A stretch of DNA of 36,731 bases from Granulicella sp. (GTDB lineage: Bacteria; Acidobacteriota; Terriglobia; Terriglobales; Acidobacteriaceae): contig PLOT01000174.1 of the NCBI GenBank assembly GCA_003142215.1, positions 1-36,731 of the forward strand, read 5' to 3'. The notes beneath the pieces were generated by a model. It saw only the letters and a list, made by a program, of their open reading frames with translations, was not told the DNA's origin and did not search any database. The translations under genes and the position numbers were made by a program. The stretch's first letter is position 1; every line of letters begins with the position of its first letter. This document shows positions 1 through 36,731 of the stretch, piece by piece.

Positions 1-899
1 GCCGCCTCGATCACCAGCATCCCGTTGGGCAGCACCTCCACCACCTGCCCGCCCAGCGTCGTCGTCAGGCTGGAGTTGCTCGCGCTCGCGCCCTGCGCGT
101 TCAACGCCGACGCGGAGTTCTGGTTCACCAGGTTCTGCAGCGCGTTGCCCGAGTGCAGTGTCCCGATCAGCCCGGAGATCCCCGAGTTCGCACTCGTCGC
201 CCGCGAGTTCTTCACCGTCCCATCGGTCGATGCCGCCAGGTTCTCCGACACCACCACCGAGATCAGATCGTGCGGCCGCATCGCCCGCACATCGGTCGAC
301 ATCCGCGTCAACCGGCCCGATTCCGTCCAGATCGCGCCCGAGGTCGACTGCGCGGCCTTGTTCTCCAGCCGCACGCGCGTCAGATAAGCCTCCAGCGACG
401 AGGCTGCCGGATCGCTGCCCGCGCTCAGAGGTTTCGCGTTCGGTTTGGCCTTCGTCGCCGCAGGCACCACGGTCGCCGCAGGCACCGCAGTCGCCGCGCG
501 CTCCGCAGTCGCCGCGGGCAGCGCGGTTGTTACCGGCACCGTAGCCGCTACGAGAACGATGGGAGCTGTGGACGTCTGCCCCCAGACGCTCGAAGTCATC
601 AGTAGCACCAACAGCACGCCAAACCATCCAACCATGGCTCTCGCCAATCCAACCGGTCTCAATCCATCTGGTCTCAATCCATCCGACCCCATGCCATCTG
701 GCTTCAATTCAGGCCGGGACATCGTCATCCGTCCGGGGGCCGCGCTCTCCTGGGCTGGCAGCTTTACCTGACGATTCTGCTCGACGGCCCGCGACTGCAA
801 GAACAGCCGATGCAATTCCTCTCTCTCTTCCTCCGAGCCGCACTCTTTCAGTGCTGCGTTGTAGGCATCCATCGTCATCGGCCTCAGTCGTATCTTCAT
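1..899 (-). CDS. flgH: Flagellar L-ring protein FlgH, with N-terminal extension; 3' end cut by window edge
   Basis: FlgH forms the outer-membrane L ring around the flagellar rod. Seen: the minus-strand frame is open from 899 to the left edge. It contains the FlgH signatures SGAIWTESGRL (the usual GSLW region), DLISVVVSENLAAS and VVEVLPNGMLVIEA. The start at 899 overlaps the flgA stop as ATGA and has GGAG 8 nt upstream. The first ~88 residues are hydrophilic and not FlgH-like. A signal-peptide-like stretch (MVGWFGVLLVLLMTSSVWGQ) begins only at an internal ATG at 635; other in-frame ATGs lie at 692 and 728. No lipobox cysteine is visible, although FlgH is usually a lipoprotein. It follows flgF, flgG and flgA, the usual order; flgI should lie beyond the edge. 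Family assignment is firm; which start is used in vivo is not. Confidence 0.9.
   Translation of the reverse strand, partial: MKIRLRPMTMDAYNAALKECGSEEEREELHRLFLQSRAVEQNRQVKLPAQESAAPGRMTMSRPELKPDGMGSDGLRPDGLRPVGLARAMVGWFGVLLVLLMTSSVWGQTSTAPIVLVAATVPVTTALPAATAERAATAVPAATVVPAATKAKPNAKPLSAGSDPAASSLEAYLTRVRLENKAAQSTSGAIWTESGRLTRMSTDVRAMRPHDLISVVVSENLAASTDGTVKNSRATSANSGISGLIGTLHSGNALQNLVNQNSASALNAQGASASNSSLTTTLGGQVVEVLPNGMLVIEA
645..704 (-). repeat. Four degenerate 15-bp tandem units in the flgH extension
   Basis: Units start at 645, 660, 675 and 690, each close to caatccatctggtct on the plus strand. Read as flgH they encode pentapeptides of the form (R/K)P-D-G-L/M just before the signal-peptide-like segment. 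The period is a multiple of three, so copy-number change keeps the frame. Confidence 0.75.
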
Positions 900-1459
900 C
901 GTTCCATCTCCACGTCCCCGGCTCCGCGCACAATTCCACCGATGCGTTCCACCGTCATGCCCGAGTCCTCGCTCTGCCGCGCGATCTGCACCACCACGCG
1001 CTCCCCGCCGCGCGCCGATTGCTCCACCACGCCGCTCATCTCGATGCGCACCCTCTCATCCTGCGACCAAAGCCTTACGCGATCTCCCGCATGGACCAGC
1101 AATGGCTGCACTGTCAGCGCAACCTCCTTCGTCCCGGCCACTCCATCCCGCGCCGTCGTGCCCGCTCCCGCCGCACTCCCCGCAACCGATCGCGCCGGCC
1201 ACTCCGGGTGAGCGCACGCCTGGCGCATCTCCCAACCCCGTCCAAGCAGCACATCCCACTGCCGGGCCACCACTCGATAACCCTGCGCCCCGCATCCCGC
1301 CTGCACCGCCGCGACAGCCTGAGCCTGCGCGACAGCCGTCCCTGGCCACGCGACCGCGCACCCCGCCTGCAACATTCCCGTCAGTAACATTCCTGTCAGC
1401 AACATTCCCGTCAACAACATTCCCGTCAGCAACGCAGCACTGAACCCGCCTCGCCTCAT
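896..1459 (-). CDS. flgA: Flagellar P-ring assembly chaperone FlgA
   Basis: FlgA is the periplasmic chaperone for P-ring (FlgI) assembly. Seen: 187 residues. The C-terminal SAF-like half contains VQPLLVHAGDRVRLWSQDE, a segment VRIEMSGVVEQSARGGE and a final GGIVRGAGDVEMER, matching the usual FlgA ending. ATG 1459 is chosen because GGAGG lies 6 nt upstream and the start falls 13 nt after the flgG stop; an earlier in-frame start at 1519 would overlap flgG. The N-terminus is a signal peptide whose hydrophobic core is built from LTGML repeats. The stop overlaps the flgH start (ATGA), implying translational coupling. It is a little shorter than the typical ~220 residues. Confidence 0.88.
   Translation of the reverse strand: MRRGGFSAALLTGMLLTGMLLTGMLLTGMLQAGCAVAWPGTAVAQAQAVAAVQAGCGAQGYRVVARQWDVLLGRGWEMRQACAHPEWPARSVAGSAAGAGTTARDGVAGTKEVALTVQPLLVHAGDRVRLWSQDERVRIEMSGVVEQSARGGERVVVQIARQSEDSGMTVERIGGIVRGAGDVEMER
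1371..1430 (-). repeat. Four 15-bp tandem repeats encoding LTGML in the FlgA signal peptide
   Basis: Units begin at 1371, 1386, 1401 and 1416. Each is aacattcccgtcagc with at most two changes. On the minus strand they encode repeated L-T-G-M-L, forming the hydrophobic core of the FlgA signal peptide. Confidence 0.9.
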
Positions 1460-1472
1460 CGCCAGCCTCCAA

Positions 1473-2261
1473 TCACCGCACCATGCCGTTGATCTGCGAG
1501 TACATGTCGTCGGCCACATGCACCACCTTCGAGTTGCTCTCGTACGCCCGCTGCGCCAGGATCATGTTGACGAACTCGGCCACCACATCCACGTTCGAGT
1601 TCTCCAGATAGCCCTGCTGCAGCATCCCCATTCCGCTGCTTCCTCCCGGCACGTCCGTGATCGCGTTGCCCGACGACGAGGTCGGCTGTAGCAGGTTTCC
1701 CCCCAGCGAGTTCAGCCCCCCCGGATTGGGGAACGTCGCCAACTGGATCGTCCCCAACTGGCTCGACACCGTCTGCCCCGGCAGCGTCGCCGATACGACG
1801 CCGTACTCCGAGATCGTCACATTCGTCGCATTCGATGGAATCGTCACCGCCGGCAGCAGTTGATTCCCGTTGGCATCCGTCACCACCCCAGCGTTGTTCA
1901 TGTTGAAGTTCCCATCGCGCGTATAGGCGATCGTCCCGTTGGGCAACTGCACCTGGAAGAACCCCGCCCCCTGGATCGCAAGGTCCAGTTGGTTCCCCGT
2001 CTGGGTGAAGTCGCCCTGAGTCATAATCACCTCGCTCGCGGTCGATTTGGTCCCAAGTCCGATCTGCAGTCCCGCAGCGGTCGTCGACGTGCTCGCCGCC
2101 GATCCTGGAGCCACCAGGTTCTGGTAGATCATGTCCTCGAACTGCATCTTGCGACTGCGAAAACCCGATGTCGCCGAGTTCGCCAGATTGTTGGCCACCG
2201 TATCCAGGTTGGCCTGCTGTGCGCTCATCCCGCTTGCCGCCGTGTACAATGCTCGTATCAT
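1473..2261 (-). CDS. flgG: Flagellar distal rod protein FlgG
   Basis: FlgG builds the distal rod of the flagellar axle. Seen: 262 residues (E. coli FlgG is 260). The N-terminal rod signature MIRALYTAASGMSAQQANLD is followed by TVANNLANSATSGF. The core contains GDFTQTGNQLDLAIQGAGFF and YTRDGNFNMN. The C-terminus has the SNVDVVAEFVNMILAQRAYE heptad region that coils with the N-terminus in axial proteins. The ATG at 2261 has an AGGGAG-like ribosome site about 6 nt upstream. It lies between flgF and flgA, as in many flagellar operons. Confidence 0.97.
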   Translation of the reverse strand: MIRALYTAASGMSAQQANLDTVANNLANSATSGFRSRKMQFEDMIYQNLVAPGSAASTSTTAAGLQIGLGTKSTASEVIMTQGDFTQTGNQLDLAIQGAGFFQVQLPNGTIAYTRDGNFNMNNAGVVTDANGNQLLPAVTIPSNATNVTISEYGVVSATLPGQTVSSQLGTIQLATFPNPGGLNSLGGNLLQPTSSSGNAITDVPGGSSGMGMLQQGYLENSNVDVVAEFVNMILAQRAYESNSKVVHVADDMYSQINGMVR

Positions 2262-2293
2262 CGCCCGCTCCCTCTTGCTCCGCTTCCCGCTGA

Positions 2294-2317
2294 CCCCTTA
2301 CCCCTTACCCCTTACCC
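2294..2317. repeat. Short tandem repeat (ccccTTA)n between flgF and flgG
   Basis: Three perfect 7-bp units (ccccTTA) plus a partial copy fill the gap between the flgG start and the flgF stop. A related sequence recurs as two 14-bp copies at 3982-4009. Function unknown. Confidence 0.7.
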
Positions 2318-2328
2318 CTGTCTTTCCG

Positions 2329-3081
2329 CTAGACCCGCCCAAGTTCCTCCGTCGCCGTCTTGTCGAAGTCGTTGTAAAACACGCTCAACGCCTTCTGCAT
2401 CATCTCTCCCTGGCGCTGCACCAGGATCAGTTGCATCGTCCCATGCACCGCGTCCAGGTTCGCTCCCTCCAGCGCGCCCTGCTCCACCGGCGCCGACACC
2501 ACCGCCGGCTGCACTCCATCGGGCGCAGCGAACCGGTTTGTCCCCTGCGCCATCAGCTCTGTCCCGGCGGGAAATCCGAAAACGCCAACCTGTCCGGCAA
2601 TCGCGCTCACCCCTGCGCTCGTCACCGAGACGCTCCCGTCCGGCCCCACGTTGATCGTGCCGCTGGGAATCGTGATCGCCTGACCGCCGACGTCCAGCAC
2701 CGGCTCGCCCTCCGCCGTCTGGAGCACTCCCGTATCGGAGCGCAGAAACGCCCCATCCCGCGTATATTGCACGCCCTGGGCCGATTGAATCGCAAAAAAC
2801 CCCGGCCCGTTCAGCGCCATGTCCAGCGGATTGCCCGTCGCCGTCACGGTGCCCTGTCCCAGATCGATCCGGTTTCCGCCCAGCACGCCGAAGTCGTTGA
2901 CCGCGTCGCCCACCTGCGAGGGAGACTCCTCGTTCTCACTGCCCGCCAGAACGCTGCGGAAGTAGTCCCGCTGCGCGCGAAATCCCACCGTCCCGGCGTT
3001 CGCCAGATTGTTGGCTGCCGTATCCAGCGCCTGCGTCCGCGCCAGCAACCCGGTGTATGCGGCATAGAGCCCACTGTCCAT
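2329..3081 (-). CDS. flgF: Flagellar proximal rod protein FlgF
   Basis: FlgF is a proximal rod subunit. Seen: about 250 residues, starting MDSGLYAAYTGLLARTQALD, followed by TAANNLANAGTVGFRAQRDY. The middle has GNPLDMALNGPGFFAIQ and YTRDGAFLRSDTG. The end has GANLDAVHGTMQLILVQRQGE. It is distinct from, but paralogous to, the neighbouring FlgG. ATG 3081 is preferred because family members begin M-D-x-x-L-Y; a TTG at 3093 is in frame but would lie upstream of the predicted transcription start. No Shine-Dalgarno sequence is visible, so translation may be leaderless or nearly so. It heads the flgF-flgG-flgA-flgH block. Confidence 0.93.
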   Translation of the reverse strand: MDSGLYAAYTGLLARTQALDTAANNLANAGTVGFRAQRDYFRSVLAGSENEESPSQVGDAVNDFGVLGGNRIDLGQGTVTATGNPLDMALNGPGFFAIQSAQGVQYTRDGAFLRSDTGVLQTAEGEPVLDVGGQAITIPSGTINVGPDGSVSVTSAGVSAIAGQVGVFGFPAGTELMAQGTNRFAAPDGVQPAVVSAPVEQGALEGANLDAVHGTMQLILVQRQGEMMQKALSVFYNDFDKTATEELGRV

Positions 3082-3093
3082 GCCGTGGTTCAA

Positions 3094-3111
3094 TGCACGT
3101 CGCGTGCCAAT
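3094..3111 (-). promoter_or_regulatory. Sigma-54 type promoter of flgF
   Basis: On the minus strand the sequence reads ATTGGCACGCGACGTGCATT, matching TGGCACG-N4-TTGCW at all positions except one T in the -12 box, with the correct GG-to-GC spacing. Taking the C of TGC as -12 puts +1 near 3083, two bases before the flgF ATG. Confidence 0.65.
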
Positions 3112-3516
3112 GAATGGATTGTCAGGTTAGAACGATGCAACGTGTGCGCAACTTTCGATCCGTTGCCGTTGCCTGTCTATTTTGTTTGTCATTCCGCAGC
3201 GCAGCCTATACCCCGTCATCCCGACCGGAAAGAATATGAATCCGTCATCCCGACCGGAGGCGGCGTACTTTGCCGCCGCAGTGGAGGGACCCCCGCATTT
3301 CGTCGTTGCCGTTGCCTGTTCTTCGTTGTTGCCAGTCCCTGCTCGTCTGATTCTGCGCAGCCCACGGAAGTCGTCATTCCCCCCACGAGCCGTCATTCTG
3401 GCGCAGCCAGAATCTCCGTATTGGCCCTTGCCCTTGCTCTTGCCGGTCGCCGCCCGCTCCATCCTCATACCACACAGCTCATAGCCCATAGCTCGAACCG
3501 GAATAATCGCCGGGTG

Positions 3517-3555
3517 CCCCATCTTCGCCGCAGTCTCATCGCGGCTAAGGTGGGG
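3517..3555. repeat. Hairpin-forming intergenic repeat, copy 1
   Basis: ccccatcttcgccgc (3517-3531) pairs with gcggctaaggtgggg (3541-3555) at 13 of 15 positions around a 9-nt loop. The preceding cgggtg is shared with copy 2. Confidence 0.7.
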
Positions 3556-3567
3556 CCTTACCGGGTG

Positions 3568-3601
3568 CCCCATCCATCGCAGTCTTATCGCGATGGGTGG
3601 G
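3568..3601. repeat. Hairpin-forming intergenic repeat, copy 2
   Basis: ccccatccatcgc (3568-3580) pairs imperfectly with gcgatgggtggg (3590-3601). It shares cgggtgccccat and the loop agtctta/catcg with copy 1, about 50 bp away, so the two look like diverged copies of one REP-like element. Confidence 0.65.
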
Positions 3602-3733
3602 ATTCGACCCCCCGCAAAAACCCCAGCAAATCCCCTTGTCAAGACCCTCGAAGCCCCAAATTCCACCTAACTAACACCAACCAAACCACTTACCCAATAA
3701 AAATAGTTGGCATACTAGTTTCCCTCCACGGCG

Positions 3734-3739
3734 TATAAT
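3734..3739 (+). promoter_or_regulatory. Possible -10 box of the relic gene
   Basis: A perfect TATAAT lies in an AT-rich island unlike the GC-rich surroundings. A TTGGCA lies upstream but 21 nt away, which is too far for a standard sigma-70 promoter, so this is tentative. It would drive the relic reading frame at 3943. Confidence 0.35.
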
Positions 3740-3765
3740 TAAATCAGTAAGCAAAACCACCGAAA

Positions 3766-3786
3766 GACCCGGCCAACCGCCGGGCC
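3766..3786. terminator. GC-rich hairpin, possible bidirectional terminator
   Basis: gacccggc (3766-3773) pairs with gccgggcc (3779-3786) around ccaac, giving an 8-bp stem with one G-T pair. On the minus strand it is followed by TTTCGGTGGTTTT, a weak U-rich tail. It could end transcription of the MshEN gene block before flgF, or be a leader hairpin of the relic gene. Confidence 0.4.
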
Positions 3787-3833
3787 TTCGCATTTAACGC
3801 ACCAGTGGCCAGCGGCCCTCAACCATGACCACG

Positions 3834-3887
3834 AAGTCCAGACTAAGTCCAGACTTAAACCAGACTAAGTCCAGACAAGTCCAGACT
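3834..3887. repeat. Five 11-bp near-palindromic tandem repeats (aagtccagact)
   Basis: Units at 3834, 3845, 3856 (degenerate: taaaccagact), 3867 (10 bp) and 3877. Each unit contains AGTC-CA-GACT, a near-palindrome, and the 11-bp period is about one helical turn. This looks like an array of operators on one DNA face. It lies 56 bp upstream of a ribosome site and ATG at 3943. Confidence 0.8.
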
Positions 3888-3942
3888 TAACATGCCTTTT
3901 TTGAAGACTTTAGTATTTTTTCGCACACAAAGGAAAATCCGC

Positions 3943-4226
3943 ATGACCGAAGCAAACAAAACCACCCGGTTCTTCGCCTTTACTGACCCCTTACCACTGA
4001 CCCCTTACCACTGCCTCTTCGCCTTTTATACGTCTCACGCGCTTAGCGCGAGCTTAACCAGCACGTTTTGAATACTTTACGCTATTACCACCGGGGGGTA
4101 CACGCCATGACTGGCGCAATCGGGACCGCACCGGCCAACCCAGCTTCGCCCTCTGAACCCGCGCCCAAGCGCTTCCAGTGCCGCCGATTGCCCTGCCTGT
4201 GTGCCGTCTGTGAGAGGAAAGCATGA
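3943..4226 (+). pseudogene. Remnant of a small plus-strand gene
   Basis: Two short frames remain. One runs 3943-4071 (42 aa, starts MTEANKTTRFFAF) with AAGGA about 8 nt before its ATG. The other runs 4107-4226 (39 aa) with APKRFQCR near its middle and cysteines after it. The first is interrupted by two 14-bp direct copies of actgaccccttacc (3982-4009). I recall a multi-copy acidobacterial family of small proteins that begin with a variable segment followed by KRFQCRH and end in a Cys/His-rich tail; this looks like a decayed copy. That link is from memory and unproven. Together with the -10 box and the repeat array upstream it forms a degraded element on the strand opposite the flagellar genes. 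Confidence 0.35.
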
Positions 4227-4228
4227 GT

Positions 4229-5188
4229 TCACTGTTCGTATCCCACCGTATAAATGCGGTCCACAACATCTTCCTTCGTCGCGGGAACGCCTCCATCGCG
4301 GGTGCTCATCGCGCCCATCTCCAGCCACATTCGCAGCCAGTAGAACCGATGCACCCGGACCAGCCGCGACGCCCTCGGCTTCAGCTTGCCCAGCGCCAGC
4401 GTTATTTTGCCCGATATGGACTCGATGTCCGGTACCTGTTCGAACGCCGCATCCACAAAGTCGCACTCGCGCAGACGCCGCCACGCTGTCTTCAACTGCC
4501 CTCCGTCGACCAGCCCGCTCTCCACCTTCAGCCCGCTCATGCGCTCCATGGCGAATGCCGCCGAAGCATCCATCTGGTCTTCAAACGCCAGATAAAGGAT
4601 GCGTCCCCCCGCGATCCGAAGCGGCAGCATTCCCACTCTCTTCACCAGTTCCCTGGGCGCAAGCAGGGCCATCGCCGCCGGATCGAATCCCTCCATCGGC
4701 AACACCGGGCAGTTCCACTGCAAACCCAGTGCGCGCGTGACACGTTCTTCCTTCAGCCCGCACTCAGCCACCAGCCAGCTTCCAATCCGGCCGCGTCCTG
4801 CACGCCGCTGCGCATCGAGCGCATGTTGCAATTGCGGCTGGGTGATCAGTCCCTGCGCCAGCAGGACCAGCCCAAGAGGGACCCGATGCAGATGCTGCCG
4901 GTCCTCTTCGGCAACGGCACTGTCCCCCAGCTCCCGCCGTACCGCGGCCTCCACCAAAGTCTGCACGCATTCGGCGCTGCATCCCCAGTGCCCTTCAAAC
5001 ACTGGCCGCCGCCGATCCTTCAACAACCTCAGCCAGCCTCGGGTACACGCCGGATTGCCGCACCCAGCCCGCTCGTTCCCCCATGCCGCAGCCCCATGTA
5101 CGTCACGCTCAGGCGCCGCACCCGCTGCGCCCGATGGCCGGTACACATCCCTCCCGATCTCCATCTTCATACCCAACCGATTCGCCAT
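4229..5188 (-). CDS. Zinc-ribbon + MshEN domain protein, putative c-di-GMP effector
   Basis: Seen: 319 residues. The N-terminus has CGNPAC (C43, C48) and GCSAEC (C70, C74), spaced like a zinc ribbon. From about residue 102 to 240 there is a domain like the N-terminal domain of type II secretion / MshE ATPases: PLGLVLLAQGLITQPQLQHA, then RIGSWLVAECGLKEERVTRA and NCPVL. This two-motif pattern is the MshEN fold, which binds cyclic di-GMP in MshE. No Walker motifs follow, so it is not an ATPase. ATG 5188 has AGAGG 5 nt upstream; an in-frame GTG at 5194 is less likely. It is the last gene after fliM and fliN, so a role as c-di-GMP sensor acting on the motor or export apparatus is an attractive inference. 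The first RLG motif is changed to PLG. Confidence 0.75.
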   Translation of the reverse strand: MANRLGMKMEIGRDVYRPSGAAGAAPERDVHGAAAWGNERAGCGNPACTRGWLRLLKDRRRPVFEGHWGCSAECVQTLVEAAVRRELGDSAVAEEDRQHLHRVPLGLVLLAQGLITQPQLQHALDAQRRAGRGRIGSWLVAECGLKEERVTRALGLQWNCPVLPMEGFDPAAMALLAPRELVKRVGMLPLRIAGGRILYLAFEDQMDASAAFAMERMSGLKVESGLVDGGQLKTAWRRLRECDFVDAAFEQVPDIESISGKITLALGKLKPRASRLVRVHRFYWLRMWLEMGAMSTRDGGVPATKEDVVDRIYTVGYEQ

Positions 5189-5263
5189 CGACACCTCTAT
5201 CCCGGTCCACCGGCCACCTGCGCATCTGCCGGCCGCTCTCTGCCTGCCCCAGCCTCTACCCTC

Positions 5264-5581
5264 CTAGAACAGGCACCGTATGCTCTCCAGCCGCATCTGC
5301 GGTTCCGCCACTTCGGTCACCAACAGGGCAAAGTTGCCATTGACGATCACCACCTCGCCGCGGGCCATAATCCTGTCGCCAACCACCAGGTCCACCGGCT
5401 CTGCGACCTGCCGGTCGAGTTCCAGCACGTCTCCCGGCCCAAAGGCCAGTACCTCCTTCAGCGGCATCTCGCGAGAGCCAAACTGAAGCGTTGCGTCAAG
5501 CTCGATCTCCAGCAAAAGATCTCTCGCGGAAACCGCTGCCGGCTCCTGTTCTCCCGCCTGTTCTGCAATCGGTTCATCCAT
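5264..5581 (-). CDS. fliN: Flagellar motor switch protein FliN
   Basis: FliN forms the lower C ring and docks the export ATPase complex. Seen: 105 residues. A short acidic leader is followed by a SpoA domain: LLLEIELDATLQFGSREMPL, then EVLAFGPGDVLELD, PVDLVVGDRIMARGEVVIVN and the end of the fold. ATG 5581 has GGAGG 8 nt upstream. It follows fliM by 81 nt, the usual order. A second SpoA/FliN-like gene lies at 12500-12835. Confidence 0.93.
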   Translation of the reverse strand: MDEPIAEQAGEQEPAAVSARDLLLEIELDATLQFGSREMPLKEVLAFGPGDVLELDRQVAEPVDLVVGDRIMARGEVVIVNGNFALLVTEVAEPQMRLESIRCLF

Positions 5582-5662
5582 CTTCCGTTCCTCCCGTCAG
5601 TTCATCCGTGCCGCAGGGTCAGATCTCGCCCGCTCTTGCGCGGCCTTCCGCCGATGTCTTGT

Positions 5663-6655
5663 CTAATCCATGCCCTGGCGTTGCGCGTCGTCCGTGTGTC
5701 CCTTCACCTGTGCGCCGCGATGTTCTCCGGAACGCACCGGCTGCGCATGAAAGATGGCGAGGCCACCCACCCGGAGCTCTGCCATGGCTTGACGCGGCAA
5801 CGGCAGCCGCAACACAGCGCCCGGCGCCATATCCGCCAAGACCCGCGCGTTCAAGTGCATGGTTGGAAACTGGAGCATAGCGCCAAACTGTGCCTCCTCC
5901 ATCAGGCTGGCCATCCTGGCGCGCGCCTCCGGCGTCCGTCGCCTCGGCCTGTCCCGCTCTGCAATCAGCCTGCGAAGAGTGGTATTCAACACCACCGCGG
6001 GCAGACAAAGATTCAGCGTCCCCTGCGCCTCCGGCATGCGTATCTCAAAGCTCATGCACAGCGTCTTCTCACTGAGCGGCATCAGCCGGGACACCTCCGC
6101 TTCCGGCTCTCTCCGTTCAAGCGCGAACTTCAACCCCACCGGTTGCCACGCGATCTTCAACTCGCGCACCACGATCTCCATCACCGATAGAAGGATGTCT
6201 TCTTCGATGTCCGTCGACTTGCGCAACGGCGCGGACCGGCCCACCCCGCCCAAAAGCAGATCGACCATCGGCGGCGCCATGGCCAGATCCATCTGCAGCA
6301 CACCCAATGCATCCAGCGGGTCCAGCCGCACCGAACACACATAGGCCAGCTCCGGTATCCGTTCCGTGAACTCCGAGTAAACCAGTTGTTCGGCCGAAAC
6401 CAGAGTCGTTCCGAACTCCGTACGCAGCCACGCACCCATGTTATGGGTCAGGTTGCGCGCAAACAGATCGTTCACCGTGCTGATCGCCTGCATCTGTTCC
6501 TGGTTGATCTGGCCCGCGCGATTGAAGTTGTACGCCGCATGTTTTCGCTCCGGCGTCGCCTCCTCCGATAGCGCTGCCACCTCTTCCTTCGCGGTATTTT
6601 CCCGGGACGACGCGAACATCGAGTCGATCTCGCTCTGGTCCAGATGCTTCTCCAT
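5663..6655 (-). CDS. fliM: Flagellar motor switch protein FliM
   Basis: FliM binds phosphorylated CheY and connects FliG to FliN in the switch. Seen: 330 residues. The CheY-binding peptide is at the very N-terminus (LDQSEIDSMF, residues 5-14). A middle domain follows with NLTHNMGAWLRTEF and LLLGGVGRSAPL (the GGxG segment that contacts FliG). A C-terminal SpoA-like domain ends the protein. ATG 6655 has GGAGG 6 nt upstream. It sits after flhA rather than before fliO as in enteric clusters. The presence of the CheY-binding motif implies chemotactic control by genes outside the window. Confidence 0.95.
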   Translation of the reverse strand: MEKHLDQSEIDSMFASSRENTAKEEVAALSEEATPERKHAAYNFNRAGQINQEQMQAISTVNDLFARNLTHNMGAWLRTEFGTTLVSAEQLVYSEFTERIPELAYVCSVRLDPLDALGVLQMDLAMAPPMVDLLLGGVGRSAPLRKSTDIEEDILLSVMEIVVRELKIAWQPVGLKFALERREPEAEVSRLMPLSEKTLCMSFEIRMPEAQGTLNLCLPAVVLNTTLRRLIAERDRPRRRTPEARARMASLMEEAQFGAMLQFPTMHLNARVLADMAPGAVLRLPLPRQAMAELRVGGLAIFHAQPVRSGEHRGAQVKGHTDDAQRQGMD

Positions 6656-6698
6656 CCCATTCCTCCAAATCCTTGTTTACACTCAGCCGTGGTAAATT

Positions 6699-6740
6699 CC
6701 TCGAACCTCGTACCTCGAACCTCGAACCTCGTTCCTACCC
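6699..6740. repeat. cctcgaac-type intergenic repeat between flhA and fliM
   Basis: Four overlapping copies of (t)acctcgaacctcg fill the space after the flhA stop. Related tracts lie after the fliP stop (11084-11107) and after the fliK stop (14740-14792). All occur at gene junctions within the flagellar cluster. Confidence 0.75.
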
Positions 6741-8849
6741 GATCGTGCCAACGCTCCGCACCCGCACCATGGGAGGAATCTCCGCCGGCGAAAGCACCGT
6801 AACCTTGGGCAGAAAGGGCTCCAACCATCGCCGCATGTGATACCGCGCCGGACTTGGCACTAACAGCACGGGAAGGGCCGAGAGCGGCCCCCCTCCGGTA
6901 AGCTGTTTCACAGATTCCACAATCCGCCGCAAAAAGGCCGCCGGTGCCGGACGCGTGCCATCGCCCAGCAGCCGCGACGCGCTCTCCGGATCGAATGTCC
7001 CGACGATCTCCTGCTCCAGCCCCGACGCCAGCACCAGCACGCGCAGCCCGCCATCCGCATCCAGCAACGGATGCACCAGTGACCGCCCAATCGCCTGGCG
7101 CACCGCCTCCACCAGATACACCGTGCTCTTCGATTGCGCCGCCGCCTCCACCAGCACTTCGAGGATCGCTCCCAGATCGCGGATCGACACCTGCTCCCGC
7201 AGCAGTTGCTGCAACACCTTCTGCACCTCGCCCAGCGTCATCAGCTTGGGCACCAGCTCCTCCACCAGTTTTGGATGACTCTCGTTCATCGCATCCAGCA
7301 GACGCTTCACCTCCTGCCGCCCCAACAACTCCTGGGCATTTCTTCGTATCAACTCGCCAACGTGGGTCGCAATCACCGTAGTCTGGTCCACCACGGAGTA
7401 GCCTGCCGCCAGCGCCTGCTCCTCCAGCCCTGGCGCAATCCAGCGCGCCGCAACGCCGAACGCCGGCTCCTGGGTCGCTGTTCCCGCAATCGGCCGCGCC
7501 TTGGGATCGCTGTTCACCGCCAGTACGCAGTTCTGCTCGGTCTGCCAGCGCCCGATCTCGGTCCCGCGCAGCGACACCACATACTCCCTCGGCTTCAAAC
7601 GCAGATTGTCCGTAATATGCACCGGCGGCACAATGAACCCCAGCTCCGTCGCCAGTTGCCGGCGCAGGCCGCGCACCCGCGTCAACATCTGCCCGCCCTG
7701 CTTCTCGTCCACCAGCGAGATCAGTTGGAACCCGATCTCCAGTGTCAAATCGTCCATCTTCAGCAACCCGGCGAGGTTGTTGCTTGGGGCCAATCCCGCC
7801 GTTGCCGCCCCCCCCGCCGTCTTTCTGCCATCCGGCAGTGCGTCCGCCGCATCCGTTACCGCAGCCTCCTCGGGGACCCGGCGCGCCAGCATCCCCATCG
7901 CGGCCGCCATCAACAGGAAAGCCACCTTCGGCATCCCCGGCACCGCAGCCATCACCACCAGAACCCCGCACACGATCCACAACGAGTTTCGGCGCGCAAA
8001 CAGTTGCGTCTTCAGTTCCGTGTCCAGTTGTCCCGCCGACGACGCCCGCGTCAGCACCATTGCGCCCGCCACCGTCACCAGCAGGCTGGGAATCATCGTC
8101 ACCAGCCCATCGCCCACGGTCAGGATGGTGTATGTCTTCACCGCCGTCATCAGGTCCGTGCCCTGCTGCAGCACGCCGATCGCCAGCCCCGCGACAATAT
8201 TGATCGCCGTAATCAGGATCGTCGCCAGCGAGTCCCTCTGGTTGAACTTCGCCGCGCCGTCCATCGCGCCGTAGAACTCCGCCTCGCGCGCAATCGCCTC
8301 CCGCCGCCTGCGCGCTCCATGCTCATCGATCAGACCCGCGTTCATGTCCGCGTCGATCGCCATCTGCTTGCCCGGCAGCGCATCCAGCGTGAACCGCGCC
8401 GTCACCTCCGCCGTGCGCACCGCGCCGTGGCTGACAACCAGAAATTGAATCGCAATCAACGCCAGAAACAGCACAAATCCGACCACGTAATTGCCGCCCA
8501 CTACAAACTGACCGAACGACTCGATCATGCTGCCCGCGGCGTGCGTTCCCTCGTGCCCATGCAGCAGAATCCTCCGGCTGGATGCGATGTTCAGCGACAG
8601 CCGGAAGAGCGTCAGCAACAGCAGCAACGTCGGGAACACGCTGAAGTCCACCGCCTTGCGCACCTGGATCGCGGTCAGGAAGACGATGATCGAGGCCGTC
8701 ATCGACACCACCAGCAAGATGTCCAGAATGAAGCTCGATACCGGGATCAGCATCACGAAGACCATGCTGATCGCCGCGATTGGCAACATCAGCGCGTTGC
8801 GCTTCGCCTTGGTCCATCCGCTATTGGTTCCCACCGTCTGAGTAGTCAC
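6735..8849 (-). CDS. flhA: Flagellar export gate protein FlhA
   Basis: FlhA forms the nonameric export ring of the flagellar type III secretion system. Seen: 704 residues, normal length. The N-terminal half has about eight membrane segments. The FHIPEP-family signatures RDSLATILITAINIVAGLAI and GDGLVTMIPSLLVTVAGAMV are present. The cytoplasmic domain carries GYSVVDQTTVIATHVGELIR and the late FLPKVTVLSPAEIPP segment. The start is GTG 8849, overlapping the flhB stop as GTGA with GGGAGG upstream. Confidence 0.97.
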   Translation of the reverse strand: MTTQTVGTNSGWTKAKRNALMLPIAAISMVFVMLIPVSSFILDILLVVSMTASIIVFLTAIQVRKAVDFSVFPTLLLLLTLFRLSLNIASSRRILLHGHEGTHAAGSMIESFGQFVVGGNYVVGFVLFLALIAIQFLVVSHGAVRTAEVTARFTLDALPGKQMAIDADMNAGLIDEHGARRRREAIAREAEFYGAMDGAAKFNQRDSLATILITAINIVAGLAIGVLQQGTDLMTAVKTYTILTVGDGLVTMIPSLLVTVAGAMVLTRASSAGQLDTELKTQLFARRNSLWIVCGVLVVMAAVPGMPKVAFLLMAAAMGMLARRVPEEAAVTDAADALPDGRKTAGGAATAGLAPSNNLAGLLKMDDLTLEIGFQLISLVDEKQGGQMLTRVRGLRRQLATELGFIVPPVHITDNLRLKPREYVVSLRGTEIGRWQTEQNCVLAVNSDPKARPIAGTATQEPAFGVAARWIAPGLEEQALAAGYSVVDQTTVIATHVGELIRRNAQELLGRQEVKRLLDAMNESHPKLVEELVPKLMTLGEVQKVLQQLLREQVSIRDLGAILEVLVEAAAQSKSTVYLVEAVRQAIGRSLVHPLLDADGGLRVLVLASGLEQEIVGTFDPESASRLLGDGTRPAPAAFLRRIVESVKQLTGGGPLSALPVLLVPSPARYHMRRWLEPFLPKVTVLSPAEIPPMVRVRSVGTIG

Positions 8850-9988
8850 ATTCCTCCCCCGCTAACACTTTCCCTGGTCGTTGAGGTCTGCGCCACAGTT
8901 GAAACCGGCTTCTTCGCCTGCTTCGACGCTGCCCTGCGCTCCCGCGCCGCCTTCTCCACCTGCTGCCGGTAGAGGAACGCCAGAATCCCCGCCACCGCCG
9001 CATACAACTCATACGGAATCGCCTGCCCCTCCTCCACGCCCCTGTACAGCGAGCGCGCCAGCGGCGGGTTTTCCACAATCGGTACCCCGGCCCAGCGAGC
9101 CTCTTCGCGGATTCTCAGCGCATGAAGGTTCTGTCCCTTCACCAGCACGGTCGGAGCCAGCATCGACTCGAAGCTGAACTCCAGCGCCACCGCATAGTGC
9201 GTCGGATTGGTAACCACCACACTCGCGCGCGAGATGTCCGCCTTCGCCTTGCGCCGCCGCATCGCATTCTGGATCCGCCGGATCCGCCCCTTCACCTGCG
9301 GATTCCCCATTGTCTCCTTCACCTCGTCGCGCATCTCCTGTTTGGTCATGCGCAACTTCTTGTTCCATGCCATCCGCTCCACCGCGTAGTCCAGCGCGGC
9401 CCAGGCCACCATCACCCACGCCGCCTTTTCCATGAGATCGAAGCAGGCACTCAGCGTCACCGGCAGCCGCGCCACGCTCATCACCGGCATGGGCAGAATG
9501 GACTCCTGCATCGCCTTCACTCCCAGCGCCACCACCGCCGCCGCCGGAATCAGCGACTTCGCCATCCGCGTCATAGACCGCAGACTGAAGATATTTCCCA
9601 GGTTGGTCGCCGGGTTCAACCGTTCCGGCTTGATCGTCAACGCCTCGCCGTTGATCTTCAATCCGCCCGACTGTCCCAATCCCGCCATCAGCGCAGCACT
9701 GAAGCTCGCCGCCAGCACCAGCCCCACTGGCAGAAGCGACGGTGCCAGAATCCTCACTACAGCGCGATCAAGATCCTCCGCCCCCATGTCGCCAAGCCCC
9801 AGCATCAGACTGCGCGCGTACACCTCGTCCCAGCCTGAGAGAAACTGTCTCGCCGAAACACCCAGCACCAGAACACCCGCCAGCATCGACACCGCGCTCA
9901 GCAGTTCGCGGCTATGCACAAAGTCGCCTTTTTTGCGTGCCTTCTCCTTGCGCTGCTCGGTTGCCTTTTCTGTCCCCTTCTCGCTCAT
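8846..9988 (-). CDS. flhB: Flagellar export switch protein FlhB
   Basis: FlhB switches export specificity from rod/hook to filament substrates by self-cleavage. Seen: 380 residues, normal length. A charged N-terminus (EKATEQRKEKARKKGDFVHS) is followed by four membrane segments. The autocleavage motif NPTH is at residues 261-264 within VVTNPTHYAVALEF. A cytoplasmic tail rich in Lys/Ser/Thr follows. The start overlaps the fliR stop (ATGA); the end overlaps flhA. FliK, the ruler that triggers FlhB, is encoded in the same cluster. Confidence 0.97.
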   Translation of the reverse strand: MSEKGTEKATEQRKEKARKKGDFVHSRELLSAVSMLAGVLVLGVSARQFLSGWDEVYARSLMLGLGDMGAEDLDRAVVRILAPSLLPVGLVLAASFSAALMAGLGQSGGLKINGEALTIKPERLNPATNLGNIFSLRSMTRMAKSLIPAAAVVALGVKAMQESILPMPVMSVARLPVTLSACFDLMEKAAWVMVAWAALDYAVERMAWNKKLRMTKQEMRDEVKETMGNPQVKGRIRRIQNAMRRRKAKADISRASVVVTNPTHYAVALEFSFESMLAPTVLVKGQNLHALRIREEARWAGVPIVENPPLARSLYRGVEEGQAIPYELYAAVAGILAFLYRQQVEKAARERRAASKQAKKPVSTVAQTSTTRESVSGGGM

Positions 9989-10782
9989 GAGGCCACCAGC
10001 TTCGCCGCCTGATCCAGCAGTGCCGTGAAGTGCCGCTCAATCCACCCCGGCCACACCGCCAGCGACCCGATCAGCACCGCGTACGAGACCAGCGTCTTCA
10101 GCGGAATGCTCACCATCATCACCGGCAACTGCGGAGACAGCCTTCCCACCAGCGCCACCACAATCTCCACCGTCAGCGCCGCGGCAATCACAGGTGCGGC
10201 AAGTTGCAGCCCCGCCAGAAATACCCCGCCCATCATCGAAGCCAGCGCCGCGCAAGTCGACGCTTTCATCACCGCCTGGCCCACCGGAACCGCCGCAAAG
10301 CTGCGCATCACCGCCGCCAGCAGCGACCGGTCCAGCCCTGCGCCGATCAGCACCAGCAGCCCCATCCAGTTCAGCATCTGCCCCAGCACCGGCGTCTCGA
10401 TGTTGCTATTCGGATCCATCAAATTCACCAGCGAGAAGCTGAACTCCATCCCCACTACCTGCCCAGCGAACATCAGCGTCTCCAGAATCAGGCTCAGCGC
10501 AAACCCGAACGTCAACCCAACGGCCAGTTCTCCCAGCAGCCCCGCCATGTCCAGTTCCACGCGCGCAAGAGGCAACGTCCCCACCACTGGGGCCAGCAGC
10601 ACGGTCATCGCAATCACGAACCCGGCCTTGATTCGCGGCGCAATCGCAGCCGAAGAGAACAACGGCGCAAAGACCATCAGACCGCTCAGCCGAACCATCA
10701 CCAGCACACCGGCCGACAGGAACTGTGGCCAGTCCGCGATCTCGTGCCCGGTCAGCATCGTTGCCGCATTTGGTATCTGCAC
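9985..10782 (-). CDS. fliR: Flagellar export gate protein FliR
   Basis: FliR is part of the FliP-FliQ-FliR export channel core. Seen: 265 residues (typical ~260), highly hydrophobic with about six membrane segments. Recognisable parts are VMVRLSGLMVFAPLFSSAAI, the MEFSFSLVNLMDPNSN segment and WIERHFTALLDQ near the end. The start is GTG 10782 with GGGAAGA about 3 nt upstream, 12 nt after the fliQ stop. It is translationally coupled to flhB. Confidence 0.96.
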   Translation of the reverse strand: MQIPNAATMLTGHEIADWPQFLSAGVLVMVRLSGLMVFAPLFSSAAIAPRIKAGFVIAMTVLLAPVVGTLPLARVELDMAGLLGELAVGLTFGFALSLILETLMFAGQVVGMEFSFSLVNLMDPNSNIETPVLGQMLNWMGLLVLIGAGLDRSLLAAVMRSFAAVPVGQAVMKASTCAALASMMGGVFLAGLQLAAPVIAAALTVEIVVALVGRLSPQLPVMMVSIPLKTLVSYAVLIGSLAVWPGWIERHFTALLDQAAKLVAS

Positions 10783-10794
10783 GCGTCTTCCCGC

Positions 10795-11064
10795 CTATCC
10801 CAGGTACCGGTGAAAGTCCGACCACAGCTCCACCGTGTAGGTCACCAGACGCCGCACCAGCCACGGCATCGTCACTACAGTCACCGCAAACACCGCAAAC
10901 AGCCGTGGCACTATCGTCAGCGTCTGCTCCTGCACGCTGGTCAGCGTCTGCATCAGACTCAGCACAACGCTGACCACGCACGCCACAATCAGCAACGGAG
11001 CGCATAAAATCATCGCCTGAACTAACACGTTCCGCGCCATCTCCGCCGCCATGTCCGGTCCCAT
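10795..11064 (-). CDS. fliQ: Flagellar export gate protein FliQ
   Basis: FliQ is the small two-helix subunit of the export gate. Seen: 89 residues, the usual size. It contains LVQAMILCAPLLIVACVVSV, the hallmark LMQTLTSVQEQTLTIVPRLF and a second hydrophobic helix ending WSDFHRYLG. A much longer frame runs upstream through fliP out of frame, but ATG 11064 has GAGGG just upstream and gives the canonical length. Confidence 0.95.
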   Translation of the reverse strand: MGPDMAAEMARNVLVQAMILCAPLLIVACVVSVVLSLMQTLTSVQEQTLTIVPRLFAVFAVTVVTMPWLVRRLVTYTVELWSDFHRYLG

Positions 11065-11083
11065 ATTCCCTCGCCTTCTGTCC

Positions 11084-11107
11084 CTCGAACCGCGTACCTC
11101 GAACCTG
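11084..11107. repeat. cctcgaac-type repeat after fliP
   Basis: ctgtccctcgaaccgcgtac followed by ctcgaacctg lies immediately after the fliP stop. Same family as the tracts at 6699 and 14740. Confidence 0.65.
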
Positions 11108-11108
11108 T

Positions 11109-12083
11109 TCAAAAACTCTTTAGCAACGAACCAGCCAGCAGGTTCCATCCGTCCACCATCACAAACAGCAGGATCTTTACCGGCGTCGAGATCACCACCG
11201 GCGGCAACTGCATCATCCCGACCGAGGTGGTAATGCTGGCGATCGCCAGGTCCACCAGCAGGAATGGCAGGAACAGCACCGCACCAATCTGGAACCCGGC
11301 CTTCAGCTCGCTCAGCATGTACGCCGGAACCACCACCTGCATCGGCAGATCCCCGGCCGTCTTCGGTCGCGCGGTCATCCCCGCCGAAGCAAACAGCGCC
11401 AGGTCTTTTTCCCGCGCAAAGCGCAGCATGTACGTCTTCACCGGTGCCGCGCCCAGCTCCAGCGCCTGCTCTCCGGAGATCGTTCCCGCGCGGTACGGGG
11501 CCAACGCCTGCTGCTCGACCTGCACCATCACCGGCTGCATCAGGAACCACGTCATCATCAGTCCCAGGCCCATCAACACCTGGTTCGACGGGGCCGTCTG
11601 CGTCCCCAGCGCCTGGCGCAGGAAGTGGAAGACCACCAGCAACCGGACCATCGGCGTCATCGACAGCAACAGCGCCGGAAGCAGAGTCAGCAGCGTCAGT
11701 CCGATCACGATCGACCAGGGCACGCTCTGCCCCCCATTCAACTGGCTCACAATCGTGTCCAGCCCAAAATTTCCGGCCACTGGCGCAGACGCGGCTGCCG
11801 GAGCCGCAATCGCCGCCGAGGGCTTCTTTGCGCCCGCAACCGGCCCATGCTTCGCAGCCGCCGCCATTCCCGTCCGCGCAGGCTTCACTGTGGCATGAGG
11901 CGACGGCGTGACCCAGAACGACTCCGCTGCCGCACCCGAACCGCCCCCAGAGCCAGACACTGCCTGCTGAATCCACTCGGCCCGCGCCGGCCGCGCCAAC
12001 GCGAGCGCCGCCAACACCGCGGCCACCGCCAACGGCCCGCTCCGTCGCAATCTCATCCACGGCAAACGGCTCAAGAGCTGCAT
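11109..12083 (-). CDS. fliP: Flagellar export gate protein FliP with long N-terminal extension
   Basis: FliP forms the pentameric core of the export gate. Seen: 324 residues, about 80 more than the usual ~245. A signal-peptide-like N-terminus (PLAVAAVLAALALARPARAE) is followed by an Ala/Gly/Pro/Ser-rich stretch to about residue 100. The conserved FliP then begins: SIVIGLTLLTLLPALLLSMT, PMVRLLVVFHFLRQALGTQT, QVLMGLGLMMTWFLMQPVM, and VVPAYMLSELKAGFQIGAVL. ATG 12083 overlaps the fliO stop by 13 nt. The gene is followed by fliQ-fliR. The conserved part is unambiguous. Confidence 0.96.
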   Translation of the reverse strand: MQLLSRLPWMRLRRSGPLAVAAVLAALALARPARAEWIQQAVSGSGGGSGAAAESFWVTPSPHATVKPARTGMAAAAKHGPVAGAKKPSAAIAAPAAASAPVAGNFGLDTIVSQLNGGQSVPWSIVIGLTLLTLLPALLLSMTPMVRLLVVFHFLRQALGTQTAPSNQVLMGLGLMMTWFLMQPVMVQVEQQALAPYRAGTISGEQALELGAAPVKTYMLRFAREKDLALFASAGMTARPKTAGDLPMQVVVPAYMLSELKAGFQIGAVLFLPFLLVDLAIASITTSVGMMQLPPVVISTPVKILLFVMVDGWNLLAGSLLKSF

Positions 12084-12445
12084 CGCATTTCCCGTTCCGA
12101 AGATTGCATCGCGACGTTTGCCTCGTCTCCATCCAGCGCCCCGCTCATTGCAACGGATAAATACTTCTCAGATGTCTGAGGTTTTATCTCCGCGATCGAC
12201 TGCACGCCGTCGCCGCCGGCCCCCACCAGATACCGTTGTCCATCGCACACCACCAGCATCAACTGCCGCTTGCCTCCCAGTTGCAGCATCTCAACCAGTT
12301 CCATGCGACGCTTCGCGCGTACCTTGCCCATCCCTGAAAACTTCACCCGCAGGGGCGTTTGAAACCATGCCATGAGCCACGCCGCCAACCCGGTCTCAGG
12401 CCCCCTCGCCCTTCCACCCCGAAGACCCTCACTCACTCTTTCCAT
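12071..12445 (-). CDS. fliO: FliO-like flagellar assembly protein
   Basis: FliO is a chaperone for FliP assembly. Seen: 124 residues. The central segment KRRMELVEMLQLGGKRQLML followed by VVCDGQRYLVGAGGDGVQSI matches the small FliO/FliZ domain. The usual N-terminal transmembrane helix is absent; only AAWLMAWF is hydrophobic. ATG 12445 is chosen because AAGGAG lies 7 nt upstream; an in-frame start at 12487 would overlap the preceding gene's end region. Assignment rests on the short domain plus position before fliP. Confidence 0.7.
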   Translation of the reverse strand: MERVSEGLRGGRARGPETGLAAWLMAWFQTPLRVKFSGMGKVRAKRRMELVEMLQLGGKRQLMLVVCDGQRYLVGAGGDGVQSIAEIKPQTSEKYLSVAMSGALDGDEANVAMQSSEREMRCSS

Positions 12446-12499
12446 CGTCGACTCCTTCAACGTCCGCAGCGGGACATCCAACCGCATCCTCAGCCTTTG

Positions 12500-12835
12500 C
12501 TAAGCCAACCTCGTCAGCCGCAGCGCCATGCGCTCGCCCACAGCCTCAAACTCACCCCAACTTAGCTGTAGCGCGCCCGCCTTCATCGGCAATTCTTCGG
12601 TGGCCGCCCATGCGCTCACGATGGTCTGTCCGCAGCGTAGATTGAGCAGATCGCTCACCTTGAATCCGCTCAACGGTATATTCACCGCCAGAATTACCGG
12701 CAGACGCGAGATCATTGGCCACGCGGGATGTGCTTCCATCGCCTGTGTCCCGGACGCCGGCCCAATCGACGGTCCGGCAAGCTGGCCGCCTCGCACGCCC
12801 GCGTTGTTTTCCCGAAGCTCAGAAGCCGATGCCAT
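12500..12835 (-). CDS. Second FliN-like SpoA-domain protein
   Basis: Seen: about 111 residues. A Gly/Ser/Pro-rich leader is followed by a SpoA domain: RLPVILAVNIPLSGFKVSDL, then LNLRCGQTIVSAWAATEELP and FEAVGERMALRLTRLA. SpoA domains build the flagellar C ring. It occupies the position (before fliO) where fliN usually lies, whereas fliM and a more canonical fliN are downstream of flhA. ATG 12835 is preferred: an in-frame ATG at 12844 lies upstream of the predicted transcription start, and another at 12739 is possible. No ribosome site is visible. It may be an extra C-ring subunit or a FliN paralogue acting in export. Confidence 0.75.
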   Translation of the reverse strand: MASASELRENNAGVRGGQLAGPSIGPASGTQAMEAHPAWPMISRLPVILAVNIPLSGFKVSDLLNLRCGQTIVSAWAATEELPMKAGALQLSWGEFEAVGERMALRLTRLA

Positions 12836-12850
12836 GATGTACATGACATC

Positions 12851-12868
12851 TGCACGAAGAGTGCCAAA
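12851..12868 (-). promoter_or_regulatory. Sigma-54 type promoter of the fliN-like gene
   Basis: On the minus strand the sequence is TTTGGCACTCTTCGTGCAGA: -24 TGGCAC and -12 GTGCA at the correct distance. +1 would fall near 12840, about five bases before ATG 12835. It heads the fliN2-fliO-fliP-fliQ-fliR-flhB-flhA-fliM-fliN block. Confidence 0.6.
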
Positions 12869-13008
12869 GAATCCGCCGGAAAATTAGCGGTCCTTCACCC
12901 AAGGGCCGGCAGCGCAGCCATCGAAGACACAGCGGCGATTGCAGGCCCCATTCATTCAGTCCGCAACCACCGCTCGCGATCGCCGCCATCCTGGCGGATT
13001 CTCTGGAT

Positions 13009-14238
13009 CTAGTGGATCATGTTGATCGTCTCTTGCGTCACCGTATCGAATGTTGTCACCGTCTTCGAGTTCGCCTCAAACGCGCGCTGCGCCACGATCA
13101 GGTTTGCGAACTCCGTCGAGATGTCCACGTTCGATTGCTCCAGCGTGTCGTCCTCGATCGACCCGCGCCCTCCCGCTCCCGGAGCGCCAACGCTGGCCGC
13201 GCCCGATGCCGCCGTCGTCTGATAGTTGTTGCCGCCCTCTACGGTTAGTCCCTCCACATTGGTCACCGATGCGACGGCGATCTGACCGATCGTCACCGTC
13301 TGGCCGTTTGAAAAACCAGCCGAGATTACGCCCGCCGAATCCACCGAGAAACTCTTGTACGAGCCGCTGGCAAAACCGTCCTGCGTGCTCGCCGTTGCCG
13401 TCGATGTCCCGACCGTCTGTCCGATCTGCGGCGCGCCGGTCGAGTTGTACAGGTTCCAGTTGAACGTCATATCGTTCGCGCCGTCCGACAGGCCGGGGAA
13501 GGAGATGCCCGTCACGTTCGCCGCCGGTGTCAGCAGCGCACCCGACGAACTGAACGTCAGCGTGCCTGTATTGTTCACCGGAGTGCCCGTCGCATCGCCC
13601 GCCGGCAACGAGATCGCGTAGCTCCAGGTGTTGTCCGCCGTCTTGGTGAAGTTCACCGTCGCCGCATGACTGGTGCCCAGCGAGTCATACATCGTGATGG
13701 TGGTGGAGAACGTCCCGCCCACCGCCGTCGCGGCATCCAGGTTCGCCGTGATCCCGAAGTTCTCGGTCGCCTGCGCTGCCTGGGTCGCGTCCACCGGGAT
13801 CTGCAAAGTGGTCAGTGGAGTGTTCGTATTGACCACGCCATTGGCCGCCGCATATCCCATTACTCCGGCCCCGGTGGTCGTCTGTAGGTTGCCGCTCTGG
13901 TCCAGTTGGAAGTTCCCGGAACGCGTCAGTTGCTCCAGCCCGCCCTGGTCCACCACAAAGAAGCCGCTGCCGTTCAGCGCCATATCGGTTGAATTCGTCG
14001 TCGTCGACAGCGATCCCTGCGAGAAGTCGGTGTTCGTCCCCGATACCTGCGTTCCAAGCCCTACCTGTAGCGCGTCTCCCGAACCCGTACTCCCGATGTT
14101 CTGGTAGAACAGATCCGAAAAGCTCGTCGTCTGGCCCTTGAACGCCGTCGTGTTCAGGTTCGCCAGGTTGTTGCCGATCGTGTCCAGCGCAACCGAATTC
14201 GCCTCAAGTCCTGTAAGTGCAATCGAAAAAGATGGCAT
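13009..14238 (-). CDS. flgE: Flagellar hook protein FlgE
   Basis: FlgE polymerises into the hook. Seen: 409 residues, typical length. The N-terminus is MPSFSIALTGLEANSVALDT followed by IGNNLANLNTTAFKGQTTSF. The core contains STDMALNGSGFFVVDQGG and LTRSGNFQLDQSGNL. The C-terminal D0 helix has SNVDISTEFANLIVAQRAFE. ATG 14238 has AAGGAG 7 nt upstream. It follows flgD by about 117 nt, in which I see no further gene. Confidence 0.97.
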   Translation of the reverse strand: MPSFSIALTGLEANSVALDTIGNNLANLNTTAFKGQTTSFSDLFYQNIGSTGSGDALQVGLGTQVSGTNTDFSQGSLSTTTNSTDMALNGSGFFVVDQGGLEQLTRSGNFQLDQSGNLQTTTGAGVMGYAAANGVVNTNTPLTTLQIPVDATQAAQATENFGITANLDAATAVGGTFSTTITMYDSLGTSHAATVNFTKTADNTWSYAISLPAGDATGTPVNNTGTLTFSSSGALLTPAANVTGISFPGLSDGANDMTFNWNLYNSTGAPQIGQTVGTSTATASTQDGFASGSYKSFSVDSAGVISAGFSNGQTVTIGQIAVASVTNVEGLTVEGGNNYQTTAASGAASVGAPGAGGRGSIEDDTLEQSNVDISTEFANLIVAQRAFEANSKTVTTFDTVTQETINMIH

Positions 14239-14355
14239 TGCCGTTCTCCTTGTAGTTCCTCAAAAGTAGTTGTTGAATCGTTGCTGGACCGCCTGGTTGG
14301 CAGATCGCCGCGGCACAACGGCCGGACGCACATCTCCTCGCCCGGAAAATGCCCG

Positions 14356-14706
14356 CTATGAGCCTGTCGCCGCACCCGTAGGCGTCACGCCCGCCGCTGT
14401 ATCCAGCGACGTGATGCCACTGTTGATCCCGATCAACTGCTGCAAACTGTTCACGTCCACCATCTGCGTAATGTATGCATTCGGGTCCGTCGGCTGGGTC
14501 GGATCCTGGTTCTTCATCTCCGCCACCAGCAGCGTCAGAAAATCATTTGCCGTAATGGTCGAGCTGTCCGCGGCCGCCGTAGCGGTTGTGGTCGCCGCCG
14601 CGCCGCCGCCCGTTGTCGCCCTCGGCTTTGCCAGCGCACTCGCCACGCTGGTCGCTGAACTCGACATCTGCGTCGCTCCCGTCACGATCTGCTGAATACT
14701 ATTCAT
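14356..14706 (-). CDS. flgD: Hook-cap protein FlgD, short form
   Basis: FlgD caps the growing hook. Seen: 116 residues. The conserved N-terminal FlgD domain is intact: ITANDFLTLLVAEMKNQDPT, QPTDPNAYITQMVDVNSLQQ and LIGINSGI. The protein ends soon after; the C-terminal tudor/FnIII domains of E. coli FlgD (about 230 residues) are missing. The 117 nt before flgE show no FlgD-like coding in any frame. ATG 14706 has an AAGGAAAGGG ribosome site. Short FlgD proteins that keep only the N-terminal domain do occur, so this is probably functional. Confidence 0.9.
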   Translation of the reverse strand: MNSIQQIVTGATQMSSSATSVASALAKPRATTGGGAAATTTATAAADSSTITANDFLTLLVAEMKNQDPTQPTDPNAYITQMVDVNSLQQLIGINSGITSLDTAAGVTPTGAATGS

Positions 14707-14739
14707 CGTTGTCCCTTTCCTTTCGAGCCTCTCGTCTAT

Positions 14740-14792
14740 TTCGAACTCAAATCTCGAACCTTCTACCGCCTACCTCGAACCTCGAACCTCGC
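14740..14792. repeat. cctcgaac-type repeat between fliK and flgD
   Basis: Several degenerate copies (tctcgtctatttcgaactc, aaatctcgaacc) end in a clean cctacctcgaacctcgaacc tract just after the fliK stop. Same family as 6699 and 11084. Confidence 0.7.
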
Positions 14793-14797
14793 CCAAC

Positions 14798-16546
14798 CTA
14801 TGCGCTTACGTTCAACCAACTCCCGCTGCCGCCTCCCCGGTACCCTCCCGCCGTTGCAATCCAAGGCATGGCACCGGACAGACCTCCAATCCAACCGCTG
14901 AGACCGGTCGCACCGGCAGCCGATTCGTCCGTCGCAGAACTCACGCTGCCGGAGGCCGGACCGCTCGCATCTCCGTTCTCCAACAACAAACTCCTTTGCG
15001 CCGCCCCAGCTCCATCCCGCGTCCCACGATGCCCCTGCGCATCTCCATCCTGCTGGCTCCCTCCCGGCGGCAAGCTCATCGAACTCGAGTTTTCCGCAAC
15101 CCGATGCACCGCGATCCTGCTCACATTCACCGCCTCCGACTGCAGATAACTCGCCATCTCCGGCACCGCCGCACGCAGCGCCTCATGCGCCGGCGCGCTA
15201 GCCGTCAGCGACGCATTCACAGCACCGCCCGCACCCAGTTCCGCGCGAATCCGCAGCCAGCCATGGGTCCCGTCGAAGACCCCGATGTCCAACCGGCCCG
15301 GCCCGGCAGCCATCACTTGATGCCCCGTGCTCACGGCTCCCTCCGCGGAGCTTGCCGCACCGGATCGCAGCTCTGCTCCCGCCGGCTGCACAGATGCATG
15401 ACCTGGAGCCAACGTCTGAAATGAAGCGCCAGCCATCCCGGTCGAGACCGGCTGCAACACAGTCGAAGCCGATTGCAAACCATCCAGACTCGCACGCCTG
15501 CCAGAATCACTTACGTTCAATGCCGCAACCGTTTGCCCCTTTCCGGGCTTTGTCCCAGGCTCCAGAGATGTCGCCACCGTCTCTTTCCCAGCCGCCGCCT
15601 CTCTTCGTGCCGTCGAGACTTTCCCCGCCGCAGCTACATCTTCCGCCGTTGCAACTTTCCCCGCCGCAGCTACATTTCTCGCCGCTGCAACCTTTCCCGT
15701 TGTCGCCGCAGTGCTTTCACCCGCCGCCTGGGCTGGCTTTGCAACCGTATTCTTCTCCACGGTCCCGGCCATTGAAGGCCAATCCCGCTTCATCCCTGGG
15801 GAAGTAATCTTTTCCTTCAAGCAACTCTTTCCCACCACATCCTTTGTCTGCAAGTCCTCCGAATCCGCATGACCGCCAGATGTAGTGGCAATCGGCATTC
15901 CAACCGTCCGCCCCACTCCCATCTGCGCCATCAACTCCGGCGTCGCAGAGACGGTAGCCTCATTCCCGAGGGCCGCCGCGGGTCCTTCATCCGTTCCGTG
16001 AATTGACCTCGCAACCGCGTTCTTCTCCTTCGTCCCAATCATCGAAGACAAATCCCGCTTCATCCCCAGCGAAGCCGCCTTCAACGGCGCAGACGGATTC
16101 TCGAATGCGGCAGGGGAACTCACTTCCGTCTCGACCTCCGGCCCTGCTTCCACTCCGGCCTCGCTGTCCACCCCGGTCGCCTTGTTGTCCACCGCGGTCT
16201 TTGGCGCAAACTTCAACGCGTCACTTCCCTTCGCCTTACTCAGCGGCTCTTGTTCTGTATTTCCGGCAGACTTTATCTCGACCGTCAATGCGGAACTCTC
16301 TTTGTCCCGCGTGATTGTTCCGGGTGCAACCTCTCCGCTCGCTTTGCTTCGTCGCATTGCATCCGTCGCGTTTGCATTCGACGCGCGCGCATTCGTGGCA
16401 AGCGTGTTCGCGGCGCGCGCAATCATCTCCCCCTGCCACGACAGACCGAAGCTCTTCGGCGCCGGCGATGGATGCGACGCTCCGCTAACCTTCAGCGGCG
16501 GAGCAGCCGATACAGCCTCCAAGCTTCCAATGTGCGCTGCGTGCAT
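14798..16546 (-). CDS. fliK: Hook-length control protein FliK
   Basis: FliK measures hook length and triggers the FlhB specificity switch. Seen: 582 residues. Long, low-complexity Ala/Ser/Thr/Lys-rich N-terminal and middle regions are followed by a Flg_hook-type C-terminal domain (about residues 415-500): GWLRIRAELGAGGAVNASLT, then LQSEAVNVSRIAVHRVAENS. Internal duplications include two GMKRD..SM.GT.EKN segments and repeated AAAGKV units. ATG 16546 is chosen: GAGAGG lies 8 nt upstream and a sigma-54-like site fits just before it. The frame stays open to 16789, but that start would overlap fliJ. Position after fliJ and before flgD-flgE supports the call. Confidence 0.85.
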   Translation of the reverse strand: MHAAHIGSLEAVSAAPPLKVSGASHPSPAPKSFGLSWQGEMIARAANTLATNARASNANATDAMRRSKASGEVAPGTITRDKESSALTVEIKSAGNTEQEPLSKAKGSDALKFAPKTAVDNKATGVDSEAGVEAGPEVETEVSSPAAFENPSAPLKAASLGMKRDLSSMIGTKEKNAVARSIHGTDEGPAAALGNEATVSATPELMAQMGVGRTVGMPIATTSGGHADSEDLQTKDVVGKSCLKEKITSPGMKRDWPSMAGTVEKNTVAKPAQAAGESTAATTGKVAAARNVAAAGKVATAEDVAAAGKVSTARREAAAGKETVATSLEPGTKPGKGQTVAALNVSDSGRRASLDGLQSASTVLQPVSTGMAGASFQTLAPGHASVQPAGAELRSGAASSAEGAVSTGHQVMAAGPGRLDIGVFDGTHGWLRIRAELGAGGAVNASLTASAPAHEALRAAVPEMASYLQSEAVNVSRIAVHRVAENSSSMSLPPGGSQQDGDAQGHRGTRDGAGAAQRSLLLENGDASGPASGSVSSATDESAAGATGLSGWIGGLSGAMPWIATAGGYRGGGSGSWLNVSA

Positions 16547-16575
16547 CTGGCCCGCCTCTCGACACAGAGTGCAAA

Positions 16576-16591
16576 GCACTTTAGCAGCCAA
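16576..16591 (-). promoter_or_regulatory. Possible sigma-54 type promoter of fliK
   Basis: On the minus strand the sequence is TTTGGCTGCTAAAGTGCTTT. It keeps TTGGC at -24 and GTGCT at -12 with the same spacing as the other three sites, but lacks the AC of TGGCAC. +1 would fall near 16564, giving an 18-nt leader that contains the fliK ribosome site. Confidence 0.5.
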
Positions 16592-16752
16592 AGTTTTTGT
16601 CCTGAAACCGTCTCCGATAAGGAGTGGCTCATAATCCACCCCGGCGATCCCGTTACAGGCGATCCCGAACTCTCGGGCACAGACACGCCGTATTCCTAGG
16701 GAAAACAGCCGCATAGACCTTCTCCAGTCGCGGCCCAACATTCTTCGGCAGG

Positions 16753-17196
16753 CTAACGCGCCCTCCTCATGCGCCTGCTCAGAAACCAATCGTCGGACGC
16801 GGCCTGCGCCCTGCGGCCTTCCTCGTTCTCCTCCACCTGCTGTGCGTTCTCGACCAGTTGTTTCACCTGCTCGTGCTCGCGCCGGCTTTCCAGAAACTTC
16901 TCCATCGCCGGCGGCACCTCAACCGCCCGCGTCTCCAGCAGAACGTCCAGCCGTCCCCGGTTCCATCCCGCCACCTCGGTCTGCGCGTCCGCCATCAGCC
17001 ATTCGCCGCGATCGCCGGCGGTCAACGCTCTGCGCGCCGCCAGCCTCGCATCCGCCAGGGTCGTCTCCTGCCTCGCAAGCGCCGCCTCAACCTCTGCCAC
17101 GGAAGCCAGCGCCAGTGCCAGAGTCCCGCGATCGAGGTCCTCGCCCAGCCGCCGTATCGCAAGCAGCCGGTCGAGCCGCCTCGCCTTGCCACTCAC
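16753..17196 (-). CDS. fliJ: Flagellar export chaperone-like protein FliJ
   Basis: FliJ is the coiled-coil stalk of the export ATPase. Seen: 147 residues, almost entirely predicted helical with heptad-like patterns. It starts GKARRLDRLLAIRRLGEDLD and ends in an Arg-rich tail (FLSRRMRRAR). It is Ala/Glu/Arg-rich with little sequence signature. The start overlaps the fliI stop (ATGA). Length, composition and position directly after fliI identify it; sequence alone would be weak. Confidence 0.8.
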   Translation of the reverse strand: MSGKARRLDRLLAIRRLGEDLDRGTLALALASVAEVEAALARQETTLADARLAARRALTAGDRGEWLMADAQTEVAGWNRGRLDVLLETRAVEVPPAMEKFLESRREHEQVKQLVENAQQVEENEEGRRAQAASDDWFLSRRMRRAR

Positions 17197-18509
17197 GCGC
17201 CGATCTCCAGCGCCTGTAAGCGCTCAATGCACTCCGTCAGACCCACCCGCTCCCCGGACTTCTGCTCCAGAAACCCGCGCAGAACAGGTCTTGCAGCCAG
17301 CGCCTGGTCCAGCTCCGCATCGGCGCCGGCCTTGTACGCCCCGATGCGCACCAGGTCTTCGCTCCGCGCATACGCCGCCAGAAGCCGCCTCACCAACCCC
17401 GCTTTCCTGAGATGCTCCGCGCTGGTCACCGCCGGCATCAGCCTGCTGATCGAATCCAGAATGTTCACTGCCGGGTACCAACCCTCCGCCGCCATTGCCC
17501 GCGACAGCACCACATGCCCGTCCAGCAAGGAGCGCACCGCATCCACCAGCGGGTCCTGCTGATCGTCGCCCTCCATCAGCACCGTATAGAACGCCGTAAT
17601 GCTGCCATCCTTGAAGTTCCCCGCGCGTTCCACCAGCCGCGCCAGCCGCGAGAACACAGACGGCGTATAGCCCTTGCTCGCCGGAGGCTCGCCGGCCGCC
17701 AGCCCAACCTCGCGCGCGGCCATGGCGTATCGCGTCAGCGAGTCCAGCACCAGCAGCACATGCATGCCGCGCGATGCATAGAACTCCGCCACCGAAGTGG
17801 CCGCCAGCGCCGCCCGCATCCGCAGCAGCGGAGTCTGGTCCGACGTCGACACCAACACCACCGAGCGCTTCCTTCCCTCTTCGCCCAGCGCGTCCTCCAG
17901 GAACTCCTTCACCTCGCGTCCACGTTCGCCCACCAGTCCAACCACCGTCATATCTGCCGCCGTGTTGCGCGTCATCATGCCGATCAGCGTGCTCTTTCCC
18001 ACGCCCGATCCACCAAATATCCCAACCCTCTGCCCGCGGCCCACCGTCAGCACTCCATCCAGAACGCGCACGCCGGTCGATAGCGGCTTCCGGATCGGCT
18101 CCCGTTCCATCGCCTGCGGCACGACCCCGTCCAGAGGCCACGTTTCGCCGGTCCTCAGCGGGGCCAGCCCGTCCAGCGGCCGCCCCAGCGCATCCAGAAC
18201 GCGGCCCGTCATCTGCTCGCTCAACCCCATCTGCGGAACCACGCCCAGTGCCGCCAGCGCATCGCCGTAGCGAATCCCCTGGGTCGCGTCCAGCGGCATA
18301 GCCAGCACATGCGGCCCGCGAAACCCGATCACCTCCACCTCGTGCCGTCCACCCTCCGCATCCACAATCTCGCAGCACTCGCCCACCGAACACAGCGGCC
18401 CGTCGGACTCGATCGTCTGCCCATTCGCCTCCACCACGCGCCCGTGCCATCGCCACGCAGGCCGCACCGCCAATCGCTCAAAGTAGGGCGCAAATGAGAT
18501 CGTCTCCAT
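17193..18509 (-). CDS. fliI: Flagellar export ATPase FliI
   Basis: FliI is the F1-beta-like ATPase of the flagellar export system. Seen: 438 residues, normal length. Walker A is GIFGGSGVGKSTLIGMM (about residue 170), then LVGERGREVKEFLEDALGEE, Walker B-like LLVLDSLTRYAMAAREVGLA, and GSITAFYTVLMEGDDQQDPL. An in-frame start at 18617 exists, but ATG 18509 is preferred: it overlaps the fliH stop as TAATG and gives the canonical N-terminus. It is followed by fliJ with an ATGA overlap. Confidence 0.97.
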   Translation of the reverse strand: METISFAPYFERLAVRPAWRWHGRVVEANGQTIESDGPLCSVGECCEIVDAEGGRHEVEVIGFRGPHVLAMPLDATQGIRYGDALAALGVVPQMGLSEQMTGRVLDALGRPLDGLAPLRTGETWPLDGVVPQAMEREPIRKPLSTGVRVLDGVLTVGRGQRVGIFGGSGVGKSTLIGMMTRNTAADMTVVGLVGERGREVKEFLEDALGEEGRKRSVVLVSTSDQTPLLRMRAALAATSVAEFYASRGMHVLLVLDSLTRYAMAAREVGLAAGEPPASKGYTPSVFSRLARLVERAGNFKDGSITAFYTVLMEGDDQQDPLVDAVRSLLDGHVVLSRAMAAEGWYPAVNILDSISRLMPAVTSAEHLRKAGLVRRLLAAYARSEDLVRIGAYKAGADAELDQALAARPVLRGFLEQKSGERVGLTECIERLQALEIGA

Positions 18510-19360
18510 TACTGGACCGGCCTGTGGTTCAGCAGATCGAAGAACCCCTTCTCTATCTCCTCCAGTTGCACGCTTACACCCAGCTCCACCGTACCCATCT
18601 TTGTATCGAGTACGCACTCTCCCCGCTCCAGCCGCGCGTCCTCCATCACACGTGGCCGTTCCGAAGGCTCCGTCGCTTGAAACACCCGCTTCCAGGCCTC
18701 GACATCCGCCGCCGCAACGCGCAGCACCACGCCGCTCCGGTCCGCCATCTTTTCCAGTGCCACTCGCACCACGCCCGTCAGCAGCAGCGGATCGATCTGC
18801 GCCTCGCGGTGCAGCACCCGCTCCGCAATCCCCAGCGCCAGCTTTACGACCTCCTGCTCAACACCGGAAAAATACCGCTCACGCGCCGCGCCAAACTCCT
18901 TCATTACGCCAACCATGCGCTCCCGCTCACGCGCAACCGACGCCTGCATCTCCGCCTCCATCTCGGCACGCAATGCGCGGCGGCCTTCCCGCTCCCCTTC
19001 CTGCATTCCCTCCAACCGCGCAACTTCGACCGCACTCCGATAGGTTCCATCCTTCCCCACACGATCGAATCCAGCACCCGCGTCGCCATTCTCACACGCA
19101 TCCTTCGACGCATGATTTCCTGTCCGCCGGCCAGCCCCAGGCTCACCCGCCTGCTTCCTTGCCTTCGACCCGAACTGCGACCCCATCGCCTCCACCTCTT
19201 CGCCTGCCAGCGAGAGAAACTCGAACGGCGCAACAATTTTCTCCGGCGCATGAAACGCAGCCATAGCTTCAGCGTTGGCCGCTACGGCCGGGATATATCT
19301 CTGTCTCCCGCCCGTTGCTCCACCCGCTACTCCCCCCTGCGCCTCAGACGGCAAGTTCAT
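18509..19360 (-). CDS. fliH: Flagellar export regulator FliH
   Basis: FliH dimerises and holds FliI inactive until docking. Seen: 283 residues. A Gly/Ala-rich N-terminal third is followed by a central helical region with GMQEGEREGRRALRAEMEAE. The C-terminal FliH/HrpE domain has EVVKLALGIAERVLHREAQI and ECVLDTKMGTVELGVSVQLE. The start overlaps the end of fliG by 17 nt; the stop overlaps the fliI start. Confidence 0.92.
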   Translation of the reverse strand: MNLPSEAQGGVAGGATGGRQRYIPAVAANAEAMAAFHAPEKIVAPFEFLSLAGEEVEAMGSQFGSKARKQAGEPGAGRRTGNHASKDACENGDAGAGFDRVGKDGTYRSAVEVARLEGMQEGEREGRRALRAEMEAEMQASVARERERMVGVMKEFGAARERYFSGVEQEVVKLALGIAERVLHREAQIDPLLLTGVVRVALEKMADRSGVVLRVAAADVEAWKRVFQATEPSERPRVMEDARLERGECVLDTKMGTVELGVSVQLEEIEKGFFDLLNHRPVQ

Positions 19361-20432
19361 CGTCAGCCTCGATCTTCAGTGTGATCTTTCCTTCCGATTC
19401 CAGAGTGCGCGCCAGGGTCAGCATCTCCTGCTGAGCGCGCGCCACCTCCTTGGTCCGCACCGGCCCCATCGTCTCCATATCGTCCTTCAACATCTCCACC
19501 GCCCGCGTACTCATCGCCTTGAACAGATGCGCCCTCAGGTTCTCCTTGGATCCCTTCAACGCCAGCGCCAGGACGCGCTTGTCCACGGCAGCCACCAGTT
19601 CGCGAACGCTCACCTCCGGCACGGTCAACAGGTCCTCGAAGGTGAACATCAGGTTGCGAATGCCGATCGCCAGCGTTGGCTCCTCCCGCTCGATTTCTTC
19701 AATAATCCCCTTGCTCGCCTCCTGGTCCAGACGGTTCAACATGTCCGCCACCGCCTTGAATCCCGCATACGATCTCCGTCCGGTTGAGCCCAGCGCCTCC
19801 ATCCGCCGTTGCAGGATCACCCCCACCTTTTGTGCCATCTCGGGCGAGAACTGCCGCATCTCCGCCAGCCGCCGCACCGTCTCCACACGCAACTGCTTGT
19901 CCAGATGCATCAACAGGGTCGAACCGCGCTTCGGGTCCATATGCGCCAGCACCAGCGCCACCGTCTGCGGATGCTCGTTCTCCAAAAACTTGCTTAACTG
20001 CTGTGGGTCCATCTTCTGCACCATGGACAAGTCGCCGCGCGTTTGTTCCCGCATGTTCCGCGCTTCAACCAGCAACTCCGCGGATCGCGCCGGCCCAAAC
20101 GCCTCGGCCAGCAGGCGGCTTGCGTACTCTGGGCCTCCACGCACCATATACTGCTTCGTCTGCAGCAACCCATAAAACTCCGTCAGCACCTGCAGCAGTT
20201 GTTCCGGCGGCACATCGCCAAGCGTGGAAATCTCATTCGTCACCTGCTGTACGTCGGCCTTCGTCAGGCTTTTAAACAAGACCTTGGCCAGATCATCGCC
20301 CACCGCCACCATCAGAATTGCGGCCTTGTGCAGTCCCGACATTCCAGTCGATGCGCCCCCCGGCTGTTCCGGCTGCACCAGCGATACCGGAAGCGTCTCC
20401 CTTGGCGGTGTGACCATTGCGGGCGTTGCCAT
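19344..20432 (-). CDS. fliG: Flagellar motor switch protein FliG
   Basis: FliG couples the stator to the rotor and sits on FliF. Seen: 362 residues. N-terminal domain: GLHKAAILMVAVGDDLAKVL. The middle-domain EHPQ motif is present in ENEHPQTVALVLAHMDP. The armadillo-like and torque-generating C-terminal domain includes FEDLLTVPEVSVRELVAAVD and MLKDDMETMGPVRTKEVARA. The start overlaps the fliF stop as TGATG; an upstream in-frame start at 20465 lies inside fliF and is less likely. Confidence 0.97.
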   Translation of the reverse strand: MATPAMVTPPRETLPVSLVQPEQPGGASTGMSGLHKAAILMVAVGDDLAKVLFKSLTKADVQQVTNEISTLGDVPPEQLLQVLTEFYGLLQTKQYMVRGGPEYASRLLAEAFGPARSAELLVEARNMREQTRGDLSMVQKMDPQQLSKFLENEHPQTVALVLAHMDPKRGSTLLMHLDKQLRVETVRRLAEMRQFSPEMAQKVGVILQRRMEALGSTGRRSYAGFKAVADMLNRLDQEASKGIIEEIEREEPTLAIGIRNLMFTFEDLLTVPEVSVRELVAAVDKRVLALALKGSKENLRAHLFKAMSTRAVEMLKDDMETMGPVRTKEVARAQQEMLTLARTLESEGKITLKIEADDELAV

Positions 20433-22252
20433 CAGTCTCCCTCCTCCGTCGTCTCGCTGATCCACGATTCCAGAAGCCGCGTGCTCTGCGCAGGCTCCCT
20501 GCGAATCTGCGCGGAGACGTGCTCATAGAGTCCCTGCGCATCTATCGCCCGCCCAGAGGCCAGCCCTCCCGATGCACGCCCCGCTATCCCTCCCGCTTCA
20601 GCCCCGCCGTGTCCCGCGGACAAGGCCAGCGGCGGCGTCTGGATGAGCGCCGTCATCATCTGACGCGTCATCGGCTTCAGCACAAACATCACCAGCAGCA
20701 GCCCCAGCACCAGGACGCTCAACGTCTTCATCAGGCCGGGCTGCGCATTCAGCAGCGAACTCGTCTCGTCCATCAACCGCTGCATGGGCGGCCCTTTGAT
20801 CTCCGGCATGTTGGACGAGAAGCCCACGTTCTCAATCACCACTTGGTCCCCCCTCGTGGCGTCGAATCCCACCGCCGCCCGCGCCAGTTGTTCCAACTGC
20901 TGCATCTCCTCCGCGCTGCGCGGCTTCCATACCGCGTGCTCCTGCTTGCCCGTCCCCTCGCTCGACATGCGATCGTTCACCACCACCGCCGCGGTCACCC
21001 GCCGTATCCGTCCCGGCCCCTGCTCAAAGTGCGACTGGTGCCGCGACACCGCATAACTCCCGCTCTCGTCGGTCGCCGTCTCCTCGCCACCCTGCAATCC
21101 GCTCTGCGGATAAACCGCCAGCCCCGCTTCCTTCTGCGTCGCTCCAGCCGTTCCCGCCGTCGCAGAATTCGCCGTCTGCATCAACGGAGGAACCGCCGCG
21201 ACCGCCGCAGCCGCAGCCGCGCCCCCAAGCGTTGCCCGTCCCGCCGCAACGCTGCCCACAGCAGCAGCAGCCGGCGTATTGCTCGCCGTTCCCGGCACAC
21301 CCGACACGCGCGTCTTCTGCCCCACCGTCTGCTCGCTCTTATGCATCGTCAGCGTCGCCACCTGCGCCGGATCGTAGACATCGTCCGTCTTCTCCTCGCT
21401 GCCCTCGTCGTAGCTCACATTCACCGACGCGCGCACGTTGCCGCTTCCCGCCGTCGGCTCCAGCATGGCCACCAGCTTGCCCTCCAGCCCGCGCTGGGCA
21501 TCGTCGGCAACCGCTCCCGGCCCACGCGCATTCAGGTTCAGACGTCCGTCCGCATCCACCAGCGTCACATCCTCCGGGCTCAGGTTCTCCACCGCGCCCG
21601 CCACCAGACTGCGGATCGCCTCCACCTGCTCCGGCGGCATCGACGAGCGCTTCAGTTGCAACACCACCGAAGCCTTCGCCGACTTCGCCTCATCCCCAAA
21701 CAACGAATCCTTGGGCAACACTAGATGAACCCGCGCCGACCGCACCGCTGCGATGGTCCCGATCGTGTGCTCCAGCTCGCCCTCCATCGCCCTCTGATAG
21801 TTCACCTTCTCGTCGAACTCCGACCCCACCCAGTTCGGCTTGTCGAACAACTCAAAGCCCATCCGCCCCGACTGCGGCATCCCCTTCGTCGCAACCTCCA
21901 TCCTTGCCTTGTCCACTTGGTCCGCTCCCACCTCGATGCCGCTCCCATCCTCCGTCATCTGGTATGGAATCCCCGCCGCCGTCAACTCCTGCGCCACCTG
22001 CTGCGTGTCCTTCGCGTCCAGTCCTGAAAACAATACCCGCCAGTCCGTCCGGCCCGTATACCACATCATCCCCGCGCACAGTGCCGCCACCATCAGCAGC
22101 GACGAGACCATCCATCTCCGCCGCCCAGGCGGCATCGCCATGAACCGCCCGCGGACATTGCCCGCCAGCGCACCCGCGCGCTCCAGTGCGCTCCCTTGCG
22201 CAACGCCGCCGACGGGCGCAAGCCCATTGCCCGTTTGTCCCCCGTCAGCCAT
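20432..22252 (-). CDS. fliF: Flagellar MS-ring protein FliF
   Basis: FliF forms the MS ring in the inner membrane, the base of the flagellum. Seen: 606 residues. First membrane helix around residues 45-65 (MVSSLLMVAALCAGMMWYTG). The RBM regions include WRVLFSGLDAKDTQQVAQEL, FDEKVNYQRAMEGELEHTIG and ARVHLVLPKDSLFG. An Ala/Gly-rich loop is followed by a second helix (LSVLVLGLLLVMFVLKPM). The last residues (STRLLESWISETTEEGD) form the FliG-binding tail. ATG 22252 has GGAG 7 nt upstream. Confidence 0.97.
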   Translation of the reverse strand: MADGGQTGNGLAPVGGVAQGSALERAGALAGNVRGRFMAMPPGRRRWMVSSLLMVAALCAGMMWYTGRTDWRVLFSGLDAKDTQQVAQELTAAGIPYQMTEDGSGIEVGADQVDKARMEVATKGMPQSGRMGFELFDKPNWVGSEFDEKVNYQRAMEGELEHTIGTIAAVRSARVHLVLPKDSLFGDEAKSAKASVVLQLKRSSMPPEQVEAIRSLVAGAVENLSPEDVTLVDADGRLNLNARGPGAVADDAQRGLEGKLVAMLEPTAGSGNVRASVNVSYDEGSEEKTDDVYDPAQVATLTMHKSEQTVGQKTRVSGVPGTASNTPAAAAVGSVAAGRATLGGAAAAAAVAAVPPLMQTANSATAGTAGATQKEAGLAVYPQSGLQGGEETATDESGSYAVSRHQSHFEQGPGRIRRVTAAVVVNDRMSSEGTGKQEHAVWKPRSAEEMQQLEQLARAAVGFDATRGDQVVIENVGFSSNMPEIKGPPMQRLMDETSSLLNAQPGLMKTLSVLVLGLLLVMFVLKPMTRQMMTALIQTPPLALSAGHGGAEAGGIAGRASGGLASGRAIDAQGLYEHVSAQIRREPAQSTRLLESWISETTEEGD

Positions 22253-22300
22253 TCCGCCACTCCAAATTCACCGGCTCGCCCCGCGTTTCTATCTGCCTGT

Positions 22301-22621
22301 CTAGAACTGCATTGCCATCATCTGCTGGTACGCCCCAACCGCCTTGTTGCGCACCTGCAACGCAAGCTCGAACGCCATGTCCGCCTTCTCGGTCGCAATC
22401 ATCGCATCGTGGATCTCCACTCCCTGCCCGCTCAACAGGCCCGTAACCGCCTGGGACGCCTTCGCATCCAGTTCCGATGTCTGCTCCACCATCGACTGAA
22501 AGATCCCGCTGAACGGAGTCGCCGCACCCGAACCTGTCGCGCTATTCGTCGCGCCCGTTCCCGTCAGCGCCGAAGCCGCGCCCGTTACCGCCGAACCAAT
22601 TCCACTCAACGCACTCACCAC
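22301..22621 (-). CDS. fliE: Flagellar hook-basal body adaptor FliE
   Basis: FliE joins the MS ring and export gate to the rod. Seen: 106 residues. The N-terminus is rich in Ala/Gly/Ser/Thr; the conserved C-terminal half reads PFSGIFQSMVEQTSELDAKA, IHDAMIATEKADMAFELALQ and VRNKAVGAYQQMMAMQF. Translation probably starts at GTG 22621, 6 nt after GGAGG; the ATG four bases earlier is out of frame and stops after two codons. It is located between flgC and fliF, as usual. Confidence 0.95.
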   Translation of the reverse strand: MVSALSGIGSAVTGAASALTGTGATNSATGSGAATPFSGIFQSMVEQTSELDAKASQAVTGLLSGQGVEIHDAMIATEKADMAFELALQVRNKAVGAYQQMMAMQF

Positions 22622-22661
22622 ATCGCACCTCCACGCCCATCAATCCCAACCAGCAACCAGC

Positions 22662-23174
22662 TCACTTCAATATCTCCAGCGAAGCCGTCACCATGCCCTT
22701 CTCCGCCTGCACCGCCGTCGCATTCAGTCCATACGACCGCGTCGCTCCCATCAGGTCCACCATCTCGGTCAGCGGATTGATATCCGGATACGCCACATAG
22801 CCATCCGGCCCCGCATCCGGGTGATTGGGATCGTACCGCTCCAGCGGCGCGCTCTGGTCCGTCACCACTCCAGCCACCGCCACGCCTCCGCGCGCAGCCG
22901 TCGATCCCATCCCCGAGGCCAATCCATCGCCCAATCCCAAACTCGATCCCGCCGTCCCCAGCAACGAGCTTCCAATCCCGCCGTTCCCCAGCAAGGACGC
23001 CGCAAACCCATCCCCGCCCGCCTCCTGAAACACCACGTGCTGGCGCCGGTACGGGCCGCCGTCCGAGGTCCGCGTCGTCTCGGCGTTGGCCATATTCGCA
23101 GCCACCACCTCGGCCCTCACCCGTTCCGCCTGTAGCGCCGAAGCGCTGATGTCCATCACCCCAAACAAATTCAT
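22662..23174 (-). CDS. flgC: Flagellar proximal rod protein FlgC
   Basis: FlgC is a rod subunit. Seen: 170 residues. It starts MNLFGVMDISASALQAERVR, then VVAANMANAETTRTSDGGPY, and ends with YPDINPLTEMVDLMGATRSY and EKGMVTASLEILK. A Gly/Ser/Ala-rich insert in the middle makes it longer than the enteric protein (134). ATG 23174 is chosen because GAGG lies 5 nt upstream and it gives the canonical N-terminus; an in-frame start at 23210 is possible. Confidence 0.95.
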   Translation of the reverse strand: MNLFGVMDISASALQAERVRAEVVAANMANAETTRTSDGGPYRRQHVVFQEAGGDGFAASLLGNGGIGSSLLGTAGSSLGLGDGLASGMGSTAARGGVAVAGVVTDQSAPLERYDPNHPDAGPDGYVAYPDINPLTEMVDLMGATRSYGLNATAVQAEKGMVTASLEILK

Positions 23175-23203
23175 CGCAACCTCGCACGCAATAACGACCT
23201 CAC

Positions 23204-23221
23204 AGCTCATAGCTCATAGCT
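23204..23221. repeat. agctcatagctcatagct repeat between flgB and flgC
   Basis: Two copies of agctcatag in tandem. A related tract (cagctcatagcccatagctc) is at 3475-3494. Another of the short junction repeats of this cluster. Confidence 0.65.
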
Positions 23222-23251
23222 GAAAATCAAACAGCTTTTGCCTTTGCTCCT

Positions 23252-23608
23252 CTACTTACTGTCCGCGTGGATCGCATCCATCACCCGCGTGTACTGGCTC
23301 CGCAGCAGCGAAACCCCGGCGCGAAACTCCAACTGCGCCTTCGCCAACTGCATCCCCTCGCGGTCCATCGACACGTTGTTGCCATCCGGCCGCGCCGTCA
23401 GTCCCTCGACATTCGAGACCTTCACCGCCGTCTCGCTCGCGGCACTCGTGCCCAGCGCCCGCGAGAACTCCTGCGCAAAATCAAATCCCTGGGTCTTGTA
23501 CCCCGGAGTATCGACATTCGCCATATTGGCCGCCGTCAGCTTCATCTGGTCGCTGGCCAGGTCCAGATACTTCTGCAGCGCGTCGCTGGTCGCCGTCGTC
23601 ACCTGCAT
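23252..23608 (-). CDS. flgB: Flagellar proximal rod protein FlgB
   Basis: FlgB is a proximal rod subunit. Seen: 118 residues. The rod motif is AANMANVDTPGYKTQGFDF; the C-terminus is QLEFRAGVSLLRSQYTRVMD. ATG 23608 (MQVTTATSD) has GGAGG 8 nt upstream. An in-frame start at 23650 would lie upstream of the predicted sigma-54 transcription start, so it is rejected. It is the first gene of the flgB-flgC-fliE-fliF-fliG-fliH-fliI-fliJ block. Confidence 0.95.
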   Translation of the reverse strand: MQVTTATSDALQKYLDLASDQMKLTAANMANVDTPGYKTQGFDFAQEFSRALGTSAASETAVKVSNVEGLTARPDGNNVSMDREGMQLAKAQLEFRAGVSLLRSQYTRVMDAIHADSK

Positions 23609-23633
23609 CGTCTGTGCCTCCAGCACGGATGAA

Positions 23634-23651
23634 AGCAGTCGCAGTGCCAAA
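23634..23651 (-). promoter_or_regulatory. Sigma-54 type promoter of flgB
   Basis: On the minus strand the sequence reads TTTGGCACTGCGACTGCTTT: -24 TGGCAC and -12 CTGCT at correct spacing. +1 near 23623 gives a 15-nt leader with the GGAGG ribosome site at about +3 to +7. A 10-bp perfect palindrome (agagcgctct, 23670-23679) lies some 50 bp upstream of +1. Confidence 0.65.
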
Positions 23652-23861
23652 CAAGAGAGTCCCCCGCTAAGAGCGCTCTCACAATCGCCTCCGCATCAAG
23701 TCAAACCACAGAGCCTGCTCTCTCCCATCCGGCACCCAGCCAGAGATTTCCCGGTGCATCGGTCCAACTTTCATCGTTGCCGGAAGCGGTGGCATTGCTC
23801 CTCGCTGACACCGGTACGTATACTCGACGGCGAACCAGAATCAGGTCTCCGGAGTCCCGCC
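23652..23861. other. Divergent intergenic region between flgB and the GH106-like gene
   Basis: About 210 bp. It contains the agagcgctct palindrome at 23670-23679 and otherwise no gene. I see no clear sigma-70 promoter for the plus-strand glycosidase, only its ribosome site (ccggag) near 23849-23854. Confidence 0.5.
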
Positions 23862-26693
23862 ATGAAAACCACCCTCACACTTCTTCTGTTCCTATTCTTA
23901 GCGCCGGTATTGCTGGCGCAGCGCCCCTGGCAGGAGATTACGGTGCCGACGGTGAGCCAGGCAGCGGCGAACTTCAAGGCGCCGCCGCACGAGTATGGCG
24001 CGATCTCTCCGTTTACCGGGTGGGACGGCCCGGATCCCGTAGCACTCAAGCAGCGGATTACGGCTGATTTGGACCGCATGTCGGCGAATGGGATGTTCGT
24101 TTTCAACCTCGCATCGGGACGCAAGTCTCCGGGCGAACCGCCGTACCTGTCGCCGGGACACATGGACGAAGTGAAGTTTATCGTCCAGGAGGCTGCGAAG
24201 CGGAACATGCGGTTCTGGATTCAGGATGAGTCGAACTACCCGAGCGGCTTCGCGGGCGGCTACATCTCGCAGCGTTACCCGCAGCTTGGCATGCAGGTGA
24301 TGACCGCGGACATCTCGGTGCATGTGGTGACCGGCCAGGTGCTCGAGATGCCCGTGCCTCCGGACACGTTGGCAATCTGGGCGGTGCAGGGCAACCAGAC
24401 GGTGGTCCCGATCCCGATCCCGGCGGACATGCAGTTGAAGTACCAGGCACCTCTCAGTTGTCAGGTAAGGTTTCTGCGGCACATCTACCTCAGCTCGCCA
24501 ACGCGCAACGACAATCGCGCCGACGGGACTCGTGCGAAGAATGCAACCTACTCGCTGATCGATTATCTGGACCCCAAGGCGACCGACGCGTTCCTGCATA
24601 TCACTCATGAGACCTACTACGGCGCGGTGGGAGACCAGTTCGGCAAGATCGTGATGGGCTTCTTTGGCGATGAGCCCGACTACAGCGAGAACAACACCAC
24701 CGGCAGCCCCATTATTCCAGGCAGCAACGGCCTTCCCTGGACGCCTACGCTGCTGGAGCAGTTCAAGGCGCAGAAAGGATACGATCTGACGCCATTTCTT
24801 CCGGCGTGGTTCAACGGCCAGCCAACGGCGCAGTCCAATTTAGCCCGGGCCGATTACTACGACGTGTGGAGCGGCATCTTCCGCAATTCCTTCTTCGGCG
24901 AGCAGGCCAACTGGGCGAAGGCGCACAACGTCGAGTACCTGGTTCACCTGAACCACGAAGAGGCAATGCTCTCGCTGGAGAACAGCGAGGGCGACTACTT
25001 CCGCGACGAGCGATATGTAGGGGTTCCGGGAATCGACAACCTCAACCAGTTGGTCCCCAGCGCAGTGCACCGCTTCGACGCAACCTGGAGTACCAACAAC
25101 AACTTCCCCAAACTGGCGTCGTCCGCGGCGCATCTCTTCGGCAGGCCGCAGGTGTGGGCGGAAGAGGGCGGTGGCACCGGCGTCGACGGCAAGTACCAGA
25201 TGAACTTTCAACTGGTGCGTGGGGTCGACGCACTGCAGATTCGCGCCAACGGGCTGCGCGCCGGTGGTTCTGGCGGTGGCCAGGCGTCCGCGCCACCTCC
25301 GCCGGATACGCCCCAGACCCTTTGGTACGCAAACCGCGCCAGCTATCTGATGGCCATTGGCCGCCCTGCGGCGCAGGTTGGGCTGTACCATCCCGGCAAC
25401 ACCATCTGGCTCGGCGGCGATGCCGCGACCGAGGCCGACCGCAGCACAACCAAGCTCGGCTGGCAACTCTTCGAGCACCAGATCGACTGGGACTACTTCG
25501 ACGAGCAGTCGCTCAGTTCGGTGGCGACGATCGAGAACGGCGGCTTCAAAAACCTCAGTGGGCAGACCTACAAAGCCATCGTCCTGCCGTCGATGACCGT
25601 CATCACCCGCACCGGCCTCGCGCGCTTGCAGGAGTTTGCCAAGGCGGGCGGCAAGGTCATCTTCGTGGGCAAGACGCCGAGTCTGGTCCTGGACAAGACC
25701 TTCATGGATGCGAAGGAGAAGCCGGACCTGAGCTTCGCCACGCTGGTTGAGCCTTCGGGCGACATCACGCCGGCGGTGATCGCGGCGCTGCCCAAGCCGG
25801 ATGTCAAGCTGGATTCCGAATTCCTCCGCCTCACCTACACCCATCGCAAATTTGCCGACGGTGACATGTACTTCTTCTTCAATGAGAGCGACAAACCGGA
25901 GACGCGCACAGCAACCATCCAGGGACACGGCCAGGCGCAGGATTGGGACATGGCGACCGGCGAGATTCATCCCATGACCGCAGCGAAGGCCGAGGAAGAT
26001 TCAGTGCAGATTCCTCTGGTGCTCGGGCCGTATGAGGCAAAGGTGATCGTGGTCGGACCGCGGCCCGCGGGAATCGCCGCCGCCGAGCCGTCCTTTGTGT
26101 CCGGGAAAACACTGGCGGATTTTAACGGAGACTGGAAACTGAATCTGAAGGGCAAGCAGTTGACCACACCCATCAAGCCGTGGGAGGAGCTTGGCGTAAC
26201 ATCCTTCGCTGGCCCGGCAACCTACAGCCTGCAATTCACCGCGCCCGCCAAGCCTGCCGGTAAGCATGTCTATCTGGAGATCGGCGATGTGCATGACTAC
26301 GCGCACGTCACGCTCAACGGAAAAGAGGTAGGCGCACGGTCTTTCCAGCCCTATCGCTGGGATGTGACCAGCGATCTGAAGCCGGGCACGAACGACCTGA
26401 AGATCGAGGTGTATGGAACAGCCAGCCAAGGCCGGGGAGCAGGCGCGCCGCCTGCATCTACGCCACCTGCTGCTGCATCTGCGCCTGGTTCGGCACAGCT
26501 TCCTGCTGGCGGAGGGACGGAACCCGCTGCGGGGTCCAGGCGCCGGCCACAAGCCGGTGCAGCATCGGGAGCGGCTGTTCCGGGGGCTGCCCCGGCCGCG
26601 GGGCCAACTGCTGGAAGCGGAGCAAGCCGTGGCACCCCCTCTGCGCCCGCTACTTCGGGCCTGTTGAGTCCCGTCCGGTTGGTGGCCTACTGA
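23862..26693 (+). CDS. Secreted glycoside hydrolase, GH106 (alpha-L-rhamnosidase)-like
   Basis: Likely an exported enzyme removing terminal sugars (rhamnose in the GH106 family) from plant glycans. Seen: 943 residues with a Sec signal peptide (TLTLLLFLFLAPVLLAQ). The catalytic barrel region includes EAAKRNMRFWIQDESNYPSG (about residue 110-130), FFGDEPDYSENN (about 267) and QVWAEEGGGTG (about 432). A galactose-binding-like beta-sandwich follows with VYLEIGDVHDYAHVTLNGKE, ending GLLSPVRLV as GH106-like proteins do. An Ala/Pro/Gly-rich insert of about 75 residues lies inside that last domain. ATG 23862 is preferred over a frame open to 23238, which is antisense to flgB. Exact family is tentative. 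Confidence 0.75.
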   Translation: MKTTLTLLLFLFLAPVLLAQRPWQEITVPTVSQAAANFKAPPHEYGAISPFTGWDGPDPVALKQRITADLDRMSANGMFVFNLASGRKSPGEPPYLSPGHMDEVKFIVQEAAKRNMRFWIQDESNYPSGFAGGYISQRYPQLGMQVMTADISVHVVTGQVLEMPVPPDTLAIWAVQGNQTVVPIPIPADMQLKYQAPLSCQVRFLRHIYLSSPTRNDNRADGTRAKNATYSLIDYLDPKATDAFLHITHETYYGAVGDQFGKIVMGFFGDEPDYSENNTTGSPIIPGSNGLPWTPTLLEQFKAQKGYDLTPFLPAWFNGQPTAQSNLARADYYDVWSGIFRNSFFGEQANWAKAHNVEYLVHLNHEEAMLSLENSEGDYFRDERYVGVPGIDNLNQLVPSAVHRFDATWSTNNNFPKLASSAAHLFGRPQVWAEEGGGTGVDGKYQMNFQLVRGVDALQIRANGLRAGGSGGGQASAPPPPDTPQTLWYANRASYLMAIGRPAAQVGLYHPGNTIWLGGDAATEADRSTTKLGWQLFEHQIDWDYFDEQSLSSVATIENGGFKNLSGQTYKAIVLPSMTVITRTGLARLQEFAKAGGKVIFVGKTPSLVLDKTFMDAKEKPDLSFATLVEPSGDITPAVIAALPKPDVKLDSEFLRLTYTHRKFADGDMYFFFNESDKPETRTATIQGHGQAQDWDMATGEIHPMTAAKAEEDSVQIPLVLGPYEAKVIVVGPRPAGIAAAEPSFVSGKTLADFNGDWKLNLKGKQLTTPIKPWEELGVTSFAGPATYSLQFTAPAKPAGKHVYLEIGDVHDYAHVTLNGKEVGARSFQPYRWDVTSDLKPGTNDLKIEVYGTASQGRGAGAPPASTPPAAASAPGSAQLPAGGGTEPAAGSRRRPQAGAASGAAVPGAAPAAGPTAGSGASRGTPSAPATSGLLSPVRLVAY

Positions 26694-26905
26694 TTCCATT
26701 CTGAACCATCGTGGTTGCAAGCGTAGTGTGGTTGCAAGTTTACTTATGAGATCGATCCGAATCGCGGTCACCACAAAAGAGAGGTGCGGGAAGCCCTGAA
26801 GCTGAGTACGGAGTTAACCGCATTCGGTTTTTTGTACGGCGCTCATGTTTCCGAGCGCTTTCGCCTCTCGGAGAGTCAATAAAGGATAATCATGAGGTTA
26901 CAAAA
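26694..26905. other. Intergenic region with leader of the first GH29 gene
   Basis: Holds two direct copies of gtggttgcaag (starting near 26711 and 26728), a small hairpin with a T run at 26817-26834, and a five-codon mini-frame (26892-26909) that ends overlapping the GH29 start. No gene seen. Confidence 0.5.
26817..26834 (+). terminator. Short hairpin plus T run
   Basis: aaccg (26817-26821) pairs with cggtt (26826-26830) around catt, overlapping a run of six T. It is a weak stem but the T run is clear. It could end the GH106-like transcript or act as a leader element of the next gene. Confidence 0.4.
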
Positions 26906-28630
26906 ATGAAACGCACATTCACGCGCCGGGATTTCACAAAGATGACGGCAGCTTCCGCAGTTGCTGTAGGTCTGGCGCGGACACACGCGCAAAGCGCCGC
27001 CGCCCTGCTGTCCCAGAACACGCCGCCGCAGGTGGAAGAGCCCGGCGCGGTGGCCGCCTACGCGCCTGCAAAGGTGGCATCCAATGCCCCGGGCGACCAA
27101 TGGTCCGGCCATGACTCGCCGGCACTGATCGCTGCCGCGCTGGCCAACCTGCCCGCCCTGCCGCCCGGTCCCTTCCAGCCCACATGGGACTCCATCCAGC
27201 AAAACTACAAGGACCCCGACTGGTTCCGCGACGCCAAGTTCGGCATCATGATGCACTGGGGCATCTACTCCGTGCCCGCCCACGCCAGCGAGTGGTATGT
27301 CCGCTACATGTATGGCGGCAATAAGGACGTCATGCAGTGGCACACCGAGCATTACGGGCCGCCCACCAAGTTCGGCTACAAGGACTTTTTGCCGATGTAC
27401 ACCGCGGCCAAGTGGGACCCGGACGCGTGGGCGCAGCTCTTCAAGAAGGCCGGCGCCAAATACGTCCTTGCGCCGGGAGAGCATCACGACGGCTTCTCCA
27501 ACTGGGACAGCGCCATCAATCCGTACAACGCCGTCAACTATGGGCCACACCGCGACCTGGACGGCGACCTCATCAAAGCGGTGCGAAAGATCGGCCTCAA
27601 GACCGGAATCTCCGACCACTCCTTCTTCCACTTCGTCTTTATCCCCGCGCTTGCCGGGAGCGATGAGTACGACCCGAAGTGGGCCGCCTTCTACAACGTC
27701 GCGGACAAGAGCAACGCGGCGCGCATCAAGTTCATGCACGACTGGGTGGCGAAACGCATCGAGACCATCGACAAGTACCAGCCCGACATGCTGTGGTTCG
27801 ACATGAACACCGACCACAACACGGACCCGCTGAAGACGCAGGTCTCCGCCTACTACTTCAACCGCGCGCGGCAATGGGGCAAGCAGGTGGGTATCAGCGC
27901 CAAGCAGGCCGCATGGGTCACCGGCCAGATCATGGATTACGAACGCGAAGGACGCGCGCCCATGGAGCTGGTCGATTGGATCTGGCAGCCCGACGATCCC
28001 ATCACCGACAAGTTTGGCTATGTTACAGAGCAAAAACCGTACAAGCCAGACCAGTTCGTGTGGAAGATCGTCGAGAACAGCAGCAAGAACGGCAATCTGC
28101 TGCTGAACATCTCCCCACGCGCCGATGGCACCATTCCCCAGGAACAACAGGACGTGCTGTTGGCCATCGGCAAGTGGCTCGAAGTGAACGGCGAGGCAAT
28201 CTACTCGACTCGCCCGTGGACAAAGTATGGAGAGGGCCCTGTGGCCGACGCAGCAGCCGCTGCAATGGTCAAGATACGCGCCGCAGGCAACTTTGCAGGC
28301 CGCACAAACGGGCAGAACCTGGGTGGTGCCGGGGTCAGCGGCGGCGGGATCTCGCGCAACGGATATACGCCCGCGGACATCCGCTTCACCACCCATGGCA
28401 ACACGCTCTACGCGACGGTGATGAGCTGGCCGGGCGACGCGCCCGTCACCATCGCCTCGCTGGCCAAGGGCGCGCCGGTGCAGGGAAACGTCAAGAAGGT
28501 CGAATTGCTCGGCCATGCCGGGCCGCTCAAATTTACGCAGGATGCGGATGGGCTGAAGGTGATATTCCCGACGGAAAAGCCCTGCGACTTTGTCTATGCG
28601 CTGAAGATCACCGGACTTAAGCTGAGTTAA
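26906..28630 (+). CDS. Tat-exported alpha-L-fucosidase, GH29 (copy 1)
   Basis: GH29 enzymes release terminal alpha-L-fucose by a retaining mechanism. Seen: 574 residues. A Tat signal opens the protein (FTRRDFTKMTAASAVAVG). The barrel has WFRDAKFGIMMHWGIYSVPA, GAKYVLAPGEHHDGFSNWDS and MLWFDMNTD, where D299 is at the position of the GH29 nucleophile. Later segments are ENSSKNGNLLLNISPRADGT and a C-terminal beta domain. GAGG lies 8 nt before ATG 26906. It is followed 24 nt later by a paralogue, so the two are likely cotranscribed. Confidence 0.9.
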   Translation: MKRTFTRRDFTKMTAASAVAVGLARTHAQSAAALLSQNTPPQVEEPGAVAAYAPAKVASNAPGDQWSGHDSPALIAAALANLPALPPGPFQPTWDSIQQNYKDPDWFRDAKFGIMMHWGIYSVPAHASEWYVRYMYGGNKDVMQWHTEHYGPPTKFGYKDFLPMYTAAKWDPDAWAQLFKKAGAKYVLAPGEHHDGFSNWDSAINPYNAVNYGPHRDLDGDLIKAVRKIGLKTGISDHSFFHFVFIPALAGSDEYDPKWAAFYNVADKSNAARIKFMHDWVAKRIETIDKYQPDMLWFDMNTDHNTDPLKTQVSAYYFNRARQWGKQVGISAKQAAWVTGQIMDYEREGRAPMELVDWIWQPDDPITDKFGYVTEQKPYKPDQFVWKIVENSSKNGNLLLNISPRADGTIPQEQQDVLLAIGKWLEVNGEAIYSTRPWTKYGEGPVADAAAAAMVKIRAAGNFAGRTNGQNLGGAGVSGGGISRNGYTPADIRFTTHGNTLYATVMSWPGDAPVTIASLAKGAPVQGNVKKVELLGHAGPLKFTQDADGLKVIFPTEKPCDFVYALKITGLKLS

Positions 28631-28654
28631 TTCCACGGACTGGAGAGACCCGCC

Positions 28655-30277
28655 ATGAAACGCACATTCACACGCCGCAAATTTCTGGAAACATCCGCGC
28701 TTGCCGCAGCCGCCGGTGGCTGCGCTCCTCTATGGCAATCGCGCGCCCGCGCTCAGGCTGCATCGACGGCTTCCGCCGCGCCCCTTCCGGCGATCGCTCG
28801 CGGCCCGTTCCAGGGCTCCCGCGAATCGCTCAATGCGTACCACATGCCGGATTGGTTTGCCGACGCCAAGTTCGGCATGTGGAACCACTGGGGGCCGCAG
28901 TCCGCGGCCGAGTACGGCGATTGGTATGCGCGGCGAATGTACGTCCAGGGAGAGCCGCAGTACCAGCACCATCTGGAACACTACGGCCACCCCTCGAAGA
29001 CGGGTTTTGTGGACGTCATCAAGTCCTGGAAGGCCGACAAGTTCGACGCGGACTACCTGATGGGCCTGTATCAAAAGGCCGGAGCGAAGTATTACGTCGC
29101 CATGGGTTGCCATCACGACAACTTCGACATGTGGAACTCGAAGTTTCAGCCCCGTTGGAACGCGGCCAACAGCGGTCCGAAGAAGGACATCCTCGGCAGC
29201 TTCGGCAAGGCGGCCCGGCAGCACGGTCTGCGGTTCGGCGTCAGCGAGCACCTCTCCAACAGCTTCTGCTGGTTTGGTACGGCGCACGGCAGCGACAAGA
29301 CCGGTCCGCTGGCCGGCGTTCCCTACGATGGCACCTGGCCGCAGTACGCCGATCTCTACCACAACTACAGCCAGATGCCGAAGGACTTCGTCGACAAGGT
29401 GGTGAATGCGCCCGCCAAGGGAGCGATCGCGATGAGCCGCGAAGGCCCCGATTCGTGGCGCATCAACTACTTCAATCGCATCATGGACGTGGTCTCGCAA
29501 TACGATCCCGATCTGCTGTATACCGACGGCGGCATTCCATTCGGCGATGATGGACTAGCGATCGTCGCACATCTTTACAACACCAGCGCCGCCCACCATG
29601 GCGGCAAAGTCGAGGCGATCTACACCAGTAAGAGCCGGCCCGACGCTGAATCCGGCATGTGCCTGCTCGATGTGGAGCGCGGCGTGGTGGACGGCATCTG
29701 GCCGCGCGCGTGGCAGACGGACACATGCATCGGCAACTGGCACTACGATACGCGCGCCCGGTACAAGACCCCTAAACGCGTGATCGACATGCTGGTGGAC
29801 ATCGTCAGCCGCAACGGCAATCTGCTCCTCAACTTTCCGCTGCCCAACAGCGGCATGCCTGACGATAAGGAGATGGCCATCCTGGAGAGCATCACCGCGT
29901 GGATGGCGGCCAACAGCGAAGGAATATACGCAACCCGGCCATATAAGATCTTCGGTGCCGGGCCAGGCGCGGAGTTCAAGCCGCCGGCCGGCGCGCAGTT
30001 CAACGAGAACACCCGCCAGGACCTCACCGCCGAGGACGTTCGCTACACCATCAAGGGCAAGACGCTCTACGCGTTCGTGATGGGCTGGCCGGGCAAGGAA
30101 GCGGTGATCCCATCGCTGGCAACCACGGCCAAGCAGGGCGTTGGCAGAATCCAGAACGTGGAACTCCTCGGAGCGGGCAAGATGAAGTTCACCCAGAATG
30201 AAACCGCATTGACGGTACAGCTCCCGGAAAAGCAACCCAGTGAACATGCCATCGCGTTCAAGATCATGGGCGCGTGA
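28655..30277 (+). CDS. Tat-exported alpha-L-fucosidase family protein, GH29 (copy 2)
   Basis: Seen: 540 residues. Tat signal: FTRRKFLETSALAAAAGG. GH29 hallmarks: WFADAKFGMWNHWGPQSAAE, GAKYYVAMGCHHDNFDMWNS and PDLLYTDGGIPFGD, where D291 is the predicted nucleophile; late SRNGNLLLNFPLPNSG. GGAGAG lies about 7 nt before the ATG. The first seven codons (MKRTFTR) match copy 1 almost base for base, but the catalytic domains differ much, for example HHDNF instead of HHDGF. It may act on a different fucosylated or related linkage; substrate cannot be told from sequence. Confidence 0.87.
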   Translation: MKRTFTRRKFLETSALAAAAGGCAPLWQSRARAQAASTASAAPLPAIARGPFQGSRESLNAYHMPDWFADAKFGMWNHWGPQSAAEYGDWYARRMYVQGEPQYQHHLEHYGHPSKTGFVDVIKSWKADKFDADYLMGLYQKAGAKYYVAMGCHHDNFDMWNSKFQPRWNAANSGPKKDILGSFGKAARQHGLRFGVSEHLSNSFCWFGTAHGSDKTGPLAGVPYDGTWPQYADLYHNYSQMPKDFVDKVVNAPAKGAIAMSREGPDSWRINYFNRIMDVVSQYDPDLLYTDGGIPFGDDGLAIVAHLYNTSAAHHGGKVEAIYTSKSRPDAESGMCLLDVERGVVDGIWPRAWQTDTCIGNWHYDTRARYKTPKRVIDMLVDIVSRNGNLLLNFPLPNSGMPDDKEMAILESITAWMAANSEGIYATRPYKIFGAGPGAEFKPPAGAQFNENTRQDLTAEDVRYTIKGKTLYAFVMGWPGKEAVIPSLATTAKQGVGRIQNVELLGAGKMKFTQNETALTVQLPEKQPSEHAIAFKIMGA

Positions 30278-30311
30278 GACAGAACCGGCACACCCGTAAG
30301 ATCGCCGCAAC

Positions 30312-30671
30312 CGCGATCCCACCCGCGGCGGCGGCGCAACCACCCTCAATGAGATCGCTCGGCACGCCAATGTTGGCATCATTATTGACCAGCGTTCCAT
30401 CCCCATACGGGAGTCTGTCAAAGGCGCCTGCGAAGTTCTCGGCCTCGATCCGCTGTATGTTGCCAACGAAGGGAAGTTGCTTGCTTTCGTTGTGCCAAAG
30501 ATGGCGGAAGCCGTGCTCGACCGAATGCGCCAGCATCCGCTTGGCTGCGACGCCGCCGTCATCGGCGAGGTGGTTGACACTCACCCCGGCATGGTCCTGA
30601 TGAAGACAGAGATCGGCGGCACGCGTGTCCTCGACGTCATGTTCGGCGAGCAGCTTCCCCGCATCTGCTGA
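30312..30671 (+). pseudogene. hypE: 3' fragment of hypE (hydrogenase maturation carbamoyl dehydratase)
   Basis: An open frame of 119 codons starts abruptly at RDPTRGGGATTLNEIARHAN and continues IPIRESVKGACEVLGLDPLY, VANEGKLL, DAAVIGEVVDTHPGMV and IGGTRVLDVMFGEQLPRIC, the canonical HypE end. HypE makes the cyanide ligand of NiFe hydrogenases with HypF. About the first two thirds are missing: a stop (TAA) lies 15 bases before the homology begins and the fucosidase ends 35 bp upstream. The remaining codons look intact, so the truncation may be recent. Confidence 0.88.
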
Positions 30672-30879
30672 TCGCCGGTGCGATCGGCTTCATGCCGTCG
30701 AAGGATGCCCTACAGCCGAGGTGTGTTCTTTGAAATACTCCGGATATTCGCGGTGCAGCTATCTTCCCTTTGAGGCCCTGGACTCCGGCGATCCCCAGGC
30801 GAAGATCATCGCCTTCCTCGACAGGATTCGCCGGACCTTCGCAGCGTAGTTTCCCCGCCCCCGAGAAGTTGGCCCCCGC
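30672..30879. other. Downstream debris and possible terminator between hypE fragment and GH2 gene
   Basis: A plus-strand frame reaches 30849 and ends YSGYSRCSYLPFEALDSGDP plus a short helical tail. It looks like the end of a real gene, but I do not recognise it. At its end gagaagt (30863-30869) and acttctc (30882-30888) form an inverted repeat that overlaps the GH2 stop and could form a weak terminator hairpin between the converging genes. Confidence 0.4.
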
Positions 30880-33573
30880 CTACTTCTCCGCGGGCCCCTG
30901 CAATTGCTGGGGCCAGAAGGGTGCAATGCCATCAGTCACGACCACAGGCTTCGACGCAATCTGTATCTGCGCGGAATTCAAACCATCCCGCTTGGCCGTG
31001 ACAGTGATGGTCCCAGCCGTCAGGGTCGAGCGCACCGCGACGCGGTTGATGCCGCACTCGGTATTGAGGTAAAGGTTGTTGGTCGAATCGAGCTTGCCGC
31101 TGTTGTAGCCTCCGCGCCAAATGCCGGGGCCGGCACATGTGAAGTCGACGCGTGCGTCGTCTGTGGGGCAACGCTGGCCCTTGCCGTCCATGGCCTCGAA
31201 GTCGATGAGCGCGATGTCCTCACCATCGGCCTGCAGGCCGTGCGGGCCGAGGATGGGGGTGAGACGGATGGCTACCGCTGGGCCTGCCGTCGTTATCTCC
31301 TGCTGGGCGGCGATCTTGTCACCGTTCTTGCCGATGGCCTTGATGCTGCCGGGGGCGAAGGCGATGTCGGGGAAGGCGAAGACCCAGTTGTTGTCGGGTT
31401 TGGAGTTGACGCCGGCGGATTTGCCGTTGACGAAGAGCTCGACCGACTCGGTGTTGGCGACGACGTAGACGGTTTTGACGGTCTTGGAGCCGTCGGGCTG
31501 GGTGGCTGGGTAGGTCCAGTGGCCGAGGATGTGCAGGTCGGGCTGCTCGCTCTGGATGACGCGGTGGGCGTAGTAAATCTCCTTGGGCAGTCGCATGGCA
31601 TCCACCTTGCCGCTGACGCGGCAGACTTCGGTGGAGTCCTGGCGGCCGTCGGCGTCCTCGTCGGTGAAGTAGATGGAGCAGTAGGCGGACCAGCGGGAGT
31701 GCGCCGGGTCAGTATTGGAGATGCGGTTACTCCAATAGTCCCAGTAACGCTTGACGCCGGCGACTGCAAAGCTCTCCGAGGTGTACTGATAGGTATCGTT
31801 CGGTCCCTTTTTGAAGCCGTAGTACGGCGGCGAGTCGATGTCCCAGAAGCGGCGGGCGCCTTCGTCGCGGAAGTCCTCGGACTCAATGATGGGCGCATGG
31901 TCGCGCCGTTCGGCCGAGTAGGCGCGGAACATCGCCTTCGGGCCGTTCAGCGTTTCCACTCCTCTGTCCTGGGCCATCATCACGCCGTAATACTCCGCAA
32001 TGGGGGTTGTAGCCGTATTGATCGCGGTGTTGGCGTCGCCACGCGCGCCCATGGCGCGACCGCCGTCAGGATCCCATTGCTTGCGCAGATCGACCATTTG
32101 CTGCATCTGGCCGGGCGCAACCATGGTGTTGCCCGCCTCCCAAAAGAAGATGCTGGGGTTGTTGCGGAAGTAGACGATCGAATTGCGCATCACCTCGACG
32201 CGCTGGTCCCATTGGCGTCCCGTGACATCGCGCTCGCTGTCGCCGGCCGGACAGACCTGGACGATGCCGAAACGCGCGAAGGAATCCGCATCCACCTTCT
32301 GCGGCGAAATGTGCATCCAGCGCATGTAGTTGCCGTGGCAGTCGCGGATGAGCTTGGCGGTGTAGTCGTGCATCCAGTCGGGATAGCCTGCGCCGACACC
32401 AGCCCATTCATCGGCCGAGCGCTGGGAAAATCCCTTGAGATAGACGAACTTCTCGTTGATGTAGAGGCCGCCCGTGCCCGCGCCACCCTTGAACTCGGCC
32501 TTGCGGAAGCCGGTCTCGATGCGGTTGACATCGACCGCCTTTCCGTTGACCTTGAGGATGCTGTAGACATCGTAGAGGTAGGGGTCTTCGACGCTCCAGA
32601 AGCGCGCGTTGGCGAGGGGACCGGTGGCGGACATGACGCTTTTTTCGCCGTCCACCATGTCGACGGGGTCGCCATCGAACTGCGCGCAAACGCGTCCGTT
32701 GTGGTCGACGATGACGGCTGAGAGGCCCACCGTCGCACGGTCGCCCGAGGTGTTGTGGACCTCGGCATCGACGGTGACGCCGGCGGTCTTCTTCGCGATG
32801 TTGAAGTTGCCGGCGTGGATGTAGACGCCCTGGCTCTCCAGGCCGTAGTAGAGCGGCAGCGTCTGGTGGATCTTGCCCGTAACATGCAGCCAGACATGGC
32901 GGTTGATGCCGCCGTAGTTGGGGTTGAAGTTGTTCCCGCTCCACTGATAGCTGGTTCCCACGCAGGGGGTGCCATCGGCGTTCTTTGGGTTGGCCATGCA
33001 GAAGGCGCGTTCCTTGTAGGCGGTGGTGTTGTCCACTTTGACCGCCAGCACGTTCCCCTGTGCGCCGAGATGCACTGCGTCCGTAATGTCGATGCCATAG
33101 GCGGTGATGCCGTTCTCATACAGGCCGACCTGCTTGCCGTTGAGGAAGATGTCTCCAGCCTGGCGCATGCCTTCGAACTCGAGGAAGACGCGGTTGCCGG
33201 TAAGCGCGGCAGGGAGCTTGAAGTGCTTGCGATACCAGGAGAGTCCTTTGTACGTACCCATGTCGCCGCCGCCGTGGGAGATGAGCTTGCGGAAGGAATC
33301 GACATCATTGAAGCTGTGGGGTGTCGCAATTGTGGTCCACTTGGAGTCGTCGAAGGCGGGAACTTCGGCGCCGGAGACATCTTCACGGATGAACTTCCAG
33401 TCGTAATTGAAGTTCAGCGTAGAGCGTGGGGATTTGGGAGGAGTATATGGCCCGTTCGCGGACTGGGCTGCGGCGAATGCTGGATAGGCCCGGCCTAGCA
33501 CAACCGGCAATCCCAAAGCCATGAACGTGCTATTCCCAATGAACTTGCGGCGAGTGACTTTGCGAGATGACAT
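30880..33573 (-). CDS. Tat-exported glycoside hydrolase family 2-like protein
   Basis: Seen: 897 residues. The Tat signal is KVTRRKFIGNSTFMALGLPV. The GH2 sugar-binding domain has GLSWYRKHFKLPAALTGNRV and FLEFEGMRQAGDIFLNGKQV. An immunoglobulin-like domain and a TIM barrel follow. The barrel motif is NNPSIFFWEAGNTMVAPG: canonical GH2 enzymes have N-E here (general acid/base), but this one has N-T (T483). A Glu pair (E564, E566) in PIIESEDFRDEG sits near the nucleophile position. C-terminal beta domains follow (VELFVNGKSAGVNSKPDNNW). ATG 33573 is preferred over the open frame to 33759, which is pseudogene DNA. Likely a beta-galactosidase-like enzyme or a non-canonical relative. Confidence 0.82.
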   Translation of the reverse strand: MSSRKVTRRKFIGNSTFMALGLPVVLGRAYPAFAAAQSANGPYTPPKSPRSTLNFNYDWKFIREDVSGAEVPAFDDSKWTTIATPHSFNDVDSFRKLISHGGGDMGTYKGLSWYRKHFKLPAALTGNRVFLEFEGMRQAGDIFLNGKQVGLYENGITAYGIDITDAVHLGAQGNVLAVKVDNTTAYKERAFCMANPKNADGTPCVGTSYQWSGNNFNPNYGGINRHVWLHVTGKIHQTLPLYYGLESQGVYIHAGNFNIAKKTAGVTVDAEVHNTSGDRATVGLSAVIVDHNGRVCAQFDGDPVDMVDGEKSVMSATGPLANARFWSVEDPYLYDVYSILKVNGKAVDVNRIETGFRKAEFKGGAGTGGLYINEKFVYLKGFSQRSADEWAGVGAGYPDWMHDYTAKLIRDCHGNYMRWMHISPQKVDADSFARFGIVQVCPAGDSERDVTGRQWDQRVEVMRNSIVYFRNNPSIFFWEAGNTMVAPGQMQQMVDLRKQWDPDGGRAMGARGDANTAINTATTPIAEYYGVMMAQDRGVETLNGPKAMFRAYSAERRDHAPIIESEDFRDEGARRFWDIDSPPYYGFKKGPNDTYQYTSESFAVAGVKRYWDYWSNRISNTDPAHSRWSAYCSIYFTDEDADGRQDSTEVCRVSGKVDAMRLPKEIYYAHRVIQSEQPDLHILGHWTYPATQPDGSKTVKTVYVVANTESVELFVNGKSAGVNSKPDNNWVFAFPDIAFAPGSIKAIGKNGDKIAAQQEITTAGPAVAIRLTPILGPHGLQADGEDIALIDFEAMDGKGQRCPTDDARVDFTCAGPGIWRGGYNSGKLDSTNNLYLNTECGINRVAVRSTLTAGTITVTAKRDGLNSAQIQIASKPVVVTDGIAPFWPQQLQGPAEK

Positions 33574-33754
33574 ATGGCTTAGGCACCTTTCGGGTTTCGG
33601 GTCCGCGGGGGGCGGTGGTTGGGACCGGGGCAACAGGAGCGCCGGGACGGCCACTGCCGGGCGCGGCCGGGTAGGCGTTGCTGCCGTCGTTGAGTTCCAG
33701 GCGGACGTATGGTCTGCCCGATCTGTTGTACCAGTTCGTTTGTTAGTGTAGCGC

Positions 33755-34392
33755 AGCAATCCCTGAGTTCGGATAGTCGAAGCAGCAGCCGGAGTTGAAG
33801 TGCTGGCCGTTAATGACCCATTACTGTCCCTCCGCCTGGTCGTCTACTGCGGTGCCCTTGGCGTCGTCCACGCGGAGGCCCATGCCCGGCTCGATGAAGA
33901 CGCCGTACGCATTGTGGCCCATGACCGTCATCGGTGCCATGTCGGCGACCGGGAGGTTGTCGTAGCCACCCATGCCGCACCACTGAATCCGCCGCGGGAC
34001 GGCTGGGTGAGGTGGTTGTGCTTACCGGATTGGTCGTAGATGGTGGTGATCCAGCAGTATGTATTGGCGCAGAACGCGTCCTAAGCGGACGCGTTGGCGT
34101 AACCACCCGCATCCGACCTCTTGGGCTGAACGACGCCGATGTCCAGTGTCTTGCGGTCCGACTGGCGCAGGACCTGGTAGAGTGGGCCGTTGTACGAGGC
34201 CTACAGCGCGCGCGTGGTGCTGTGGGCGGCCACGCAGGGGTCACCAGCGGCGGCGTAGATGTCACATGGGCCTTGCGGCCTGTGCGGAGGGACATTGCGT
34301 CCCGCCCCGGCCTGGGCTGCCATCGTCAAATTTGCGCCAATCAGCGTGAGCGGCAGTGCGAGCATTGGCACAAGATTGATTCTTGTTTTCAT
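33755..34392 (-). pseudogene. Broken GH54 alpha-L-arabinofuranosidase
   Basis: Read on the minus strand, ATG 34392 (ribosome site AGGAT 5 nt upstream) starts a signal peptide, then GPCDIYAAAGDPCVAAHSTT, ASYNGPLYQVLRQSD, DIGVVQP, GGYANASA, DAFCANTYC, TIYDQSGKHNHLTQ, and, after a frameshift near 33980, GGYDNLPVADMAPMTVMGHN, YGVFIEPGMGL and NGQHFNSGCCFDY. This is the start of the GH54 (AbfB) catalytic domain. It carries TAG stops at 34201-34203 and 34081-34083, a TAA at 33821-33823, a frameshift, and loss of everything after about residue 210. The remnant runs into the upstream region of the GH2 gene. Confidence 0.85.
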
Positions 34393-34727
34393 GTTTATCC
34401 TATTTGCCTTGGCGGCCTTCTTTTGGCATCTGGAATTCTCACGGTTGCGGGGATGGTTTGCAAGTAAATCGAAGCGCATAGGCAATATCGACGCCAAGAC
34501 TGTAGGTGAAAAATATCTGCCCATCTGCGACATGCAGATCCAGTAAAACGCTTCCTGGCCACGTCTGGCTCTTCATCGATCCAATGCTCTCGGAGCGAAA
34601 ATTTCAATTATTTTCGTCGCCTTGCCGCGAAAACTGGCTCGATCTTCCACTACTTGTAGTAGTCGTTTTTAGTTGACCTCTCGACCCACATAGCCGGGGT
34701 CTTGATCTAACCTGAGTTGCTGAAAAC
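34393..34727. other. Intergenic region upstream of the GH54 relic
   Basis: AT-richer than the flanks. It contains the former upstream region of the GH54 gene (ataggataaac before its ATG). Short open frames on both strands show no recognisable domain. No gene is called. Confidence 0.45.
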
Positions 34728-34931
34728 ATGGAGATATATCCAGCATCCCCGATTGTCCGTGCTCCATCCCGTGCGGCGCAGTATGTCCGCATATCGACAG
34801 AACATCAACAGTATTCACCCCAAAACCAACTCGACGTGATCCGGCAGTATGCTTCCGGCCGCAACATGGAAATCGTGAAGGTGTACCCGGATCACGGACG
34901 GAGTGGACTTGATCGGCCCCGGTATTATTGA
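34728..34931 (+). pseudogene. N-terminal fragment of a serine recombinase (resolvase family)
   Basis: 67 codons. RAAQYVRISTEHQQYSPQNQ carries the catalytic-serine motif (YVRxS, S23), followed by LDVIRQYASGRNMEIVKVYP and DHGRSGLDRP, the standard N-terminal resolvase pattern. It stops at TATTATTGA, before the rest of the catalytic domain and the recombinase/zinc-ribbon parts. A relic of a transposon or integrative element that once inserted among the glycosidase genes. Confidence 0.85.
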
Positions 34932-35024
34932 GCCAACCTGAGGTTAGTCTTCGGCAAGACCCGGGCCTGAAGCGGGCTCACGGGATCGGGCATCTCAGTT
35001 TCTTGAATTGTTCTCCTCTTTGAC

Positions 35025-36731
35025 TTAGCGATAGTGATAGAACGTAACGCGCATCACGGACGGCGGCTGGGGTGTGTTCCCCGCTCCTGTGCCACGGCCG
35101 CCTCTGCCTTGGACGCCCAGCGGTATCTGGGAGCCGGGCAGGTTTTTGTTGGCTTCGGCGGAGACGTCGTAGCCGCGGCCCATGATATCGTCGCCGTTGA
35201 CGCGGCGTTGCATGACCCAGATGCCGTTCTTGAATGCGCCGCGCTCCATGATGGCGGGCGCAGCGACCCTGGAGTTGGGGATGTTGTTCGGCGATACAAC
35301 GAACGGGAACGATGCGTTGGTCGCGAAGTAATACTCATCCGGGGCGGTGTTGACAATAAGCACGAAAGGCTTGTCGAGGAAGGACAGCCCAACAATGGCG
35401 CCGCGTCCCTCACCCTGAGGTGCAGCCTGGGCACCTCCAGCAGCTCCGTCGCGTCCTTGACCCTGAGGCGTAGCTTGGGCAGCTTCACCCGCTGCGCCGC
35501 CACGAGCGCCAGTCACGGGGGTGAAATCGAAGATATATCGGCCCATCGCGACCTTCCCGGGATTCTGCCCCGGTTCAAGCTCGATCAGTTTGATCGCATC
35601 TGGCTTGCCTTGCGCCTCGGCAATCGCGCCCGAGATCGAGTTCATGAACGCATACGACCGCACGAACGGGTCTTCAGAGGTCACGTTCCGGCTACCGTCA
35701 ACGCCGAAGGGGGAGAAGCACAGGAGCTTGAGTTGCGTGAACCCCATCCACGCGTTGTTGGCGTTCAGTCCGGTTTCGGGATTCCAGGCGGGGTTGCCGT
35801 TGCGCGAGTAGGTCTTGATGATTCCGGCGTAATCCGGCAGGTAGATGTCAGGCGCCAGGATGTCGATCGCCGGGCCCCCTGCCCGCCAGATGTCATGCAC
35901 CAGCGGCTCGGGTCCGCCGCTGGGGTAGTCGCCCGCGCCGATGTCGGCGGGCTGCACGAGCCACGTGTTGACATACATCGGGATCGGATATTCCATCTTG
36001 CCCTGCGCCGCCACGTAGCCGATGTAGCGGGAGTAGTTCCACGCCATGAAAATCTCATCCGTGTGGTTGAAAAGCTCGGCACCGGCCGGACGCTTCGAAC
36101 GATTGGGGCTGTTGGGTACCGGTGGATCATCCGCCGGACGCTGAACATTCTTGCCGAAAACTTGTTCCCAGGTGCCGCCGGTCTTGTCGCCTGCGGCGTC
36201 CCAAATCTTCTTCAGCTCCGGCAGCAAGTGGTCCTTGTTCTTCTGAAGATAGTCGGTCAGTTCCTTCGGGACCGGGCCGGCAAAGGCGGCATTGGCGGCG
36301 GGGTCGAAGTCCCTGGTGGTTCCCATGGTGCCGACTTCATTTTCGACCTGAAATGCGATAACAGTGTGGGTCTTGTCCACCTCGCGGATGTGTTTCATGA
36401 CGGCGGCGAAGGCCCTGGCGTCGGCGTTACGATTGTTTTCGCTCAGCGTGGAGAGGATCTCAAGGGTCTTGCCCTGGGCGTTGACCACGCGCGGGAAGCG
36501 ATCCTGGTTGGCCTTGACCCATAGAGGCGGGAAGTGCGACAAGCCGTTCTTCCAACTGGCCATCCAGAGCAAGACGAGCCGCACATTGTTGGCGCGTGCG
36601 GCTTCAATCTGATAGTCGATCATCGAGAAGTCGAACTTGCCTTCTTCGGGTTCAACCAGGTCCCAGGAAACGACCGTAAGGACGGTGTTGAAATTGGCCT
36701 GCGCCAGCCGCGCGATGGTGGCCTTGGTGGC
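35025..36731 (-). CDS. GH35-like beta-galactosidase, 5' end beyond window
   Basis: GH35 enzymes release terminal beta-galactose. Seen: 569 codons to the right edge with the frame still open; the first visible residues ATKATIARLAQANFNTVLTV and VSWDLVEPEEGKFDF are typical of the start of the GH35 barrel. Then NNVRLVLLWMASWKNG and FQVENEVGTMG, where the Glu at 36336-36338 of the N-E pair is the likely acid/base. A second Glu of the family is not confidently placed. Near the C-terminus a Gly/Ala/Gln-rich insert (about 35400-35520) interrupts a beta domain resembling DUF5597. TAA stop at 35025. Confidence 0.83.
   Translation of the reverse strand, partial: ATKATIARLAQANFNTVLTVVSWDLVEPEEGKFDFSMIDYQIEAARANNVRLVLLWMASWKNGLSHFPPLWVKANQDRFPRVVNAQGKTLEILSTLSENNRNADARAFAAVMKHIREVDKTHTVIAFQVENEVGTMGTTRDFDPAANAAFAGPVPKELTDYLQKNKDHLLPELKKIWDAAGDKTGGTWEQVFGKNVQRPADDPPVPNSPNRSKRPAGAELFNHTDEIFMAWNYSRYIGYVAAQGKMEYPIPMYVNTWLVQPADIGAGDYPSGGPEPLVHDIWRAGGPAIDILAPDIYLPDYAGIIKTYSRNGNPAWNPETGLNANNAWMGFTQLKLLCFSPFGVDGSRNVTSEDPFVRSYAFMNSISGAIAEAQGKPDAIKLIELEPGQNPGKVAMGRYIFDFTPVTGARGGAAGEAAQATPQGQGRDGAAGGAQAAPQGEGRGAIVGLSFLDKPFVLIVNTAPDEYYFATNASFPFVVSPNNIPNSRVAAPAIMERGAFKNGIWVMQRRVNGDDIMGRGYDVSAEANKNLPGSQIPLGVQGRGGRGTGAGNTPQPPSVMRVTFYHYR

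Follow-up and report, generated by a model that had tools for sequence, protein, structure and literature searches.

The flgH gene of this Granulicella genome, from a soil-type acidobacterium, raises the question of how a flagellar L-ring protein comes to be preceded, within one uninterrupted frame, by about 88 residues that lie ahead of its signal-peptide-like segment. The window (the whole stretch of DNA that was analysed, 36,731 nucleotides) is contig C217 of a draft MAG (3.64 Mb, 329 contigs; completeness 83.7%, contamination 5.6%). Among named genomes, a Granulicella MAG and other Acidobacteriaceae come closest to it. The features described here are on its minus strand, where the order is a flgF-like gene (3093..2329), flgG (2261..1473), flgA for the P-ring chaperone (1459..896), and flgH (899..3). 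The flgG product matches Pfam Flg_bb_rod, LlgE_F_G_D1 and Flg_bbr_C. FlgA is matched by Pfam ChapFlgA with an E value of 1.5e-4, just below its cut-off, and by TIGR03170 with an E value of 4.8e-5, also below its cut-off; its C-terminus, VRGxxxVE, is kept in orthologs. A 7-bp tandem repeat (ACCCCTT, 3.9 copies) is present at 2293-2319 between the flgF-like gene and flgG. The flgH gene is cut by the contig end at position 3, and no stop interrupts its frame between 899 and that end (299 aa). Contig C23 shares an exact 23-base end overlap with the window, and the flgH frame continues on it. Joined across both contigs, flgH encodes about 367 aa in all and is followed on C23 by flgI, which gives it the gene context of a flagellar P/L-ring set (flgG, flgA, flgH, flgI).

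The identity of FlgH is given by a PF02107 match of 75.2 bits (cut-off 27), with the remainder on C23 scoring 66.9 bits. The match begins at residue 185 of the frame from ATG 899, and the first part of the conserved domain (3..359) covers PF02107 positions 2-105 in the window and 100-170 on C23. The domain is preceded by an Ala/Thr/Pro-rich linker (360..575) that holds an 18-bp tandem repeat at 454-524. Two relatives, L077 and L112, have a very long linker rich in Pro/Ala, with more than 120 residues separating the conserved domain from the FlgH signal. Ahead of the linker lies the signal-peptide-like segment MVGWFGVLLVLLMTSSVWG/QT (576..635), and ahead of that the pre-signal extension, or n-region, of about 88 residues (636..899), which contains no known domain. 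The hydrophobic core, located by hydropathy, starts at about residue 90 with a mean KD of 2.6, and a putative V-W-G/Q signal peptidase I site, with cleavage before QT, was picked by eye. The preliminary description had placed a signal-like segment at residue 89, and its coordinates are right, M89 being ATG 635.

The frame from ATG 899 had also been said to overlap flgA in an ATGA, to have GGAG ahead of it and to run without a stop into flgH, and all of this was confirmed on the sequence. The ATG (897..899) overlaps the TGA stop of flgA in the context ggggacgtGGAGatggaacgATGAAG and is homologous across the genus. A GGAG-containing Shine-Dalgarno-like site (904..913) stands ahead of it; its predicted anti-SD duplex (-9.0 kcal/mol) is stronger than the ortholog median (-7.6). 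An open stretch of 87 codons has a probability of about 0.03 under a dinucleotide model, so that openness by itself is weak evidence of translation. The flgG-flgA-flgH loci of relatives were gathered from 62 genomes of the genus, 54 of which gave a match, and from part of the family. The resulting set has 64 distinct FlgH sequences with at least 57% identity, made up of 63 orthologs and that of the window. Overlap between the flgH start and the flgA stop was seen in 54 of these 64. In 63 the two lie within 20 nt of each other, a count that is partly built in because each ortholog was assigned the in-frame start closest to the end of flgA. The sole exception, L090, had a poor automatic flgA call. 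An ATG in the exact -1 register on the flgA stop was found in 46/64, mostly with GGAG ahead, and GTGGAG occupies the same place in most orthologs; this recurring arrangement is not produced by the start-picking rule. The window start site, GTGGAGATGGAACGATGA, fits the ortholog pattern of an overlapping start with GTGGAG ahead. The comparison of flgA-flgH junctions thus bears out the coupling of flgH to flgA, and a flgH start that overlaps or adjoins the flgA stop is, judging from the compared loci, the ancestral arrangement. It is this conserved start position in relatives, and not openness, that provides strong evidence for the predicted start at 899.

The main rival is an internal flgH start in the window species, at ATG 635 or, for example, at TTG 815; the upstream frame would then be an untranslated spacer or a coupled leader, whether translated or vestigial. 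Further in-frame ATGs are available at 692, 722, 728, 872 and 878. Starting at M89, which immediately precedes the core, FlgH would have a signal peptide of the usual size, like that of relatives with 2-8 residues there, and the Shine-Dalgarno-like site of TTG 815 (-9.5) is as good as that of 899. Codon composition also leans this way, since GC3 is weaker in the extension (0.67) than in flgG (0.83) and in mature FlgH (0.94). Against this, ATG 635 has a poorer Shine-Dalgarno-like site (-5.9) than ATG 899, a ribosome that has begun at 899 meets no stop ahead of flgH, and the start that corresponds in relatives is the one overlapping flgA. An internal start is considered unlikely.

The extension is carried by the window sequence only, and the coding test rests on the n-regions of relatives. 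Four largely independent pairs whose n-regions (about 40-46 residues) can be aligned gave dN/dS values of 0.60 (L071-L074), 0.24 (L102-L104), 0.13 (L091-L097) and 0.20 (L067-L110), which indicates that the n-region is translated there. Pooled over relatives, pN was 0.24 and pS 0.57, replacement sites being slower than silent ones, and in the dN/dS pairs the dN of mature FlgH was far below that of the n-region. The n-region of relatives is, by these substitution patterns, translated, weakly constrained and fast-evolving.

Length is what sets the window apart. The residues ahead of the hydrophobic core number 2-63 in relatives against 89 in the window, and among the 64 orthologs the next longest region has 63 and all others have 49 or fewer. 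The long, flgA-coupled segment ahead of the signal-like core had been correctly described, and it is an outlier. The expectation that a cytoplasmic extension would be strange for FlgH did not hold, as pre-signal regions of 30-50 residues are common in the group and show coding-type evolution. In a tree of FlgG and FlgH, the window pairs with L083 (support 100/96), and the length of the pre-signal region shifts many times over the tree. The FlgH of this sister is 82% identical and has an equal flgA end and ATGAA start, with a pre-signal region of 6 residues. DNA alignment of the two showed that the flgA ends and ATGAA match and that the extra length lies directly after the start. The window is the extreme end of a freely varying continuum of lengths; the extension is real and of an ordinary kind, though extreme in degree.

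Some of the extra length consists of repeats. A 15-bp tandem repeat of 2.7 copies (LRPDG/LRPVG; Tandem Repeats Finder score 68) at 645..685 makes up about 41 bp of the extension. Similar repeats of 15-18 bp occur in the flgA signal region and in the FlgH linker; in the FlgA signal peptide (1369-1433) a 15-bp tandem repeat encodes LLTGM four times. The flgA-flgH junction looks prone to slippage, and with such repeats in the extension, flgA and the linker, slippage explains part of the gain and not all of it.

A second rival is the fusion of a separate small gene to flgH, which would have given FlgH a new cytoplasmic domain. The extension is stop-free and extreme in length, and part of it, SEEEREELHRLFLQSRAVEQN, is acidic and helix-like, which is untypical of an n-region. 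Searches for relatives speak against such an origin. No match to the extension was found in Pfam or NCBIfam and no significant match in PDB, so nothing usable came of the suggestion that it might be a known domain. Protein and DNA searches of 62 genus genomes returned no relatives, none convincing was found in 300 family genomes, and no other copy exists in the genome itself. The marginal protein matches at family level (best E 8e-4), several of them running across stop codons, were treated as chance, as was an exact match of 20 DNA bases to one relative (E 0.007). Nor did the relatives that were read show a separate small gene between flgA and flgH; in them the coupled ORF after flgA is flgH. 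With no such gene there and no free-standing homolog of the extension in the 62 genus genomes, the fusion proposed in the preliminary description is mostly refuted; it is rejected on present evidence and has become very improbable.

An assembly or sequencing artefact, either a chimera or a spurious insertion, was weighed in view of the draft state of this fragmented MAG, its contamination, and the contig break in flgH only 900 bp away. The flanking flgA and flgH are both in frame and of the same lineage, however, and the segment is without another copy in the genome. A frameshift is not needed and was ruled out as the cause of the extension, since the nucleotide distance from flgA to the signal core is itself longer. 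An artefact has the slightest chance of all the explanations weighed.

The extension is probably a lineage-specific lengthening of the cytoplasmic n-region of a Sec signal, translated from the coupled start at 899 and removed by signal peptidase I; for the window species, we infer the initiation at 899, the export and the cleavage. Translation would begin at ATG 899, coupled to flgA through the ATGA overlap as elsewhere in the genus, and the 88 or so extra residues would form an elongated n-region on a Sec (SPase I) signal sequence that is otherwise ordinary. The hydrophobic segment from about residue 90 would insert into the Sec translocon and mature FlgH would be exported, with cleavage at the likely V-W-G/Q site. 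The n-region would stay in the cytoplasm and be discarded with the cleaved signal peptide, and L-ring assembly is therefore proposed to be unaffected. Being poorly constrained, the n-region may drift in length by insertions and repeat expansion, the window lineage having the longest seen. A functional cytoplasmic regulatory segment of pre-FlgH, recent and unique to the lineage, is a further reading with very little probability; it might, for example, delay export until the rod is ready, or bind FlgA or a chaperone.

Other FlgH proteins (PF02107) of Granulicella and other Acidobacteriaceae share with the window the flgG-flgA-flgH order, the ATGA start, and a pre-signal region that leads into a hydrophobic core with no lipobox; they differ in having 2-63 pre-signal residues rather than 89. 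Enterobacterial FlgH is a lipoprotein with a short lipoprotein signal and a lipobox Cys. The L-ring protein domain is common to both, whereas the window FlgH has no lipobox and a long pre-signal region. No Cys occurs near the core in the window, and a strict lipobox was found in only 2/64 orthologs (L083 and L118), nearly all others being without one (e.g., L087, L102, L110). The missing lipobox is a lineage-wide difference and not a membership criterion for PF02107. Long Sec-type signals with an N-terminal extension (extended signal peptide region, ESPR) of about 25 residues have been reported in autotransporters (PMC2805444). The window protein resembles these in that a Sec-type signal peptide is preceded by an N-terminal extension; unlike them, it is not an autotransporter or two-partner secretion (type V) protein, Pfam finding FlgH only. 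The ESPR is conserved in sequence, whereas the window extension shows no sequence conservation.

In Acidobacteriaceae, FlgH starts at a position tied to the flgA stop, and its n-region ahead of the signal core ranges from 2 to almost 90 residues. This cautions against calling fusions or trimming start sites on the strength of one genome, and the series of FlgH n-regions is natural material for testing what length of Sec n-region is possible. The gene is otherwise ordinary; its long leader is mildly curious and is not read as a gene fusion. Some genus genomes (L007, L012 and others: G264, G296, G309, G321, G339; G336, G340, G341) also have a second FlgH that is divergent (about 35-42% identity), a few genomes showing the divergent FlgH only, which suggests a second flagellar gene set.
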